A DNA stretch of 64,000 nt from Lentilactobacillus sp. SPB1-3. Its GTDB lineage: Bacteria; Bacillota; Bacilli; Lactobacillales; Lactobacillaceae. Both the position numbers and the translations under genes were made by a program. Location: positions 992,001 through 1,056,000 of the forward strand of contig NZ_CP168151.1 in NCBI RefSeq assembly GCF_026913205.2. Reading direction: 5' to 3'. Below the pieces are notes generated by a model, which ran no database searches, had not been told where the DNA came from, and was given only the letters and a program-made list of their open reading frames with translations. Shown here one piece after another: positions 1 through 64,000 of the stretch. Every line of letters starts with the position of its first letter. Within the stretch, counting starts at the first letter, position 1.

Positions 1-1
1 T

Positions 2-364
2 CCTCAATTTATCGTTAAGGGTTACAATTACGACGATAATGGTAAGTTAAGATATAAAGTTCAACAATACAATCCTTATAAAGGTAAATATGTGGCTGGA
101 ACAAAAGGTTACATTACCGCTAATGATAAATATGTTGTTAAGGCTTACTACGCTACTACCCCAAAAAATAAGAGAATTAAAGTTATTAACAAAAATGGTG
201 TTAAGTCGTACCGGAATGTTAAATTATCCGGTAAAGCAAAACTCTATAAAAAGGGTAGTACTTTAAAAGTTAAATCAATTAAGAAATACAAGTTGGCTAC
301 TCGTTACCAATTGACTAATGGCCAGTACGTAACAGGCAACAAGAAATTTATTATTTGGAAATAG
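2..364 (+). CDS. Surface protein, C-terminal fragment (DUF5776-type repeat)
   Basis: This is the 3' end of a gene that begins left of the window; the frame stays open from base 2 to the TAG at 362-364. The roughly 120 visible residues are Lys- and Tyr-rich and read as a DUF5776-like module, found at the C-terminus of many lactobacillus cell-surface proteins, with short phrases such as GYITAN, YYATTPK and TRYQLTNGQYVTGN. The basic, aromatic composition fits non-covalent attachment to the cell wall; no LPXTG motif follows. A GTG at 92 could serve as a start, but the same domain pattern continues upstream of it, so I treat the gene as truncated by the window edge. The family assignment is from recalled sequence style. 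Confidence 0.7.
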   Translation, partial: PQFIVKGYNYDDNGKLRYKVQQYNPYKGKYVAGTKGYITANDKYVVKAYYATTPKNKRIKVINKNGVKSYRNVKLSGKAKLYKKGSTLKVKSIKKYKLATRYQLTNGQYVTGNKKFIIWK

Positions 365-376
365 CATTAATTAAAA

Positions 377-411
377 GACGCTCATCTCATTACGAGGTGA
401 GCGCTTTTTTT
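377..411 (+). terminator. Rho-independent terminator of the surface protein gene
   Basis: A nine-pair stem (GCTCATCTC with GAGGTGAGC, one G-U pair) with an ATTAC loop is followed by a run of seven T, beginning 12 bases after the stop codon. Confidence 0.85.
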
Positions 412-457
412 ATTGTTCATTTAGATTTGTACTTTCTTTGATAAAAGGAGGCACGCC

Positions 458-598
458 ATGAGTGATCCAAAATACGAATCTAGATTAATTGCTGGTAAGA
501 TTAAGCCATTATTCACACTGATGAATGGTGATCACTACCAGTTACAAATAGTAAAAGACGACCAAGCACATCAGTATACTTTCTTTTTCATGCGCTAA
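458..598 (+). CDS. Small hypothetical protein, 46 residues
   Basis: A short ORF starts with ATG at 458 behind a strong AGGAGG site at 447-452 and ends with TAA at 596-598. The product begins MSDPKYESRLIAGK and has no membrane segment or recognisable motif. A second ORF with its own ribosome binding site starts 16 bases downstream, so the two may be co-transcribed. I do not recognise the family. The good Shine-Dalgarno site is the main support for translation. Confidence 0.5.
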   Translation: MSDPKYESRLIAGKIKPLFTLMNGDHYQLQIVKDDQAHQYTFFFMR

Positions 599-613
599 TC
601 AAGAAGGAGTAGC

Positions 614-808
614 ATGCTTATCAAGCCAGTTTATCAAGTTGACGATTACAACTTAAAGTATTTGGAAGCTGTCCTCCATGAACTAAAACAATATTATCAG
701 TTTACAAATGTCTTCCGTGGCTTTGTTTGCTACCTATGGCCCATCAAATGGCGATCCAATTCAAAAAAACTAAGTATTAGCTATAAACAAATTCTCATCT
801 TTTTTTGA
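614..808 (+). pseudogene. Small ORF, possibly frameshifted
   Basis: This ORF follows an AAGGAG site at 604-609 and starts MLIKPVYQVDDYNLKYLEA. The first ~30 residues look like ordinary protein. After about base 700 the frame reads as Trp-, Ser- and Lys-rich sequence that looks out of frame, whereas another frame there reads LFATYGPSNGDPIQKN followed by a stop. I infer a possible single-base indel near 700-735 that fuses the N-terminus to a wrong-frame tail. No family is recognised, and it could equally be a genuine 64-residue protein. Confidence 0.3.
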
Positions 809-860
809 CAACTCCGCTTCAATCATATGAAATAATGCGTAAATTTTTGGGAAACAAAAA

Positions 861-903
861 AGCGCCGATATTAACGATAAATTCGCTAATATTGTCGCTT
901 TTT
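861..903 (+). terminator. Probable terminator after the small ORFs
   Basis: AGCGCCGATATTA and TAATATTGTCGCT can pair over 13 positions with two mismatches, and a T5 run follows. The hairpin lies about 50 bases after the preceding ORF. Confidence 0.5.
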
Positions 904-958
904 AAATGATATGCAATTATATGCAACTTTAGGTATAAAACCTTCAAATGGTACCTTA

Positions 959-1032
959 TGTCACAGGAGAGATTCGAACCCTCGACCTACGGTTTAGAAG
1001 ACCGTTGCTCTATCCAGCTGAGCTACTGTGAC
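959..1032 (-). tRNA. tRNA-Arg (anticodon UCU)
   Basis: Read on the minus strand this is a complete 74-nt cloverleaf. The acceptor stem pairs GTCACAG with CTGTGAC and leaves discriminator A. The D arm contains AGCTCAG and GGATAGAGC. The anticodon stem ACGGT/ACCGT closes the loop CTTCTAA, giving anticodon TCT, which reads AGA/AGG arginine codons. The T arm carries GGTTCGAATC. No CCA is encoded at the 3' end (the next bases are TAA). Confidence 0.95.
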
Positions 1033-1055
1033 AAAATCACAAATCAACGTTTATA

Positions 1056-1084
1056 AGTATATGTGATTTTTGAAGCTTCGTCAA
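1056..1084 (-). promoter_or_regulatory. Promoter of tRNA-Arg
   Basis: On the minus strand, TTGACG (1079-1084) and TATACT (1056-1061) are separated by exactly 17 bases. The predicted start lies about 17 bases upstream of the tRNA 5' end. Confidence 0.75.
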
Positions 1085-1147
1085 TCTAAAATTGGTCAAA
1101 AATCACAAATTATTGATTTTTATTCAGAATAGATAGTTTAGGGATGA

Positions 1148-1573
1148 TTAATCGTGTAATTCATCTAAAGTTGTCGAAGTTATTTGATCATTTGACCTTA
1201 CTTTGAAAGATATAGTGTCAAATTTTAAAATGACCGGATCATCATAATTTAGATGGTTTTGAAACTTATTTAAATACTGTTGAATGTCATCAGTTATTTC
1301 GTCAATTGGAAACACATGTAAATTACCTTTGAGACAGATAGAAGAGTAATCAACATCTGAGAAAGAAAATACTGATGCCTGACTTTCTGATCTGATGTTC
1401 TTTGCGGTGGATGTGTCCCGATTTGTATAGAATAATATTGATCGGATTGATTTATTAATAGGAAGTGGAGTCAGTGCAACAGTATTCGGAAAATTACTCT
1501 TATCAATAGTCGTGACGGAAAAAACTGATACTGAGTTGATTAGTTTGCTAGCAAGTTTTATAGAATTTGTCAT
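1148..1573 (-). CDS. Pyridoxamine-5'-phosphate-oxidase-like split-barrel protein
   Basis: The 141-residue product has the order and motifs of the FMN-binding split-barrel (PNPOx-like/general stress protein 26) superfamily: SVTTIDKSNFPNTVAL near the N-terminus, then ILFYTNRDTSTAKNIRS and ASVFSFSD, a typical strand-strand-helix pattern in which the Ser/Thr and Lys/Arg residues contact FMN phosphate. Such proteins are small cytosolic flavin or heme-binding proteins, and the substrate cannot be told from sequence. It stands alone on the minus strand. An AGGA-type ribosome binding site precedes the ATG at 1573. The length suits the small members of the family. The family call is fairly sure; the function is unknown. 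Confidence 0.65.
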   Translation of the reverse strand: MTNSIKLASKLINSVSVFSVTTIDKSNFPNTVALTPLPINKSIRSILFYTNRDTSTAKNIRSESQASVFSFSDVDYSSICLKGNLHVFPIDEITDDIQQYLNKFQNHLNYDDPVILKFDTISFKVRSNDQITSTTLDELHD

Positions 1574-1862
1574 GAAAATCCTCCGATCAGGTTAAAGAAA
1601 TAACTGCGTTCGTAATTTAAATTTAATTATAACAAATTTCTACTATAAAAGATAAATATACAAAAGAGATATTCATGTGAGTAGTTCAGAAGTATCAATA
1701 CTTGATTGTTGAAACGCTGGACTTGCCCACTGAGTTGAGCTAGAAATTTTGATCCTTTCAATATTATGTTACATAGATTAAGCTATCAGTTTTCTACAGT
1801 CAGCGGGCAATAAAAAAACCAACTAAGGTTTTTCCTTAGATGGCTCATTTAATTCATAAGTA
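1574..1862. other. Intergenic region with a long-range inverted repeat
   Basis: No gene is seen. TTGCCCACTGA (1723-1733) is complementary to TCAGCGGGCAA (1800-1810) except at one position, enclosing about 66 bases. The second arm abuts the terminator at 1812-1843. The region also holds the promoter zone of the PNPOx-like gene. Confidence 0.4.
1812..1843 (-). terminator. Terminator of the minus-strand gene at 1863-2162
   Basis: On the minus strand CCATCTAAGG and CCTTAGTTGG pair around an AAAAA loop and are followed by T7. It lies just past the stop codon at 1863. Confidence 0.8.
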
Positions 1863-2162
1863 TTAATTACCTGGTAACTGACCTCTCAAGACACACAATA
1901 AGCGTTCACCCTTGCTTGAAATCCAAGTAGAGTTGTCAGAATTTACGATATAGTGATCATCTTGAGTTGGTAAATAGGTGATTTTTAATAATTGATCGTG
2001 TTGATTATCCATGGATACTAGTTCCTTGAATAACTCTTTTGAATCATATCCCATGATTTGACCAGCTTTAATCATATCTTCGACCACATCTAAAGAAACA
2101 TCATGGTTATATGGTAGTAGAAATTCCAGAATGAATTGACGTTTTTTATCAGTTGAGTTCAT
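1863..2162 (-). CDS. Hypothetical protein, 99 residues
   Basis: The ATG at 2162 sits behind a strong GGGAGGTG ribosome binding site, and the gene ends before a good terminator, so it is very likely a real single-gene transcript. The product is acidic and predicted soluble, starting MNSTDKKRQFILEFLLPYNHD. A helix-rich N-terminal half (VSLDVVEDMIKAGQIMGYDSKELF) is followed by a strand-rich part ending in SSKGERLLCVLRGQLPGN. The pattern of helices then a beta hairpin resembles small winged-helix-like folds, but I see no clear recognition helix. I do not recognise the family. Confidence 0.6.
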   Translation of the reverse strand: MNSTDKKRQFILEFLLPYNHDVSLDVVEDMIKAGQIMGYDSKELFKELVSMDNQHDQLLKITYLPTQDDHYIVNSDNSTWISSKGERLLCVLRGQLPGN

Positions 2163-2369
2163 TGCGCACCTCCCGCATATTACTCAATACTCTCTATAAA
2201 TTCATTATAAGGTCTGATTTTCTTACAATAAAATTTAAGGATTATCGGATGGAACATATAATTTGTTTTTCTGAATGTCCAAAAACTCTCAAAAAGCTCG
2301 GCGATATATTGTGATTTTCTTAAGATAGTTTAGATTTGGTTAAGTGACCTGCAAAATGGGAGCAAATAT

Positions 2370-2398
2370 TTGGTTTACAAGCATATTAACTAGATAAT
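2370..2398 (+). promoter_or_regulatory. Promoter of the small membrane peptide gene
   Basis: TTGGTT (2370-2375) and GATAAT (2393-2398) are 17 bases apart. A short hairpin (TGCGT/ACGCA, about 2404-2421) lies in the leader before the ribosome binding site. Confidence 0.5.
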
Positions 2399-2442
2399 GA
2401 AGATGCGTAAAAGAAAACGCACATTTTTAGGGGGTGGAAGTT

Positions 2443-2556
2443 GTGGAATTCGTTGTATTTATTGTACTTATATTTATTATTTGCGGTTTAATTCAATTAT
2501 ATTTGAATACTTCAACATCCATTAGAGAAAATGGCAAGCATCTTGCAAAGAAATAA
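2443..2556 (+). CDS. Small membrane peptide, 37 residues
   Basis: A GTG start at 2443 follows GGGGGTGG at 2430-2436. The peptide is one hydrophobic helix of about 20 residues (FVVFIVLIFIICGLIQLYL) followed by a polar tail ending in HLAKK, so it is predicted to be a single-pass membrane peptide with the basic tail in the cytoplasm. It has its own promoter and a strong terminator and therefore forms a complete small transcription unit. I do not recognise a family. It resembles the many uncharacterised membrane micropeptides of Bacillota, and a toxin or a regulator of a membrane protein are both possible but unsupported. Confidence 0.6.
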   Translation: MEFVVFIVLIFIICGLIQLYLNTSTSIRENGKHLAKK

Positions 2557-2565
2557 ATTTTGGGG

Positions 2566-2600
2566 AAAACCAATCGTTATCAGCGATTGGTTTTTATTTT
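2566..2600 (+). terminator. Terminator of the small membrane peptide gene
   Basis: AAACCAATCG and CGATTGGTTT pair around TTATCAG and are followed by a T-rich tract. Confidence 0.85.
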
Positions 2601-2631
2601 ATGTTAATACAGACCAATATTAATAATTATG

Positions 2632-2660
2632 TTGACGCAAGGGTGGATATTTTGTATACT
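2632..2660 (+). promoter_or_regulatory. Promoter of the rplU-prp-rpmA operon
   Basis: TTGACG (2632-2637) and TATACT (2655-2660) with a 17-base spacer form a near-consensus sigma-A promoter. Confidence 0.85.
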
Positions 2661-2666
2661 AGTCAC

Positions 2667-2760
2667 GTTGTAATTGTGGCTTCCACAGCTACAACCGCAC
2701 GAAATGAGCTTCTAAGTCCGAAAGGCGCTTATTTTCGGCGAGTCTAAGCAAATTATAAGG
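2667..2760 (+). promoter_or_regulatory. L21 leader (ribosomal protein autoregulatory leader)
   Basis: The untranslated leader between the promoter and rplU is strongly structured. GTTGTA/TACAAC together with an internal GTGG/CCAC pair forms a first hairpin at 2667-2695, and CCGAAA/TTTCGG forms a second around 2718-2737. In Bacillota an L21 leader sits in exactly this position and is thought to mediate feedback by ribosomal protein L21. The call rests on position and visible pairing, not on a covariance model. Confidence 0.65.
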
Positions 2761-2772
2761 AGGTGCACATAT

Positions 2773-3081
2773 ATGTACGCAGTTATTACTACAGGTGGTA
2801 AGCAATACAAAGTAACCGAAGGCGAAGCAATTTACGTTGAAAAATTAGACGCAAATGAAGGCGACAAGGTTACCTTTGATCAAGTTGTTATGGTCGGTGG
2901 CGATTCTACTAAGATTGGTTCTCCATTAGTTGATGGAGCATCAGTTGAAGGTACTGTTGAAAAACAGGGTCGTGAAAAGAAGGTTGTTATCTTCCGTTAC
3001 AAGGCTAAAAAAGGCTCACGTTCAAAGAAGGGTCATCGTCAACCATACACCAAGGTTGTTATCAATTCTATCAAGGCCTAA
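2773..3081 (+). CDS. rplU: 50S ribosomal protein L21
   Basis: The 102-residue product has the usual L21 length and signature: [14 protein letters not shown] at the start, the VTFDQVVMV segment, and the basic C-terminal [20 protein letters not shown] that binds 23S rRNA. L21 is a large-subunit protein that needs L20 for assembly. It is the first gene of the rplU-prp-rpmA operon, with AAGGAGGTG just upstream of the ATG and a structured leader that probably provides autoregulation. Nothing is odd about it. Confidence 0.98.
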
Positions 3082-3101
3082 CTTAAATCGGGGGTGGCTA
3101 A

Positions 3102-3434
3102 ATGATTCAAGCATCAATTGATCACTACTCAGGACACGTCAGCGGATTCCAACTAACTGGCCATGCAGATGCTGGAGAGTACGGACAAGACATCGTCTGT
3201 TCTGCTGTTTCGGTTTTAAGTATTACTACTGTTAATGGATTACAGGAAGTTGCCGGCGTTGATTTAACTGTCGATAGTGATGATGAGAATGGTGGTTATT
3301 TGTCGGTCTCGGTTCCAGTTTTAAATGATGCTAAGAAATCAGTTAAAGCTGATGCAATTTTAGATACTTTCGAGAATGGTATGAAAGACATTGCGGAAAG
3401 TTATTCTAAATATATTATTTTAAAAACTAACTAA
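3102..3434 (+). CDS. prp: Ribosomal-processing cysteine protease Prp
   Basis: The gene lies between rplU and rpmA, the invariant place for Prp (YsxB) in Bacillota. The 110-residue product carries the catalytic dyad in [18 protein letters not shown], with His21 and Cys33. Prp removes the N-terminal extension of ribosomal protein L27, and this step is essential where L27 has the extension. The adjacent rpmA does encode such an extension, so enzyme and substrate are both present. A GGGGGTGG ribosome binding site precedes the ATG, which is 20 bases after rplU. Confidence 0.95.
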
Positions 3435-3456
3435 ATTAAATACGGAGGTGAATCCT

Positions 3457-3753
3457 ATGTTGAAAATGAATTTACAATTCTTCTCTCACCATAAAGGTGG
3501 TGGATCAACTGCCAACGGTCGTAACTCTGCTGGTCGTCGTTTAGGTGCTAAGGCAGCTGATGGCTCAACTGTTACAAGTGGTTCAATTATCTACCGTCAA
3601 CGTGGTACTCACATTTACCCAGGTAACAATGTTAAACGTGGTAACGATGACACATTGTTCGCATTGGTAGACGGTGTTGTTCGCTTTGAACGTAAAGGCC
3701 GCGATAAGCGCCAAGTATCAGTATATCCTCTTGAGGAAGCTGCTGCTAAATAA
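3457..3753 (+). CDS. rpmA: 50S ribosomal protein L27 with cleavable N-terminal extension
   Basis: I start the gene at ATG 3457 behind CGGAGGTG; an in-frame GTG at 3448 lies inside that ribosome binding site. The product begins MLKMNLQFF followed by [15 protein letters not shown], which is the Bacillota L27 form: a nine-residue leader ending in FF that Prp cleaves to expose the mature N-terminus reaching into the peptidyl transferase centre. The rest ([42 protein letters not shown]) is canonical. It is the last gene of the rplU operon and is followed by a terminator. Confidence 0.97.
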
Positions 3754-3768
3754 AGATTTACTAAAATT

Positions 3769-3793
3769 GGGCCCTTACCGGGTCCTTTTTTTA
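3769..3793 (+). terminator. Terminator of the rplU-prp-rpmA operon
   Basis: GGGCCC pairs with GGGTCC (one G-U) around TTACC and is followed by T7. Confidence 0.85.
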
Positions 3794-3873
3794 TGCCAAT
3801 ATTTAAAAATTAACTATTTAAGGCAAAAGTATTATATAATCAAGTATGTTATAAAAATCGAGGAGGATTTAAA

Positions 3874-4434
3874 ATGGCTATATCAACTGCTGATTTTAAA
3901 AACGGATTGACTATCGAAGTCGATAACGCAATCTGGAGAATTATTAGTTTCCAACACGTTAAACCAGGTAAGGGTGGCGCATTTGTTCGTTCAAAGCTAA
4001 AGAACTTAAGAACTGGTGCCGTTCAAGAAAAGACATTTAGAGCCGGTGCCAAAATGGAACAAGCTCAAATTGACACTCGTAAGATGCAATACTTGTATGC
4101 TGATGGCGATGATCACGTATTTATGGATCTTGATACTTACGATCAAATCAGCATCCCAGCTGCTCAAATCACACAAGAATTAAAATACCTACAAGAAAAC
4201 ATGGAAGTTAGTGTTATTCAATACGGTAACGAAACTCTTGGTGTTGAATTACCTAACACTGTAACTCTTGAAGTTGCTGAAACTGAACCAGGTATTAAAG
4301 GTGATACTGCATCAGGTGGATCAAAACCTGCTACAATGACAACTGGTTTAACTTTACAAGTACCATTCTTTGTTAACCAAGGCGACAAATTGGTTATTAA
4401 CACTCAAGATGGTACTTACATTTCCAGAGGCTAA
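3874..4434 (+). CDS. efp: Elongation factor P
   Basis: The 186-residue product has the three-domain EF-P layout: N-terminal KOW-like domain starting [23 protein letters not shown], the tip loop KPGKGGAF whose Lys is the usual site of post-translational modification in species that modify it, then two OB domains ending [29 protein letters not shown] rescues ribosomes stalled at polyproline stretches. AGGAGGAT precedes the ATG, and a TATAAT at 3835-3840 is the likely -10 element. The Asp23-family gene and nusB follow closely, a common Bacillota arrangement. Confidence 0.97.
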
Positions 4435-4461
4435 TTTCTGAACTGAAACGGAGGCTATACA

Positions 4462-4914
4462 ATGGCTGATGAAACTAACATTATTTTGCAAAGTGATGAT
4501 CCTGAATTAGGTAACATTCAAATTGCACCTAATGTTCTTGAAATTATTGCTGGTGTTGCAACTACTGAAGTAGACGGAGTTAACCGGATGCGCAGTTCAC
4601 TTGCCACCAGTTTAAACGAATTAATTGGTAGAAAAAAGGAACACGGTAAGGGAGTTAAGCTTTCTTACAACGCTGCTCATGAATTGGTAGTTGATATTGA
4701 CGTTTTCTTGAACTATGGGGTTTCTGTTCCCAAGGTTGCCTTGGAAATTCAAGGCCAAGTTGAACAACAATTATACTTTATGACTGGACTTAAAGTCTCA
4801 GAAGTCAACGTTCATGTTCAAGGGGTTGTTCCTGAAAAGACTGAAAGTTCAGTTGACCCTAATAATCCGTTTGCTAACGATGACACAGAAAATGGTGAAA
4901 CTAGTGGAAATTAA
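4462..4914 (+). CDS. Asp23/Gls24 family envelope stress protein (YqhY-like)
   Basis: The 150-residue product contains the Asp23 domain: GNIQIAPNVLEIIAGVATTEVDGV, a variable charged linker, GVKLSYNAAHELVVDIDVFLNYGVSVPKVALEIQGQV and a final VSEVNVHVQGVVPE, plus an acidic low-complexity tail. Location between efp and nusB identifies it as the YqhY branch, which in Bacillus subtilis has been linked to control of acetyl-CoA carboxylase and lies near acc genes; acc genes are not nearby here. GGAGG precedes the ATG. A second paralogue (YloU type) lies at 24778. Confidence 0.9.
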   Translation: MADETNIILQSDDPELGNIQIAPNVLEIIAGVATTEVDGVNRMRSSLATSLNELIGRKKEHGKGVKLSYNAAHELVVDIDVFLNYGVSVPKVALEIQGQVEQQLYFMTGLKVSEVNVHVQGVVPEKTESSVDPNNPFANDDTENGETSGN

Positions 4915-5317
4915 TCGTCACAAGATTCGTGAAATTGCGTTTCAAACGCTGTTTGCGATGAATACCAACGCTAAAACTGATGTAAATGATTTTTACGCAG
5001 TGATTACCGATGGTAAATATGGTCAGGATGTTCCTGAATATTTAACTACAGTTGTTTCTGGCGTAGTTGAACATAAAGCTGAATTAGATGCTTTAATTGA
5101 AGATAACCTAACTAGTGGTTGGTCAATTTCTAGAATTGCTAAGACTGATTTGATTATTATTGAGGTGGCATTATTCGAAATGAAGTATGTCGATGATGTT
5201 CCTGCCAAAGTAGCAATTAATGAAGCCATTGAATTAGCTAAGAAGTTCAGTGATGATCGTTCAAGAAAATTTGTTAACGGGATTTTGTCACACGCCCATG
5301 AAGAACTGGTAAAATAG
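4892..5317 (+). CDS. nusB: Transcription antitermination protein NusB
   Basis: NusB binds boxA RNA with ribosomal protein S10 and supports rRNA antitermination. The product is all-helical, with HKIREIAFQTLFAMNTN near the start and DLIIIEVALFEMKYVDDVPAKVAINEAIELAKKFSDDRSRKFVNGILSHAHEEL at the end, typical of the family. I start it at ATG 4892, giving 141 residues and overlapping the upstream gene by 23 bases; a GTG at 4904 is the alternative. Neither has a strong ribosome binding site, so translation is probably coupled to the upstream gene. Confidence 0.93.
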   Translation: MVKLVEINRHKIREIAFQTLFAMNTNAKTDVNDFYAVITDGKYGQDVPEYLTTVVSGVVEHKAELDALIEDNLTSGWSISRIAKTDLIIIEVALFEMKYVDDVPAKVAINEAIELAKKFSDDRSRKFVNGILSHAHEELVK

Positions 5318-5345
5318 ATTTACGAACTTGTAAATCTATTTTTTT
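5312..5345 (+). terminator. Terminator after nusB
   Basis: AAATAGATTTAC pairs perfectly with GTAAATCTATTT around GAACTT and is followed by T-rich sequence. The stem overlaps the nusB stop codon. Confidence 0.85.
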
Positions 5346-5376
5346 ATACATAAAATTATCTAAAGGAGTGGTTTGA

Positions 5377-6240
5377 TTGGCAACATTAATTGACGGAAAG
5401 AATTTAGCGAAACGGTTAAACGAAATGACCGCTCAGCGAGTTGAAAAGTTGCGCACTAGTCATGATATTGTCCCTGGACTAGTGGTAATCATCGTTGGTG
5501 CTGATCAAGCTAGTCAACGATACGTCCGTAATAAACATAGAACTGCACAAAAGCTGGGTATTAATTCCACAATCAAGGAATTATCAAGTGATGTGTCTCA
5601 AGAAGAATTACTAACATTGATTCGTCAATTTAATGATGATAAGACTGTTAACGGCATTCTTGTACAAGATCCGTTGCCAAATCAAATTGATGAAAAATTA
5701 GTTACTAAAACTATTGCTCCAGAAAAAGACGTTGATGGTTTTCATCCTGAAAACGTTGGTAAACTATACTTAAACGACAATTCTAATTATCCAGTTGCAT
5801 GTACGCCCAAGGGTATTATGACAATGTTTTCAGAATATAATATCGATTTGATGGGTAAAGATGTTGTGATGATTGGTCGGAGTGCAATCGTGGGTAAACC
5901 AATGGCTGCATTGATGTTGAATGCCGGAGCTAGTGTTACCATTGTCCACCGTCATTCTAAGGATGTAGCTAGTTACACTAAAAATGCCGATGTGATTGTT
6001 TCGGCCACTGGTCATTTGCACACTGTAACAGCTGACGATGTTAAGCCGGGAGCAGTAGTAATCGATGTCGGCCAAAATATGAACGAAGATGGTCACTTAG
6101 TGGGTGATGTTGATTTTGATGATGTCGAACCAAAGGCATCATTTATTACCCCAGTTCCTGGTGGCGTGGGTCCTATGACGATTGCTACTTTAATGCAACA
6201 AACTGTCGATTTGACTGAATGGAGTCTTTTGCGTGAATAA
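5377..6240 (+). CDS. folD: Methylenetetrahydrofolate dehydrogenase/cyclohydrolase FolD
   Basis: FolD interconverts 5,10-methylene-, methenyl- and 10-formyl-tetrahydrofolate using NADP, supplying one-carbon units for purines and for formyl-Met-tRNA. The 287-residue product has the catalytic YVRNKHRTAQKLGI segment (Tyr and Lys), GILVQDPLPNQI, DVDGFHPENVG, the dinucleotide-binding VMIGRSAIVGKPMAALM and the C-terminal TPVPGGVGPMTIATLM. It starts with TTG at 5377 behind AAAGGAGTGG and overlaps xseA by 8 bases, opening a long operon that runs to recN. Confidence 0.97.
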   Translation: MATLIDGKNLAKRLNEMTAQRVEKLRTSHDIVPGLVVIIVGADQASQRYVRNKHRTAQKLGINSTIKELSSDVSQEELLTLIRQFNDDKTVNGILVQDPLPNQIDEKLVTKTIAPEKDVDGFHPENVGKLYLNDNSNYPVACTPKGIMTMFSEYNIDLMGKDVVMIGRSAIVGKPMAALMLNAGASVTIVHRHSKDVASYTKNADVIVSATGHLHTVTADDVKPGAVVIDVGQNMNEDGHLVGDVDFDDVEPKASFITPVPGGVGPMTIATLMQQTVDLTEWSLLRE

Positions 6241-7594
6241 CGAGTATTTAACAGTTACAGCACTAACTCAGTATCTTAAGAAAAAGTTTGATTACGATCC
6301 GTATCTAACTAAGGTATATTTAACAGGGGAAATATCTAATTTTCGTTTACGGGCTAATGCTCATCAATACTTTAGTTTGAAGGACAACAACGCTAAAATT
6401 AGTGCAATTATGTTTAAGTCAGCTTTTAATAAGTTAAAATTCACTCCTGAAGAAGGTATGAAAGTTCTAGTAGTTGGTCATATTTCATTGTATGAACCAA
6501 CGGGAAGCTACCAAATATATATTGAACGAATGGAACCAGACGGCGTTGGCCAACTATATCAAGCGTATGAGCAATTAAAGAAACGCTTGGATGCTGAAGG
6601 CTTGTTTAGCCAACTTAAGCGACCATTAGTTAAATATCCGAAGAGAATTGCGGTCGTCACTTCACCAAGTGGTGCGGTTATTCGGGATATTATTACTACT
6701 GCCCGTCGCCGTTATCCCATTGCCCAAATAGTGTTATTCCCGGCGTTAGTTCAAGGAACTGAAGCTAGTAACGATATTGTTCGACAAATTAATCGGGTCA
6801 ATCAATATGGTGATTTTGATACTTTGATTATTGGTCGTGGTGGTGGTTCAATCGAAGATTTGTGGCCATTTAATGAAGAAAACGTTGCACGAGCTATTGC
6901 GACTAGCGATATTCCCGTGATTTCTTCAGTGGGTCACGAAACTGATACCACGATTGCGGATTTAGTGGCCGATGTTCGAGCAGCCACACCAACTGCCGCT
7001 GCTGAATTAGCGGTTCCTAAATTAGACCAAGTATTATTGGATATTAATAACAATCAAAACCGTTTGATGAATGCTGCATATCAGTTAATCAAGCAAAACC
7101 GGTTAAGATTAGTCAAACTCCAAGAAGCGGCTGTTTTCAAATCTCCTCAGAGAATTTATGAAACTTATGCGCAACGAGTTGACTTATTGACACAACAGTT
7201 AATTGCCAACAACAATCAAAATCTTAACCGAGTCCAGACTCAATATAATGAATTGAATAATCGATTGAAAATCACTGCACCAACTAATCGAATTGATCAG
7301 CTGAAACAAACAGTTGAATCTATGAATTTGCGAATGGCGCAATCAGAAACATTGCGATTATCAGAAATCAAAAAACGATACCAAATTGCGGTATCATCAT
7401 TGGATCATTTGAGTCCACTAAAAATCTTAGCTCGTGGGTATTCATTTACCACTGATAAAGATGAAAAATTGATTTCTTCTGTTGATCAAGTTCAAATGGG
7501 CGATGAACTAAACGTTCACATAAATGATGGAACATTCACAGCAGCTGTAACTAAAATTACTGAGGACAAGCGAGAGGAAAAAGATGGCAGATAG
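6233..7594 (+). CDS. xseA: Exodeoxyribonuclease VII large subunit
   Basis: With XseB this forms exonuclease VII, which degrades single-stranded DNA to oligonucleotides in both directions during repair. The 453-residue product has an N-terminal OB fold (KVYLTGEISNFRLRANAHQYFSLKD), the catalytic core with GRGGGSIEDLWPFNEE and SSVGHETDTTIADLVADVRAATPTAAAEL, and a long coiled coil from about residue 260. GTG at 6233 overlaps folD by 8 bases and the 3' end overlaps xseB by 11, indicating translational coupling. Confidence 0.97.
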   Translation: MNNEYLTVTALTQYLKKKFDYDPYLTKVYLTGEISNFRLRANAHQYFSLKDNNAKISAIMFKSAFNKLKFTPEEGMKVLVVGHISLYEPTGSYQIYIERMEPDGVGQLYQAYEQLKKRLDAEGLFSQLKRPLVKYPKRIAVVTSPSGAVIRDIITTARRRYPIAQIVLFPALVQGTEASNDIVRQINRVNQYGDFDTLIIGRGGGSIEDLWPFNEENVARAIATSDIPVISSVGHETDTTIADLVADVRAATPTAAAELAVPKLDQVLLDINNNQNRLMNAAYQLIKQNRLRLVKLQEAAVFKSPQRIYETYAQRVDLLTQQLIANNNQNLNRVQTQYNELNNRLKITAPTNRIDQLKQTVESMNLRMAQSETLRLSEIKKRYQIAVSSLDHLSPLKILARGYSFTTDKDEKLISSVDQVQMGDELNVHINDGTFTAAVTKITEDKREEKDGR

Positions 7595-7832
7595 TAAAAC
7601 TTTTGAAGAAAAGATGCAGGAATTAGAAGTTATTGTAAATGAATTAGAGCAAGGTAATGTACCCTTGGAAGAATCGATTACTAAGTTTAAGGATGGTATG
7701 CAACTAAGCGAAGATCTGTCCAAAACATTAACTACCGCAGAAAAGACCATGGCCAAGATTATTGATGATAGCGGTAAAGAATCAGCATTTGAAACTTCAG
7801 GAGACGACACGACAGACAATGATCAACATTAA
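7584..7832 (+). CDS. xseB: Exodeoxyribonuclease VII small subunit
   Basis: The 82-residue acidic helical protein contains the family core FEEKMQELEVIVNELEQGNVPLEESITKFKDGMQLSEDLSKTL. It binds along the XseA coiled coil. AGAGGAAAAAG precedes the ATG inside the end of xseA, and the 3' end overlaps the start of ispA. The polar C-terminal tail is typical and not informative. Confidence 0.95.
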   Translation: MADSKTFEEKMQELEVIVNELEQGNVPLEESITKFKDGMQLSEDLSKTLTTAEKTMAKIIDDSGKESAFETSGDDTTDNDQH

Positions 7833-8706
7833 ACAATTTGAAGATGAATGGATACCTAAGATCAATCACTTATTAGAAGAGCAAGTTGCTGTTGATGGTA
7901 CGCAGGTTCAACTAGTGTCCGCAATGCAATATTCCGTGGATGCTGGTGGTAAAAGACTGCGACCATTGTTAGCTTTGGCAACGTTGATTTCACTTGGCCA
8001 ATCTGTAGAAAAAGACACATTAAAGGCAATATCAGCTGTTGAACTATTGCATACTTATTCATTGATTCATGATGATCTGCCAGCAATGGACGACGATGAT
8101 CTTCGAAGAGGTAAACCTTCCAATCATGTGGTGTACGGTGATGCTTTGGCAACCTTAGCAGGAGATGCTCTTCAAGCGTTGGCTTTTCAATGGGTGAGTG
8201 ACAATCAGCTTCTGCCAGAAATCAAAAGCGAGTTAGCTTTAAAATTAGCCATTGCTTCAGGTCCAGCTGGAATGGTAGCAGGCCAGGCTGATGATGTTTT
8301 AAACGAAAATCGTCAACTAAATGCTGATCAACTGCGAATTTTACACCAAAACAAAACGGGCGCTTTAATCCATTACTCTGTTGAATCTGGATTGATTGTT
8401 GGTGGTTTAAAGCCAAGTGAGCGTCAGCAATATCTCAGATTTGCGGATGATTATGGCTTAGCTTTTCAAATTTATGATGATATATTAGATGTAACCAGTA
8501 GCCAGGAAACACTTGGCAAGCCTGTTCATCAAGATGCCGGCAAGAATACATATCCTAATTTATTTGGTATGGAAGAATCAAAACGGCGCTTGAAAGCAAC
8601 AATTAATGACGCTTTAGACGCTTTGAATCAGATTCAAAATGATCAGGGCTATGACACAGAAATTTTAAAAGCGTTATGTGGATACTTTAAGATTGAGGAA
8701 ATATAA
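7819..8706 (+). CDS. ispA: Farnesyl diphosphate synthase (short-chain prenyltransferase)
   Basis: The enzyme condenses isopentenyl and dimethylallyl diphosphates into the C15 precursor for undecaprenyl phosphate and quinones. I start it at ATG 7819, giving 295 residues. It carries GGKRLRPLL, the first Asp-rich motif in DDLPAMDDDDLRRGKPS, the GQADDV segment and the second Asp-rich motif YDDILDV. The start lies within the last codons of xseB. The xse-ispA-tlyA-argR-recN order is standard for Bacillota. Exact product length (C10 or C15) cannot be fixed by eye. Confidence 0.95.
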   Translation: MINIKQFEDEWIPKINHLLEEQVAVDGTQVQLVSAMQYSVDAGGKRLRPLLALATLISLGQSVEKDTLKAISAVELLHTYSLIHDDLPAMDDDDLRRGKPSNHVVYGDALATLAGDALQALAFQWVSDNQLLPEIKSELALKLAIASGPAGMVAGQADDVLNENRQLNADQLRILHQNKTGALIHYSVESGLIVGGLKPSERQQYLRFADDYGLAFQIYDDILDVTSSQETLGKPVHQDAGKNTYPNLFGMEESKRRLKATINDALDALNQIQNDQGYDTEILKALCGYFKIEEI

Positions 8707-8710
8707 TTAA

Positions 8711-9526
8711 ATGGAAAAACAACGTGTAGATGTTTTATTAGTTGAACAAGGATTATTTGATACCCGAGAAAAGGCCAAACGAGCAGTGATGGCTGGTGAA
8801 GTCTTGGGCAAAAATGAAGAAAGACTCGATAAACCGGGTGTCAAAATTCCAGTTGATACGGAGTTGCATATTAAGGGCAAGCCAATGCCATACGTTAGTC
8901 GTGGTGGCTTAAAATTGGAAAAGGCTCTTAAAGTATTTAACGTAAGTGTTGCTGATAAAGTTGTTTTGGATATCGGTAGTTCAACTGGTGGTTTCACCGA
9001 TGTGATGCTTCAAAATGGTGCTAAGTTAAGTTATGCCTTGGATGTTGGTAGTAATCAATTGGTTTGGAAGCTCCGCCAAGATCCTCGAGTAGTAGTAATG
9101 GAACATACTAACTTCCGTTACAGTAAAGTCGCCGACTTCACAGATGGCCAACCGGAATTCTCTTCAATTGATGTGTCATTTATTTCACTGAAATTAATTC
9201 TGCCAACTTTAAAAGATATTATTGTGCCTAATGGAGAAGTAGTTGCCCTGATCAAACCACAATTCGAGGCCGGTAAAGCCAAGGTTGGTAAGCATGGAAT
9301 TGTCCGTGATCCAGCAGTTCACAAAGAAGTATTGAATACTATTTTATCGTTTGCAGTTGAAAGTGGTTTTGAAGTTGAAAACTTAGACTTTTCACCAATC
9401 AAGGGTGGCTCTGGTAACATAGAATTCTTAGTTTTACTAAAATCTGTTGAAGAACCATCAATTTCCGCAAATGTTTCAATTGAAAAAGTCATTGAAAACG
9501 CTTATTCTGAGTTAAAAAAGGACTAG
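8711..9526 (+). CDS. TlyA family rRNA (cytidine-2'-O)-methyltransferase
   Basis: The 271-residue product has an N-terminal S4 RNA-binding domain (RVDVLLVEQGLFDTREKAKRAVMAGEV) and a FtsJ-like methyltransferase domain with the SAM motif VLDIGSSTGGFTDVML and the later KPQFEAGKAKVGKHGIVRD. Family members methylate 16S and/or 23S rRNA; in mycobacteria TlyA affects capreomycin sensitivity. It sits 4 bases after ispA in the same operon (yqxC position in Bacillus). Target nucleotides in this organism are unknown. Confidence 0.92.
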   Translation: MEKQRVDVLLVEQGLFDTREKAKRAVMAGEVLGKNEERLDKPGVKIPVDTELHIKGKPMPYVSRGGLKLEKALKVFNVSVADKVVLDIGSSTGGFTDVMLQNGAKLSYALDVGSNQLVWKLRQDPRVVVMEHTNFRYSKVADFTDGQPEFSSIDVSFISLKLILPTLKDIIVPNGEVVALIKPQFEAGKAKVGKHGIVRDPAVHKEVLNTILSFAVESGFEVENLDFSPIKGGSGNIEFLVLLKSVEEPSISANVSIEKVIENAYSELKKD

Positions 9527-9541
9527 GCCCAGGAGGTTATT

Positions 9542-10000
9542 ATGAGAAAAAAGGATCGCCAAAGAATTATTCGTAGCTTGTTGTCAACAAATGACTTGGA
9601 AACTCAAGAGGACTTTGTGAAGGTTTTAGCGGATCAAAATGTTTGGGTGACTCAGGCCACGATTTCTCGTGATATTAAAGAAATGCAACTAGTTAAGGTT
9701 CCTTCTCCTAGTGGCGGTTATCGTTATAGCTTGCCAACGCAAAAGAACATCGATACCGAAAAAAAACTAGTTCAGTCTATTCAGGATTCTTTTGTCTCAA
9801 TTGACACTCAGGATAAACTAGTCTTTATGAAGGTCTTACCTGGTAGTGGACCAATTATTTCAAGCTTGTTATATCAATTGAAGTTTGACGACGTTTTTGG
9901 CACGCTTGGTGACGACAACACAGTCTTAGTAATCTGTGTATCAGATCAAGCAGCAATTGAATTTAAAAATCGAGTAAACGAGATGCTTAAAGGCATCTAG
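9542..10000 (+). CDS. argR: Arginine repressor ArgR/AhrC
   Basis: The 152-residue product has the N-terminal winged-helix domain (RQRIIRSLLSTNDLETQEDFVKVL, then VTQATISRDIKEMQLVKVPSPSGGYRYSLP) and the C-terminal arginine-binding oligomerisation domain (LPGSGPIISSLLYQLKFDDVFGTLGDDNTVLVIC). It represses arginine synthesis and activates catabolism as a hexamer with bound arginine. Position before recN is the conserved ahrC place. GGAGG precedes the ATG. A divergent carA/carB pair lies 51 kb away; whether it is a target is unknown. Confidence 0.95.
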   Translation: MRKKDRQRIIRSLLSTNDLETQEDFVKVLADQNVWVTQATISRDIKEMQLVKVPSPSGGYRYSLPTQKNIDTEKKLVQSIQDSFVSIDTQDKLVFMKVLPGSGPIISSLLYQLKFDDVFGTLGDDNTVLVICVSDQAAIEFKNRVNEMLKGI

Positions 10001-10015
10001 TGAGAAGGTTGATTA

Positions 10016-11719
10016 ATGTTATTAGAATTATCAATAACTGATTTTGCCATAATTGAACATTTGGATGTTGACTTTCAATCAGGGATGACAGTTCTAACTG
10101 GTGAAACTGGTGCAGGAAAGTCTATCATTATTGACGCAGTTTCGTTATTGGCAGGTTCCCGCGGTTCTAAGGATTTTATTCGAACTGGGGCTAAGAAAGC
10201 CATCATTGCCGGTAATTTTGTGCTGGATGAAAGTAACCCAACTTATGGTCTACTAGATGATTTGGAAATTGATCATGATGATGGTAGCGTGGTAATTGAA
10301 CGTGAGTTATTTGAAAGTGGCAGAAACAGTTGTCGCGTCAATGGTCGTCTGGTTAACATTTCTACTCTTCGGCGAATTGGCGAAACTATCGTTGACATTC
10401 AAGGCCAAAATGACCACCAAGAGCTGATGAATCCCGAACGACATATTTCTTTGTTAGATGAATTTGGTGAAACTGAGCTAACTGATTTACTAACTGAATA
10501 TCGATCTGAATACAGTAATTATTTAAAGCTCAAAACTGCTAGTGCTGAAAAAAGTCAAAACGAAAAAGCATGGGCTCAGAGATTGGACATGCTGAAATTT
10601 CAAATTAATGAAATCGATAGTGCCGAACTCTCTTCCGGTGAGGAAGAGGAGTTAATTGCTCAGCGAGATCGATTAAATAATTTCCAACGTATTCATGATG
10701 CCCTAGTCACTAGCTATGAAAGTTTGAATAGTGATGAGAGCAGTTCACTAGACGGTGTTGGTACGGCTATGAGTTCTATGCAGGCCATTGATGACCTTGA
10801 TCCGGACTTTCATCAGATTTCTGAAGATATTTCTGGAGCATTTTACGCGCTACAAGACGCCGTTAATTCTTTATCAGATCAAATCAGCACACTTGAATTT
10901 AATCAAAACACACTGGATGAAGTGGAACAGCGGTTAAATTTAATTAATCAACTAGAGAAAAAATATGGTGATACTTTGAGCCAAGTACTTGAATATCGTA
11001 AGACGATTGGTGACGAGTTAGAACAAATGCAAGGTTCAGCTGCAGAAGATAGTGATCTAGCAGAACGTTTAGAGGCTTCTAGACAACAGTTGGTAGCGAT
11101 GGCTAAGACAATTTCTAACAAGCGCCTGGCAGTAGCGGTCGAGCTGAAGAATGGTGTTCAACATCAATTAGCAGATCTATATATGGAAAAAGCAGTGTTT
11201 GAAGTCCACATTGAGCCAACTAAGGAATTAACTAGAAACGGGATGGATGCGGTTGAATTCTTCATCCAAACTAACCCCGGTGAAAAGTTATTACCATTGG
11301 TTAAGTCAGCTTCTGGTGGTGAATTATCGCGAATCATGCTTGCTTTGAAGACGATATTTGCTAAAGCCGTGGGCGTGACATCAATTATCTTTGATGAAGT
11401 TGATACAGGGGTGTCTGGGCGGGTTGCACAAGCAATCGCAAACAAAATCTATACAATTTCAGCTAAATCACAAGTGCTATGTATTACGCATTTGCCACAA
11501 GTTGCTGCAATGAGTGATCAACATTACTTTATTTCCAAACAAGTATCTGGTGATCGGACTATGACTCATTTACAAGAACTTGATAAAAATGACAGTATTA
11601 ATGAATTGTCACGAATGTTAGCTGGTACTGAAGTAACTAAGATTACTAGAGAGCATGCTGAGGAATTATTAAAACTTGCTAGTCATGAAAAGGAAGTTAT
11701 CAGAAAAAATCTAAAGTAA
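10016..11719 (+). CDS. recN: DNA repair protein RecN
   Basis: RecN is an SMC-like ATPase that gathers at double-strand breaks. The 567-residue product begins MLLELSITDFAIIEHLDVDF with Walker A GETGAGKS, has the coiled-coil arms from about residue 150 to 380, and a C-terminal signature SASGGELSRIMLALK with Walker B IIFDEVDTGVSG. It is the last gene of the folD operon, 15 bases after argR. I see no obvious LexA-like box directly upstream; expression probably comes from operon read-through. Confidence 0.97.
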   Translation: MLLELSITDFAIIEHLDVDFQSGMTVLTGETGAGKSIIIDAVSLLAGSRGSKDFIRTGAKKAIIAGNFVLDESNPTYGLLDDLEIDHDDGSVVIERELFESGRNSCRVNGRLVNISTLRRIGETIVDIQGQNDHQELMNPERHISLLDEFGETELTDLLTEYRSEYSNYLKLKTASAEKSQNEKAWAQRLDMLKFQINEIDSAELSSGEEEELIAQRDRLNNFQRIHDALVTSYESLNSDESSSLDGVGTAMSSMQAIDDLDPDFHQISEDISGAFYALQDAVNSLSDQISTLEFNQNTLDEVEQRLNLINQLEKKYGDTLSQVLEYRKTIGDELEQMQGSAAEDSDLAERLEASRQQLVAMAKTISNKRLAVAVELKNGVQHQLADLYMEKAVFEVHIEPTKELTRNGMDAVEFFIQTNPGEKLLPLVKSASGGELSRIMLALKTIFAKAVGVTSIIFDEVDTGVSGRVAQAIANKIYTISAKSQVLCITHLPQVAAMSDQHYFISKQVSGDRTMTHLQELDKNDSINELSRMLAGTEVTKITREHAEELLKLASHEKEVIRKNLK

Positions 11720-11726
11720 TTTATAT

Positions 11727-11776
11727 CAAAAAAGGCACCAATCATCTTGTAGAAACATTGATGATTGATGCCTTTA
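11727..11776. terminator. Bidirectional terminator between recN and the YolD-like gene
   Basis: AAAGGCACCAATCATC and GATGATTGATGCCTTT form a long stem with a small internal mismatch and flanking A and T runs, so it can stop both convergent genes. Confidence 0.8.
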
Positions 11777-11790
11777 AAGTTATCGTGATG

Positions 11791-12099
11791 TTAAGCCAAT
11801 TTACGAATAGCAGTCAATTCACTTAAAAAGAATAGTTTTGACAAATTAGTAGCCCGTTCTTGGATCAAGTAGCGGTCGTTACCTAAATGGAGTAGGTTGC
11901 CACTTAGAGCAATAGTATCATCATTAAAAGTTACTGTTACGGGAAAGTCTCTAGCGATTGCTTGATCAGCAAAGTATTGTAACTGTTGCCGTGGCATTTG
12001 TGCCATGTGTTGGTGAGAAGGTAGGACGTTCAATAATTTCTGATAATTCTGCTTAACGTTATTCGTGATATCGGTTAAATATGATTGATTGTTTTGCAT
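11791..12099 (-). CDS. YolD-like protein, probably SOS-regulated
   Basis: I start this at ATG 12099 behind CGGAGTG, giving 102 residues beginning MQNNQSYLTDITNNV. The C-terminal half (FPVTVTFNDDTIALSGNLLHLGNDRYLIQERATNLSKLFFLSELTAIRKL) has the strand pattern of the YolD family: a substituted V-x-V-x-F, a GxI-type turn and a final I/L-x-x-I. YolD-like proteins are often encoded beside Y-family polymerases and induced by DNA damage, but no polymerase gene is adjacent here. Two LexA-like boxes at its promoter support SOS control. The family call is an inference from pattern; promoter evidence is stronger. Confidence 0.55.
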   Translation of the reverse strand: MQNNQSYLTDITNNVKQNYQKLLNVLPSHQHMAQMPRQQLQYFADQAIARDFPVTVTFNDDTIALSGNLLHLGNDRYLIQERATNLSKLFFLSELTAIRKLA

Positions 12100-12112
12100 T
12101 TTATAATCACTC

Positions 12113-12126
12113 CGAACATTTGTTTG
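12113..12126 (-). promoter_or_regulatory. Second LexA-like box, overlapping the ribosome binding site region
   Basis: CGAACATTTGTTTG matches the Bacillota LexA (DinR) consensus CGAACRNRYGTTYC at 12 of 14 positions. It lies about 27 bases downstream of the promoter box. Confidence 0.45.
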
Positions 12127-12133
12127 TGTTTTC

Positions 12134-12162
12134 ATTATACGAACTAATGTTCTGAATTGCAA
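12134..12162 (-). promoter_or_regulatory. Promoter of the YolD-like gene
   Basis: On the minus strand, TTGCAA (12157-12162) and TATAAT (12134-12139) are separated by 17 bases, a near-consensus promoter. Confidence 0.75.
12140..12153 (-). promoter_or_regulatory. LexA-like operator inside the promoter spacer
   Basis: CGAACTAATGTTCT (plus-strand reading) contains the palindrome GAAC-TAAT-GTTC and matches CGAACRNRYGTTYC at 12 of 14 positions. It fills the spacer between the -35 and -10 elements, the ideal place for repression. Confidence 0.6.
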
Positions 12163-12192
12163 CCGGCAATTTGAAATGAAATTTTGCCCCCC

Positions 12193-12221
12193 TTGTCAAA
12201 ACAGTCATTTAGAGAGATAAT
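12193..12221 (+). promoter_or_regulatory. Promoter of gmk-rpoZ
   Basis: TTGTCA (12193-12198) and GATAAT (12216-12221) have a 17-base spacer; the gmk start codon lies 35 bases downstream of the -10 element. Confidence 0.65.
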
Positions 12222-12256
12222 TATTGTTATTATTAAAAAGATGAAGGGATTTTTCA

Positions 12257-12871
12257 ATGACAAAAAGAGGAATGTTAATCGTCCTATCTGGACCATCCGG
12301 AGTTGGTAAAGGGACTGTTCGTAAGGCACTATTTGATGAACCAGATATTGATTTTGAATATTCAACATCAATGACTACCAGAAAACCCAGAGATGGTGAA
12401 AAAGACGGGGTCGATTATTTCTTTGTTTCTAAAGAACAATTCGAAGACAATATTCAAAATGGTGAAATGCTTGAATACGCCAAATACGTTGACAATTATT
12501 ATGGTACGCCATTAAAATATGTAAACGAAACATTGGAATCCGGTAAGGATGTCTTTTTGGAAATTGAAGTTAATGGTGCCATGCAAGTTCGGGCAAATTG
12601 TCCAGATGCAGTATTCGTATTCTTGACTCCGCCAGATTTAATGGAATTAAAACACCGTTTAATCGGTCGCGGAACTGACGATATGGACGTCATTAACAAA
12701 CGGATCCAAACTGCTGTGTCAGAAATTCGCATGATGCGTAATTATGACTATGCAGTTTTAAATGATGAAGTTAATAAGGCGGTCGACCGTATTAAGTTGA
12801 TTATTCGAAGCGAAAGACTTAAGGTTACTCGTGTGATGCCAGATTATGAATCTATGTTAGGAGATAATTAA
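12257..12871 (+). CDS. gmk: Guanylate kinase
   Basis: It phosphorylates GMP to GDP with ATP and is essential for guanine nucleotide supply. The 204-residue product begins with the P-loop [16 protein letters not shown], followed by the GMP-binding [23 protein letters not shown] segment (Arg and Tyr residues), [12 protein letters not shown] and the lid region LIGRGTDD. rpoZ follows after one base, the standard Bacillota pair. The ATG at 12257 is preceded by AAGGGA. Confidence 0.97.
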
Positions 12872-12872
12872 T

Positions 12873-13085
12873 ATGTTACTATACCCATCTGTTGATAAAT
12901 TATTGGACAAAATTGATTCTCGTTATTCATTGATTGCTTTAGCAAGCAAACGAGCTCATGAGCTTGATGCTGGAGCTAAACCATTGCTTAACGAATACAA
13001 ATCACAAAAATCAGTTGGTAAAGCTTTGGAAGAAGTTGAAGCTGGCCTATTGAAGATTGACGAAAACGAAAAAGATTACGACTAA
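12873..13085 (+). CDS. rpoZ: RNA polymerase omega subunit
   Basis: The 70-residue product has the omega signature: [31 protein letters not shown], where the SRYSLI and AKRA-type segments clamp the beta' C-terminus, then the lineage-specific [17 protein letters not shown]. The ATG overlaps the end of the gmk region (one base apart), with AGGAG in the last gmk codons. A terminator follows. Confidence 0.96.
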
Positions 13086-13095
13086 GCTTGATGGT

Positions 13096-13126
13096 AAACC
13101 GAGAATTTAAACGTTCTCGGTTTCTT
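13096..13126 (+). terminator. Terminator of gmk-rpoZ
   Basis: AAACCGAGAA and TTCTCGGTTT pair around TTTAAACG and are followed by a T-rich tract. Confidence 0.85.
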
Positions 13127-13182
13127 TTATTTTGGTCACCTTTGTTACAATTGAATTGATAATAAATTAGGTGGTGAATGGG

Positions 13183-14379
13183 ATGTTTTCAAATAAACGA
13201 GTAACATTGATCGTTACGGGTAGCATCGCAGTATATAAATCAGCAATTTTAGTAAGAGAGTTAATTAAGAATGACAACCAAGTTAGGGTAATTATGACCA
13301 AGGCGGCAGCAAAGTTCGTCACGCCCCTAACTTTTCAAACATTAAGTAAACAACAAGTCATCATTGATGAGTTTCAGGACTATGATGTCGATAAAGTTTT
13401 ACATATTGATATTGCCGATCATACGGATGTGACAATTGTTGCTCCAGCGACGGCAAGCATCATTGGTAAAATGGCCAATGGTATTGGAGACGACGCTGCC
13501 AGCACTGTTTTATTGGCTAATCATGCACCGTTATTTGTCGTGCCGACGATGAATTCAAATATGTTAGCCAACCCTGCTAATCAACGAAATCTAGCTCAAT
13601 TGCAAGCTGATGGTGTAAACATTATGAGTCCTGCTACTGGATTTTTAGCAGAGGGTTATAATGGTAAAGGTCGGATGCCAGAACCCACTGATATTTTAGA
13701 ATGGGTAAATGGCGTTTTATTGCCGGAGCAAATTCTTAAGGGCAAACATATCATTGTGACTGCTGGTGGAACCAGGGAGGCAATCGATCCAGTTCGATAC
13801 ATTACCAATCATTCATCAGGTAAAATGGGCTTTGCCATTGCCCAAGCTGCTGCAAATGCTGGAGCTGAAGTAAGTTTAATTGCTGCCAACACGAGCATCC
13901 CTGTTCCCAATGGAGTTGATTTCATCCCCGTAGTCACTGCCAAAGAGTTAGAGGCTGCTGTTATGAAAAGATTTACTTCAGCCGATGGTTTGGTCATGTC
14001 CGCTGCAGTTGCTGACTTTCGGCCAGCCGTCGTCGCAGATCACAAAATTAAAAAGACTAAAGATAATGACAATTTGACGATATCAATGGTCAAGAATCCT
14101 GACATTGTCAAACAAGTCGGTGCCATCAAGCAGCCACAACAATTCGTCGTGGGCTTTGCTGCTGAGACCAATGATTTATTGGCCAACGCGACTAAAAAGA
14201 TTCAGTCCAAAAATTTGGATTTGATTGTGGCCAATGATGTGGCTAATTCCCAAATTGGCTTTAACTCTGACCAAAACCAAGTCACCTTTATGTGGCCTGA
14301 TGGTCAGACTAAAAAAACTGTAGTTGAATCCAAAGCAAAAGTGGCGGATGAATTAATTCAAATTATCGCTAAACTTTAG
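13183..14379 (+). CDS. coaBC: CoaBC, phosphopantothenoylcysteine synthetase/decarboxylase
   Basis: This bifunctional flavoprotein makes 4'-phosphopantetheine for CoA. I start at ATG 13183 behind AGGTGG, giving 398 residues. The CoaC half (1-180) has GSIAVYK, His74 in LHIDIADH and Asn124 in PTMNSNMLANP. The CoaB half (about 190-398) has AGGTREAIDPVRYITNHSSGKMG, the AAVADFRP loop and KIKK. The usual ACG substrate-flap motif with the catalytic Cys (Cys158 in E. coli) is LAEG here, so Glu157 stands in for Cys. The rest of the flap (GKGRMPEP) is kept. The gene opens the priA-fmt-rsmB run. Confidence 0.93.
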   Translation: MFSNKRVTLIVTGSIAVYKSAILVRELIKNDNQVRVIMTKAAAKFVTPLTFQTLSKQQVIIDEFQDYDVDKVLHIDIADHTDVTIVAPATASIIGKMANGIGDDAASTVLLANHAPLFVVPTMNSNMLANPANQRNLAQLQADGVNIMSPATGFLAEGYNGKGRMPEPTDILEWVNGVLLPEQILKGKHIIVTAGGTREAIDPVRYITNHSSGKMGFAIAQAAANAGAEVSLIAANTSIPVPNGVDFIPVVTAKELEAAVMKRFTSADGLVMSAAVADFRPAVVADHKIKKTKDNDNLTISMVKNPDIVKQVGAIKQPQQFVVGFAAETNDLLANATKKIQSKNLDLIVANDVANSQIGFNSDQNQVTFMWPDGQTKKTVVESKAKVADELIQIIAKL

Positions 14380-14394
14380 ATTGGAGGGACGACC

Positions 14395-16785
14395 TTGCAA
14401 GTTGCGAAGGTTATCGTAGATGTACCTAGTCGACAAACGAATAAGCCATTTTCATATTTAATTCCAGATAACCTAAGTAGTGCCATTCTTGTGGGCATGC
14501 GCGTCCAGGTTCCATTTGGTCACCGGAAAATTACGGGGTTCGTGATAGAAGTCACTGACCATGTTGATTTTGACGGTAAACTAAAACCAATCGATTCAGT
14601 TATCGATTTGACACCCGTTATTAGTCCTGAATTAATGAGTTTGGCCATCAAGATGAGTGAAACAACCTATGCTTTTTTAATTAGTTGCTTACAAACTATG
14701 TTGCCAGGTGGCATGAAGGCTTCAATGACCAAAAAAATTGTTGCTACATCACCACAAGTAATTGCTGACAACGAAGAGTTGTTTCATGGTCAATCAGAAG
14801 TGCAACTAGCTTCAAATACTAATCCGCAGACAACTAGCCAAGTGCTGTCACTAATCAAGCAGGAACTAGTAACTGTCGACTACGATTTAAAACGGTCTGC
14901 GTCAGCTGTCGAATTATTAGGTGTCCAGGCGGCTATGTCCGTTGAACAACTGACATCTGAATTGACTACTGTCCGTGCTAATGCGACTGGCCAGCAACAA
15001 TTATTAAAAAAGTTAATTGGCCATCCAGAGACCAATTTTGTCCAAGCTGATTTAGTCAAAGAAGGCATTTCTGCCAGCACGGTCAAAACCGCTGTTAATC
15101 GTGGGTGGGCACAAGCCACCAAGATACATCAAAACCGTGATCCATTTATGCAACCAGTTAAGCCTAGTCAACCACTTGAATTAAATAAGGACCAACAGGT
15201 AGCGGTCGATAAAGTTACTGACGCAATCAAGGCTAATCTAAATGAGTGCTTCTTACTTGAAGGTGTTACTGGTTCGGGTAAGACTGAAGTTTATTTACAA
15301 ATTATGGACTTAGCATTGAAGCAAGGCAAAGCGGCTTTGATGTTGGTGCCAGAAATCACATTAACTCCACAAATCGTTAACCGAGTTCGTTCACGATTTG
15401 GTAATCAGGTGGCGATGCTTCATAGCGCGATGTCAAACGGTGAACGATATGATGAGTGGCAACGAATCAATCGTGGTGAAGCTAAAGTTGTCGTAGGTGT
15501 TCGTTCAGCTATTTTTGCACCCATTAACAACTTAGGTGTGATAATTGTCGATGAAGAGCACGATGCCAGTTATAAACAAACGGATAATCCGCGGTATCAA
15601 ACTAGGGATGTTGCCAAGTTCAGAGCTGAGTATAACCATTGTCCAGTGGTTCTTGGTAGTGCCACACCTTCATTAGAATCACGAGCACGAGCCCAAAAGG
15701 GTGTTTACCAATTACTTAGGTTGCCACACCGGATCAATGATCAAGTTTTGCCCAAAGTTGACGTGGTTGATATGCGAGAAGCAATGAAGCATTCCAGTTC
15801 ATTGCTAGCGCAAGCACTACAAACTAAAATCTCCGAAAAATTAACCCGCCATGAGCAGGTTATCCTTATGCTTAATCGTCGAGGTTACGCCTCATTTTTG
15901 ATGTGTCGAAGTTGTGGGTATGTGCCTCAATGCCCTAATTGTGATATTTCATTAACTGTTCATAAGGGCAGTCATTCATTGAAGTGCCATTATTGTGGTC
16001 ATGAAGAGCCCATTCCAGAAGCTTGTCCTCAATGCCAAAGTAAGAAGATTCGTAGTTTTGGTTATGGTAGTGAACAGCTAGAAGAACAAGTTCACAAGTT
16101 ATTTCCTAGTGCTAAAACACTAAGAATGGATGTCGACACGACTAGAAAAAAAGGAGCTCATGAACGGATTATCAACGCCTTTGCCAATAAAGAAGCAGAT
16201 ATTTTGTTAGGAACCCAAATGATTGCTAAAGGACTAGATTTTCCGGATGTGACATTAGTTGGTGTACTGAATGCAGATTCAGCATTACAGTTCCCAGATT
16301 TCAGATCTAGTGAGCGGACTTTTGAACTACTAACTCAGGTGGCTGGACGAGCCGGTCGGGCCGATAAGACTGGTGAAGTGGTTATTCAAACATATAACCC
16401 TAATCACTATGCGATTCAGTTATCGCAACGCCAAGATTATGAAGCTTTCTATCAAAAAGAGATGGGTATTCGTCGAATCGGTAAGTACCCACCATTTTAT
16501 TACACGATTAAAATCACTGGGAATTCCAAAAACGAGCGGACAGTGTTGAGTCAAATGCTGTCACTGACGAATTATCTTAAGGGTCAATTAAGTAACCAAG
16601 CAATTCTATTAGGACCAACTCCGAAGATGATTACTCGAATCAACAATCATTATTATTATCAAACCATCATTAAGTACCGGTTTGAGGATCAACTAAAGCC
16701 GGCATTAGATAAAATTTTGACTGAATCACAAAAATTAAAGGATGTTCAGTTATCGATAGATAATGAACCCTTAGACTTTATTTAG
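14395..16785 (+). CDS. priA: Primosomal protein N' (PriA helicase)
   Basis: PriA restarts collapsed replication forks. The 796-residue product has the N-terminal 3'-fork-binding domain (AKVIVDVPSRQTNKPFSYLIPD), a winged-helix region, helicase lobes with Walker A GVTGSGKTEVYLQI and Walker B IIVDEEHDASYKQ, and a zinc-binding region with paired cysteines (CRSCGYVPQCPNCD, then CHYCG and CPQC) inserted in lobe two, followed by GTQMIAKGLDFPDVTLVG. TTG at 14395 follows GGAGGG. No def gene intervenes before fmt, unlike in many Bacillota. Confidence 0.97.
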   Translation: MQVAKVIVDVPSRQTNKPFSYLIPDNLSSAILVGMRVQVPFGHRKITGFVIEVTDHVDFDGKLKPIDSVIDLTPVISPELMSLAIKMSETTYAFLISCLQTMLPGGMKASMTKKIVATSPQVIADNEELFHGQSEVQLASNTNPQTTSQVLSLIKQELVTVDYDLKRSASAVELLGVQAAMSVEQLTSELTTVRANATGQQQLLKKLIGHPETNFVQADLVKEGISASTVKTAVNRGWAQATKIHQNRDPFMQPVKPSQPLELNKDQQVAVDKVTDAIKANLNECFLLEGVTGSGKTEVYLQIMDLALKQGKAALMLVPEITLTPQIVNRVRSRFGNQVAMLHSAMSNGERYDEWQRINRGEAKVVVGVRSAIFAPINNLGVIIVDEEHDASYKQTDNPRYQTRDVAKFRAEYNHCPVVLGSATPSLESRARAQKGVYQLLRLPHRINDQVLPKVDVVDMREAMKHSSSLLAQALQTKISEKLTRHEQVILMLNRRGYASFLMCRSCGYVPQCPNCDISLTVHKGSHSLKCHYCGHEEPIPEACPQCQSKKIRSFGYGSEQLEEQVHKLFPSAKTLRMDVDTTRKKGAHERIINAFANKEADILLGTQMIAKGLDFPDVTLVGVLNADSALQFPDFRSSERTFELLTQVAGRAGRADKTGEVVIQTYNPNHYAIQLSQRQDYEAFYQKEMGIRRIGKYPPFYYTIKITGNSKNERTVLSQMLSLTNYLKGQLSNQAILLGPTPKMITRINNHYYYQTIIKYRFEDQLKPALDKILTESQKLKDVQLSIDNEPLDFI

Positions 16786-16797
16786 GAGGAAACTATT

Positions 16798-17742
16798 TTG
16801 ACATCTGTTGTATTTATGGGAACCCCCAGTTTTGCAGTTCCAATTTTAAAAGGTCTAGTTGAACAGGACTACGACGTGTTATACGCAGTCACACAACCTG
16901 ACCGCCCCGTTGGAAGAAAACACGAATTGAAAAAGACCCCGGTCAAACAAATTGCTGAAGAATTTGATATTCCGGTGTTAGCACCGGCCAAATTATCCGG
17001 TAGCGAAGAAATGGCCACAATCATTGATGCTAATCCTGATTTGATTATCACGGCGGCTTATGGACAATTTTTGCCAACCAAGTTACTGAATGCGGTAAAT
17101 ATCGCGGCAATCAATGTCCATGGTTCCTTACTACCTAAATATCGGGGAGGAGCCCCTGTTCAATATGCAATTATGAATGGGGATGAGCAAACCGGTATTA
17201 CGATTATGTACATGGTAAAGAAGATGGACGCTGGAGATATTTTAGCTCAGGAAGCCATCGACATTGAAAACAACGACGATACTGCATCGATGTTTGACAA
17301 ACTTAGTTTAGTGGGTCGAGATTTACTACTTGAGACACTACCAAAAGTAATTTCAGGTGAAATCAAACCCATCCCTCAAGTTGAAGATGAGGTAGTTTTT
17401 AGTCCCAATATCAAACCAGAAGAAGAGGAGCTAGATTTCTCTCAACCTGCCTTTTTAGTTGACGCCAAAATCAGAGCACTTAGACCTAATCCTGGTGCCT
17501 ACACAGACATTAATGGCAAACGAGTTAAGATTTGGCAGTCTGCCGTCGAAGAACAGGTTACTGAACTTGCCCCTGGTACGGTAGTATCAAAGAGTAAACA
17601 TGAATTACTGATTGCGGCTGGCGATGGCACTGTCTTATCACTATTAGTCGTTCAACCAGCAGGTAAACCCAAACAAAAAATAACTGACTACTTAAATGGT
17701 GCTGGACAAGCACTTCAAGAAGGTCAAAAGGTGATTAACTAA
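16798..17742 (+). CDS. fmt: Methionyl-tRNA formyltransferase
   Basis: It formylates initiator Met-tRNA using 10-formyl-tetrahydrofolate, the cofactor made by FolD (encoded at 5377). The 314-residue product has VVFMGTPSFAVPIL, the catalytic NVHGSLLPKYRGGAPVQYAIMNGD segment (Asn, His and later Asp in MVKKMDAGDIL) and a C-terminal OB-like tRNA-binding domain (IRALRPNPGAY, then KVKIW-type strands). TTG at 16798 follows AGGAGG. The downstream rsmB starts immediately after the stop codon. Confidence 0.97.
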   Translation: MTSVVFMGTPSFAVPILKGLVEQDYDVLYAVTQPDRPVGRKHELKKTPVKQIAEEFDIPVLAPAKLSGSEEMATIIDANPDLIITAAYGQFLPTKLLNAVNIAAINVHGSLLPKYRGGAPVQYAIMNGDEQTGITIMYMVKKMDAGDILAQEAIDIENNDDTASMFDKLSLVGRDLLLETLPKVISGEIKPIPQVEDEVVFSPNIKPEEEELDFSQPAFLVDAKIRALRPNPGAYTDINGKRVKIWQSAVEEQVTELAPGTVVSKSKHELLIAAGDGTVLSLLVVQPAGKPKQKITDYLNGAGQALQEGQKVIN

Positions 17743-19083
17743 ATGAAAATCGATTCAAATAATCCAAGAGAATTAGCAATGCAAACATTAGTCTTGACGG
17801 CTAAGGGAGCTTATTCAAATCTCCAAATCAATTCAGTTCTTGAAAAATCAACGATGAATGTTGAAGATCGGGCCTTGTATACAAATATCGTGTATGGTGT
17901 CTTACAACATATGCTAACTTTTGAATACCAATTAGCTCCATTCTTGAAAGACGCCAATGATACCGAAGACTGGGTCAAAGAACTCTTATACACTGCCATA
18001 TATCAATTGGAATATCTTGATCGAGTTCCTAAACGGGCAATCTTTGATGAAACTATTAAAATTGCTAAGCGAAATGGGCATGACGGTATTCGTCGAATGG
18101 TAACTGGTGTTTTGCATGCCATTGACAGAAAAGGACTTTTAGACCCAAGCAAAATTAATAATCGTCCTGAAAGAATTTCCATTCAAACCAGTGTCCCCGT
18201 CTGGTTAGTTAAAACTCTTGACGAGCAATTAGGCAAAGACAAGACTGAAGCAATTTTGCGGTCTATCAACCATCCCGCTAAGCAATCAATCAGAATGAAC
18301 CAACATGCTGATATGCCTAAAGATGAAATCGTTGCTACGTTAGAGGAAGAAGGCTTTAAGGTTTCTGAGAGCCCTGTCGCTACCAGCGGATTAATTCTTC
18401 AAGGTAAGTTAGCAATCAATAGTCAGTTGTACAAAGATGGCATTATTACTATTCAAGATGAAAGTGCTATGTTACCTGTTGAATCAATGACCATTTCAGG
18501 TGATGATAATATCTTAGATGCTTGTAGCGCCCCAGGAGGTAAGACTACTCAAATCGCTGAACAATTGAGTTCAGGGATGGTAACTGCTTTAGATATTCAT
18601 GATAAGAAGTTGAGAGTAGTTAAGCGGAATGCCCAACGAATGGGTCTAGATGACAAAGTAACTACTTTAGCTTTAGATGCCCGAAAGGTCGACGAAAAGT
18701 TTGCTGATGAAACTTTTGATTCAATCTTAGTGGATGCTCCCTGTTCTGGCTTAGGGTTGATTCGCAGAAAACCTGAAATTCGTTATTCAAAGACTCTAGC
18801 TGATTCAGAAAAGCTAAGTAATATTCAACAAGAGATTTTGACTGCTGTTGCACCAAAGGTCAAAGTTGGTGGTACGATTACTTATAGTACTTGTACAATT
18901 TTGAACCAAGAAAATCAGGATGTGGTCGATAACTTCTTGGCTAGTCATCCAGACTTCTCTTTAGTCACTGTGGCAACTAATAGAGACTTATCTGCTAATA
19001 TTGATAACAAATTATTAAAAATTTACCCTGACGACTATAAATCTGATGGCTTTTTCGTAAGTACTTTACGAAGAGATAAATAA
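17743..19083 (+). CDS. rsmB: 16S rRNA (cytosine-967-C5)-methyltransferase RsmB
   Basis: The 446-residue product joins an N-terminal NusB-like RNA-binding domain (PRELAMQTLVLTAKGAYSNLQINSVLE) to a C-terminal SAM-dependent methyltransferase with DACSAPGGKTTQIAE, DIHDKKLRVVKRNAQRMG, the catalytic Cys motif VDAPCSGLGLIRRKPEIR and the second Cys motif YSTCTI. It methylates C967 of 16S rRNA. It directly abuts fmt and precedes the phosphatase/kinase pair, as in Bacillus (sun-prpC-prkC). Confidence 0.96.
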   Translation: MKIDSNNPRELAMQTLVLTAKGAYSNLQINSVLEKSTMNVEDRALYTNIVYGVLQHMLTFEYQLAPFLKDANDTEDWVKELLYTAIYQLEYLDRVPKRAIFDETIKIAKRNGHDGIRRMVTGVLHAIDRKGLLDPSKINNRPERISIQTSVPVWLVKTLDEQLGKDKTEAILRSINHPAKQSIRMNQHADMPKDEIVATLEEEGFKVSESPVATSGLILQGKLAINSQLYKDGIITIQDESAMLPVESMTISGDDNILDACSAPGGKTTQIAEQLSSGMVTALDIHDKKLRVVKRNAQRMGLDDKVTTLALDARKVDEKFADETFDSILVDAPCSGLGLIRRKPEIRYSKTLADSEKLSNIQQEILTAVAPKVKVGGTITYSTCTILNQENQDVVDNFLASHPDFSLVTVATNRDLSANIDNKLLKIYPDDYKSDGFFVSTLRRDK

Positions 19084-19097
19084 TGGAGTTGATTTAA

Positions 19098-19847
19098 GTG
19101 AAGATCGCCTATAATTCGGTAATTGGCAAAGTTCGTGATAAAAATGAAGATGCAGTTGGCACTTTTAAGAATCAGGCGGGGGTAACCTTAGCTTTACTTT
19201 CTGATGGTATCGGTGGCAATAAAGCTGGTGAAGTTGCCTCTCAATTAGTAGTTTCTAATTTAGGGAATAGTTTTGCCAAAACTGATCTGGCATCGATTGA
19301 AGATGCCCAGGCCTGGCTAGACCAAGAATTAAATAAAGTTAATGACGTGATCTTAGCCGAATCCAATACGGATACGAACCTTAAGGGAATGGGGACAACA
19401 TTTGTTGCTGCGTTGATTTCTGGTGCCGACGGTTTTATTGCTAATATTGGTGATAGCCGGGGATACTTATTTTCTCATGGTCAACTTCAACAGGTTTCAG
19501 AAGACCATTCATACGTTAACGAACTGATTAAGACTGGTAATCTAACTCCTGATGAGGCCAAGAATAATCCATATAAGAACATTATTACTAAAAGTTTAGG
19601 GATCAATGATGCCTCGACCGCTGATTATATAGGTTTTCAACTTCAGGATAATGATCAAATTTTGCTATGTAGTGATGGATTGACCAACATGGTCGATGAT
19701 GACACCATTGCTCGGGTATTAGGCGAATCAACTTCAGTTAAGGAAAAATGTGAAAAATTAATTACTTTGGCTAACGATAATGGCGGATTGGATAATATCA
19801 CCGTTTTAATTATGAGCTATGAATCGGCAGGTGATACTGATGAATAG
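19098..19847 (+). CDS. stp: PP2C-type Ser/Thr protein phosphatase (Stp/PrpC)
   Basis: It removes phosphates placed by the neighbouring PASTA kinase. The 249-residue product has the PP2C metal motifs: VRDKNEDAVG, LLSDGIGGNKAGEVAS, GTTFVAALI, ANIGDSRGYLF, ILLCSDGLTNMVDD and GGLDNITVLI, with all metal-binding Asp residues present. GTG at 19098 follows TGGAG. The 3' end overlaps the kinase start by 8 bases, so phosphatase and kinase are translationally coupled. Confidence 0.96.
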   Translation: MKIAYNSVIGKVRDKNEDAVGTFKNQAGVTLALLSDGIGGNKAGEVASQLVVSNLGNSFAKTDLASIEDAQAWLDQELNKVNDVILAESNTDTNLKGMGTTFVAALISGADGFIANIGDSRGYLFSHGQLQQVSEDHSYVNELIKTGNLTPDEAKNNPYKNIITKSLGINDASTADYIGFQLQDNDQILLCSDGLTNMVDDDTIARVLGESTSVKEKCEKLITLANDNGGLDNITVLIMSYESAGDTDE

Positions 19848-21945
19848 CGGTTATGTATTGAATGGGAGATATAAAATTATCTCCCGACTCGGCGAAGGTG
19901 GTATGGCAGATGTTTATCTGGCACAAGACCTGATATTAGACCGAAAAGTCGCTGTTAAGCTTTTACGCTTAGACTTTAGGGACAATCCTAAAGCCAAACG
20001 AAGATTTCAAAATGAAGCATTAGCTGTTACCCAACTAAATAATTCGCACATCGTCGGTGTGTATGACGTTGATGAAGTAGAAGGCATGCAGTACATCGTA
20101 ATGGAGTGGGTCAATGGTGAAGATCTTAAGGACTATATCAAGGATTATTCACCCATCCCTTATGCGACAGTTGTCGATATTATGGAACAAATCTGTAGTG
20201 CCGTGGGAGAAGCTCACCGTCACGGTATTATCCATCGTGACCTGAAACCACAAAATATCTTAATTAATGGGGATGGCTACGTAAAGATTACTGACTTTGG
20301 TATTTCTCGAGTTACTAACGAAGATACTATGACGCAAACTAGGTCGATAATCGGTTCAATTCACTATTTGTCTCCTGAACAGATCAAGGGATTAATGGCA
20401 ACTAAACGTTCAGACATTTATTCATTGGGAATCATTCTCTATGAATTGTTGACGGGTAATGTGCCATTCGATGGCGAAACGGCTGTTTCAATCGCCATCA
20501 AGCACTCTCAGGAGTCGATTCCATCAGTGAGAGACATTGACCCTAAAATTCCGCAACCGCTTGAGAACGTCGTTTTAAAGGCCACTGCTAAGGACCCTAA
20601 TGATCGGTACGATTCAGTTGATGAATTAGCTGATGATTTAAAGACATCACTTTCTCTGGATCGTCTTTTAGAACCTAGATTCGAACCGAATCCTAAAGAC
20701 AACAGCAATGATAAAACTCGGGTGATGCCATTCTCACCTCTTCAATCCACTGGTTTAAATTCAGATAAGCTAGCAGCTAAGGCGGCTCCTGAAGATAGTC
20801 AGGATCATGAAGAAAAGTCTGATGATACACCAAAACAAAAGTCTAAAGACAAAAAGCCCAAAAAGCGCCGTCATCATCGCCGTCGATGGCTTATCTTGGG
20901 TGGCTTATTAATCATTTTAATAATCTTTGGTGTGTTGATTGCTACGGCTAATGGTCGAACAAGAGTACCTCAGGTAACTGGATTAACTGAAAGTGATGCT
21001 AAGCAGAGTTTATTAGATGCTCATCTAAAAGTCGGTAAGATAACTTATAAGAATAGTTATTCTATTGATAAAAACCGAGTGATCAGTTCTACTCCGGATG
21101 AAGGTGTGCAACTGCATAAACGTGATAAAGTTAACTTGTTACTTAGTTCCGGTGTCAGGACGGTTAAGTTAGATAATTACGTTGGCCAATCATACAATAA
21201 AGTAGCTGTCCGGCTTAAAAACCAGGGATTTAAAGTTAAGCGACGAAGTGCTCCTTCAAGTTCATTTGCAGCCGGTAAGATTCTTCAACAAAATTTCAAT
21301 CCTAACAGGCATTACGATCCTAATAAAAAGACATTAACCTTTGTCGTGTCTACTGGAATCAAAGAAATCACGTTAAAAGACCTTACTGGGATGACTAAAG
21401 ATCAGGTGGTTGATTACACTAACAAGGTGAAATTGAATCCGACATTTGATTATGCTTATTCAGACGATGTCCCTAATGGTGAAGTTATTAGTCAAACACC
21501 AGCCGCTGACGAACAAGTCCAGCAGGGTAGCAGTATCATGGTTTACATTTCTCGAGGTAAGAAAACTTCTAATGATTTAAAGAGTTTTAGTACTAAGGTA
21601 ACGATTCCATATCGAGATGATTCTAAGTCGATTACTCAATCAAACAATGACAGTTCCATCAGTTCAGATAGTACTTCTGGATTAACAGGAGATCCTGTTG
21701 GAAATAGTTCTTCGTCATTAGATGATCAGAGTTCATCTCAATCTAAAACAGAAAACGTTATTTTGATATATCTTAAAGATCATGATCATGATTTATCTAA
21801 AGTTTATAAACAGATGGTAATTTCCCGTGATACTACGGTCTCATTACCGTTTGAACTTACTAAAGACGAAATTGGTAAGTATAAAATCGTTCGGGATGGC
21901 AAGACGATATTACGGGATAACAACATTACTTATCAAATGCACTAA
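19840..21945 (+). CDS. pknB: PASTA-domain Ser/Thr protein kinase (Stk/PrkC)
   Basis: This membrane kinase senses peptidoglycan fragments or lipid II and regulates cell-wall growth. I start at ATG 19840 (701 residues); an upstream in-frame ATG at 19819 lies deeper in stp. The kinase domain (about 10-270) has GEGGMADVYLA, the VAVKLL lysine, HRDLKPQNIL and DFGISR. A Lys/Arg-rich linker precedes one membrane helix (WLILGGLLIILIIFGVLIAT, about 355-375). Three PASTA repeats follow, then a Ser-rich linker and an extra C-terminal domain of about 60 residues. Confidence 0.96.
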   Translation: MNSGYVLNGRYKIISRLGEGGMADVYLAQDLILDRKVAVKLLRLDFRDNPKAKRRFQNEALAVTQLNNSHIVGVYDVDEVEGMQYIVMEWVNGEDLKDYIKDYSPIPYATVVDIMEQICSAVGEAHRHGIIHRDLKPQNILINGDGYVKITDFGISRVTNEDTMTQTRSIIGSIHYLSPEQIKGLMATKRSDIYSLGIILYELLTGNVPFDGETAVSIAIKHSQESIPSVRDIDPKIPQPLENVVLKATAKDPNDRYDSVDELADDLKTSLSLDRLLEPRFEPNPKDNSNDKTRVMPFSPLQSTGLNSDKLAAKAAPEDSQDHEEKSDDTPKQKSKDKKPKKRRHHRRRWLILGGLLIILIIFGVLIATANGRTRVPQVTGLTESDAKQSLLDAHLKVGKITYKNSYSIDKNRVISSTPDEGVQLHKRDKVNLLLSSGVRTVKLDNYVGQSYNKVAVRLKNQGFKVKRRSAPSSSFAAGKILQQNFNPNRHYDPNKKTLTFVVSTGIKEITLKDLTGMTKDQVVDYTNKVKLNPTFDYAYSDDVPNGEVISQTPAADEQVQQGSSIMVYISRGKKTSNDLKSFSTKVTIPYRDDSKSITQSNNDSSISSDSTSGLTGDPVGNSSSSLDDQSSSQSKTENVILIYLKDHDHDLSKVYKQMVISRDTTVSLPFELTKDEIGKYKIVRDGKTILRDNNITYQMH

Positions 21946-21965
21946 CAGAAGTTAATGCAAAATCG

Positions 21966-22002
21966 AATCACTTCTCTTATAATAAAAGGGAAGTGATTTT
22001 TT
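21966..22002 (+). terminator. Terminator or attenuator between pknB and rsgA
   Basis: AATCACTTC and GAAGTGATT form a nine-pair stem followed by T6. It lies just before the rsgA ribosome binding site, which also argues against the in-frame GTG at 21993 as the rsgA start. Confidence 0.7.
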
Positions 22003-22016
22003 ATCGAGGTGATCAA

Positions 22017-22901
22017 TTGGCAAAAGGCAAGATTTACCAATCCTTAAGTGGATTTTATGATGTGTTGTCAGATGATGATAATGAGATTTACCGGACTAGA
22101 GCTAGAGGTAATTTTAGGAAGCGGGGATTGACGCCGATAGTTGGGGATGAAGTTGAGTTTGAAGACGGGTACATATTAAAGCTGCTACCCAGAACTAATT
22201 CCTTAGTTAGACCGCCAATCGCCAATATCGATCAGGCAATTGTGACCACGGCTGTTAAACAGCCGGATTTTTCTAGTAATTTACTTGATCGAGAATTGTT
22301 GGCCTTAGAGGTTGCTGGTATTCAACCAGTGCTGTACTTTACTAAGACCGATCTGTTAAGTGAAGCTGAGTTAAAGCGATTTGAAGTGATCGCTGCAGGA
22401 TATCGTCAGATTGGCTACGACGTTGTACTTCCTAAAACAGCTTTTTCAAAAGAATCACTAGCTGAAATCGAGAAGTTACTTTCCAGCAAGGAAAACGTGA
22501 TTATGGGGCAGACTGGTGCTGGTAAATCAACTTTACTGAACCATATCACTCCACAACTTAACTTGGAAACAGGAGAGATTTCTGCAGCTTTAAATCGTGG
22601 TAAACATACCACCAGAAAAGTGGCATTACTAAAAGTTGGTGACGGACTGGTTGCTGACACTCCTGGATTTTCTTCTTATGATCCCATTCAGTTAGACGCT
22701 AGAGATTTGGGACAGTATTTCCCAGAATTCAAGCGAGCATCCGCTAAATGTCGTTTTAGAGGTTGCGTTCACGTTAATGAGCCTGACTGTGAAGTTAAGC
22801 GAGAAGTCGAGACAGGCGAAATTATGCAATCCCGGTATGACAATTATCTCCAAATCTACACTGAAATCAAAAATCGCAAACCAAATTATAAAACAAAGTG
22901 A
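22017..22901 (+). CDS. rsgA: Ribosome small-subunit-dependent GTPase RsgA
   Basis: RsgA is a circularly permuted GTPase that checks late 30S assembly. I start at TTG 22017 (MAKGKIYQSLSGFYDV) behind CGAGGTGATC, giving 294 residues. The order is an OB domain, then G4 (FTKTDL), G1 (GQTGAGKSTLLN), the G3 segment ADTPGFSSYD, and a C-terminal zinc knuckle with Cys and His in KCRFRGCVHVNEPDCEV. rpe follows after 9 bases. Confidence 0.96.
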   Translation: MAKGKIYQSLSGFYDVLSDDDNEIYRTRARGNFRKRGLTPIVGDEVEFEDGYILKLLPRTNSLVRPPIANIDQAIVTTAVKQPDFSSNLLDRELLALEVAGIQPVLYFTKTDLLSEAELKRFEVIAAGYRQIGYDVVLPKTAFSKESLAEIEKLLSSKENVIMGQTGAGKSTLLNHITPQLNLETGEISAALNRGKHTTRKVALLKVGDGLVADTPGFSSYDPIQLDARDLGQYFPEFKRASAKCRFRGCVHVNEPDCEVKREVETGEIMQSRYDNYLQIYTEIKNRKPNYKTK

Positions 22902-22910
22902 GGAATTATT

Positions 22911-23564
22911 ATGATTAAAGTAGCACCTTCAATTCTATCAGCAGATTATTTGAATCTTCAAAAAGACATTGAGACCGTTGAAAAGGGTGGGGCAGAATAC
23001 TTGCACATCGACGTGATGGATGGAGCATTTGTTCCTTCAATCTCATACGGTCCCGGTTGGGTAAAAGCGATTCGTAAAGTTTCAAATATGGTTCTTGACG
23101 TGCATATGATGGTTGAAAACCCAGAAAGATACGTTGACGAATTCGCCGATGCTGGTGCTGATATTATCGGTGTTCAAGTTGAAGCTACTCAACACATTCA
23201 CAGAGCACTTCAAATGATCAACAACAAAAACGTTGGCGCAGAAGTAGTTATTAACCCAGGTACTCCAGTTTCAGCAATCGAGCCAGTTCTTCACATGGTT
23301 AAGCAAGTATTAGTAATGACTGTTAACCCTGGTTTCGGTGGTCAAAAATTCCTTCCAGAAACTGTTGCTAAAATTTCTGAATTAAACGAAATTAAAAAGG
23401 CTCGTGGCTTGGATTTCGATATTGAAATTGATGGTGGAGTTAATAACGAGACTGTTGTTGCTGCCGCCAATGCTGGTGCAACAGTTGCTGTTGCTGGTTC
23501 ATATGTATTTGGTTCAGATGATCCTGTAGCAAAGGTTAACGCAATTAAGGATGCCACAAAATGA
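22911..23564 (+). CDS. rpe: Ribulose-phosphate 3-epimerase
   Basis: It interconverts ribulose-5-phosphate and xylulose-5-phosphate in the pentose phosphate and phosphoketolase routes. The 217-residue TIM barrel has SILSADYLNL, HIDVMDGAFVPSISYGP, DVHMMVENPERYVD, TVNPGFGGQKF and EIDGGVNNET, covering the catalytic Asp residues and metal ligands. GAGGAAT precedes the ATG. The stop codon overlaps the thiN start (ATGA). Association with rsgA and thiN is conserved in Bacillota. Confidence 0.97.
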   Translation: MIKVAPSILSADYLNLQKDIETVEKGGAEYLHIDVMDGAFVPSISYGPGWVKAIRKVSNMVLDVHMMVENPERYVDEFADAGADIIGVQVEATQHIHRALQMINNKNVGAEVVINPGTPVSAIEPVLHMVKQVLVMTVNPGFGGQKFLPETVAKISELNEIKKARGLDFDIEIDGGVNNETVVAAANAGATVAVAGSYVFGSDDPVAKVNAIKDATK

Positions 23565-24214
23565 AACGCCTAAATCTGCTAGTTGGGGGACCAACTGACT
23601 TATGGCCTGACAGTTTATCCAAGGGTCAAGTAGCGGGTAATTTTATTGGCATTGATCGCGGTAATTTACATTTGATCAATTTAGGTATTGATCCAATAGT
23701 GGCAATTGGTGACTTTGATTCTTTGAAGCCCAATGAATTAAAGCTCGTCAAAGACCATGTAGCTGACATTCGTCAGTCGATTCCTGAAAAAGATGACACG
23801 GATACTCAATTGGGGTTGAAGGTGGCTTTTGAAGAACTTGGGGCGGATGAATTAGTCGTTTATGGTGCCACAGGCGGTAGAATAGATCATTTTCTAGCCA
23901 ATTTATGGATGGTTTTAGAACCTCGATTTAATAAGTATGCGGATAGAATTAAAATGATTGATCGCCAAAATAGTATTTCTTTTTTCTTACCAGGAAAATA
24001 TACTATTGAAAAAGAAAATGATAAAAAATATTTGGCATTTGTTTGTTTAACACCGATGAACTCGTTGACTTTATATGATGAGAAATATCAATTAAATGAT
24101 TATCACGTAACACAACCCACATCGTGGGCTAGCAACGAATTTGTTGGCCCACATGCTTCATTTGAATTTGATAGTGGGGTAATGTGTGTCATTCAAAGTG
24201 CTGATTTAAAGTAA
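23561..24214 (+). CDS. thiN: Thiamine pyrophosphokinase
   Basis: It converts thiamine and ATP to thiamine pyrophosphate, the phosphoketolase cofactor. The 217-residue product has the N-terminal ATP-binding domain (NFIGIDRGNLHLINLGIDPIVAIGDFDSL, EKDDTDTQLGL, YGATGGRIDHFLANL) and a C-terminal thiamine-binding beta sandwich. The ATG overlaps the rpe stop codon by 4 bases, and a terminator follows. Confidence 0.95.
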   Translation: MKRLNLLVGGPTDLWPDSLSKGQVAGNFIGIDRGNLHLINLGIDPIVAIGDFDSLKPNELKLVKDHVADIRQSIPEKDDTDTQLGLKVAFEELGADELVVYGATGGRIDHFLANLWMVLEPRFNKYADRIKMIDRQNSISFFLPGKYTIEKENDKKYLAFVCLTPMNSLTLYDEKYQLNDYHVTQPTSWASNEFVGPHASFEFDSGVMCVIQSADLK

Positions 24215-24215
24215 T

Positions 24216-24260
24216 AAAAAGATCGTGAAAAGGCAAATTATGCCCGTTCACGATCTTTTT
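24216..24260 (+). terminator. Terminator after thiN
   Basis: AAAAAGATCGTGAA and TTCACGATCTTTTT form a long perfect stem ending in T5. Confidence 0.9.
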
Positions 24261-24307
24261 AGTGTACAATCAGTCCTGTTAATTATGATTGAAATAAAAT
24301 GAATTCA

Positions 24308-24343
24308 AAAAAAGTGCTAATAACATTATGTTATTAGCACTTA
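24308..24343 (-). terminator. Terminator of rpmB
   Basis: On the minus strand AAGTGCTAATAACAT pairs with its complement around a short loop and is followed by T7. Confidence 0.9.
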
Positions 24344-24365
24344 ACTTTAGTAGGTCAACAGGCGA

Positions 24366-24551
24366 TTAAACGCGAGTAACTTTACCAGATTTAAGAGTTC
24401 TTGCAGAAATCCAAACCTTCTTAGGCTTGCCGTCAACAAGGATACGAACTTTTTGCAAGTTTGGCTTCCAGCTACGACGACTAGAATTCAAAGCGTGTGA
24501 ACGCTTGTTACCAAAACGAGTACGTTTGCCGTTAATAAAATCTTTTGCCAT
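24366..24551 (-). CDS. rpmB: 50S ribosomal protein L28
   Basis: I start at ATG 24551 behind AAAGGGGAT, giving the usual 61 residues ([20 protein letters not shown]). The rest ([35 protein letters not shown]) is canonical L28. The N-terminus lacks the zinc-binding cysteine pairs, so it is the zinc-free form. It is transcribed alone, divergently from yloU, as in Bacillus. Confidence 0.97.
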
Positions 24552-24722
24552 GGTTAACAAATCCCCTTTCTCATCGGTTTAATATTAACATTCTGATTTG
24601 TTCCACCCTAGTAATTTATCATAGTTACCCCTGCATTGCAATACTTTTCTTTCAAGTGATTTTACTTGACACTCAATTTTAAGATTACTAGTTTGCTTTG
24701 GTTTTTTGGTTGATTGTGGTAA

Positions 24723-24740
24723 CATTAACTATCGTTAATG
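24723..24740. promoter_or_regulatory. Dyad symmetry upstream of yloU
   Basis: CATTAAC and GTTAATG are perfect inverted repeats separated by TATC. They lie 37 bases before the yloU start codon in the divergent region with rpmB, so this could be an operator. No known regulator motif is recognised. Confidence 0.4.
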
Positions 24741-24777
24741 GTGTTACACATTATTTTTTCAAGGAGGCTGTATATTC

Positions 24778-25137
24778 ATGGCCGTTAAAATTAAGACAAA
24801 ATTCGGTACAGTAGATATTGATAATGACGTTATTGCTAACGTTGTAGGTGGAACAGCAACTGATAACTATGGTGTTGTCGGTATGGCTAGTAGAAACCAA
24901 TTTCGGGATAATGTCAACGACATTTTAAAAAGAGAGAACTTCTTTAAAGGTGTCGAGGTTAAACAGAATGATAACCAGATTACCATCGATGTATATATTG
25001 TGGTAAGCTATGGTACTAAAATCTCAGAAGTTTCAAAGAGCGTTCAATCTAAGGTCAAGTATAATTTACAACACATGCTTGGCGTTTCTGCAAACTCGGT
25101 TAACGTTATCGTTCAAGGCGTTCAAGTGTTGAACTAA
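24778..25137 (+). CDS. yloU: Asp23/Gls24 family protein (YloU)
   Basis: The 119-residue Asp23-domain protein has VDIDNDVIANVVGGTATDNYGVVGMAS, QITIDVYIVVSYGTKISEVSKSVQSKV and VNVIVQGVQV. It is encoded 30 bases upstream of the DAK-family gene yloV, the conserved pairing in Bacillota, and is thought to act with the fatty acid kinase subunit or the envelope. AGGAGG precedes the ATG. It is a paralogue of the Asp23-family gene at 4462 but shorter, without the acidic tail. Confidence 0.92.
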   Translation: MAVKIKTKFGTVDIDNDVIANVVGGTATDNYGVVGMASRNQFRDNVNDILKRENFFKGVEVKQNDNQITIDVYIVVSYGTKISEVSKSVQSKVKYNLQHMLGVSANSVNVIVQGVQVLN

Positions 25138-25167
25138 TAATCGAACTTGCATAGGGAGGAAAATTAA

Positions 25168-26850
25168 TTGAAAGTCACCAAGATAACCAATACCGAATTT
25201 ACGGCAATGGTTTTAGCCGCATCACAAAAATTAGATAAAAATGCGGAATTTATTAACTCTTTAAACGTTTTTCCAGTTCCAGATGGCGATACTGGTACAA
25301 ACATGAACTTATCACTTAGAAGTGGTTATAAATACGTTAATGAAAGTGTCAGTACTAGCGTGTCTGATTTAGCTAATGCATTAGCTAAGGGATTATTAAT
25401 GGGAGCACGAGGAAACTCTGGCGTGATCCTTTCACAAATTTTCAGAGGATTTTCTAAATCAACTGAAGGTAAAACTGAGTTAAGTGCTCAAGACTTAGCT
25501 GATGGATTTATTGCTGCCACCGAGACAGCTTATAAGGCAGTTATGAAGCCAACTGAAGGAACTGTCCTTACAGTTGTTAGACTTGCTGCTCAAGCTGGTA
25601 AAAAGGCCGCAGGCACCACAGACGACGCCACAGTCGTAATGGATGCCATCTATGAAAACGCCAAGGACGCACTGGCTAAGACACCTGATTTATTACCTGT
25701 TTTAAAGCAGGTTGGGGTAGTTGATTCCGGTGGCCAAGGATTGACCTTCGTTCTTGAGGCTTTCGATGATGTATTAAACGGCAAAACAATTGATGATGAA
25801 GCTTATCAACCTGATTCATCTGAAATGGATGAAATGATTGATGCAACTCATCATCAAAGTGTTCAAAGCCAGTTAGATCCTGATGATATCGTTTATGGTT
25901 ACTGTACAGAAATCATGGTCAGAATTGGCCGTGGTAAACAAGTTGATCATAAATTTGATTATCAAGAATTCTATGACTATTTAGCTAAACTCGGCGATTC
26001 ATTATTAGTAGTTAACGATGATGAAATCGTTAAAGTCCATGTTCATACTGAACATCCAGGTAAAGTAATGGCTTGGGGACAAGAATTTGGTGATTTGGCC
26101 AAAGTTAAAGTTGATAACATGCGGATGCAACAAGAAACGATTATCGAAAACGATGACCAACCTGCTGCACCAGCTGTTGCTACAGAAGAAATCCCTGATA
26201 CAGCAGTGATTTCAATTGCTAGTGGTAAAGGAATCGCTGAATTGTTCAAAAGCTTAGGTGTTACAAATATCTTAAGTGGTGGACAAACCATGAATCCAAG
26301 TACTGAAGATATTGTCAAAGCAATTGAAGCCACCAAGGCCAAACGAGCAATTGTATTACCTAACAACAAGAACATTTTCTTGGCTGCTGAACAAGCTGCT
26401 AAAGTTGCTAAGGTACCAGTTGAAATCGTTCATAGCCAAACTATTTCTCAAGGAATTACTTCAATGCTTGGCTTTAATCCAGATGCTTCACTTGCCGATA
26501 ACAAGTCAGAAATGGAAGCTAATTTGGATACAGTTGTTTCAGGCCAAGTTACCAATGCCATTCGTGATACTGAAATTAATGATGTTCAGATCAAAAAAGG
26601 CCAATTCATGGGAATTATCGATGGCAAAATAAAATTAGTTAATGACGATTTACTTGAAACAACAGTCAGCATGATCAAAGACATGCTTGACGATGACAGT
26701 GAAGCCATCACAATCATTTGGGGAGAAGGCGCCAGCGCTGACTCAGCTCAAAAAGTTGCAGATGCAATCGAAGAGTTCGACGATGAATTAGAAGTAGAAG
26801 TTCATGAAGGTGACCAACCGGTTTATCCGTTCTTGGTTTCTGTTGAATAA
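25168..26850 (+). CDS. fakA: Fatty acid kinase catalytic subunit (YloV/FakA-like)
   Basis: With a DegV-type FakB protein, FakA phosphorylates fatty acids to acyl-phosphates for PlsX/PlsY. The 560-residue product has an N-terminal DhaL kinase domain (VFPVPDGDTGTNMNLSL with the Asp-rich Mg-ADP site, MGARGNSGVILSQI) and C-terminal domains with LVVNDDEIVKVHVHTEHPG and the SGGQTMNPSTEDIV segment that resembles DegV folds. TTG at 25168 follows GGGAGG. A DegV protein that could be its FakB partner is encoded at 57178, and plsX and plsY are in the window. Confidence 0.93.
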   Translation: MKVTKITNTEFTAMVLAASQKLDKNAEFINSLNVFPVPDGDTGTNMNLSLRSGYKYVNESVSTSVSDLANALAKGLLMGARGNSGVILSQIFRGFSKSTEGKTELSAQDLADGFIAATETAYKAVMKPTEGTVLTVVRLAAQAGKKAAGTTDDATVVMDAIYENAKDALAKTPDLLPVLKQVGVVDSGGQGLTFVLEAFDDVLNGKTIDDEAYQPDSSEMDEMIDATHHQSVQSQLDPDDIVYGYCTEIMVRIGRGKQVDHKFDYQEFYDYLAKLGDSLLVVNDDEIVKVHVHTEHPGKVMAWGQEFGDLAKVKVDNMRMQQETIIENDDQPAAPAVATEEIPDTAVISIASGKGIAELFKSLGVTNILSGGQTMNPSTEDIVKAIEATKAKRAIVLPNNKNIFLAAEQAAKVAKVPVEIVHSQTISQGITSMLGFNPDASLADNKSEMEANLDTVVSGQVTNAIRDTEINDVQIKKGQFMGIIDGKIKLVNDDLLETTVSMIKDMLDDDSEAITIIWGEGASADSAQKVADAIEEFDDELEVEVHEGDQPVYPFLVSVE

Positions 26851-26861
26851 TATTTAATTTT

Positions 26862-26887
26862 AAGTTTGGCAATTGCCAAACTTTTTA
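26862..26887 (+). terminator. Terminator after yloV
   Basis: AAGTTTGGC and GCCAAACTT pair around AATT and are followed by T5. Confidence 0.85.
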
Positions 26888-26912
26888 TTTGGATTGAAAG
26901 TAGGTGATTTCT

Positions 26913-28940
26913 TTGGAATTGAATGATCCCGTAAGTGTCTTAACTGGCGTTGGTGAAAAGAAAAGTGTTGCCTTAAATAAGTTGGGGATTAACACTGTCA
27001 ACGACTTGTTAACGTATTTTCCTAGACGTTATGATGATTTATCAGTTAAGGATCCGCAGAGTGCCGAAAGTGGCCAAAAGGTAACTATTAGGGGCATTGT
27101 AGTTACAGAACCAACAGTTTCTTTTTTTGGTCGCAAAAAAAGTCGACTAAAATTCGCTTTAAAAATTAACGATTTAACGTATCCGGTAACTTTTTTTAAT
27201 CAACCTTGGCTAAAAAAACAATTGACGGTTGGTAACGAAATCTCTGTATACGGAACTCTCGATGTTGCTCGTCAACAAATCAATGGCATGAAGGTCATTC
27301 AACAAGATCTCGGTGCCAACTTTGATTCTGTTTATCCTGCCACCAAAGAAGTCAAACAGTCGACCATTAAAAAGTTGATCAAAACTGCTTTTGATGAATA
27401 TGAAACAGTGATTCCAGAAGTGTTACCTCAGGATTTACTGAATAAATACCGTTTAGAATCTTTTCATAACATGATTCAAAACGTTCACTTTCCTAAATCA
27501 CCCAAAGATGCAGATAAGGCGTATCGAACTGCTAAATTCATGGAATTCTTTTTATTTTCAATGAGAGTTCAACAATTGAAACAGTCACAACGTAAAATTA
27601 ATAAGAATAGTGAAATTAAATATCACGATAGTCTAGTCAAACAATTTATTGATAGACTGCCATTTGATTTGACTGATTCTCAATTAAAAGTTGCTGACGA
27701 GATTTTGAAAGATTTAAATAGTCCATACGCTATGAATCGGTTACTTCAAGGTGATGTGGGTAGTGGTAAAACAGTTGTAGCTGCTATTGCAATTTTGGCT
27801 ACTATTTCTGCAGGCAAACAAGCGGTAATTATGGCACCAACAGAAATTTTGGCAGAGCAACATGCAGAAAATTTAGCAAATCTTTTTGCTGATTTTGATG
27901 TTAATATTGCCCTATTAACTGGTGCAACTTCAGCTTCTGCTCGGAGAAGCATGCTACCGAATATTGAAAATGGTGAAATCGACTTAGTGGTCGGAACGCA
28001 TGCATTATTTCAGGATTCAGTTAATTATCATAATTTAGCCTTAGCGGTTATCGATGAACAACATCGTTTCGGCGTTAATCAGCGACAAGCTATGCGTCAA
28101 AAGGGTGTTGGTACTAATGTACTCGCTATGACAGCCACTCCAATTCCCAGAACATTAGCTATTACTATGTATGGTGATATGGACGTTTCAATCATCGATC
28201 AAATGCCAAACGGGCGAAAACCAGTCAAAACGACTTGGATTTCCTCGGCTAAAACTAACAGTGCACTTGCATTCTTGAAGAAACAATTATTGGCTGGCAA
28301 GCAAGCTTACGTGGTGACTCCGCTGATTGAAGAATCCGAAGCAGTTGATATGAAAAATGCAGTGGCCATTTTTGAACGATTTCAATCAATTTTTGAGCCA
28401 GAATTTAAAGTTGGGCTGCTTCATGGCCGAATGTCTAACGACGAGAAAAATCAGGCAATGGCCGATTTTTCTAACAAAAAATTTGCTGTTTTAGTTGCAA
28501 CTACTGTTATTGAAGTTGGAGTGGACGTGAAGAATGCGAATACAATGGTTATTTTTGATGCTGATCATTTTGGTATTTCTCAACTTCATCAGCTTCGAGG
28601 ACGAGTCGGTAGATCAAGTGATCAAGCATATTGTATTTTGATTGCTGATCCGAAAAACGAAAATGGTAAAAAAAGAATGAAAATCGTATCTGAAAGTTCT
28701 GATGGTTTTTATTTATCACAAAAAGATTTAGAATTACGTGGTCAAGGTGATATTACTGGCAAGCAACAATCTGGGGCCCCTGATTTCAAGGTGGCTGATC
28801 CAGTTGAAGATTTAAACATTCTAACCGTTGCTAATCAAGAAGCACAGAGAATTACTTCAGAAAGTGATTGGCAAAGAAAACCTGAAAATGTACAATTAGC
28901 TAAGTATTTAAAAATGAACCAACCCATCTTTGCGGATTAA
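26913..28940 (+). CDS. recG: ATP-dependent DNA helicase RecG
   Basis: RecG remodels stalled forks and branch-migrates Holliday junctions. I start at TTG 26913 (MELNDPVSVLTGVGEKKS), giving 675 residues; an in-frame GTG at 26904 lies in the ribosome binding site. The wedge/OB domain (KVTIRGIVVTEPTVSFFGRKKSRLKF) precedes helicase lobes with RLLQGDVGSGKTVVA, AVIDEQHRFGV, TATPIPRTLA and the RecG-specific QLRGRVGRSSDQAYC. It starts the recG-plsX-acpP run. Confidence 0.96.
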   Translation: MELNDPVSVLTGVGEKKSVALNKLGINTVNDLLTYFPRRYDDLSVKDPQSAESGQKVTIRGIVVTEPTVSFFGRKKSRLKFALKINDLTYPVTFFNQPWLKKQLTVGNEISVYGTLDVARQQINGMKVIQQDLGANFDSVYPATKEVKQSTIKKLIKTAFDEYETVIPEVLPQDLLNKYRLESFHNMIQNVHFPKSPKDADKAYRTAKFMEFFLFSMRVQQLKQSQRKINKNSEIKYHDSLVKQFIDRLPFDLTDSQLKVADEILKDLNSPYAMNRLLQGDVGSGKTVVAAIAILATISAGKQAVIMAPTEILAEQHAENLANLFADFDVNIALLTGATSASARRSMLPNIENGEIDLVVGTHALFQDSVNYHNLALAVIDEQHRFGVNQRQAMRQKGVGTNVLAMTATPIPRTLAITMYGDMDVSIIDQMPNGRKPVKTTWISSAKTNSALAFLKKQLLAGKQAYVVTPLIEESEAVDMKNAVAIFERFQSIFEPEFKVGLLHGRMSNDEKNQAMADFSNKKFAVLVATTVIEVGVDVKNANTMVIFDADHFGISQLHQLRGRVGRSSDQAYCILIADPKNENGKKRMKIVSESSDGFYLSQKDLELRGQGDITGKQQSGAPDFKVADPVEDLNILTVANQEAQRITSESDWQRKPENVQLAKYLKMNQPIFAD

Positions 28941-28958
28941 GTGAGAGGATGACAACAA

Positions 28959-30008
28959 TTGAAAATTGCTATTGATGCAATGGGTGGCGATTACGCACCC
29001 AAAGAAATCGTTGCGGGAGTTGAATTAAGCCGTGACGAAAATCCAGACATCCAATATGAATTGTTTGGAATAACAGATGAAATCAAGAAATATTTAAAAA
29101 ATGACCAAAATATTGTGATTACTCAGGCAGACGAAGTTATCGAAATGGGTGAAGAACCCGTTCGAGCAATTCGTAAAAAGAAACAATCTAGTTTAGTTTT
29201 AGCCGCTCAATCAGTTAGTGACGGAAAAAACGACGCCTTCTTTTCTGCTGGAAATACTGGGGCCGTTTTAGCCGCTGGCTTATTTATCATTGGTCGGATC
29301 AAGGGAATTGATCGTCCAGGCTTAACTACCACTTTGCCAATAGTTAATGGGAAACCAGGCATGTCTGATAAGTTCTTAATGTTAGATGTTGGGGCGAACG
29401 CTGATTCAAAACCACTTAACTTGTATCAATTTGCTTTTATGGGAAAATACTACGCTCAAAATGTTTTGAACATTGAAAATCCTAGAGTTGGATTATTAAA
29501 TAATGGAACAGAGCCTGACAAGGGCGACATGCTTCATAAGGAAGTTCACGAATTACTAGCTGCCAATAAAGACTTGAACTTTATTGGTAACGTAGAATCT
29601 AGAGAACTTTTGAATGGGGCCGCTGATGTGGTCGTTACCGATGGTTTCACTGGTAATGCTGCTCTTAAGAGTATTGAAGGTACAGCTTTAAGCATGCTTA
29701 GACTTATCAAACATGGCATCACTGATGGTGGTTTGAGAGATAAGATGGGCGCTCTACTATTGAAAAATGTGTTTGGTTCAATCGCTGATCAAATGGACTA
29801 TTCAAAGTACGGTGGTGCAATGTTTCTTGGCCTAAAAGCACCAGTTATTAAGTCACATGGTGCAAGTAAAGCAGAAATCGTTAAAAATTCGTTAGCTCAG
29901 ATTAAGACGATTCACGAATCGGGAATGATTTCCGATTTGGTAGATTATGTAAATGATCATCAGGCTGAATTAGACGCAATCAAAGAGAGCGTTAAAAATC
30001 GCAAATAA
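28959..30008 (+). CDS. plsX: Phosphate acyltransferase PlsX
   Basis: PlsX makes acyl-phosphate from acyl-ACP, feeding PlsY (encoded at 44801). The 349-residue product starts KIAIDAMGGDYAPKEIVAG and has GNTGAVLAAG, LDVGANADSKPLNL, LNNGTEPDKGD and the GADVVVTDGFTGNAALK-type segment. TTG at 28959 follows GAGAGGA. acpP follows, as in most bacteria. fapR and fabD/fabG, often found here in Bacillus, are absent. Confidence 0.96.
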   Translation: MKIAIDAMGGDYAPKEIVAGVELSRDENPDIQYELFGITDEIKKYLKNDQNIVITQADEVIEMGEEPVRAIRKKKQSSLVLAAQSVSDGKNDAFFSAGNTGAVLAAGLFIIGRIKGIDRPGLTTTLPIVNGKPGMSDKFLMLDVGANADSKPLNLYQFAFMGKYYAQNVLNIENPRVGLLNNGTEPDKGDMLHKEVHELLAANKDLNFIGNVESRELLNGAADVVVTDGFTGNAALKSIEGTALSMLRLIKHGITDGGLRDKMGALLLKNVFGSIADQMDYSKYGGAMFLGLKAPVIKSHGASKAEIVKNSLAQIKTIHESGMISDLVDYVNDHQAELDAIKESVKNRK

Positions 30009-30058
30009 TTTGATATAATGACTAAAGTACGTAAATAAAAAATAAATAGGTGTATTTA

Positions 30059-30298
30059 ATGAATAAAGAAGAAGCTTTTAATAAGATTGCTGACATGGTC
30101 GCTGATCAATTTAATATTGATCGTTCAAAGATTACTGGTGATTTGAACTTTAAGAATGATTTAGATGCTGATTCAATTGATTTTGTTGAATTCGTTCTTG
30201 ATTTAGAAGATACTTTCAACGCAGAAATCTCAGATGAAGATGCGGAAAAATTAAATACAATTAACGAAGCAGTAGATTTCGTTATAAAACATCAGTAA
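30059..30298 (+). CDS. acpP: Acyl carrier protein
   Basis: I start at ATG 30059 (79 residues) behind TAGGTG; an upstream in-frame GTG overlaps that site. The phosphopantetheine attachment Ser is in LDADSIDFVEFVLDLEDTF. This is DSID rather than the most common DSLD, a variation often seen in second ACPs of lactobacilli, so it may serve phospholipid synthesis or be paired with PlsX rather than with the fab cluster. It is very acidic and helical like other ACPs. Confidence 0.95.
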   Translation: MNKEEAFNKIADMVADQFNIDRSKITGDLNFKNDLDADSIDFVEFVLDLEDTFNAEISDEDAEKLNTINEAVDFVIKHQ

Positions 30299-30349
30299 TT
30301 CACAAATCAATCAGATAACTGGTTGATTTAATTATTTTGGAGGAAACAA

Positions 30350-31060
30350 ATGATAACAGGCTTGAATGAAATGCTAAAACGGGATTTCGATATCACCATT
30401 AGCAATAAAGATCTTTTAGATGAGGCGTTTACGCAAGCATCATATGTTAATGAACATAAAGATCAAAATCTAAAATTTTATGAACGAATTGAATTTTTAG
30501 GTGACGCTGTATTGCAATTGGTAGTATCAGAATACATTTTCAAACGTTATGAGCGCTTACCACAGGGTAGATTGACTCGATTACGGGCCGCAATGGTTAA
30601 TGAAAAAAGTTTTAGTACATTCGCTAGAGAATGTCATTTCAATGAATACATTCGGTTAGGTAAGGGTGAAGAACGGGCCAATGCACGTGACCGAGATTCT
30701 TTATTATGTGATATCTTTGAATCATTTGTTGGAGCACTCTATCTGGATCAGGGAAAAGAATCAGTTGAGAGATTTTGTCATCAAGTGATTTTTCCTAAAC
30801 TTGACTCAGGTATGTTTGACGAATTCTTTGATCATAAAACCGAACTTCAAGAAGTGGCCCAAGAAGATGGACCAGTCGACATTGATTATGAGTTGATGGA
30901 AGAATTTGGCCCAGCTAATGATCGTATGTTCCGGGTTAAGGTTCTCATTGCCGATAAGGAATTTGGTATCGGTGAAGGACATTCAAAGAAGGAAGCCGAA
31001 CAAAAAGCAGCGCAACAAGCTCTGAAGCACTTCGATACAAGTAATATGAATTTATTGTAG
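30350..31060 (+). CDS. rnc: Ribonuclease III
   Basis: RNase III cleaves double-stranded RNA in rRNA precursors and mRNA. The 236-residue product has the signature ERIEFLGDAVLQLVVSEYIF, the second catalytic acidic segment DIFESFVGALYLDQG, and a C-terminal dsRNA-binding domain (KTELQEVAQEDG through GEGHSKKEAEQKAAQQALKHF). GGAGG precedes the ATG. smc follows after a short gap, as in Bacillus (rnc-smc-ftsY). Confidence 0.97.
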   Translation: MITGLNEMLKRDFDITISNKDLLDEAFTQASYVNEHKDQNLKFYERIEFLGDAVLQLVVSEYIFKRYERLPQGRLTRLRAAMVNEKSFSTFARECHFNEYIRLGKGEERANARDRDSLLCDIFESFVGALYLDQGKESVERFCHQVIFPKLDSGMFDEFFDHKTELQEVAQEDGPVDIDYELMEEFGPANDRMFRVKVLIADKEFGIGEGHSKKEAEQKAAQQALKHFDTSNMNLL

Positions 31061-31080
31061 ATTGGGGTTTGAATGGTCCT

Positions 31081-34000
31081 GTGCAATTAAAATCAATTGA
31101 AATCGTTGGATTTAAATCCTTCGCGGAAAAAACAAAAATAGATTTTCCAACTGGTTTAACTGGAATTGTCGGTCCTAACGGAAGCGGTAAGAGTAATATC
31201 GCAGAGTCCATTCGTTGGGTCCTTGGTGAGCAATCAGCTAAAACATTGCGTGGAACCAAAATGTTTGATGTGATTTTTTCAGGTTCTGCGGATCGTAAAT
31301 CTCAAAATATGGCTTCAGTAACGTTGACTTTAGATAATGCTGATAATTATATTCAATCTGCATTACCAGAAATCAAAGTTGCTCGGAAGTTGTTTAGAAA
31401 TGGTGACAGTTCATACTTTTTGAACGAAAAAGAATGTCGCTTAAAAGACATCGTTAATTTATTTATGGACTCTGGCATTGGTCAGGGTTCTTTGTCGATT
31501 ATTTCGCAAGGAAATATCGATGCGATTTTGAACAGTACTTCTGAGGAACGACGAACGATTATCGAAAGTGTTGCTGGAATTTACAAGTACAAACAACAAA
31601 AAATGACAGCACAAAAAGAATTGACCACCACTAGTGACAACTTAGATAGAGTCAATGACATTATTAATGAGCTAGAGCAACGGATAGTTCCTTTAGAGGA
31701 ACAGTCCAACTTGGCAAATGATTATCTTGATCAAAAAAAGCAATTAACTAAAATCGAAAAGACTAAGTTAATCGTAGATACTCAGAGGTTAATTAATACT
31801 GTGGATTCCCTGACTGCGAAACTGAAGCAGTTGTCATCTACTAAGGTAAATTTAACTCAAGAAATAAAAAGTCAGACTAGCAAGAAAATTGAGCTACAAT
31901 CTGAATTAGAGAGTAACAATTCTCGAGCTGAAGAATTAGAAACTAAGTTAGTGGAAATTTCTAAAAAAATCGAACAGCTAAGAAGCCATAAACAATTAAG
32001 TTCGCAACAAGCCTCATTTACCAATGAAAATTTGAAACAAATCGTTGCAACGTTATCTGAGGCGGAAGAAACCAAGAAACAGTTGAGCCAGCAATTTAAA
32101 GACTTAGTTGCAAATCAAAATGATGTGAAACAAAAGCTAACACAAGTGCAATCTCAAATCGATGACCTTCAGTCAAAGTTACCGGAAAAATCTTCAAAGG
32201 AGCTTGCTGAAGAAATTCAAACTAATCGAGATAAATACATCGATTTGCTACAAAGACAAACTGAATTAAAGAATCAACTGTCTTTGCAAGAGAAAGATAA
32301 TCAACAATTCAATCAACAAATTAACTCCCAATCTGAGAGAATCAATAATTTAACTGCTCAAGTGAATAGTCAAAAGGATGATTTTCAAGCTGAGAGTAGT
32401 AAGCTTGAAGAACTAAAAACTTCTCTTGATCAACAAGAGAAACAATTGACACAAGATAATCAAAATTACACTGCTGCCAAAAATGATTTAAATCAGGCAA
32501 ATGATGAATGGCTGTCAGCTTTAAGAATTGCTGAGGAGGCCAAGGCCAAGTTAAAATCTTTACAAAATATCCATGATTCATATCGTGGTTATTATTTTGG
32601 TGTGTCTAATTTATTAAAACATCGTAACGAATTACCGGGAATTTATGGAACGGTGTCTGAATTCGTTAAAATTCAAAAAGAATATGTGTTAGCAATCGAC
32701 ATCGCTATGGGCGGTAGATCACAAAATATCATAGTGGAAACAAACGATGATGCATCACAAGCAATTCGTTTTTTAACTCAACATAAGTTGGGCCGAGTCA
32801 CATTGTTACCTCTTAAAACGATTCGTGCTAAGTACATACCTGAATCAATCATCAGCGTGGCAAATAAAAATTCAGGATTTATCGGCATTGCCAGTGATTT
32901 AATATCGATTGATGATAAATTCCAACACATCTTTAAATTTTTACTTGGGACCACTATCGTTGCTGATAATTTAAAATCAGCGATTTCAATTAGTGGAGTA
33001 ATCAATCATGCTTATCGGGTAGTTACTTTGGATGGTCAGGTCGTTAATCCAGGAGGGTCGCTAACTGGTGGTGCGACTAAGAAAAATACTCAAAGTGTTT
33101 TAAGCCAGCAAACAGAATTAGATGATTTGAGTCAAGTCGTTGCCGACATGAATCAGAAACTAGTTGTAAAAGAACAACGATTAGCAGAACTCAAAGAGCA
33201 TGTCGATCAACTTGCCGAACAAGTGTCTGTTACACAAGAACATGAACGACAAGCCCGTCAAAGTGTTGCGATGCAAGAAAATCTGATTCAACAAAAACAA
33301 GTAGAACTCAATCAACTAACAAGACAGTTAAAGACCGTAAAACTTGGTTATCAAAACATAATAGCTGATAATGAGACTAACCAAGACCAAGATGTACAAA
33401 CTAAATTATCTGATACGCAGCAACAATTGCAGTCAATAAATGCGTTGATTGATCAGTTGAGCACTAAGCAAAGTGACGTGCAGAATCTGGAATCAGAACA
33501 ACAAGCTCAACGACAACAGTTGCATGAACAACAACTACTGTTAGAGCAATCGCAGCGGCAGTTAACCAATGAGTTAATTACTTTGCAAGAGCGCATTGAC
33601 ACAAACGACCGTTTGATAGATGAAAGCACTAGTAAAAAGAAAATCTTGGAAAATCAACTTACTGACCAGCCAACAAAGCAAGAGTTAGATGAGCAAATTA
33701 GTAAGGGTATGGTCACAGAACAAGATGTTAAACAAAATCTAGCGAAGATTAAACAAGAGGTCGCAAATACGAATCAAGAAATTGATTCTTTAAACGATAC
33801 CCTGTCAAATCAACGGGTTAACTTGAGTAATGTTGATAATGAAATTGAAGTAAAAAATAATCAATTGGATAAAGATAAGCAGAGCGTTTCCTACAATTTT
33901 GATAAGCTTTTGGAAACATATGCAATGAAAAAAGCAGACGTTGAGAACTTCGACGTCAGTGGTGTCAATATTAGTGAATTAATCAGTCGAATCAACATGC

Positions 34001-34635
34001 TTCAAAGAGGAATTGAGGAGCTTGGTCCTGTGAACATTGGCTCGATTCAAGAATTTAATGATGTTTCGGCCAGATATAAATTCCTTGATAATCAACGTAA
34101 AGATTTAATTACTGCAGAAAACAAATTGCAAAAGACAATGTCATCTATGGATAACACCATCAGCACTAAGTTTGGAAATGCTTTTGAAAAGATTTCGGCA
34201 GCATTTTCGAAAGTGTTTGTCGATATGTTTGGTGGTGGCGAAGCAAAATTGGTTTTAACTGATCCTGACGATTTGTTGAACACAGGTATGGATATTATGG
34301 TTCAGCCACCTGGAAAAAATTATCGTGCACTAAATTTGTTATCTGGTGGTGAAAAGGCTTTGACGGCAATCACACTATTGTTTGCCATTATAAAAGTCAG
34401 TCCAGTTCCATTTTGTATTTTGGATGAAGCAGAAGCTGCTTTGGATCCGTTCAATGCAGATCGCTTCGCACAATATTTGAAGCAATACGGCAGTGACACT
34501 CAATTCATTGTTATTACTCATCGAAAAGAAACAATGATCTATGCTGATCAATTGTATGGAATTACTATGCAAGATTCCGGAGTTTCCAAAGTGATAACAG
34601 TTAATTTAGATAACATTCAAGAAGAGGTAAAATAA
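31081..34635 (+). CDS. smc: Chromosome segregation protein SMC
   Basis: SMC with ScpA/ScpB condenses and segregates the chromosome. I prefer GTG 31081 (MQLKSIEIVGFKSFAEKT, 1184 residues) over TTG 31069, because family members begin at this point; the ribosome binding site is poor for both. Head motifs are GPNGSGKSN, the signature NLLSGGEKALTAITLLFAI and Walker B CILDEAEAALDPFNADR (LDEAE in place of the usual LDEVE). Coiled coils run from about 170 to 500 and 660 to 1000, with the hinge around 515-640 (GIYGTVSEF, GGRSQNIIVET, GGSLTGGA). The stop overlaps ftsY. Confidence 0.96.
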   Translation: MQLKSIEIVGFKSFAEKTKIDFPTGLTGIVGPNGSGKSNIAESIRWVLGEQSAKTLRGTKMFDVIFSGSADRKSQNMASVTLTLDNADNYIQSALPEIKVARKLFRNGDSSYFLNEKECRLKDIVNLFMDSGIGQGSLSIISQGNIDAILNSTSEERRTIIESVAGIYKYKQQKMTAQKELTTTSDNLDRVNDIINELEQRIVPLEEQSNLANDYLDQKKQLTKIEKTKLIVDTQRLINTVDSLTAKLKQLSSTKVNLTQEIKSQTSKKIELQSELESNNSRAEELETKLVEISKKIEQLRSHKQLSSQQASFTNENLKQIVATLSEAEETKKQLSQQFKDLVANQNDVKQKLTQVQSQIDDLQSKLPEKSSKELAEEIQTNRDKYIDLLQRQTELKNQLSLQEKDNQQFNQQINSQSERINNLTAQVNSQKDDFQAESSKLEELKTSLDQQEKQLTQDNQNYTAAKNDLNQANDEWLSALRIAEEAKAKLKSLQNIHDSYRGYYFGVSNLLKHRNELPGIYGTVSEFVKIQKEYVLAIDIAMGGRSQNIIVETNDDASQAIRFLTQHKLGRVTLLPLKTIRAKYIPESIISVANKNSGFIGIASDLISIDDKFQHIFKFLLGTTIVADNLKSAISISGVINHAYRVVTLDGQVVNPGGSLTGGATKKNTQSVLSQQTELDDLSQVVADMNQKLVVKEQRLAELKEHVDQLAEQVSVTQEHERQARQSVAMQENLIQQKQVELNQLTRQLKTVKLGYQNIIADNETNQDQDVQTKLSDTQQQLQSINALIDQLSTKQSDVQNLESEQQAQRQQLHEQQLLLEQSQRQLTNELITLQERIDTNDRLIDESTSKKKILENQLTDQPTKQELDEQISKGMVTEQDVKQNLAKIKQEVANTNQEIDSLNDTLSNQRVNLSNVDNEIEVKNNQLDKDKQSVSYNFDKLLETYAMKKADVENFDVSGVNISELISRINMLQRGIEELGPVNIGSIQEFNDVSARYKFLDNQRKDLITAENKLQKTMSSMDNTISTKFGNAFEKISAAFSKVFVDMFGGGEAKLVLTDPDDLLNTGMDIMVQPPGKNYRALNLLSGGEKALTAITLLFAIIKVSPVPFCILDEAEAALDPFNADRFAQYLKQYGSDTQFIVITHRKETMIYADQLYGITMQDSGVSKVITVNLDNIQEEVK

Positions 34636-36197
34636 TGGGACTTTTTGATATTTTTAGACGACGCTCTAAAGAATCTAAGGAAGAAAAACAGCCTGAAGAA
34701 ACTGTTAAATCTTCCGAACAATCAGAACAAGAAACAAAGTTGGAGTCAGTGACTGATGCGCAAACGACTGCTGCAGACGCTAATGAAACTGAAGCTGAGA
34801 ACACGGCTACAGAAGCAACAACAGACAGTACTTCAACTGATGATCAATCTGATGTCAAAGAAAATGAAGAGGCAGAAAAGCCTGTCATGAATGATTCTGA
34901 AGAATCAGATTCCTCATTTGATAGTAGTGAAGAAACCAATGAATCATCAACAGAAGAATCAGACAATTCACAAGCCACTGAGACTGTGAGTGAAGGCGAT
35001 AATTTAGAAGATGTGAGTGATGATTCTGCAGTTGAAGACACTCGAGAAAAAACTACCACTAGACAAGATACTCAAAGTGAGACAATTGCTAACACTGATA
35101 GCGAAACAATCACAAACAATTTGGAAACCGAGACTGCTGCTAGTCAAGAAGATACAAATGAATCTGAAGAATCACCTGTTGAGGAGCCAACCAGTGTTGA
35201 TAATCAGTCCACTGAACCGGACGATACTCAGAAGTTTGATGATACTAAACAGCCCACAGAAGACGGTGCCACGCAATATGAACATGGTCTAGCCAAAAGT
35301 CGTTCAACCTTTGGTCAAAGGCTGAACGCATTATTTGCTAACTTCCGAAGCGTTGATGAAGAATTTTTCGAACGTCTAGAAGACATGTTGATAGAATCAG
35401 ATGTCGGTTTTGAAACTGCTATGAAGTTAACTGATGAATTAAGAGATGAGGTTAAACTTCAAAACGCCAAGAAACCTAAAGACGTCCAAAATGTTATCGT
35501 TCAAAAAATGATTGAATTATATGATTCTGAAGGCAACGGTGAAGATAATACTCTTCATTTAGCAAGCAGTGGTCCAACCGTTCTTTTATTTGTTGGGGTT
35601 AACGGTGTTGGTAAAACTACTACCATCGGTAAACTAGCAAAACGATTCAAAGATGAAGGCAAAAAGGTTCTTCTAGTTGCCGCTGACACGTTTAGAGCTG
35701 GTGCTATTGAACAATTAAATGTTTGGGCACAACGAGACGGTGTCGATATTGTAAAAAAAGAGGCCGGATCTGATCCAGCTGCCTCAGTCTTTGACGGTGT
35801 TAAAAAAGCCAAAGCAGAAAATTATGATATTTTGATGGTTGATACTGCTGGTAGACTTCAAAATAAAGTCAATTTAATGAATGAGTTGGCTAAAATGAAG
35901 AAAATACTGACTAGAGAAATTCCTGACGCTCCGCATGAAGTGTTGCTAGTCCTAGATGCTACAACTGGTCAGAATGCTATGACGCAGGCCAAAACGTTTA
36001 AGGATACAACTGATGTGACTGGTATCGTGTTAACTAAGCTTGACGGTACTGCCAAAGGTGGTATTGTGTTAGCAATTAGGAATGAATTACATTTACCAGT
36101 TAAACTTGTCGGTTTAGGTGAAAAGGTTACTGATTTGGCAGACTTTGATGCAAATAACTTTATCTATGGATTGTTCAAAGGGTTATTTAAGGATTAA
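34635..36197 (+). CDS. ftsY: Signal recognition particle receptor FtsY
   Basis: FtsY docks SRP-ribosome complexes at the membrane. The C-terminal NG domain (about 220-520) has GVNGVGKTTTIGKLA, AADTFRAGAIEQL, VDTAGRLQNK and VLTKLDGTAKGG. The first ~215 residues are a low-complexity acidic region dominated by Glu, Ser, Thr and Asp, much longer than in Bacillus, making the protein 520 residues instead of about 330. The ATG overlaps the smc stop by one base. The acidic region probably mediates membrane or translocon contact. Confidence 0.96.
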   Translation: MGLFDIFRRRSKESKEEKQPEETVKSSEQSEQETKLESVTDAQTTAADANETEAENTATEATTDSTSTDDQSDVKENEEAEKPVMNDSEESDSSFDSSEETNESSTEESDNSQATETVSEGDNLEDVSDDSAVEDTREKTTTRQDTQSETIANTDSETITNNLETETAASQEDTNESEESPVEEPTSVDNQSTEPDDTQKFDDTKQPTEDGATQYEHGLAKSRSTFGQRLNALFANFRSVDEEFFERLEDMLIESDVGFETAMKLTDELRDEVKLQNAKKPKDVQNVIVQKMIELYDSEGNGEDNTLHLASSGPTVLLFVGVNGVGKTTTIGKLAKRFKDEGKKVLLVAADTFRAGAIEQLNVWAQRDGVDIVKKEAGSDPAASVFDGVKKAKAENYDILMVDTAGRLQNKVNLMNELAKMKKILTREIPDAPHEVLLVLDATTGQNAMTQAKTFKDTTDVTGIVLTKLDGTAKGGIVLAIRNELHLPVKLVGLGEKVTDLADFDANNFIYGLFKGLFKD

Positions 36198-36221
36198 TAG
36201 CTGTAAACGATCTTGATGACT

Positions 36222-36263
36222 GGTGAGAATTAGTTGATGTTAGTTAGCTAATTCTCACTTTTT
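36222..36263 (+). terminator. Terminator after ftsY
   Basis: GTGAGAATTAG and CTAATTCTCAC form a perfect 11-pair stem followed by T6. Confidence 0.9.
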
Positions 36264-36331
36264 TGCTTTAATTGACTTGCTCAATAAAAATCAGTACTGT
36301 AAACTAATGTGGAACCGGAAAGGAAGCAATT

Positions 36332-36673
36332 ATGGAACTAGAAAAAAACAACTATATAAATTCCTTGTTTGCTTTTTATGAACCGCTTTTAACCGGTAAG
36401 CAAGCTAGTTATCTGGAACTATACTATGCTAATGATTATTCTCTGGGAGAAATTGCTGAAGAGTTTAGTGTCAGTCGGCAAGCCGTCTACGATAATATCA
36501 AACGGTCAGAAAAAATCTTAATTAGCTATGAACAAAAACTAAACCTATATAAGAATTACACAGACCGTAATTCAAAATTAGATCAAATTCAGGCATATGT
36601 TCAATTGAACTATCCTAATGATGCAGAACTAAATAAATTAATCAGTTCGTTAGAAACAACTGAAGAAGAATGA
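36332..36673 (+). CDS. ylxM: YlxM/UPF0122 helix-turn-helix protein
   Basis: The 113-residue product looks like sigma-70 region 4: [51 protein letters not shown]. It is always encoded directly before ffh in Bacillota and is thought to modulate SRP (in streptococci YlxM stimulates SRP activity). GGAAAGGAAG precedes the ATG, and ffh begins 13 bases after the stop codon. Confidence 0.94.
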
Positions 36674-36686
36674 GAGTGGTGTAAAT

Positions 36687-38141
36687 ATGGCATTTGAAGG
36701 CTTAACAGAGCGTCTTCAAAACGCAATGAAGAAGCTTCGTGGTAAGGGTAAGATCAGCGAAGCCGACTTAAGAGAAACGATGCGTGAAATCAGATTGGCT
36801 TTATTAGAAGCCGATGTTAATTTTACGGTCGTTAGAAATTTTGTTAAAACTGTCCAGGATCGTGCTAAAGGGGCAGACGTTCTTGAAGGGTTAAATCCTT
36901 CCCAACAAATCATCAAGATCGTTGACGAAGAGTTAACTAAGATGATGGGTGAGGAAGCTGTACCGCTAAACAAGGCTCCTAAGATTCCAACCATCATTAT
37001 GATGTCCGGTCTTCAAGGGGCTGGTAAAACCACTACTGCAGGTAAATTAGCCCTTAAATTAAAGGATGAACAGAACGCTCGACCTTTATTAGTTGCCGAT
37101 GACGTTTATCGTCCTGCCGCAATTGATCAATTGCAAACAGTTGGGGAACAAATTGATGTTCCTGTATTTCAATTAGGAACAGATGTTGATCCCGTAGAAA
37201 TTGCTAAACGTGGTGTTGCTCATGCCATTGAGAACCACAATGATTATGTAATTATTGATACTGCTGGTAGATTGCAAATTGATGAAGCCTTGATGGGTGA
37301 ACTTAAAAACATTGAATCAGAAGTTAAACCAAACGAAATTTTGTTGGTTATCGATTCAATGACCGGACAAAATGCAGTTGCTACTGCCGAAGGATTTAAC
37401 GATGCTTTGGATATCACTGGTGTTGTTTTAACCAAATTAGATGGTGATACTCGTGGTGGTGCTGCTTTATCAATTAGAGCAGTTACTGACAGGCCAATCA
37501 AATTTGTTGGTCAAGGTGAAAAGATGACTGATCTGGATGTCTTTTATCCAGATCGAATGGCTTCCAGAATTTTGGGTATGGGAGACATGCTTTCCCTTAT
37601 CGAAAAAACTCAAAAAGATTACGACGAGAAAAAGGCTCAAGAGTTAACTGAAAAGATTCAAGAAAATAGTTTTGATTTTAACGATTTTCTCGATCAAATC
37701 AGTCAGATTCAAAAAATGGGACCATTAGAAGATATCATGAAGATGATTCCAGGAATGGCCAATAATCCTGCTCTTCAAAACGTAAATATGGATCCTAAGG
37801 ATATGGAACATATCAAGGCCATTGTTTACTCAATGACTGAACAAGAACGTGAAGATCCAGATGTATTAAATCCTTCACGCCGTCGCAGAATTGCTGCTGG
37901 TTCTGGTAGACCGATCCAAGAGGTTAATCGGATGATCAAGCAATTTAATCAAATGAAGAAAATGATGAACCAAGTCTCTAAAGGTAACATGTCTGGTATG
38001 GAAAACATGATGAATGCCACGGGCATGGGTGGCGGAAGTGGACTTGGATCTAAGATGTCTAACTTAGCAATGAAACAAATGAGCCGTAAACTACGCAAAA
38101 ACAAGAAAAAGCGATTAAAGTCTAAAAAGAAACGCAAGTAA
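36687..38141 (+). CDS. ffh: Signal recognition particle protein Ffh
   Basis: Ffh binds signal peptides with the 4.5S/scRNA and targets nascent membrane proteins to FtsY. The 484-residue product has the N domain (FEGLTERLQNAMKKLRGKGKISE), the G domain (GLQGAGKTTTAGKLA, DDVYRPAAIDQL, IDTAGRLQIDE, VLTKLDGDTRGGAALS) and the Met-rich M domain (IPGMANNPALQNVNM, SRRRRIAAGSGRPIQEVN) with a basic C-terminus. The G domain reads ADDVYRPAA where many have ADTYRPAA. Confidence 0.97.
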   Translation: MAFEGLTERLQNAMKKLRGKGKISEADLRETMREIRLALLEADVNFTVVRNFVKTVQDRAKGADVLEGLNPSQQIIKIVDEELTKMMGEEAVPLNKAPKIPTIIMMSGLQGAGKTTTAGKLALKLKDEQNARPLLVADDVYRPAAIDQLQTVGEQIDVPVFQLGTDVDPVEIAKRGVAHAIENHNDYVIIDTAGRLQIDEALMGELKNIESEVKPNEILLVIDSMTGQNAVATAEGFNDALDITGVVLTKLDGDTRGGAALSIRAVTDRPIKFVGQGEKMTDLDVFYPDRMASRILGMGDMLSLIEKTQKDYDEKKAQELTEKIQENSFDFNDFLDQISQIQKMGPLEDIMKMIPGMANNPALQNVNMDPKDMEHIKAIVYSMTEQEREDPDVLNPSRRRRIAAGSGRPIQEVNRMIKQFNQMKKMMNQVSKGNMSGMENMMNATGMGGGSGLGSKMSNLAMKQMSRKLRKNKKKRLKSKKKRK

Positions 38142-38247
38142 TTATCAATATTTATCAAGGGTTTGGTGGTGTAAAGAAAAAAACCTTTACAACCGTTCAA
38201 ATTGTTGGTATATTATAATACGTTAAAAGATTATAGGAGGAATAAAC

Positions 38248-38520
38248 ATGTCTGTTAAAATTCGTTTAAAGCGCATGGGTTCAAAGAAGCGTCCATTCTA
38301 CCGTATCGTAGTTGCTGATTCACGTAGCCCTCGTGACGGACGTTTCATCGAAAACGTCGGAACATACAATCCATTAGTTGAACCATCAAAGGTAACTTTG
38401 GAAGAAGATTCAATTCTTAACTGGTTAAACAATGGTGCACAACCATCAGATACTGTTCGTAATATCTTATCTGATGCTGGCATCATGAAGAAGTATCACG
38501 AAGCTAAATACTCAAAATAG
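38248..38520 (+). CDS. rpsP: 30S ribosomal protein S16
   Basis: The 90-residue product is canonical S16: [49 protein letters not shown] precedes the ATG and a TATAAT at 38214-38219 is a likely -10 element. It opens the rpsP-khpA-rimM-trmD run. Confidence 0.98.
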
Positions 38521-38541
38521 TAAAGTGAGTGATTCTACGAC

Positions 38542-38790
38542 ATGGTTAATGTTGATGAATTAATAAAAACTATAATTGAACCACTGGTTGATGATAAAGA
38601 TGATATTAGAATTAGTCATCAGGAAACTGATCGGTTTAATGAATATCATCTTCATTTAAGCGATGATGATGTCGGTCGAGTAATCGGCAAGCATGGTCAC
38701 GTAATTCAAACAATCAGAACACTGGTTTACAGTGTCCCTGTTTCAGGTTCAAAAAAAGTGCGTCTTGTTGTTGATGACGGCAAGAAATAA
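38542..38790 (+). CDS. khpA: KH-domain RNA-binding protein KhpA (YlqC)
   Basis: The 82-residue product is a single KH domain with the GxxG loop in DVGRVIGKHGHVIQTIRTLV. KhpA works with KhpB (Jag/EloR) in RNA binding and control of cell elongation in streptococci and lactobacilli. It lies between rpsP and rimM, its normal place. GTGAGTG is a modest ribosome binding site before ATG 38542. Confidence 0.95.
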   Translation: MVNVDELIKTIIEPLVDDKDDIRISHQETDRFNEYHLHLSDDDVGRVIGKHGHVIQTIRTLVYSVPVSGSKKVRLVVDDGKK

Positions 38791-38833
38791 AAAGTTCTTA
38801 TTCGAAACGGTGGTTTTGTTTAAGAGCTTTTTT
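38787..38833 (+). terminator. Possible internal terminator between khpA and rimM
   Basis: AAAGTTCTTA and TAAGAGCTTT can pair with one G-U, followed by T-rich sequence. It may reduce read-through into rimM-trmD. Confidence 0.5.
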
Positions 38834-38866
38834 ATTATCTATCGATATAAATATAGGAGATATAAT

Positions 38867-39391
38867 TTGAATTATTTTAACGTTGGTAAACTAGTTAACA
38901 CTCAAGGCATCAAAGGTGAAGTTCGGGTCATTTCAACCACGGATTTCCCGGACCAAAGATTTAAAAAGGGAAACCACGTTTTTGTGGATGATGAACAAAC
39001 TCATTCAATGATTCAGTTAGAAATTGATGGGGTTAGAAGCCAAAAGAACTTTATCATTCTACATTTTAAAGGCTATGATTCAATTAACGATGTTCTCAAA
39101 TTTAAGCCTGCTATTTTAAAAGTTGATGAGGATAGCTTGTCAGACAACGATTTAGCAGACGGAGAATACTACTATCACCAAATTATCGGTTTAGATGTTG
39201 TCGAAAACGGCACTGTCATTGGTACAGTCAAGGAGATTCTTGCGCCTGGTGCTAACGATGTCTGGGTAGTTAAACGAGACCATAAATCAGATTTACTATT
39301 GCCTAAAATTGATTCCGTTGTAAAAGATGTGGATCTTGATAAAGGCATTATAAGCGTTGAAGTTCCGGAGGGGTTAGACGATGAAGATTGA
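38867..39391 (+). CDS. rimM: Ribosome maturation factor RimM
   Basis: RimM binds S19 and assists maturation of the 30S head. I start at TTG 38867 ([21 protein letters not shown]) with AGGAGA six bases upstream; a longer in-frame extension upstream lacks any such site. The 174-residue product has the N-terminal barrel and the C-terminal PRC barrel ([44 protein letters not shown]). The 3' end overlaps trmD by 11 bases, as usual. Confidence 0.95.
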
Positions 39392-40142
39392 TGTTTTAAG
39401 CCTATTCCCAGAAATGTTTGCGGGACCTATGCATGATTCTATAATTGGTAAGGCTATCGAAAATAATATTATTGATTTCAACGTCACTAATTTCCGCGAA
39501 TTTACCACAGATAAGCATAACCACGTTGATGATTATCCATTTGGCGGTGGGGCAGGTATGTTGCTACAAGCTCAACCCATTCTCGATGCATTCGAACATA
39601 CTCAACAAGAAGCGCAGGCCAAAGGAATTCCTGATGGTAAAGTCATTTTAATGGATCCAGCCGGAAAACAATTCAAGCAGTCTGATGCAGAATCACTTGC
39701 TAAGTCTGAACATCTAACATTTATTTGTGGGCATTATGAAGGTTATGACGAACGTATTAGATCTATCGTCACTGATGAGTACTCATTAGGTGATTACGTG
39801 CTAACTGGTGGGGAATTACCAGCAATGGTCATGATCGATGCCATTTCTAGACTTATCGATGGTGTATTAGGTAACAACGAATCAGCTGTTACTGAATCAT
39901 TTTCAACTGGTCTTTTAGAAGGGCCTCAATATACACGTCCTGCCGAATTTAGAGGTATGAAAGTCCCAGATGTTCTCATAAGTGGTGACCATAAGAAGAT
40001 ATTCGAGTGGAATCAAAAGGAATCGTTGAGAAGAACATATACTAGACGACCTGATCTAATCGACCACCAAAAACTTACTGCTATTCAAAAAAGATTGTTG
40101 TCTGATGTTAGAATTGAAGAGGAAGAGAAGGGAAATAAATAA
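39381..40142 (+). CDS. trmD: tRNA (guanine-37-N1)-methyltransferase TrmD
   Basis: TrmD methylates G37 next to the anticodon, preventing +1 frameshifting. The 253-residue product has the knotted SPOUT fold motifs: [47 protein letters not shown] and the SAM-binding [30 protein letters not shown]. It overlaps rimM, with GGAGG before the ATG. Confidence 0.97.
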
Positions 40143-40167
40143 AAATTTCCCTGACAAGAAAATTCTC

Positions 40168-40197
40168 TTTACAGACAATCGCGAATTATGATACACT
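40168..40197 (+). promoter_or_regulatory. Promoter of rplS
   Basis: TTTACA (40168-40173) and TACACT (40192-40197) are 18 bases apart. The ~75-base leader up to rplS sits where a Bacillota L19 leader would lie, but I cannot confirm its structure. Confidence 0.6.
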
Positions 40198-40274
40198 AAC
40201 ATCTGGTGTAAACCGTAAATCAACATTCCGCTGTCGAGTAGATAATGAATGCTATCGAAAGGAAGATTTTAGTC

Positions 40275-40634
40275 ATGAGACAAAATCAATTAATCGAAAA
40301 GCTTAACAACGACCAATTGCGTAGCGACATTCCAGAATTCCGTACTGGTGACTCTGTTAAAGTTTACGTTAAGGTTGTTGAAGGTACACGTGAACGTATC
40401 CAATTGTTCGAAGGTGTTGTAATCAAACGTAAGGGTTCAGGTATCCAAGAAACTTATACTGTTCGTAAGATCAGTAACGGTGTTGGTATCGAACGTATCT
40501 TCCCATTACATTCACCACGTGTCGACAAAATCGAAGTAGTTCGTCATGGTCGTGTTCGTCGTGCCAAACTTTACTACTTACGTGCATTACAAGGAAAAGC
40601 TGCTCGTATTCCTGCATCACGTCGTGCAAGATAA
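40275..40634 (+). CDS. rplS: 50S ribosomal protein L19
   Basis: I start at ATG 40275 behind AAAGGAAG, giving 119 residues beginning [22 protein letters not shown]; an in-frame ATG at 40245 would add ten unusual residues. The core ([70 protein letters not shown]) is canonical L19 at the 30S-50S interface. Confidence 0.97.
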
Positions 40635-40645
40635 GCTTTACCGAA

Positions 40646-40686
40646 AAGAGGTCAAACCCAATTTACTTGGGTTTCGGCCTTTTTTG
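40646..40686 (+). terminator. Terminator after rplS
   Basis: AAACCCAA/TTGGGTTT stem extended by AGGT/GGCCT, followed by T6. Confidence 0.9.
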
Positions 40687-40769
40687 TTTATATTTATTAA
40701 TTTTTTGAAAACGGAACCAATCCATGATTGATAATCTGGTATGATTAATAAGGATAAGGGGGTGTGGAC

Positions 40770-41699
40770 TTGATTAGTGCAGCAGATAAAAATTTAAATT
40801 GGTTTTTAAAGTATTTAAAAAATGAACGAAAGTATTCTGATGAAACTGTTTCATCTTATCAAAGAGATATCCAAGCTTTTATCAGTTTTTTAAATCAAAC
40901 TAACCAAGAAGACGCTTCAATTCTTAAGGTAGACGCGTATGACGTCGAGGCATATTTAACTAACCTTCACGATCATGAGTATTCAAAAAATTCAGTTGCA
41001 CAGAAGGTTTCGGCCCTTAGAACGTTTTATAACTACCTAATTAAAAATGATTTAGTTTCGGTAAATCCATTTGAATATGTGCATTTAAAAACAGAGAATA
41101 AAAAATTGCCAAGGTTTTTCTATCAATCAGAAATGCAGGCGTTATTTGATAGCGTTGAAAAAGATGATGAGAATCCATTAAGCTCAAGAAACCTCGCGTT
41201 GCTGGAGGTATTTTATGCCACTGGAATTCGAGTTAGTGAATGTGCAGGAATTACCCTTGACAGAATCGATTTTACTAATAAAATGATGTTAATCTTCGGA
41301 AAGGGAAACAAACAACGGTACGTCCCTTTTGGTGAACACGCCAAGAATGCCCTCAATAATTATCTACCTGTGAGGGAAAAAATTATGGTGGATCACAATG
41401 AAGATCATCAGTATTTATTTATTAATCATTACGGCAAACCAATTAGTGCTCGTGGGATTGAATATGTATTGAACGACATCATTAAGAAAAGTAGTCTAAG
41501 TTCCGATATTCATCCCCATATGCTGCGCCATACCTTTGCTACAGCGATGTTAAATAATGGTGCTGATATGCGGACGGTTCAAGAATTATTAGGGCATGCT
41601 AGTTTGTCATCGACCCAAATTTATACTCATGTAACGAAGTCTCATCTAATGCATGACTATAATCAATTCTTTCCCCGCTCAAATAAAAATCAAGAATAG
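40770..41699 (+). CDS. xerC: Tyrosine recombinase XerC (CodV-type)
   Basis: The 309-residue product has an N-terminal core-binding domain (FLKYLKNERKYSDETVSSYQRDIQAF) and a catalytic domain with ATGIRVSECAGI, GKGNKQRYVPF, HPHMLRHTFATAMLNNGADMRTVQELLGHASLSSTQIYTHV, so all catalytic residues (Arg, Lys, His, Arg, His, Tyr) are present. I start at TTG 40770 five bases after AAGGGGGTG; GTG 40764 is the alternative. It heads xerC-hslV-hslU, as codV does in Bacillus. It probably acts at dif (55062), perhaps with the recombinase at 53149. Confidence 0.93.
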   Translation: MISAADKNLNWFLKYLKNERKYSDETVSSYQRDIQAFISFLNQTNQEDASILKVDAYDVEAYLTNLHDHEYSKNSVAQKVSALRTFYNYLIKNDLVSVNPFEYVHLKTENKKLPRFFYQSEMQALFDSVEKDDENPLSSRNLALLEVFYATGIRVSECAGITLDRIDFTNKMMLIFGKGNKQRYVPFGEHAKNALNNYLPVREKIMVDHNEDHQYLFINHYGKPISARGIEYVLNDIIKKSSLSSDIHPHMLRHTFATAMLNNGADMRTVQELLGHASLSSTQIYTHVTKSHLMHDYNQFFPRSNKNQE

Positions 41700-41714
41700 G
41701 AGTTCATTTAATTT

Positions 41715-42257
41715 ATGCCAGTAAAATTTGAAGCAACTACAATTTGTGCCGTTCGACACAATGGTCACCTAGCAATGGCCGGAGACGGTCAAGTCACTAT
41801 GGGTGAAAAAGTAATTATGAAGGGAACTGCCCACAAGGTTCGTCGGATTTTTGACGGTAAAGTCGTCGTTGGATTCGCCGGCAGTGTTGCAGATGCCTTT
41901 AATCTAGAAGAGCGATTTGAAGCTAAGTTAGGTCAATATGATGGTGATTTAAAACGTGCTTCTGTTGAATTAGCTCAAGACTGGCGCAAGGACCAAGCAT
42001 TACAAAAACTAGAAGCGCTTTTAATCGTTATGAACGATAAAGATTTACTTCTTGTTTCTGGTTCCGGTGAAGTCATTGAACCAGACGACGACATTTTAGC
42101 TATCGGTTCAGGTGGTAACTTTGCTTTAGCAGCTGCAACTGCCATGAAACACCATGCTGAAAATATGAGTGCCAAAGAGATTGCTGAGGCTGCTATCCAT
42201 ATTGCAGGTTCTATTGATATCTTTACTAACCAAAATGTTATTTCAGAAGAGTTGTAG
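41715..42257 (+). CDS. hslV: ATP-dependent protease subunit HslV (ClpQ)
   Basis: HslV is the proteolytic dodecamer of HslUV. The 180-residue product reads MPVKFEA then [38 protein letters not shown], with [12 protein letters not shown] and [11 protein letters not shown]. The catalytic Thr of the E. coli type aligns with Thr8, leaving a seven-residue leader that would need removal. No alternative start codon lies next to Thr8. Bacillus CodW uses an N-terminal Ser at position 2; here residue 2 is Pro. Confidence 0.95.
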
Positions 42258-42269
42258 GAGGAATAAATA

Positions 42270-43679
42270 GTGGACGAATCACAAATCACCCCAAAACAAA
42301 TTGTTGAAACATTAGATCAATACATCATTGGCCAAAATGATGCTAAAAAAGCCGTTGCGGTCGCTTTAAGAAATCGCTTCAGAAGAATGCAGTTGTCTAG
42401 TGATATGCAAGATGAAATTTCTCCTAAGAACCTGTTGATGATCGGACCTACAGGAGTTGGTAAGACTGAAATTGCTAGACGTTTAGCTAAAATTGTCAAA
42501 GCACCATTTGTTAAGGTTGAAGCTACTAAATTTACGGAAGTTGGTTACGTTGGATCAGATGTTGAATCAATGGTCCGTGATTTAGTTGAAAATGCGGTCA
42601 ATCTTCAACGGGAAGAAGCATATAAAAACGTCCGTGTGGATGCTGAAATAGAAGCTAATAACCAACTAGTGAAACTATTGGTTCCTGCCAAGAAGAAAGA
42701 AAATAACAAGAATGACATGCAAAATCTGATGAGCATGTTCTCTGCAATGCAAAAAGGTGAAATGCCAACAGACAGCGCCCCTGAAGAAGACATCACAGAT
42801 GATGTGCGCGAACAACGTATGTCTACTTCAGAAAAACTTCGTGCCGGATTACTAGAAGACAATGAAGTTAAAATCAAGGTTGATGACCCTTCAAGCAATC
42901 CTGCTGGCCAAAATAGTATGATGAACCAAATGGGAATCGACTTGAATGATACTTTATCTGGCCTAATGCCTAAGAAGCAAATCGAAAGAACTGTGACTGT
43001 TAGAGAAGCGCGTGATATTTTGGCTCATCAAGCAGCTGAAACTTTAATCAATCAAGCCGATCTTTATCATGATGCCATCACTAGAGCAGAAAACACTGGA
43101 ATCATCTTCATTGATGAAATTGATAAGATTACTGGTGGTAATTCTAATAACTCTGGTGAAGTATCACGAGAAGGTGTTCAAAGGGATATTTTACCAATTG
43201 TTGAAGGTTCTCAGATCAATACTAAGTATGGATCAGTTAACACCGATCATATCTTATTTATTGGTTCAGGAGCGTTTGCGACAAGTAAACCGTCTGATTT
43301 AATTCCAGAGCTTCAAGGTCGTTTCCCAATTCGAGTGGAACTTGATGACTTAAGCAAGGATGATTTTGTTCGCATTCTAACGGAACCAACTAACGCTTTG
43401 ACTAAGCAATATGTTGCCTTGATTGGTACTGACAACATCAATATCACATTCACCATTGAAGCTGTGAACAAAATTGCAGAAATTGCATCAGATGTTAACC
43501 ATAATACAGACAATATTGGTGCCAGAAGATTACACACCATCCTTGAAAAATTATTGGAAGATATTCTTTACGAAGGCCCTGATATGCAAATGGGTGACAT
43601 TACTATTACCGAACAATATGTCGAAGACAAGGTTGGCAAATTAGCTGGTAATAAGGATCTTTCAAGATATATCCTATAA
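42270..43679 (+). CDS. hslU: ATP-dependent protease ATPase HslU (ClpY)
   Basis: HslU is the AAA+ unfoldase partner of HslV. The 469-residue product has [30 protein letters not shown], Walker [16 protein letters not shown], the pore motif [19 protein letters not shown], Walker [11 protein letters not shown], and sensor [15 protein letters not shown]. The intermediate I-domain (about 115-230) is present. GTG at 42270 follows AGGAGG. codY, which follows in Bacillus, is absent; galM comes next. Confidence 0.97.
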
Positions 43680-43706
43680 AATTAGAACTAGGGGTGCGGG
43701 GAAACG

Positions 43707-44579
43707 ATGATTAGACTTACAAACGACTATTTAACGGTGTTAATTAACCCATTTGGTGCCGAATTAACTAGTGTTAAGTCAAGTGATACAGAATACATTT
43801 GGACGGCTGATAAGCAATACTGGGGGCGTCATGCACCCATCTTATTTCCAATTGTCGGCCGGCTTAAAGACAACCAGTATCAGTATCAGGGTGAAACATA
43901 TCAAATGACTCAGCACGGATTTGCTAGAGATAACGAATTTCAAGTAGACTCACAGACTGATGATCAAGTCACCCTGAGTTTGACTCAGAATTCTGAAACA
44001 CTAGCTAAATACCCATTTAAATTCAAATTAACGGTTAAATATGAGCTTAGAGATCATGAACTCAGTGTTTCAATGACGGTCACAAATATCGATGAAAAAG
44101 AAATGATTTTTCAACTAGGAGCTCATCCTGGATTTAATGTGCCATTTAATCCTTTCGAGGGGGGCTTCGATGATTACCATATTCGCTTTGCGCCGCAAAA
44201 AGATTACACTAGGGTGCCATTAAAACCTCCTTACAGTGATCCTGACGATACCTCAACGGTTGATCTAAGAAAGCCGGTGGAGTTGAACCACGAGCTATTT
44301 AACCAAGATGCGCAGGTATTTGAACTCGATGGGGAACAAGTAACTTTACTCTTGGGTAATAATTTGAGTGAAACAGGAGTTTCAGTTCATATTGATAATG
44401 CTAAATATGTTGGTGTCTGGTCACCATATCCCAAGGAATCACCATTCGTTTGTATTGAACCATGGTGGGGCCTAGCTGATACGATCAATGCAGATGGAAA
44501 CTTGGAACATAAATTTGCTACCAATCGTTTAGCACCACAGGATAAATTTACTGGAAAATACGAAGTAACATTTTTTTAA
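43707..44579 (+). CDS. Aldose 1-epimerase family protein
   Basis: The 290-residue product belongs to the galactose mutarotase-like superfamily: NPFGAELTSVKS, HAPILFPIVGRLKDNQY, MTQHGFARDNEF, HPGFNVPF with the catalytic His, and WSPYPKESPFVCIEPWWGLADT with the catalytic Glu. Members anomerise aldoses or hexose-6-phosphates; the LacX-like subgroup of lactic acid bacteria fits best. It is 27 bases after hslU and may share its transcript. GGGGTGCGGGG is a rough ribosome binding site. Confidence 0.88.
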   Translation: MIRLTNDYLTVLINPFGAELTSVKSSDTEYIWTADKQYWGRHAPILFPIVGRLKDNQYQYQGETYQMTQHGFARDNEFQVDSQTDDQVTLSLTQNSETLAKYPFKFKLTVKYELRDHELSVSMTVTNIDEKEMIFQLGAHPGFNVPFNPFEGGFDDYHIRFAPQKDYTRVPLKPPYSDPDDTSTVDLRKPVELNHELFNQDAQVFELDGEQVTLLLGNNLSETGVSVHIDNAKYVGVWSPYPKESPFVCIEPWWGLADTINADGNLEHKFATNRLAPQDKFTGKYEVTFF

Positions 44580-44594
44580 CATTTACAGAGATAA

Positions 44595-44648
44595 AAAATA
44601 ACCGGTCTAGTTATCAGAGAAAACTCTGAAGGCTAGATCGGTTATTTT
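44595..44648 (+). terminator. Terminator after the aldose epimerase gene
   Basis: AAATAACCGGTCTAG and CTAGATCGGTTATTT form a 15-position stem with one mismatch, with an internal CAGAG/CTCTG hairpin in the loop, followed by T-rich sequence. Confidence 0.85.
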
Positions 44649-44670
44649 GATCGACTCAACAAAACATATG

Positions 44671-44698
44671 TTCACAATAGAATTAATTGTGTTATGAT
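44671..44698 (+). promoter_or_regulatory. Promoter-like element of a candidate small RNA
   Basis: TTCACA (44671-44676) and TATGAT (44693-44698) are 16 bases apart, in a gap with no gene start downstream on this strand. Confidence 0.5.
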
Positions 44699-44704
44699 TA
44701 GTTG

Positions 44705-44780
44705 TCGTTATTAGGAGTTCAGTAGCATCATGCTACATGAACAATAAAAAATCAGTGGAATTATATCCACTGATTTTTTG
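44705..44780 (+). ncRNA. Candidate small RNA between galM and plsY
   Basis: Downstream of a promoter-like element is a compact stretch with a perfect hairpin GTAGCA-TCA-TGCTAC (44722-44736), then a strong intrinsic terminator (44745-44780). The predicted transcript is about 76 nt and has no gene after it. An AGGAG at 44713-44717 precedes ATGCTACATGAACAATAA, which could encode only five residues. It may be a real small RNA, or the terminator may only serve plsY. Confidence 0.4.
44745..44780. terminator. Bidirectional terminator (plsY and the candidate small RNA)
   Basis: AAAAAATCAGTGGA and TCCACTGATTTTTT form a perfect stem around ATTATA, with T tracts on both strands. Confidence 0.9.
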
Positions 44781-44800
44781 TGACTCGAAGTTAATTTAAA

Positions 44801-45430
44801 TTATTTTTTTGATTTATGAAGCCAGTAGTATAGTCCAAACGATACGTTATTTTCAGTTCCGTGCAACATTCTAATAACATTTTCCCAATGGCGATAGATA
44901 ATGAAAATTGTGAGGACAGAAGCCAAGATACTCAGCAAGATATCATGAGTGAAAAAGATAATGATCGTAATTAGTATAAAGGCCACAATGCTGGCAAAAC
45001 TAACGGTACTTGAGATAAAAATCAGGAATAACCACATTGAGATGGCAATGATAAACAAGACAGGTTGGTATGCTAGCAGCATTCCGGCACTCACGGCCAC
45101 TGCTTTGCCACCTTTGAATTTATCAAAGATCGAGAAGGTATGGCCTAAAATGGCCATCAAACCAAAAACCAACGGTGTTATGGTATGATTCCCAAAGAAT
45201 GTTGGAAGTAAGGTGGCGACGACACCCTTTGAAATATCCATAATCATTACGATAGTTCCTGCAATTGGACCTAAAACTCGATAAGTGTTTGTCGTACCAA
45301 TGTTTCCAGAGCCGTGTCTGCGAATATCGATTCTAAAAAAAAGCTTACCGATCCAAACTCCACTAGGGATAGAACCTAATAAATATGCCAAAATCAACAT
45401 TATTATAATTTCGTATGTACTATTATTCAC
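44801..45430 (-). CDS. plsY: Glycerol-3-phosphate acyltransferase PlsY
   Basis: PlsY transfers the acyl group of acyl-phosphate (from PlsX or the fatty acid kinase) to glycerol-3-phosphate, the first membrane step of phospholipid synthesis. The 209-residue integral membrane protein has the three conserved motifs: AYLLGSIPSGVWIGKLFF with RRHGSGNIGTTNTYRVLG, the HTFSIFDKFKGGKAVAVSAG segment, and the region near RHWENVIRMLHGTEN. It is divergent from parE, as in many Bacillota. The ATG at 45430 follows AACGAGGTT. Confidence 0.96.
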   Translation of the reverse strand: MNNSTYEIIIMLILAYLLGSIPSGVWIGKLFFRIDIRRHGSGNIGTTNTYRVLGPIAGTIVMIMDISKGVVATLLPTFFGNHTITPLVFGLMAILGHTFSIFDKFKGGKAVAVSAGMLLAYQPVLFIIAISMWLFLIFISSTVSFASIVAFILITIIIFFTHDILLSILASVLTIFIIYRHWENVIRMLHGTENNVSFGLYYWLHKSKK

Positions 45431-45577
45431 TTTAGAACCTCGTTAATTATCAATTTTTAGTTTTCACAAGCAAGAGTTATTTTAGCATTTTTCTAAAGTT
45501 TAGCCAATAAAATTCGTTTTCAAAGCCGTTGTTTTAAGGTATTATGAAATAGATTGCAAGTAAAGGAGTCAGAATAA

Positions 45578-47536
45578 ATGTCAAAGCAAAGCCAAAGTTA
45601 CGATGATTCCTCAATACAAATTTTAGAGGGACTGGATGCTGTTCGTAAACGTCCAGGAATGTATATTGGATCAACTGATGCAAGGGGATTGCACCATTTG
45701 GTCTATGAAATCGTTGATAACGCTGTTGACGAAGTGTTATCAGGTTTCGGTAAAGAAATTAACGTAACCATTCACGAAGATAACAGTATTACTGTTGTTG
45801 ACCACGGTCGTGGTATGCCAGTAGGTATGCATAGTTCCGGTAAGCCAACGGTGGAAGTTATCTTCACTCAATTGCATGCAGGTGGTAAATTCGGCCAGGG
45901 TGGTTATAAAACCTCAGGTGGTTTGCATGGAGTAGGTGCGAGTGTTGTTAATGCTTTATCATCTTACGTAAAAGTAGATATTATTCGTGATGGCTATCGA
46001 TATGAAGAAGTATTCGAAAATGGCGGTCACGTAGCTAAACCATTTAAAAAAATTGGTAAAACTAAAGAATCTTCCGGTACAACGGTAACGTTTAAGCCAG
46101 ATCCAAAAGTTTTTACCAGTACCGTATATAATTTTGGAACAATCGCAGAAAGAATGCGCGAAGCAGCCTTTCTGTTAAAAGATACTAAAATAACTCTAAC
46201 TGACGAAAGAACGAACCCAATCACTGAAGAAGAATATCACTTCAAAGATGGAATCAAAGAATTTGTCGGTTACTTGAACGAAGACAAGCATACATTGGGA
46301 AACGTGATGTACTTTGACGGCTCTAAACAAGGCGTCGAAGTTGAAGTCGCGGCCCAATATAACGACGGTTATTCTGAAACCCTACTTTCGTTCGTTAATA
46401 ACGTTCGGACTAAAGATGGTGGAACTCATGAAGCCGGACTTAAAAATGCTTGGACTAAAGCTTTCAATGAATATGCCCGCAAGGTCAATTTGCTGAAGGA
46501 TAAAGATAAAAATCTTGATGGTGCAGATGTTCGAGAAGGATTATCTGCAGTTATTTCATTGCGCGTTCCTGAAGAATTGCTTCAGTTTGAAGGCCAAACG
46601 AAGGAAAAATTAGGAACACCAGAAGCAAGAGCCATAGTAGATAGCGTTGTTTCGGAACAACTCGGCTATTACCTAATGGAAAATGGGGAGTTTGCCCAAA
46701 CATTGGTACATAAGGCACTTAGAGCTCGCCAAGCTCGCCAAGCTGCCCGCAAAGCCCGTGACGAAAGTCGAAACGGCAAGCATAAGAAAAAGCAGGAACG
46801 GTTACTATCAGGTAAACTAACTCCTGCTCAATCAAAAGATTCTAGCAAAAACGAATTGTTCTTAGTCGAAGGTGATTCGGCTGGTGGTTCTGCCAAACAA
46901 GGTCGTAATCGTCGTTATCAAGCCATCCTGCCTCTTCGAGGAAAGGTTCTTAACACAGAACGTGCTAAGCTTGAAGATATTATGAAGAACGAAGAAATCA
47001 ACACCATGATTTATACGATTGGTGCTGGAGTTGGTGCAGACTTTGAAATTAAGGATGCTAACTACGACAAAATCATCATCATGACCGATGCCGATGATGA
47101 TGGAGCCCACATTCAAATCTTATTATTAACCTTCTTCTACAAGTACATGCGTCCAATGATCGAAAGTGGGCGAGTATTTATTGCCTTACCACCTCTATAT
47201 CGTCTACAAAAGGGATCTGGCAAGAAAACGCGTACTCAATATGCTTGGACAAATGAAGAACTTGATAAACTCTCCAAAGAATTTGGTAAGGGCTACAGTC
47301 TTCAACGGTACAAAGGTCTTGGAGAAATGAATGCTGATCAGCTTTGGGAAACCACTATGGATCCTGATACTCGAACTTTAATTCGCGTTAGAATCGATGA
47401 TGCAGCTTTAGCAGAGCGTCGTGTCACCACGCTAATGGGAGATAAAGTTGAGCCTCGCCGTCGTTGGATAGAGAACAATATTAAATTTACCCTTGAAGAA
47501 GATGGGAGTATTTTAGACAATACTTCAGATCAGTAG
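45578..47536 (+). CDS. parE: DNA topoisomerase IV subunit B
   Basis: ParE is the ATPase subunit of topoisomerase IV, which decatenates daughter chromosomes. The 652-residue product has the GHKL fold (EIVDNAVDEVLSGFG, VVDHGRGMPV, YKTSGGLHGVGASVVNALS), the QTKEKLGTPEAR segment, and the TOPRIM domain with EGDSAGGSAKQGRNRRYQAILPLRGKVLN and TDADDDGAHI. RYKGLGEMNADQLWETTMDP marks the C-terminus. The lack of an inserted domain separates it from some GyrB forms; pairing with parC directly downstream supports ParE. Confidence 0.96.
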   Translation: MSKQSQSYDDSSIQILEGLDAVRKRPGMYIGSTDARGLHHLVYEIVDNAVDEVLSGFGKEINVTIHEDNSITVVDHGRGMPVGMHSSGKPTVEVIFTQLHAGGKFGQGGYKTSGGLHGVGASVVNALSSYVKVDIIRDGYRYEEVFENGGHVAKPFKKIGKTKESSGTTVTFKPDPKVFTSTVYNFGTIAERMREAAFLLKDTKITLTDERTNPITEEEYHFKDGIKEFVGYLNEDKHTLGNVMYFDGSKQGVEVEVAAQYNDGYSETLLSFVNNVRTKDGGTHEAGLKNAWTKAFNEYARKVNLLKDKDKNLDGADVREGLSAVISLRVPEELLQFEGQTKEKLGTPEARAIVDSVVSEQLGYYLMENGEFAQTLVHKALRARQARQAARKARDESRNGKHKKKQERLLSGKLTPAQSKDSSKNELFLVEGDSAGGSAKQGRNRRYQAILPLRGKVLNTERAKLEDIMKNEEINTMIYTIGAGVGADFEIKDANYDKIIIMTDADDDGAHIQILLLTFFYKYMRPMIESGRVFIALPPLYRLQKGSGKKTRTQYAWTNEELDKLSKEFGKGYSLQRYKGLGEMNADQLWETTMDPDTRTLIRVRIDDAALAERRVTTLMGDKVEPRRRWIENNIKFTLEEDGSILDNTSDQ

Positions 47537-47549
47537 GAGGCACAATTAA

Positions 47550-49988
47550 TTGAGTAAAATTGAAGATTTAACACTTGAAGAGGTTATGGGCGACCGCTTC
47601 GCAAGATATTCAAAATCAATTATTCAAGAACGGGCCCTTCCAGATATCAGAGATGGTTTAAAACCCGTTCAACGAAGAATACTTTATGCCATGAATAAGG
47701 ATGGCAACACGTATGACAAGGGCTTTCGTAAATCTGCTAAATCTGTTGGTAACGTCATGGGTAACTTTCACCCCCATGGTGATAGTTCAATCTATGAAGC
47801 CATCGTTAGACTTAGCCAAGATTGGAAGTTGCGGGAACCATTAATCGAAATGCATGGTAACAATGGTTCAATGGATGGAGATTCAGCTGCCGCAATGCGT
47901 TACACGGAAGCTCGACTTAGCAAAATCTCAACAGAAATGTTGCGCGACATTGACAAGGATACAGTTGATTGGGTATTGAATTTTGATGATACTGAATATG
48001 AACCAACCGTATTACCTTCTAGGTTTCCCAATCTGTTAGTTAATGGTTCCACAGGGATTTCAGCCGGTTATGCCACGGATATTCCACCTCACAATTTAGG
48101 TGAAGTCATCGACGCAATTTTATATTTACAAAAGCATCCGGATGCTAGCCTCGATGAATTGATGCAATTTATCAAAGGACCTGATTTTCCAACTGGTGGA
48201 ATTGTTCAGGGAATTGATGGTATTAAAAAAGCCTATGAAACTGGCCATGGTAAAATTGTGATTCGATCAAAGACCACTATCGAGAATCTTCGTGGTAACA
48301 AATCACAAATTGTGATTACCGAAATTCCATACGAAGTAAATAAAGCTCAATTAGTCAAAAGAATTGATGAAATTAGACTAAATAAGAAAATCGATGGAAT
48401 TGCTGAAGTTCGTGATCAAAGTGATCGAGAAGGTCTCTCAATTGTTGTCGAATTAAAACGTGATGTTGATAGTCAGGGTGTCTTAAATTATTTATTGAAG
48501 AATACTGACCTACAAGTTTCTTATACGTTTAATGTGGTCGCTATTAATCATATGCGTCCCGAAAGATTGTCATTACGGACTGTTTTGACTTCCTACTTAA
48601 CATTCCAACAAGAGATTGTTAAGAAGCGAACTCAGTATAGTTTGAACAAAGCATCTAGTCGCCAACACATTGTTGAAGGGTTGATCAAAGCTTTATCCAT
48701 CCTGGATCAAGTAATTAAAACAATTAGAGCTAGTAAAAACCGAAAAGACGCTCGTGATAATTTAGTTCACGAATATGAATTTTCTGAAAATCAAGCTGAT
48801 GCAATTGTTGCATTACAACTTTACCGATTAACTAATACTGATGTAACTGATCTTGAAAATGAGTCTAAAAAACTTTCTGAAGAGATTGCCGAATATACCA
48901 AGATCCTAAACGACGACAAGGAGCTTAATCGCGTTCTTGCCAAGGAGCTTAAAGCTATCGGTAAAGAATATCGAAATGATCGAAAGACTGAAATTCAAGA
49001 TAAGGTCGCTGACATTAAGATCAATACTGATGTTATTGTTCCCGATGAAGACGTTATGGTATTAGTATCACACGACGGTTATATCAAGCGAAGTAGTCTT
49101 CGATCATTCACCGCTTCAGCTGATGAATCAGGGTTGAAAGATGATGATTACGCAATCTTCACTAAAAAGGTAAACGCGCGTGATCACTTGTTCATGTTTA
49201 CAAGTCAAGGTAACTTGATTTATCGACCAGTCTTTGAAATTACTGATGTGAAATGGAAGGATACTGGTGAGCATATATCTCAATCAATCGGTTTAGATAT
49301 CAACGAAGAAATTATCGCTACTTACAGCTTTACTGATCTTAAAGCTGCTGGCTGCTTCTTGATAGCTACTAGTGATGGATATATTAAACGGGTTAACTTT
49401 AGTGACTTAATTCCAGGAAGAACATATAAGAAACATGCATACACATATGTTAAGATGAAGACAGATGATGCCAGTGTGGTTTCAGTTAATTTCATTGATG
49501 ATGCTCAGAAAGATCAAGAAATTTTGCTTGCTTCCAAACGTGGTTTAGCACTTAGATTCTCAATCAACGAAGTATCAATGTATGGCCCTAGAACTAGTGG
49601 GGTTAAATCTATGTCCTTAGCAGACGATGATAACGTAACCGACTTGGCAATCGTCAGTGAGTCTGACACGTTAGGATTTATCACTCAGCGTGGTTCGTTT
49701 AAGAAGATGGCGGTATCAGATGTGCCTGTTACGTCAAGAGCACGTAAGGGAATCAATATCCTTCGTGCATTGAAGGCAGAACCACATGAAATCGTTGATT
49801 TCACTGTATTACCATCAGCAAATGATCCATTAGAAGTGATCACATCGAGAAGAAAGTTCCACGATATCATTCCTAGTGACTACTCATTAGGTGGTAGGTA
49901 CTCTAATGGCTCTTTCGTTGTTGACGTTCAGACAGAAGGAACTCCAGTAGTAATCAGACCTAAAACACAAGAAATTTCTATCGTTTAA
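47550..49988 (+). CDS. parC: DNA topoisomerase IV subunit A
   Basis: ParC cleaves and rejoins DNA. The 812-residue product has the breakage domain RALPDIRDGLKPVQRRILYAM, then NFHPHGDSSIYEAIVRLSQDWKLREPLIEMHGNNGSMDGDSAAAMRYTEARLS, with the active-site Tyr in the latter. The quinolone-resistance region has Asp and Ser in GDSSIYE, the wild-type pattern. The C-terminal beta-pinwheel has the degenerate repeats of ParC rather than the GyrA-box. TTG at 47550 follows AGGAGG. Confidence 0.96.
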   Translation: MSKIEDLTLEEVMGDRFARYSKSIIQERALPDIRDGLKPVQRRILYAMNKDGNTYDKGFRKSAKSVGNVMGNFHPHGDSSIYEAIVRLSQDWKLREPLIEMHGNNGSMDGDSAAAMRYTEARLSKISTEMLRDIDKDTVDWVLNFDDTEYEPTVLPSRFPNLLVNGSTGISAGYATDIPPHNLGEVIDAILYLQKHPDASLDELMQFIKGPDFPTGGIVQGIDGIKKAYETGHGKIVIRSKTTIENLRGNKSQIVITEIPYEVNKAQLVKRIDEIRLNKKIDGIAEVRDQSDREGLSIVVELKRDVDSQGVLNYLLKNTDLQVSYTFNVVAINHMRPERLSLRTVLTSYLTFQQEIVKKRTQYSLNKASSRQHIVEGLIKALSILDQVIKTIRASKNRKDARDNLVHEYEFSENQADAIVALQLYRLTNTDVTDLENESKKLSEEIAEYTKILNDDKELNRVLAKELKAIGKEYRNDRKTEIQDKVADIKINTDVIVPDEDVMVLVSHDGYIKRSSLRSFTASADESGLKDDDYAIFTKKVNARDHLFMFTSQGNLIYRPVFEITDVKWKDTGEHISQSIGLDINEEIIATYSFTDLKAAGCFLIATSDGYIKRVNFSDLIPGRTYKKHAYTYVKMKTDDASVVSVNFIDDAQKDQEILLASKRGLALRFSINEVSMYGPRTSGVKSMSLADDDNVTDLAIVSESDTLGFITQRGSFKKMAVSDVPVTSRARKGINILRALKAEPHEIVDFTVLPSANDPLEVITSRRKFHDIIPSDYSLGGRYSNGSFVVDVQTEGTPVVIRPKTQEISIV

Positions 49989-50096
49989 TTAAGAAAGATT
50001 AAATTTAAGGATAATGTTTGATAATCCATTATTTTGGCATTATAGTAGTTATAACAAATATTTATGATGTTAATTTTATTTTTAAGGAGAGTCAAT

Positions 50097-51065
50097 GTGA
50101 AAACTACACAAGAGAATATATTTTCATCCAAAACCCTGACTTACTTTTTACAACTATCAGAAACTATGAACTACACGCAAGCTGCCCAAATCCTTGGAAT
50201 TACTCAGCCAGCGTTAACACAACAAATTAAGAAACTTGAACGGACTGTGGGAACCAACTTATTTTATTCAGTAGGTAAGAAATTAAAAATGTCTGATGCT
50301 GGTTACATTATGCTTAAAGCAACCCACCAGATTTATGACATTTTGAACCAAGCCACTGATGAGATTCAGACGACTACAAGTTCAACCAATGGTGAAATCA
50401 ATTTAGGAATCTTAGCTTCAATTGAAACTAAGGTCTTCGAAAAATTCGCTCTACAACTTTACAAAGAAAATCCTGACTTGGTCATTAACTTTCATATGTT
50501 GACCAGAAAAGAAATTTGGGAAAGTTTAGAAAACAACAAAATTGATTTAGCAATTATGTACTTGCCTGATGAATCAATTAAAAACTGGAAACCTTACAGT
50601 TCTCAAAAGATCATTTCAGATGATTTATGGTTGATCCATCATAACGAGAAAAATGCCGGTAAGAAGAAGATTAAGCTTAAAGATGCTAATGATCGTGGTT
50701 GGGTCGTTTATCCAGCTGAGTATTACTTAAGCATCGCTATCAAGGAAATCTTTAAGAACAACATGGTTGATGCTCCTAAAGTTCAAGCAAGATTTACTAT
50801 GCCAGAACAAATTCTAAACTTTGCTGTTCACGCTGGTTTAAACACTGCTTTGCCAAAGTCTTACTTGCTCAATGTTGATTTAGACAAGTTAAGAGAAAAG
50901 GGACTTTACACTGCTGAATTAGAGCCAAACGTTGATTTCGATTTAGAATTTGTGTATCGTAAAAACAAGAACGAAATTCCTCGAATTGGTCGTTTCCTCG
51001 ATAAGTTCAATGCATACCTTGAAGAAAAAGACTATATTTCGAGATTAACTGAAAAAGACGAATAG
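50097..51065 (+). CDS. LysR family transcriptional regulator
   Basis: I start at GTG 50097 behind AAGGAGAG, giving 322 residues. The N-terminal HTH ([44 protein letters not shown]) is followed by a helix linker and a substrate-binding domain ([45 protein letters not shown]). It is 13 bases upstream of ppaC and probably co-transcribed. LysR proteins usually control adjacent genes, so pyrophosphatase or a separate metabolic gene are possible targets. Ligand unknown. Confidence 0.9.
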
Positions 51066-51078
51066 GGAGATTTTTATA

Positions 51079-52008
51079 ATGAGTAAAGAATTAATTTTTG
51101 GTCATTCAAATCCTGATACTGATGCGATTGTGGCCGCAAAAGCATATTCATATCTACAAAACAAGCTTGGTTACGACACTGAAGCAGTTGCTTTAGGCGA
51201 ACCAAATCCTGAAACTCAATTCGTGTTGAATTATTTTGACGAATCAACCCCTAGAGTTATCAAAGAAGCTTCTTCAGAAGTTGATGAAGTAATGTTAGTT
51301 GACCACAACGAAAATCAACAAAGTGTGAGTGACATTGATAAAGTAACTGTTACTCATGTTGTTGACCATCACCGTATCGCTAACTTCAGTACTACATTGC
51401 CTTTGTACTATCGTGCTGAACCAGTTGGATGTACCAGCACTATTTTGACTAAAATGTTTGATGAAAACAAAGTTGAAATTCCTGCTCAACTTGCTGGTTT
51501 GATGCTTTCAGCAATTATCTCAGATACTTTATTGTTGAAGTCACCAACTACTACTGATGATGACAAAATTGCTTTAAAGACTCTTGCAGAAATTGCTGAT
51601 ATCGATGTTGATAAGTATGGTATTGAAATGCTTAAGGCTGGTACTAATACCGATGCTAAGAGTGATAAAGAGTTAATCGATTCAGATGCTAAATCATTTG
51701 ATTTAGGTGGTAAGAGTGTTCGCATCGATCAAATCAACGTTGTTGATTTTGATGATATTTTAAAGCGTAAGTCAGACATTCTAAAAGCTATGTCCGATGA
51801 AGCTAGTGCTGAAAATTATGATTTATTCTTAGTATTAGTTACCAACGTGTTGAACAGTGATTCTAAGCTTATCGTGCTTGGAGAACCTAAAGATGCTGTT
51901 GAATCTGCCTTTAATGAAAAAATTAATGACGACATTATGGAACTTCCAGGAGTTGTTTCTCGTAAGAAACAAGTCGTTCCACAATTAACTGATGCAATGG
52001 TTAAGTAA
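51079..52008 (+). CDS. ppaC: Manganese-dependent inorganic pyrophosphatase (DHH family)
   Basis: It hydrolyses pyrophosphate to two phosphates, pulling biosynthetic reactions forward. The 309-residue product has the DHH-family metal motifs [24 protein letters not shown] and [10 protein letters not shown], and the DHHA2 C-terminal domain ending in [14 protein letters not shown], whose Ser-Arg-Lys-Lys segment binds substrate. GGGAG precedes ATG 51079. A terminator follows. Confidence 0.97.
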
Positions 52009-52015
52009 TTGTAAA

Positions 52016-52042
52016 GGAGACTGCTAATGGCAGTCTCTTTTA
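52016..52042 (+). terminator. Terminator after ppaC
   Basis: GAGACTGC and GCAGTCTC pair around TAATG and are followed by T4 and further T-rich sequence. Confidence 0.8.
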
Positions 52043-52063
52043 TTTACTATTCATCTACTTTCA

Positions 52064-52078
52064 TTATAATGATAATTA
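52064..52078. promoter_or_regulatory. PerR/Fur-like box upstream of msrB-msrA
   Basis: The 15-base sequence is TTATAAT, then G, then ATAATTA. It agrees with the Bacillota Fur-family (PerR) box TTATAATNATTATAA at 13 of 15 positions and covers the -35 area of a promoter whose -10 is TACAAT at 52085-52090. PerR control would make sense for peroxide-defence genes. The match is by eye. Confidence 0.5.
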
Positions 52079-52119
52079 GTTGTGTACAATTTAATCGTTT
52101 TTTGCATGGAGGTAAGATA

Positions 52120-52551
52120 ATGGATAAATCAGATTTAAAAAAGAAATTAACTGATGAACAGTATCGAGTAACTCAAGAAGCCGCTACTGAAGCTCCGTTT
52201 ACTGGCCAGTATGATGATTTCTATGAAGATGGTATATATGTTGATGTTGTATCTGGTGAGCCACTATTTTCATCCACGAATAAATACGATGCCGGCTGTG
52301 GTTGGCCATCATTTACAAAACCAATTGATAAAGATAAGATAAATAACAACATGGACTTATCTCATGGCATGATTCGTGAAGAAGTTAGAAGTAAGGAAGC
52401 CAATTCTCATTTAGGACATGTCTTTCCAGATGGTCCTAAAGATCAAGGCGGCAATCGTTTTTGCATTAATTCAGCCGCTTTGAAGTTCATTCCAGTTTCT
52501 GAATTACGCGATGCAGGCTACGAGAAGTACCTACAATTATTTACAAAATAG
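52120..52551 (+). CDS. msrB: Methionine-R-sulfoxide reductase MsrB
   Basis: I start at ATG 52120 behind GGAGGT; the in-frame ATG at 52027 lies in the ppaC terminator and would add a spurious hydrophobic leader. The 143-residue product has [58 protein letters not shown] and the catalytic Cys in RFCINSAAL. Only one CxxC-type cysteine (in AGCGWP) is visible, so it is a zinc-free MsrB. It repairs Met-R-sulfoxide, and msrA follows 27 bases later. Confidence 0.96.
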
Positions 52552-52578
52552 ACATAAATACAAAGGAGGTTGATTGAT

Positions 52579-53097
52579 TTGACTGAAACAGCAATTTTTG
52601 CCGGTGGATGTTTTTGGTGCATGGTCAAGCCTTTCGACGAAATGCCCGGAATTGAAAAAGTTGTGTCTGGCTACACAGGTGGCCACGTTGCTAACCCCAC
52701 GTATGAACAGGTTAGCAGTCACACCACTGGACACACAGAGGCAGTTAAAATTACCTTTGATCCTGAAGTTATTAGCTATAGAGATTTAGTGCAGATTTAC
52801 TGGCAACAAACTGATCCAACAGATGCGATGGGACAGTTCCAAGATCGCGGCGATAATTATCGACCAGTCATCTTTGTCAAAGATGATGAGCAAAGAAAGA
52901 TTGCCGAAGAATCTAAACAAGCGCTTCAAGAAAGCGAAATGTTTGATAAACCAATCGTTACTAAGATTGAAAAAGTTCAACCTTTCTATGATGCCGAAGA
53001 AGAACATCAAGAGTTCTATAAGAAGGATCCACTACGTTTTGAACTCGAAGAACGTGGTGGCCGTGAACAATTTAAACAGCAACATTGGAATAATTAA
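52579..53097 (+). CDS. msrA: Methionine-S-sulfoxide reductase MsrA
   Basis: I start at TTG 52579, nine bases after AAAGGAGG; TTG 52570 is too close to that site. The 172-residue product has the catalytic motif [21 protein letters not shown], then [32 protein letters not shown] and [14 protein letters not shown]. The extra Cys after the GCFWC nucleophile is present as in other lactobacilli. It reduces Met-S-sulfoxide and complements MsrB. Confidence 0.96.
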
Positions 53098-53100
53098 GCA

Positions 53101-53147
53101 AAAAACACAGATGAAGTGATCTATAAATCACTTCATCTGTGTTTTTA
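53101..53147. terminator. Bidirectional terminator between msrA and xerS
   Basis: AAAAACACAGATGAAGTGAT pairs perfectly with its complement around a short loop, with A and T runs on both sides. Confidence 0.95.
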
Positions 53148-53148
53148 T

Positions 53149-54243
53149 TTAGTCATTATTTTCATCATGTAGGTTGTCCAATGCGGCTCGTTGCTTAGTA
53201 TCAACAATATGAGTGTATAGACTAGTTGCCTTGGTCGAAGATTGACCCAATTGAGTGGCCACAAGACGTTCGTTATTAGTTTGTAAGTAAAGCTTCGAAG
53301 CTAATGTATGACGTAACTTATGAGGCGTTATACGAACACTATTAAATGCTTGAGAGTATTTACCAACTAATAGTTCCACTGTTGCTGTAGAAATTCTTCT
53401 GGGTCCCTCAGTCCCCTTTGTTAAAAAAAGGGCAGGGGTGTTTGTGGTAGCCATGTATCTTTGATTCCTGATCAATAGGTAAGGTTCTATATACTTAATA
53501 ACCCAGCTTGCAATGGGAACAGCGTCCCATTTACCACCTTTACGACGAACAGAAATGGTGTTTTTTGTTAAATTCAGGTCTTTAAAATTAGCATTGGTAA
53601 GTTCAGACACACGAATTCCAGTACCAAGTAATAAAGCATTAATGGCAACATCACGTTCTTTATCACGCTCATACATCTTTAAGATACGTTTACCAGTTAT
53701 TTGCTGTGAATACTCAGATTGAATAAAGTCTAGATAATGGACATCAGTGTCACCAAGCATTAACTTATCTTTGATATTATTGGCTCTAGTTTGATAAGTT
53801 TCACTATCTTGTACAAGATTGATTTTCTTCATCACGTTACGGTAAAAATAAGGCTCACCATCGTCGTTTTCTGATTCCACAGTTAAGTACCTAAAAAGTG
53901 CGGATAAAGCGTTTAAAGAGCGATTTACGGTACTGTGTGCCAGTGTACTTCGTTTATCAGAAGAATTTTCTTTAGATCTATTTAACAGATAGGACTTGTA
54001 CAATTCCATATCTTGTTTTTTCAAGTGCTCAAGATCGGTTAAAGAAACATCAGCAATCTTATTAGCAGAGGTGATACCAGTATCGATTAACCAATTAAAG
54101 AAGCGATTAAATTCATTCAAGTATTGGTAAAGCGTGGCTGGAGAGAGTGGAATCGTTGATTTTTCAATATAATAATCATTAACATACGCCGGTAATGAAG
54201 AAATTAATTGTTCATTGTGTTTAATATAATCATTTTTACGCAT
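53149..54243 (-). CDS. xerS: XerS-type tyrosine recombinase
   Basis: I start at ATG 54243 behind AGGAG, giving 364 residues (MRKNDYIKHNEQLISSLPAYV). The protein closely follows the streptococcal/lactococcal XerS layout: LYQYLNEFNRFFNWLIDTGI, NDDGEPYFYRNVMKKI, an insertion around 190-235, then GTGIRVSELTNANF, RRKGGKWDAVPIA, HKLRHTLASKLYL and the nucleophile Tyr in SLYTHIV. The second His of the catalytic set (normally LGH) is Gln (QLGQSS). XerS resolves chromosome dimers at dif; a dif-like site lies about 0.8 kb away. Confidence 0.85.
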   Translation of the reverse strand: MRKNDYIKHNEQLISSLPAYVNDYYIEKSTIPLSPATLYQYLNEFNRFFNWLIDTGITSANKIADVSLTDLEHLKKQDMELYKSYLLNRSKENSSDKRSTLAHSTVNRSLNALSALFRYLTVESENDDGEPYFYRNVMKKINLVQDSETYQTRANNIKDKLMLGDTDVHYLDFIQSEYSQQITGKRILKMYERDKERDVAINALLLGTGIRVSELTNANFKDLNLTKNTISVRRKGGKWDAVPIASWVIKYIEPYLLIRNQRYMATTNTPALFLTKGTEGPRRISTATVELLVGKYSQAFNSVRITPHKLRHTLASKLYLQTNNERLVATQLGQSSTKATSLYTHIVDTKQRAALDNLHDENND

Positions 54244-54331
54244 TTTAAAAACTCCTAAAAATTGAAGATTTTTGGTGGGGCTTCTTTTCTTTTTAATTAT
54301 AACTTGATAAAACTTATATTTTACTAATTTA

Positions 54332-54360
54332 ATTGTATCATACAAAATGCGTAAAACCAA
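54332..54360 (-). promoter_or_regulatory. Promoter of xerS
   Basis: On the minus strand, TTGGTT (54355-54360) and TACAAT (54332-54337) are 17 bases apart, about 90 bases upstream of the start codon. Confidence 0.65.
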
Positions 54361-55061
54361 TGTATTTACTAGGATTGATAGGCTCAGTTTTATAAGAGCT
54401 AGGACATTTTTAAACGATGTTAATTTCTGCAACTAAATGGCTTTATCTCAATATCATAATTGGTACCGCGGACTTAGGTTTCAAATATATGTCTGATCCT
54501 GGTTCGTCCGGAGCCATCTGTTCCTATAGTTTTATATAGTATTGAAGAATTGTTAATTGAGACTATCTTAAGGACATAAGTTAGCAAAGATCCTCAATTA
54601 ATACCCAAATTGCTGATTCATCGGTGCTTCATGGGAATAGCAAATCTATCTGCATTTGAGACGTTATATAAACGCGTTTTGACGACATGTTTAATCAGTA
54701 GACCATCACTTTATCCAGATAATGAATCACTTCATTAGACGATTATTTAAAACAATGTTCATTTGTGAGAATATGATATGAAGTCTAACCAAAGAATATT
54801 TACGTTAGCAAGCAACAGTTACATTTTTAAATAGTATTCAGCATATGTAGCGATCAATACAGGCCAGATCGTTAATGATTCATCAAAATGAATTTGAAAT
54901 CAAAGTCGATAATAGAATTTGGATTTAACATTTAAGCAATATTTATTAAAAGTCGATTTGTTTTGTTGATGATACTATTTAAGTCATAAAAAGTATAAGA
55001 GTAAATATTCATTCAAAACAAAGAATCCGCCTTGAACCACATTAATTTTTGCTAACTATAT

Positions 55062-55089
55062 ACTTCGTATAATATATATTATGTAAAGT
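55062..55089. other. dif: dif site (chromosome dimer resolution)
   Basis: The 28-base site has left arm ACTTCGTATAA, centre TATATA and right arm TTATGTAAAGT. It matches the Bacillus subtilis dif site, as I recall it, at 25 of 28 positions, differing at positions 6, 9 and 27. The arms are imperfect inverted repeats (8 of 11), as expected for two recombinase protomers. It lies where the coding strand changes from mainly plus to mainly minus and close to xerS. I identified it from memory of the consensus. Confidence 0.85.
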
Positions 55090-55135
55090 AGAAAATGTAA
55101 AACTAAATATATCTGTTTTCTTGCTGTCCCCTTAC

Positions 55136-55176
55136 AAAAAAATCCCTAAATCCTATTCTATAGAATTCAGAGATTA
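55136..55176 (-). terminator. Terminator of the oxidoreductase gene
   Basis: On the minus strand a long stem with several G-U pairs (AATCTCTGAATTCTAT with ATAGGATTTAGGGATT) is followed by T7. Confidence 0.75.
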
Positions 55177-55201
55177 ATTGTCTATGAAATTAATTATTCA
55201 A

Positions 55202-56152
55202 TTACATCATCACAACTGGTCGACCAGACGCTGTCCAAGCTGTAGAAATATCAGCCAAACTAAACTTATTAACGTTTAACTGCAAGTTACCTTCAGCAGC
55301 ATAAGCATATAATTTTGGTAGTTCGTTTTGTAGATACTTCATAAAGTCCTCTCCTGAGAAACTACCAATTCCAGAACCAACTATAGTTAAATCACGACCA
55401 CGAAGTAGCTGTGACGCCAAATTAATTTCGGCACCAGCCATTTGACCGATTGTCACGTAGGTCAACGGCGTAACCAATTTAATACGACTAAGTGCATTAA
55501 GAATAATTTCGGCTGGATGTCCCCATAAATAATCAACAATGACACTAAATGAAGAATTAGCATACAAATCTTTGATCTGTTTTTCAATCTCCTTATCATC
55601 ATCGGTCAATTTGATAACTTCATCAGCACCCATTTTTTTAAGTTCTGCTAACTTGGATTCACTTCTACCAGTGGCAATAACTTTACTTGCACCACGATAT
55701 TTTGCCATTTGAACGGCCATCATACCAGTAGAACCAGTTGCACCGTTAACTAAAACGACGTCGCCAGGCTTAACTTTACCACGAAGAGTTAATGCAATGT
55801 CTGATCCCATTAACACATTGGGCATTGCCGCGGCGAGTGCTGGATCTAAGTTGTCAGGTATTGGAACTAACTGGTTCTTATTCACAATTGCCTTTTCTGC
55901 CATCATTCCAGACAATCCCATAGCAAATACTAGTTTACCGTCATCTGTTCTGACCACACCATCCATACCCATAACTGCAGGCAAAGGATCAAAATTGGTG
56001 TAATGCTTACCAGCTGCCTTACCAATATCCAATCTCTTGATCGATGACGCCACTGGAGTAACAATAATTTGATCCTCGTTGTGAGTTGTAGGATCTTCAA
56101 TATCTTGATATACAGGAACTTGCCCATATTCATTTAATACTGCTGCCTTCAC
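55202..56152 (-). CDS. MDR-family NADPH:quinone oxidoreductase-like protein
   Basis: I start at GTG 56152 behind GGGGTG, giving 316 residues (MKAAVLNEYGQVPVYQDIE); an ATG at 56194 lacks a ribosome binding site. The family order is an N-terminal GroES-like domain (DIGKAAGKHY, LPAVMGMDGVV), then a Rossmann domain with GDVVLVNGATGSTGMMAVQMAKYRGA and VIATGRSESKLAELKKMGADEVI. Zinc-ligand cysteines of classical alcohol dehydrogenases are absent, so it is a quinone-oxidoreductase-type reductase, probably NADPH-dependent. Substrate unknown; it stands alone on the minus strand. Confidence 0.85.
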   Translation of the reverse strand: MKAAVLNEYGQVPVYQDIEDPTTHNEDQIIVTPVASSIKRLDIGKAAGKHYTNFDPLPAVMGMDGVVRTDDGKLVFAMGLSGMMAEKAIVNKNQLVPIPDNLDPALAAAMPNVLMGSDIALTLRGKVKPGDVVLVNGATGSTGMMAVQMAKYRGASKVIATGRSESKLAELKKMGADEVIKLTDDDKEIEKQIKDLYANSSFSVIVDYLWGHPAEIILNALSRIKLVTPLTYVTIGQMAGAEINLASQLLRGRDLTIVGSGIGSFSGEDFMKYLQNELPKLYAYAAEGNLQLNVNKFSLADISTAWTASGRPVVMM

Positions 56153-56370
56153 TAAATTCACCCCATCATTCACCCTTGAATTGTCATTATTCAAGCGGAA
56201 AATTTTATTACAAGTATATTATGTTACTGAATGAATGACATTGCAAAGCATTTAGAACTTAGCACCATGATCAATTAAGGGAGCTAATAACTATCGATAG
56301 TTGTATAATACAATTATTCAAATTGCATTATACAATAAGCCTATAAATCAGTACTTATCACTTATGCAAA

Positions 56371-56406
56371 AGAACACCATTAATACTGTCGTATTAATGG
56401 TGTTCT
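56371..56406 (-). terminator. Terminator after folT
   Basis: AGAACACCATTAATAC pairs perfectly with GTATTAATGGTGTTCT around TGTC, with a short T-rich tail on the minus strand. Confidence 0.7.
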
Positions 56407-56413
56407 GACATAA

Positions 56414-56941
56414 TTATTTAACTATTTTATCTTTAATACGGGCAAATTGTGATGATTTTAAAATCGTATATACGATACCCATTTGAATTGGTGTCATAAT
56501 TAATTCCTTGAGTCCCCGAGTCGCTATCAAGGCTATAAAAGGTGTTTGATACATTAATGAAATCCATAGTGTATTTAAAAGTAGATTTACAAATATGCCA
56601 ATTAATAATTGTGCAACGACTACTCTAGTTAATTTAACTGGTCTATCGTACAATAACCAGCCATAAATTAGCGCGCCTAGAATTGCTGATATCGTGAAGC
56701 CAACGTTATACACTTGACCAGATATCAAAGTACCAATAATATCAGTTAAACCGGCAACTGTCGCTGACCATATTGGCCCGTACAAATAACTAGCCATGAC
56801 AACAACAATGAACCCAGCGCCAATCTGTATCGACTTGGTACTAAATGTTAATCGATCGGCAATCAACCCCAATGCCATGATGATTCCTAGCATTGCTACA
56901 TCAAACGTGTGAAGCTTAGAAAACCTAAAAACTGAAGCCAT
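56414..56941 (-). CDS. folT: Folate ECF transporter substrate-binding component FolT
   Basis: FolT captures folates and works with the shared EcfA/EcfA'/EcfT module. I start at ATG 56941, about seven bases after GAGGAG (175 residues). The protein is six-helix and hydrophobic, with FDVAMLGIIMALGLIADRL, FSTKSIQIGAGFIVVVMASYLYGPIWSA, VGFTISAILGALIYGWLLY and LLLNTLWISLMY, the FolT-type S-component pattern. A tetrahydrofolate riboswitch directly upstream confirms the substrate class. The Ecf module genes are not in the window. Confidence 0.92.
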   Translation of the reverse strand: MASVFRFSKLHTFDVAMLGIIMALGLIADRLTFSTKSIQIGAGFIVVVMASYLYGPIWSATVAGLTDIIGTLISGQVYNVGFTISAILGALIYGWLLYDRPVKLTRVVVAQLLIGIFVNLLLNTLWISLMYQTPFIALIATRGLKELIMTPIQMGIVYTILKSSQFARIKDKIVK

Positions 56942-56951
56942 AATAATGCAT

Positions 56952-56964
56952 CTCCTCAACGGAG
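56952..56964 (-). promoter_or_regulatory. Possible anti-Shine-Dalgarno hairpin of folT
   Basis: On the minus strand CTCC-GTTGA-GGAG can fold so that CTCC masks the GGAG ribosome binding site, a plausible expression platform for the upstream riboswitch. The stem is only four pairs, so this is tentative. Confidence 0.4.
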
Positions 56965-57000
56965 CTCACCAATATTGGGAATTTAAAGATAAATAAATTC

Positions 57001-57100
57001 GAACGGTGAATGCGGGTATAGCACCGCAAGTAAAGAATTACTTTTCGTTCAGAGTTCACATTCCGTTCCTCTGACACTTAACGCGCTATATCCTACCCCA
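57001..57100 (-). promoter_or_regulatory. Tetrahydrofolate (THF) riboswitch
   Basis: Read on the minus strand, the element contains TATAGC followed by GCGTTAAGTGT, a hairpin CAGAG/CTCTG enclosing GGAACGGAATGTGAA, the junction ACGAA, a hairpin AAGTAA/TTACTT, then GCGGTG and GCTATA closing the helix, followed by CCCGCATTCACC. This order and the conserved strings match the THF (folT) riboswitch class closely. It precedes folT, the classic target. Binding of tetrahydrofolate should lower expression, probably at translation initiation. Confidence 0.92.
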
Positions 57101-57135
57101 AAATTTTAATTCGAAGATAAGTATATCACAGTAAA

Positions 57136-57164
57136 CAAAAACAACCATAAATTAATTATGGTTG
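57136..57164 (-). terminator. Terminator of the marR-degV operon
   Basis: On the minus strand CAACCATAA and TTATGGTTG pair around a short loop and are followed by T5-rich sequence. Confidence 0.85.
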
Positions 57165-57177
57165 CTAAATACATTTT

Positions 57178-58050
57178 TTATAATTCGTCTTTTTCAAAAT
57201 CTCTAAGCCAGGCAAGAGCCAGAGCTTTTTCACCCAAATGAGTACCAATGACCGGTCCAAAGTAACTTCTTTCAATCGGAATATCAGGGTACTGCTCATG
57301 AATGGTTTTAGCCCATTCTTCACCAGATTTAGGGTCATTAGCATCTAAAATTAATGCTCTTAAGGGATAATCAAGTGTTTTTTGAGCTTCAGCAAACTTT
57401 TCTTCGACTCGTCTAAGGGCTTTTTTGCGTGATCTAATTTTTTCAATAGCAATAATTTCATGACTATCGTTATCAAACGTCAATAATGGCTTAATCTTTA
57501 ACAAACCACCGATAAATGCTGAAGCGTTCGAAAGTCGGCCACCACGAACCAAGTTTTGTAAGTCATCAACAACAAAAAGTTCGTCATATGTGGAACGTAA
57601 GTCATTCAAATAAGCAATAATTTGTTCAGGAGTTCGGCCTAATTTTGCCATTTTACTAGCTTGAATAGCTAAGTAGCCCATCAATTTAACAGTGATTTGT
57701 GAATCATAGGGAATCACTTTGATTTTTTCTATGGTTGGGGCAATCGTTACTAGCGAGCTATACATACCAGAAATGGTACTAGCTAAATGGATACTAATTA
57801 CGGCGTCATAACCTTCGTCTGCAAGTGAATTATAAACATCGATCATTTCACCGACTGGAGGTTGTGAAGTGCTAGGAAATGATTTTGAAGTTGCCAATTT
57901 TTCATAAAACTCTTCATTAGTAATATCAATTCCTTCTTTGTATTCTCTACCATCAATAATTAATGGTATTGGTACGACCGTAATATTATATTTTTCAACT
58001 TCCTCTTCAGAGAGGTAAGCTGTACTATCAGTTACAATTGCAGTTTTCAT
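57178..58050 (-). CDS. DegV family protein (fatty acid-binding, FakB-like)
   Basis: The 290-residue product has the DegV hallmarks: IVTDSTAYLSEEEVEKYNITVVPIPLIIDGREYKEGIDIT, the SFPSTSQPPVGEMIDVY motif whose Ser/Thr contacts the fatty acid carboxylate, AVISIHLASTISGMYSS and RGGRLSNASAFIGGLLKIKPLL. DegV proteins present bound fatty acids to FakA (encoded at 25168). Only one DegV gene is in the window. It lies 22 bases downstream of a MarR gene in the same orientation, so the two are probably one operon. Confidence 0.93.
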   Translation of the reverse strand: MKTAIVTDSTAYLSEEEVEKYNITVVPIPLIIDGREYKEGIDITNEEFYEKLATSKSFPSTSQPPVGEMIDVYNSLADEGYDAVISIHLASTISGMYSSLVTIAPTIEKIKVIPYDSQITVKLMGYLAIQASKMAKLGRTPEQIIAYLNDLRSTYDELFVVDDLQNLVRGGRLSNASAFIGGLLKIKPLLTFDNDSHEIIAIEKIRSRKKALRRVEEKFAEAQKTLDYPLRALILDANDPKSGEEWAKTIHEQYPDIPIERSYFGPVIGTHLGEKALALAWLRDFEKDEL

Positions 58051-58072
58051 TTTTCACCCATCCAATATTGTT

Positions 58073-58486
58073 TTAGCTTCGGTTAATGCTATTATCTAAC
58101 CGATTAATTAATATTTTTAATAATCTGGTTTCTTCTTCTGTCCAACGATTAAATACCGCTGTTTTTTGCTCTTCAAGCTGTTCACTGACACTATGACTAA
58201 CGTTGACGCCATTTTCAGTAACAGAATAAATCAGTTGCCGTTTATCATCACCAATTGGTACTTTGATAATCATCTGCTTGGCTAACAATCTTTTTAATTG
58301 TCTTGATAAAGTAGAAGTATCAAGTTTGGTTACTGCCGAAAGTTTCTCTTGGGTATTCTCACCGCTAATAATATTTTGAAGCAGACGCCATTCAGCAAGA
58401 GTCAAATTACCCTGTTTAATAATTCTAACAGATTTTTCAGTATATGCATTAGCAGAATCAATTAATCCATCCAGAATTTCTTTCAT
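58073..58486 (-). CDS. MarR family transcriptional regulator
   Basis: The 137-residue product has a winged helix: LTLAEWRLLQNIISGENTQEKLSAVTKLDTSTLSRQLKRLLAKQMIIKVPIGDDKRQLIYSVTENG, with the wing DDKRQL. ATG at 58486 follows AGGAGG. The linked degV suggests control of fatty acid incorporation. FabT, the lactic acid bacterial MarR regulator of fatty acid synthesis, is encoded with fab genes, which are absent here, so I do not call it FabT. Confidence 0.88.
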   Translation of the reverse strand: MKEILDGLIDSANAYTEKSVRIIKQGNLTLAEWRLLQNIISGENTQEKLSAVTKLDTSTLSRQLKRLLAKQMIIKVPIGDDKRQLIYSVTENGVNVSHSVSEQLEEQKTAVFNRWTEEETRLLKILINRLDNSINRS

Positions 58487-58600
58487 TACGTGCCTCCTGA
58501 GACAATGAATTACTTAAAACAAGCATTATTCCTTCGCAGTCACTTAAATTTAGGATATACTAGAGGTTGCAGTTTTTATGCATAGAAAGGAAGTGGAACT

Positions 58601-60307
58601 ATGTCATTTGATGGTTCATTCACTCATTCGATGGAAAAGGAGCTAACTTCGCTATTGGTAACAGGCAGAGTTAGCAAGATCAATCAACCCTATCCTAACG
58701 AACTTTTACTTACAATCAGAGCTCATAGTAAAAATCACACTGTTTTATTATCAGCAAATCCTAGTTATGCTCGGGTACAAATTACTAAAATTCCAGCCGC
58801 TAATCCTGCGGTTCCAAATAATTTTACCATGGTCCTCAGAAAACATCTGAGCGGTTCTATTTTAACTTCAGTTAATCAACTGGATAATGATCGAGTATTA
58901 CAATTTCACTTCTCAGGCCGCAACGAAATTGGTGACCAAACTTCATTAATGCTGGTCGTTGAGATCATGGCTAGACATAGTAACGTTATTTTAGTTGATG
59001 AAACTACCAACAAGGTAATCGATGCTATTAAACGAGTTGGTTCAGATGTTAACCGTTATCGAACTTTACTTCCAGGATCAACTTATGTTAATCCACCTAA
59101 GCAAGATCTATTAAATCCTTTCACATTAACCAATTTTGAAATGATTCAAAAATTGATTATTCAATATCCAAATGTCGATGTCCTAGCTGAACAGCTTAGA
59201 AGCACTTTACAAGGTCTTGGTAACGATACTTCACTAGCTCTTGCTCATGAGCTTCATCAAGAGGGAAATTTAGCAGATAACTTTAAGAACTTTTTTAAGA
59301 AATTTGATGAACCCACCCCTGTTCTTAGTGAACTTGATAATAACAAAATCAATTTTACCGCATTTCCATATCCTGATACAGTTGAAAATAAAACTTTTTC
59401 AACCTTAAGTGAATTGTTAGACGCATTTTACGCTTCAAAAGCGCAACGAGACCGTGTTCGCGAACAAGGTGCAGTCTTAATTGCAGTTGTGCGCAAACAG
59501 CTTAAAAAGAATCGAAATAAGCTAAAGAATCTCGATAAGGACTTGAAACAAACCGAACACGCCGATTCATTTAGAATTCAGGGAGAAATTCTCACTACCT
59601 ATCTAAATCAAATCGAACGTGGTTCTAACAATATAGAATTACCAAACTTCTACGACGATAATAAACCTATTACTATTCAGTTAGATAATAGTATTTCGCC
59701 ATCTGAAAACGCACAAAAATACTTCAAAAAATATCAAAAGCTAAAGAATGCCGTTAAGTATTTGCATGAGCAAATCGAAATCACTCAGTCTGAAGTTGAT
59801 TACTTTGAAAGTATTCAAAGTCAAATTGAATTGGCCAATCCTGAGGACTTGGTTGATATCCGCCTGGAACTTGAACAAGAAGGATATCTGAGAAACCACG
59901 ATCAACACAAAAAAGCCAAAAAGAACCGCCAAAAAATCAGCAAGCCAGAAAAGTATGTTTCTAGTGATGGCACAGAGATTTTAGTCGGTAAAAATAATCT
60001 ACAAAATGAAAAATTGACGATGCATACTGCTGATAAACGTGAGACTTGGTTGCATACTAAAGATATTCCAGGTTCCCATGTGATTATCCGAAGCTTTGAT
60101 CCTAGTGAAGAAACTATTACTGAAGCTGCTAACTTGGCCGCGTACTTCTCTAAAGCTCAAAACTCAACTAAAGTTCCGGTAGACTACACCAAGGTTAAAA
60201 ACATCAGAAAACCTAATGGAACCAAACCTGGTTATGTGATTTATGATAATCAAACGACCTTGTTAATTGATCCAGATGCTAATTTGGTTGCCAAACTTCG
60301 TCAATAG
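58601..60307 (+). CDS. rqcH: Rqc2/RqcH homologue (NFACT protein, FbpA-like)
   Basis: RqcH binds stalled 50S subunits and adds alanine tails to the nascent chain for degradation; older names are fibronectin-binding protein A. The 568-residue product has the NFACT-N domain with the Asp97-Arg98 pair (LDNDRVLQFHFSGRNE) needed for tRNA-Ala delivery, long coiled coils (about 280-330 and 370-425) and the NFACT-R domain near VGKNNLQNEKLTMHTADKRETWLHTKDIPGSHVII. It is the only plus-strand gene right of the dif site. GAAAGGAAG precedes the ATG. Confidence 0.95.
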   Translation: MSFDGSFTHSMEKELTSLLVTGRVSKINQPYPNELLLTIRAHSKNHTVLLSANPSYARVQITKIPAANPAVPNNFTMVLRKHLSGSILTSVNQLDNDRVLQFHFSGRNEIGDQTSLMLVVEIMARHSNVILVDETTNKVIDAIKRVGSDVNRYRTLLPGSTYVNPPKQDLLNPFTLTNFEMIQKLIIQYPNVDVLAEQLRSTLQGLGNDTSLALAHELHQEGNLADNFKNFFKKFDEPTPVLSELDNNKINFTAFPYPDTVENKTFSTLSELLDAFYASKAQRDRVREQGAVLIAVVRKQLKKNRNKLKNLDKDLKQTEHADSFRIQGEILTTYLNQIERGSNNIELPNFYDDNKPITIQLDNSISPSENAQKYFKKYQKLKNAVKYLHEQIEITQSEVDYFESIQSQIELANPEDLVDIRLELEQEGYLRNHDQHKKAKKNRQKISKPEKYVSSDGTEILVGKNNLQNEKLTMHTADKRETWLHTKDIPGSHVIIRSFDPSEETITEAANLAAYFSKAQNSTKVPVDYTKVKNIRKPNGTKPGYVIYDNQTTLLIDPDANLVAKLRQ

Positions 60308-60363
60308 TCTATCTGAATTATATAGAAACAATTATTTTGAATCATTTGAAAAAATTGATAAAT

Positions 60364-60397
60364 AAAAATCCGTGATTATTTAAATCACGGATTTTTT
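60364..60397. terminator. Bidirectional terminator between rqcH and carB
   Basis: AAAATCCGTGATT and AATCACGGATTTT form a perfect stem around ATTTA, with A and T runs on both sides. Confidence 0.95.
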
Positions 60398-60400
60398 TAT

Positions 60401-62917
60401 TTAGTCTAGTTGATAATTTTCAAAATTTTGGTAACTTATCTTCGCACCGATTTCCTGAGCAATCGTGCCATCAGTCAAACTAGACTGCAGAGCTTCGAAT
60501 GGAAAAACTGCATTCAAATATGCAAATCGCTTATGCGTAAATGAACGTAATTCTTCTTCAATTAATACAGTACTATCTATGTTGAGGTACTTCTTAACTA
60601 ACAATGAGATCCAATCAATTCCAGTGACTTTACTTAAAAATGTTGTTTCAGTTATAGTCATTGGCCGAATTCCGATACACTCAAACTCATCATCATGCTT
60701 GTTATAAAGCACCTGAACTAATCCTTGCCAATCGTTAGGATTGATTTCATTGATGGCTAGATTAACCAGTCTAGAAGCATCTTGCTTCCAATTAGTCATC
60801 GGAATCTGTATTTGTGTTAGAAATTTCAATTTATTCTTACCCTGAGGATTAGAAAAACTAACAGTCGTGATTGGAATGACATTTTCCCCATCAATAAAGA
60901 AATCCACCGCGTTAGAAACTGTTCTTTCATTGAATTCAGAAGTCTTTTGATCAGGTGGTAAGATAACTACATTTAAATCATCGAATTTTTTCAATTGGTT
61001 AGATAAGAAATGTCGGTTACCTGGAAGAAAAATAACATCAGGATGTTCTAGGTTCACGATACTTAAAATATTACCAAGTTGAATTGGTTCGATGTACTGT
61101 TTATCACTAATGCTTGGAGCCAAAGAGACCGCATTAGGATTGGTATTCATGATAATTGTTTTGTAACCAGTCTTCCTGAGCTGTATCAATATTTGCGCAG
61201 TATAGTAATCAGCACCTGTGTTAGGCCCAAGTTGGTTGCCGCCTCGGCCAATAACCAAGGCGACTTTACTGTTCTCAAATGGATGACTCTCGTTCTCGTT
61301 TTCATAACTTGAATAAAATACATTCGTATTGTTGATCAGCTCACCGCCAGTGGGTTCGATGCCCTTAAAGGTGATCTTATGACTGACATTGCTATTCATT
61401 CTGATGATAGTCGAGATGCTGACTTGCCATAGTTCCGCCAGCATTCCATCACCAAATCCATATCGATGTCCGACTTCAATTGAATGCTCAGATAAAGGAT
61501 GGTCAATAACATAATCCTGCGCTTTGAGGAGTTGATTCAACTTATAAAAATAGAATTTATCTACTTTTGTTAGCTCAGATAACTCATCAATTGAAAATCC
61601 TCTTCGTAAAGCTTCCATAAGAATTAGCATCCGACTCGCCAACGGATGAATCAATTGGTTGATCAGTTCATCATCGTTCACCTTAGAAACACTTGGTAAA
61701 ATATCTCTGGGAGATAATTGAGAACTATGCAGAGCCTTAATGATAGCCTCTTCAACAGTTCTACCAACTCCAATTGTCGAACCAACTGATTTCATAATGG
61801 TATTAAGGTGCTGATCAACATCTTCAATGTCTTCAAACGGCCATATTGGAACTCTAACCACGATATGATCGGTGGTTGGTTCCATAATACCCATAAACTT
61901 ATTGTAACGACTAGGGAGCTTAATTTCGGTCAATGAATAACCCAGTTCAAGAAATGTGGCTACATACGACAGAGGATAACCAGTTGCCTTAGCTGCTAGA
62001 GCAGTATTTCTGGTGAAGTAAGGACTAACTTTAGTAACAAAGTGACTGTTTTCCATTCTGTGTTGAGCAAACTGCACGTGACAAGTGCCTGTAATACCTA
62101 GAGCATCCATAATTCGAAACGTTGCAGTTCGTAAACGTTGATACTCTTCGTTTAATAACGTTTGAGTAGGAGCAAATATAATCGAATCACCAGAGTGAAT
62201 TCCGATGGGATCCATATCTTCCAATCCAGATACTAAAACTTTGTTTCCTTGTGCGTCACGAATACCAACCATTTCGATTTCTTTGTATCCCACAATACTT
62301 TGCTCAATAGAGCAGCGTTTAATATAAGTTCTCTTAAAACTCACCTCAAGCGCTTCTTCTAGTTCCTCTGTATTATTACAAATGAACCGACTTGTATCGT
62401 GGTTAGGAGAAATCGGCTTAACGATGACTGGGAAATCAACTTTGCGAACAAAATCGATGGCTTCGTCTTCATTGGCAACAATCACAGATTCAATTGTTCG
62501 TTCATTGATTTGAGTTAATGTCCGTTTTAATTCGACGTTTTCTACGACCTTAGACAAGTTGGTATCTCGGACCCCGACCAAAGAAACATTATTTTCAGCC
62601 AAAACACCACTTTCAGATAACTGCCAAGCGATTTGCATCGCTTTTAGGCCACCATTGGTGGGCATGATTGCATCTGGATGTTCCCGCTCAATAATATTTA
62701 CCACGTTGGTGAAATTAACTTCTAGTACGAATACGTCAGCTGCCTGAATCTCTTCAGCCATGACTGAAAACGGATTGTTATCGATCAGTAAAATTTTGGC
62801 ACCTGTTTTACGCAATGCCGATAGTCGTTCTAGTCCAGACGCATCAAATTCATTTTCGATGCCAACATTGGTTGGTCCACTGCCGATAATCAAAACTTTT
62901 TTAATATCTAGAGGCAT
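60401..62917 (-). CDS. carB: Short, degenerate carbamoyl-phosphate synthase large chain-like protein
   Basis: The 838-residue product aligns with CarB (normally about 1060 residues) from its N-terminus (VLIIGSGPTNVGIENEFDASG) through the oligomerisation region to a second half with SISDKQYIEP, TTFLSKVTGI and VFPFEALQS. Key features are altered. In ATP-grasp 1 the glycine-rich loop is PISPNHDTS, and the metal-ligand motif EVNPR is KVSPY (296-300). ATP-grasp 2 lacks roughly 85 residues including its nucleotide loop, with its ligand motif read as GIRPM. The C-terminal MGS regulatory domain is missing. It overlaps carA by 17 bases. Catalysis as a standard synthetase is unlikely. Confidence 0.8.
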   Translation of the reverse strand: MPLDIKKVLIIGSGPTNVGIENEFDASGLERLSALRKTGAKILLIDNNPFSVMAEEIQAADVFVLEVNFTNVVNIIEREHPDAIMPTNGGLKAMQIAWQLSESGVLAENNVSLVGVRDTNLSKVVENVELKRTLTQINERTIESVIVANEDEAIDFVRKVDFPVIVKPISPNHDTSRFICNNTEELEEALEVSFKRTYIKRCSIEQSIVGYKEIEMVGIRDAQGNKVLVSGLEDMDPIGIHSGDSIIFAPTQTLLNEEYQRLRTATFRIMDALGITGTCHVQFAQHRMENSHFVTKVSPYFTRNTALAAKATGYPLSYVATFLELGYSLTEIKLPSRYNKFMGIMEPTTDHIVVRVPIWPFEDIEDVDQHLNTIMKSVGSTIGVGRTVEEAIIKALHSSQLSPRDILPSVSKVNDDELINQLIHPLASRMLILMEALRRGFSIDELSELTKVDKFYFYKLNQLLKAQDYVIDHPLSEHSIEVGHRYGFGDGMLAELWQVSISTIIRMNSNVSHKITFKGIEPTGGELINNTNVFYSSYENENESHPFENSKVALVIGRGGNQLGPNTGADYYTAQILIQLRKTGYKTIIMNTNPNAVSLAPSISDKQYIEPIQLGNILSIVNLEHPDVIFLPGNRHFLSNQLKKFDDLNVVILPPDQKTSEFNERTVSNAVDFFIDGENVIPITTVSFSNPQGKNKLKFLTQIQIPMTNWKQDASRLVNLAINEINPNDWQGLVQVLYNKHDDEFECIGIRPMTITETTFLSKVTGIDWISLLVKKYLNIDSTVLIEEELRSFTHKRFAYLNAVFPFEALQSSLTDGTIAQEIGAKISYQNFENYQLD

Positions 62918-63992
62918 TGTTTTCCCTTCTTCTGGCCATGATTTCTATAAAGTCATCGAATAAGTCAACACTATCTTTAGGTCCTGGCGCTCCATCAGGT
63001 GAAAATTGAACTGAAAACGCAGGATAATCTCGATGTCTTAATCCTTGAACCGTGCCATTAATTAAATCAATGTGCGTAATATAGAGGTTGTCATGATCGA
63101 TGGATTGCGAATCGACAACATATCCTTGTTCTTGACCTGAATAAAAAATTTCATTAGTAATAATTTCTCTAATTGGATGGTTACTACCGTGATGCTCAAT
63201 CGGTAACTTTTCGACATTAGCACCATTCGCCATGGCAAAGAGTTCATGACCCAAACCAATCGCAAACATAGGAACAGTTTGTTGAACTTCACGAATCATA
63301 TCCAAAACAGAATCCGGTAAACTAGCAGGATTACCAGGCCCAGTGGATAAAACAACTCCGTCTGGATCTAGGTCTAGAATTCGCTCACTTGAAAAATCTG
63401 CTGGAACAACCGTAATGTTACAATTTCTCTTCGATAATTCTCGAAGAATACCACTTTTCAATCCAAAGTCGACAACGATGACATTGTCACCATCACCAGG
63501 ATTTGCATATGGTCTGGCGGTAGCAACTTGAGATACCTGTTGATTAGTTAAGACGGTTGCATGTAACTGATCAAAAGCATGTTCGTCATCAACGTCGACA
63601 ATACTGGCCTTCATATTTCCAAACCTATGTAGATGATGAACTAATTCACGGGTATCAATATCATAGAGGCCCGGAATCTTATGCAATTTTAAATAACGAT
63701 CAAGCGAAATACGCTTGAATTGATCTGTTGTTAAGTTTTCATATTCCCGTACTATCACACCTTTAGCAGTTGGTAATACGGATTCATATGCGTTTTGAGC
63801 CAAACCAGTATTTCCAATCGACGGCTGGGTAAATACAATAATTTGGTTATGATAAATTTGATTAGAAATTATTTCCTGGTAGCCATTCATCGTTGAATTA
63901 ACAACAATTTCACCGGTCGTTGTAGAAGCCGCACCGAATGCTTTGCCACGGTATGACGTGCCATCTTCAAGAATCAAATATCTATCTGCCAT
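62901..63992 (-). CDS. carA: Carbamoyl-phosphate synthase small chain-like protein lacking the amidotransferase triad
   Basis: The 363-residue product keeps the full CarA layout: N-terminal domain (LILEDGTSYRGKAFGA, TTGEIVVNSTMNGYQEI) and a class I GATase domain (IVVDFGLKSGILREL, LSTGPGNPASLPD). The nucleophile elbow reads AIGLGHEL, with Gly246 in place of Cys; the catalytic His and Glu of FHPEA are Ser331 and Asp333 (FSPDGA); QNHGY is QEQGY. Glutamine hydrolysis is therefore not expected. The start ATG is 8 bases from the window edge. The 3' end overlaps carB, so both are translated from one message. Confidence 0.85.
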   Translation of the reverse strand: MADRYLILEDGTSYRGKAFGAASTTTGEIVVNSTMNGYQEIISNQIYHNQIIVFTQPSIGNTGLAQNAYESVLPTAKGVIVREYENLTTDQFKRISLDRYLKLHKIPGLYDIDTRELVHHLHRFGNMKASIVDVDDEHAFDQLHATVLTNQQVSQVATARPYANPGDGDNVIVVDFGLKSGILRELSKRNCNITVVPADFSSERILDLDPDGVVLSTGPGNPASLPDSVLDMIREVQQTVPMFAIGLGHELFAMANGANVEKLPIEHHGSNHPIREIITNEIFYSGQEQGYVVDSQSIDHDNLYITHIDLINGTVQGLRHRDYPAFSVQFSPDGAPGPKDSVDLFDDFIEIMARRRENNASRY

Positions 63993-64000
63993 ACCACACC

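Follow-up and report, generated by a model that had tools for sequence, protein, structure and literature searches.

The window, a stretch of 64,000 nucleotides from Lentilactobacillus sp. SPB1-3, carries at its far end two overlapping genes related to the small and large subunits of carbamoyl-phosphate synthetase (CPS), which we call pseudo-carA and pseudo-carB. Both were found on the minus strand at the positions given for them in an earlier note on this DNA. The features of the locus are as follows, with replaced residues in E. coli numbering:

62901..63992, minus strand: pseudo-CarA (PyrAA-like), 363 aa, a predicted dead class-I amidotransferase (profile match and alignment)
63255..63257, minus strand: Gly codon replacing the nucleophile Cys269 (alignment)
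63000..63002, minus strand: Ser codon replacing the catalytic His353 (alignment)
62901..62917, minus strand: 17-nt overlap of pseudo-carA and pseudo-carB, giving translational coupling (coordinates)
60401..62917, minus strand: pseudo-CarB (PyrAB-like), 838 aa, shortened (profile match and alignment)
61925..62533, minus strand: first ATP-grasp domain (residues 129-331), Mg/triphosphate end altered, Glu215, Gly241, His243 and Gln285 retained (domain match and alignment)
62030..62032, minus strand: Lys codon (residue 296) replacing the Mg-binding Glu299 (alignment)
61427..61657, minus strand: oligomerisation domain (residues 421-497; domain match)
61004..61267, minus strand: second pre-ATP-grasp domain (about residues 551-638; boundaries approximate)
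60578..60724, minus strand: second ATP-grasp remnant (about residues 732-780; read from the alignment, boundaries approximate)
60364..60396, no strand assigned: bidirectional terminator-like hairpin of 14 pairs, 4 of them G-C, between pseudo-carB and rqcH (hairpin search; 2364-2396 of locus L005)

Sequence comparison indicates that both proteins are true homologues of the CPS subunits across the domains they share with CPS II enzymes. In profile searches, pseudo-CarA scored 358 bits against TIGR01368 (cut-off 307) and pseudo-CarB 552 bits against TIGR01369, below the cut-off of 1027. The pair resembles E. coli CarA/CarB (PDB 1bxr, 1c30) in its two subunits, its gene order and, as far as the second pre-ATP-grasp domain, its arrangement of domains. 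It differs in lacking the MGS domain and the bulk of the second ATP-grasp domain, along with the nucleophile, the catalytic His and Mg/ATP residues. The view in the earlier note that both subunits are changed at catalytic residues was borne out by the alignments, and the coupling is kept through the overlap; the two proteins may plausibly still assemble into a complex. Automatic annotation is liable to label such a pair carA/carB and, since the small subunit scores over a curated CPS cut-off, an auxotroph may be wrongly credited in metabolic models with making carbamoyl phosphate.

Five residues of interest are changed in the alignment of window CarA: Cys269 to Gly, Ser47 to Ile, Gln273 to Glu, His353 to Ser and Glu355 to Asp. 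The Cys-His-Glu triad of a CPS II amidotransferase is therefore absent (C269G, H353S, E355D), with Asp at position 355 also found in 26 of 30 canonical rows, and the alignment indicates that the nucleophile, the catalytic His and the glutamine pocket are all lost. We found Gly at residue 269 in all 41 distinct pair loci, which had been picked by CarB score, blind to this residue, compared to Cys in 30/30 canonical rows; the count is 43/43 with L115 and L125, both added after the residue had been seen. One further sequence at the same locus, L116, retains Cys269 and was classed as an intermediate. Among 98 invariant CarA sites (defined on 36 canonical rows, including a few duplicates), the least kept were C269 (0%) and H353 (2%; retained in 1 of 43 pair rows), followed by S47, tied with T119 at 5%, against a mean of 67%. 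The Cys269 change is thus not chance decay in one genome. Moreover, because S47, C269, Q273 and H353 are among the least-kept invariant sites, the suggestion that the pair senses glutamine appears unlikely.

The large subunit is changed at both synthetase sites. At the first, window CarB has Asn for Arg129, Lys for Arg169, His/Asp for Gly175/176, Lys for Glu299, Ser for Asn301 and Tyr for Arg303 (alignment), so that the Mg/ATP residues of a CPS II first ATP-grasp domain (R129, R169, the G loop, E299, N301) are missing. Glu299 is Lys or Arg in 29/29 main-clade CarB rows, and Asn301 survives in 3 of the 32 short rows. The second ATP-grasp domain, which phosphorylates carbamate in CPS II, lacks its middle, and the whole MGS allosteric domain, which is present in seven full-length relatives, is absent; in the short rows R675, R715 and D753 fall in gaps (31-32 of 32), and E841 and N843 are changed. 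A structure predicted with AlphaFold2 for window CarB with one relative had a mean pLDDT of 29.9 and was set aside.

These changes bear on whether the pair might be an active, altered enzyme, either an ammonia-dependent ATP-grasp ligase or a maker of carbamate or carboxyphosphate using the first ATP-grasp domain only, a reading we consider improbable. Glu215, Gly241, His243 and Gln285, all present in the window protein, are retained in 25-31 of the 32 short rows, and in full-length L071 every first-site residue checked is retained, both of which favour such an enzyme. However, with Glu299 replaced by Lys or Arg throughout the main clade and the second ATP-grasp domain without its middle, the new ammonia-using ligase proposed in the earlier note is disfavoured, and the loss of Asn301 and of the Gly loop, with a gutted second site, also counts against activity.

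Genomic content bears on the same question. We found no genuine CarA or CarB over cut-off elsewhere in the host genome (G000), where the earlier note had raised the possibility of a second CPS, and no aspartate carbamoyltransferase (ATCase) over cut-off, so that no consumption of carbamoyl phosphate for pyrimidines is expected there. The one carbamoyltransferase match inspected in this genome lies, by reading, within an agmatine-type operon, and in G002, G046 and G049 nothing of the ATCase/OTC family matched at E up to 0.001. It had been argued that carbamoyl phosphate made with no other source would show the pair to be active; no other synthetase was found here, but neither was an ATCase over cut-off. 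Seven other pair-bearing genomes (G050, G057, G063, G071, G078, G091, G098) do have an ATCase over cut-off and no CarB over cut-off, which favours an active enzyme, and we allow that the more distant pairs in these genomes may be active. But the same gap occurs in seven genomes that have no pair (G065, G072, G073, G082, G085, G092, G099), and thus another source of carbamoyl phosphate is likely.

The missing synthetase also weighs against a role as dominant-negative or allosteric subunit of a genuine CPS encoded elsewhere, which we regard as very improbable. Many relatives do encode both the pair and a genuine CPS. Nevertheless, the host lacks genuine CarA and CarB, so the pair cannot regulate a genuine synthetase there as the earlier note had suggested; seven relatives (G002, G007, G015, G020, G037, G046, G056) likewise have the pair and no CarB over cut-off; and in genus g15, with two candidates scored per genome, every one of the 24 genomes has the short form, and a second CarB match is missing from 18. 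CPS regulation as a general function of the pair is contradicted.

Of 397 Lactobacillaceae genomes, 227, spread over 21 of 40 genera, have the short CarB-like form (counted by hand, with a gap between 5.9e-251 and 1.5e-219), and the other 170 lack it; among G000-G060, no such pair was found in G034, G035, G047, G051, G052 or G053. We considered whether these are decaying pseudogenes, or slow junk left after replacement of the pyrimidine CPS, since the loss of residues and domains is graded across lineages. Against this, there is no internal stop in the short-form genes among the matches listed, and dN/dS is low where dS is finite: 0.009, 0.012, 0.029 and 0.067 for pseudo-CarA and 0.024 and 0.071 for pseudo-CarB, compared to 0.036 for rqcH and 0.022 for fhs between L039 and L040. 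Most pairs are saturated, and the finite dS values behind the CarA and CarB ratios quoted (1.2-3.0) are near saturation. Within the genus, conservation of CarA exceeds that of rluD, lspA and fhs. The pair is not a pseudogene, and the prospect that sister strains would hold plain pseudogenes is contradicted for Lactobacillaceae, leaving this reading scarcely credible. Conserved by selection and without catalytic residues, the pair fits a pseudoenzyme whose inactivity is predicted from sequence.

Directly upstream of the pair, just past the window end, lies pyrR itself, where PyrR control upstream of position 64000 had been a point to check. PyrR is an RNA-binding pyrimidine regulator. The gene accompanies the pair in the fetched stretch in 36 of 41 distinct loci, at 14-28 nt upstream in the 10 distinct Lentilactobacillus loci, and its product appears intact, with the PRPP loop retained in 37/38 rows. 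In two sister genera (L118, L119) a full pyr operon lies between the same flanks, and of it pyrR, carA and carB persist in the window genome. Thus, the pair occupies the original chromosomal place of an ancestral pyr operon. The host genome has one PyrR over cut-off, at the pair locus, and two of its permease genes, one uracil-permease-like and one NCS1-permease-like, are preceded by PyrR leaders. In G049 a leader precedes pyrP and the pair; among the matches listed, leaders (RF00515) beside the pair scored over gathering in G049, G063, G071, G078, G091 and G098 and under it in G036 and G044, and none was found in L005, L006, L038 or L046 in a lax search (E up to 1).

We give about even chances that the pseudoenzyme pair has been retained to sense a ligand or to regulate, as a partner of PyrR. 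In this proposal, the pair would be a relic of the ancestral pyrimidine CPS at its original place, its glutaminase and synthetase chemistry gone, which selection would keep as a non-catalytic complex; this complex would bind a small ligand, most likely a nucleotide or bicarbonate, and would act on PyrR or PyrR targets. Since the pair has lost its catalytic residues and is nonetheless kept intact in many lactic acid bacteria, usually beside PyrR, even after the real enzyme has been lost, it probably senses or regulates and makes nothing.

A pseudoenzyme complex with a role unrelated to PyrR, for example serving as a scaffold or assisting some other amidotransferase or ATP-grasp enzyme, is a somewhat unlikely rival. 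The adjacency to pyrR could simply be inherited, as gene order handed down from the ancestral operon; pyrR is missing from the fetched stretch in 5/41 loci, and G039 (assembly 87% complete) has the pair but no PyrR over cut-off. What speaks for a PyrR partner instead is that the same three operon genes stay together across many genera, with pyrP or pyrB interposed in a few, and that a second lineage, family f4 (Streptococcus-like by reading), also has pyrR and a similar pair. Furthermore, in G032 a PyrR with an internal stop coincides with the longest CarA branch in the tree, although this is one case only.

Full-length relatives indicate that the pair decayed stepwise. The second ATP site is gone in all of them and the first in all but one, and all keep the MGS domain: in seven such forms (five of them dead and two intermediate), 111/133 invariant MGS cells are conserved (83%), compared to 13/77 (17%) for active cells of the second site and 394/728 (54%) for other invariant cells of that domain. 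In E. coli, the MGS domain binds UMP. Its retention in the full-length forms is a hint of a sensor, but as the short form in the window lacks the domain, the argument for UMP is limited to those forms. The family f4 pair branches next to a canonical CarA of its own genus in the tree. A single origin of all pseudo forms is disfavoured, given that the CarA tree needs four changes, three of them forced by starred branches, but one common clade still passes an AU test (p 0.133); because of that test, we call repeated conversion likely and claim no more. For the Lactobacillaceae forms only, a single clade gave p 0.032, with long branches in play.

A search of titles and abstract openings found no description of such a pair. 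In mammalian CPS I, the amidotransferase Cys is replaced. This ammonia-dependent enzyme (PDB 5dot) is a structural-database relative; it joins a dead glutaminase to two working synthetase sites, whereas the pair has lost synthetase residues too. According to the accessible part of one article, CPS I retains two phosphorylation sites and an N-acetylglutamate switch (PMC6022934), but neither phosphorylation site is intact in window CarB. The same part of that article describes the inactive dihydroorotase of Pseudomonas-type ATCase, a dead pyrimidine-enzyme paralogue retained as a subunit (PMC6022934), which is a different enzyme, and its partner ATCase was not found over cut-off in the window genome. 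If the PyrR proposal is right, a two-subunit enzyme of central metabolism would have become a widely conserved non-catalytic complex, a clear case of enzyme turned regulator with intermediates alive in sister genera.

It is tempting to link the pair to PyrR2 of Lactiplantibacillus plantarum, a second PyrR whose control of pyr genes responds to inorganic carbon (accessible part of PMC3582564) and which corresponds to lp_1782 (accessible part of PMC7911632). More speculatively, and on balance doubtful, the converted CPS might do the sensing in PyrR2-type regulation of lactic acid bacteria, no longer making carbamoyl phosphate but reading one of its old ligands (bicarbonate through the first site, or in full-length forms UMP/PRPP through the MGS domain) and signalling to PyrR, the conversion having occurred separately in Lactobacillaceae and in the Streptococcus-like family. 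Such an arm would account for the PyrR2-dependent inorganic carbon response, and the pair makes testable how PyrR2 of lactobacilli responds to CO2.

The earlier note also placed the pair 5-9 kb from dif, which is supported only in part. Two dif patterns turned up no convincing site in our search, but the GC skew does change sign at about 52-56 kb.

Both proteins of the pair are clearly relatives of carbamoyl-phosphate synthetase (CPS), as judged from sequence, and their genes overlap by 17 nt:

60401-63992, minus strand: the CarA-like and CarB-like genes, which together fill this interval
L005 (the fetched stretch of this locus) 6014-6547: pyrR, separated from the pair by a gap of 21 nt

The CarA-like protein (363 aa) passed the curated CPS cut-off despite its lost catalytic residues, and the CarB-like protein (838 aa) scored about half of its curated family cut-off. 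E. coli CPS is the closest solved structure by sequence for both subunits. In alignments to it (E. coli numbering throughout), we found C269G, S47I, Q273E, H353S and E355D in CarA, and R129N, R169K, E299K, N301S and R303Y as well as loss of the glycine loop in CarB, with E215, G241, H243 and Q285 retained. Past its second pre-ATP-grasp domain, this CarB retains no more than a vestige of the second ATP-grasp and lacks the MGS domain (the short form), and the operon ends in a bidirectional terminator-like hairpin. These alignments bear out the observation in the earlier note that both subunits are altered at catalytic residues, although its interpretation of the pair is only partly supported. 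From the residues, we infer that catalysis is lost in both subunits.

That the homologs might be plain pseudogenes in sister strains is contradicted by their occurrence and their low dN/dS. We searched a short-CarB profile built from 22 rows across 397 Lactobacillaceae genomes, scoring two candidates per genome, and found a short-type class (best E ≤ 5.9e-251; next class 1.5e-219 or weaker) in 227 genomes and 21 of 40 genera, counted by hand for all genomes and per genus. The short form is absent from the other 170, some of which have full-length or other pseudo forms and some canonical CarB only; two of the 397 had no match at all to the profile. In the window's genus, every one of the 24 genomes carries it. 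For genus g15 the count is also 24 of 24, and 18 of these gave no second CarB match, with two candidates scored per genome. Within the genus, pseudo-CarA is 75-98% identical to that of the window, exceeding RluD, LspA and Fhs at each locus, and pseudo-CarB is 59-93% identical. Values of dN/dS were finite for few comparisons, with dS > 1 for CarA and CarB in every case quoted: between loci L039 and L040, 0.009 for CarA and 0.024 for CarB (PyrR, 0.015; fhs, 0.022; rqcH, 0.036); for CarA also 0.012 (L005-L006), 0.029 (L042-L068) and 0.067 (L057-L062); and for CarB 0.071 (L038-L039). The members of the pair are not pseudogenes.

We examined which residues have been lost. We took the 98 CarA positions that do not vary across 36 canonical rows (including a few duplicates). 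In 43 pseudo rows, retention was lowest for C269 (0%) and H353 (2%), then S47 and T119 (5% each), compared to a mean of 67%. Cys269 is Gly in all 41 loci selected by CarB score, and Glu299 is Lys or Arg in 29 of 29 main-clade CarB rows. In short CarB rows, retention of the first site as a whole is no poorer than that of the domain's other invariant residues (43% vs 45%); E215, G241, H243 and Q285 are largely conserved, whereas the glycine loop, E299, N301 and R303 are largely lost. In the full-length set (n = 7; L069-L073, L115 and L116), the first site is kept in 47 of 84 cells (56%) vs 58% for the domain's other invariant residues, and the second site in 13 of 77 (17%) vs 394 of 728 (54%). 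Invariant MGS positions are the best kept of all domains in this set (111/133; 83%). In these proteins K954, T974, T977, K993 and N1015, the UMP-binding positions in E. coli CPS, are also largely conserved. A UMP role cannot be carried over directly to the window pair, because its CarB lacks the MGS domain.

The locus itself points to the origin of the pair. In G034 and G035 (loci L118 and L119), the same flanks as at the pair locus, fhs-lspA-rluD-pyrR on one side and rqcH on the other, bracket a pyr operon holding pyrP, pyrB, carA with intact Cys and carB with intact sites; an unlabelled ORF between pyrB and carA reads as pyrC. At L116 (G055), CarA still has Cys269 but not His353, and both Mg sites of CarB are gone; at L115 (G033), Gly replaces Cys269, and CarB is close to canonical apart from Ala in place of Glu299 and Glu841. 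Thus, the shared flanks and graded intermediates indicate that the pair is the old pyrimidine CPS at its old position, changed stepwise from forms like L116 and L115 through full-length L069-L073 to the short forms. Among L069-L073, L071 keeps its first site: at 3903-7067 of this locus (G043), every checked first-site residue is intact and the second site is destroyed, and this CarB may retain carbamate synthesis or ATP hydrolysis.

Conversion is likely, though not proven, to have taken place more than once. In the CarA tree, a trio from another family (f4), Streptococcus-like by our reading, adjoins a canonical CarA from the same genus (100/99). Of 98 genomes drawn from this genus, six encode a CarB-like frame of 582-584 aa and lack a CarB over cut-off. 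At the three loci that were read, the order is pyrR, a single additional gene (pyrB at two of the loci), altered carA, altered carB. AU tests for a single clade gave P = 0.133 for all pseudo rows and P = 0.032 for Lactobacillaceae rows. In the same tree, the CPS beside pyrB at L122 (3411-9053; G004:C90) groups with that of L117, a cluster that reads as arginine-type (100/100), and its CarB differs at MGS residues. The L122 CPS is the working one of a pyrimidine-making Lentilactobacillus, where it seems to have taken the place of the ancestral pyrimidine CPS. A PyrR leader lies immediately upstream of pyrB in several genomes of the window's genus.

We looked for a genuine carAB elsewhere, as the earlier note had suggested, and found no second CarA, no second CarB and no aspartate carbamoyltransferase (ATCase) over cut-off in the host genome (one contig, 1.93 Mb, 99.89% complete; close to Lentilactobacillus kosonis, with 93% CarB identity over 838 residues). 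Two carbamoyltransferase-family matches scored lower; the one examined adjoins an antiporter-like and an agmatine-deiminase-like gene and reads as a putrescine carbamoyltransferase. By ORF reading, an agmatine-deiminase-like operon (carbamoyltransferase, antiporter-like gene and deiminase) lies in this genome at L110 1714-5001 (G000:C1, about 252.7-256 kb). A pyrE-type gene passed its cut-off, as did a single PyrR, whose gene immediately precedes the pair. The PyrR leader RNA (RF00515) occurs twice (54.9 bits, over the gathering score, and 50.5 bits, under it), upstream of genes read as uracil-permease-like and NCS1-permease-like. Thus, with no CPS or ATCase found, a PyrR, and leaders at permease-like genes, the host looks like a pyrimidine salvager that retains PyrR.

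The proposal that the pair regulates a genuine synthetase does not fit these genomes, since the host and G002, G007, G015, G020, G037, G046 and G056 all have the pair and no genuine CPS over cut-off. In the latter seven, neither a CPS nor an ATCase for it to serve or regulate was over cut-off, and G002, G046 and G049 keep the pair without any ATCase/OTC-family match. PyrR is the pair's stable associate, because pyrR lies within the fetched stretch at 36 of 41 loci (not in the stretch at 5); in G039 (87% complete), no PyrR was over cut-off. Of 38 PyrR rows, 37 retain the PRPP loop and 9 differ in the basic patch, presumably RNA-binding, most of them at one or two positions. In G032, where an internal stop interrupts PyrR, the CarA of the pair has the longest branch in the tree. 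Given the lost chemistry, strong conservation, lack of a CPS or ATCase to serve and stable PyrR association, we propose that the pair forms a non-catalytic complex that would bind a small ligand and may contact and modulate PyrR.

PyrR2 of L. plantarum, lp_1782 (PMC7911632), reportedly controls the pyr operon according to inorganic carbon (PMC3582564), and a second title on this subject is among the references of PMC5712122. Since bicarbonate is a CPS substrate, a converted CPS adjoining a PyrR of this type would be suggestive, if lp_1782 has such a pair as its neighbour. No description of a conserved dead CPS pair was apparent in a mostly open-access literature search. Pseudoenzymes derived from biosynthetic enzymes are a known kind, to which the pair belongs; it is unusually wide in distribution and has living intermediates.

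Several findings count against the proposal: the 5 loci and the G039 genome in which PyrR was not seen, the missing MGS domain of the window form, and the intact first site of L071. So do seven pair-bearing genomes (G050, G057, G063, G071, G078, G091 and G098) that have ATCase over cut-off without CarB over cut-off, each with at least one further carbamoyltransferase-family match. The same gap occurs in seven pair-less control genomes (G065, G072, G073, G082, G085, G092 and G099). Together, these make a catabolic source of carbamoyl phosphate plausible.

The pair had been placed 5-9 kb from dif. No dif site was identified with the patterns used, but GC skew does change sign at 52001-56000 of the window. 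A recombinase-like ORF (by reading; 53149-54432, minus strand) adjoins this switch, and the two would fit a replication terminus. Related species have a THF riboswitch over the gathering score on the downstream side of the locus (L006 13775-13873; L038 11662-11761).
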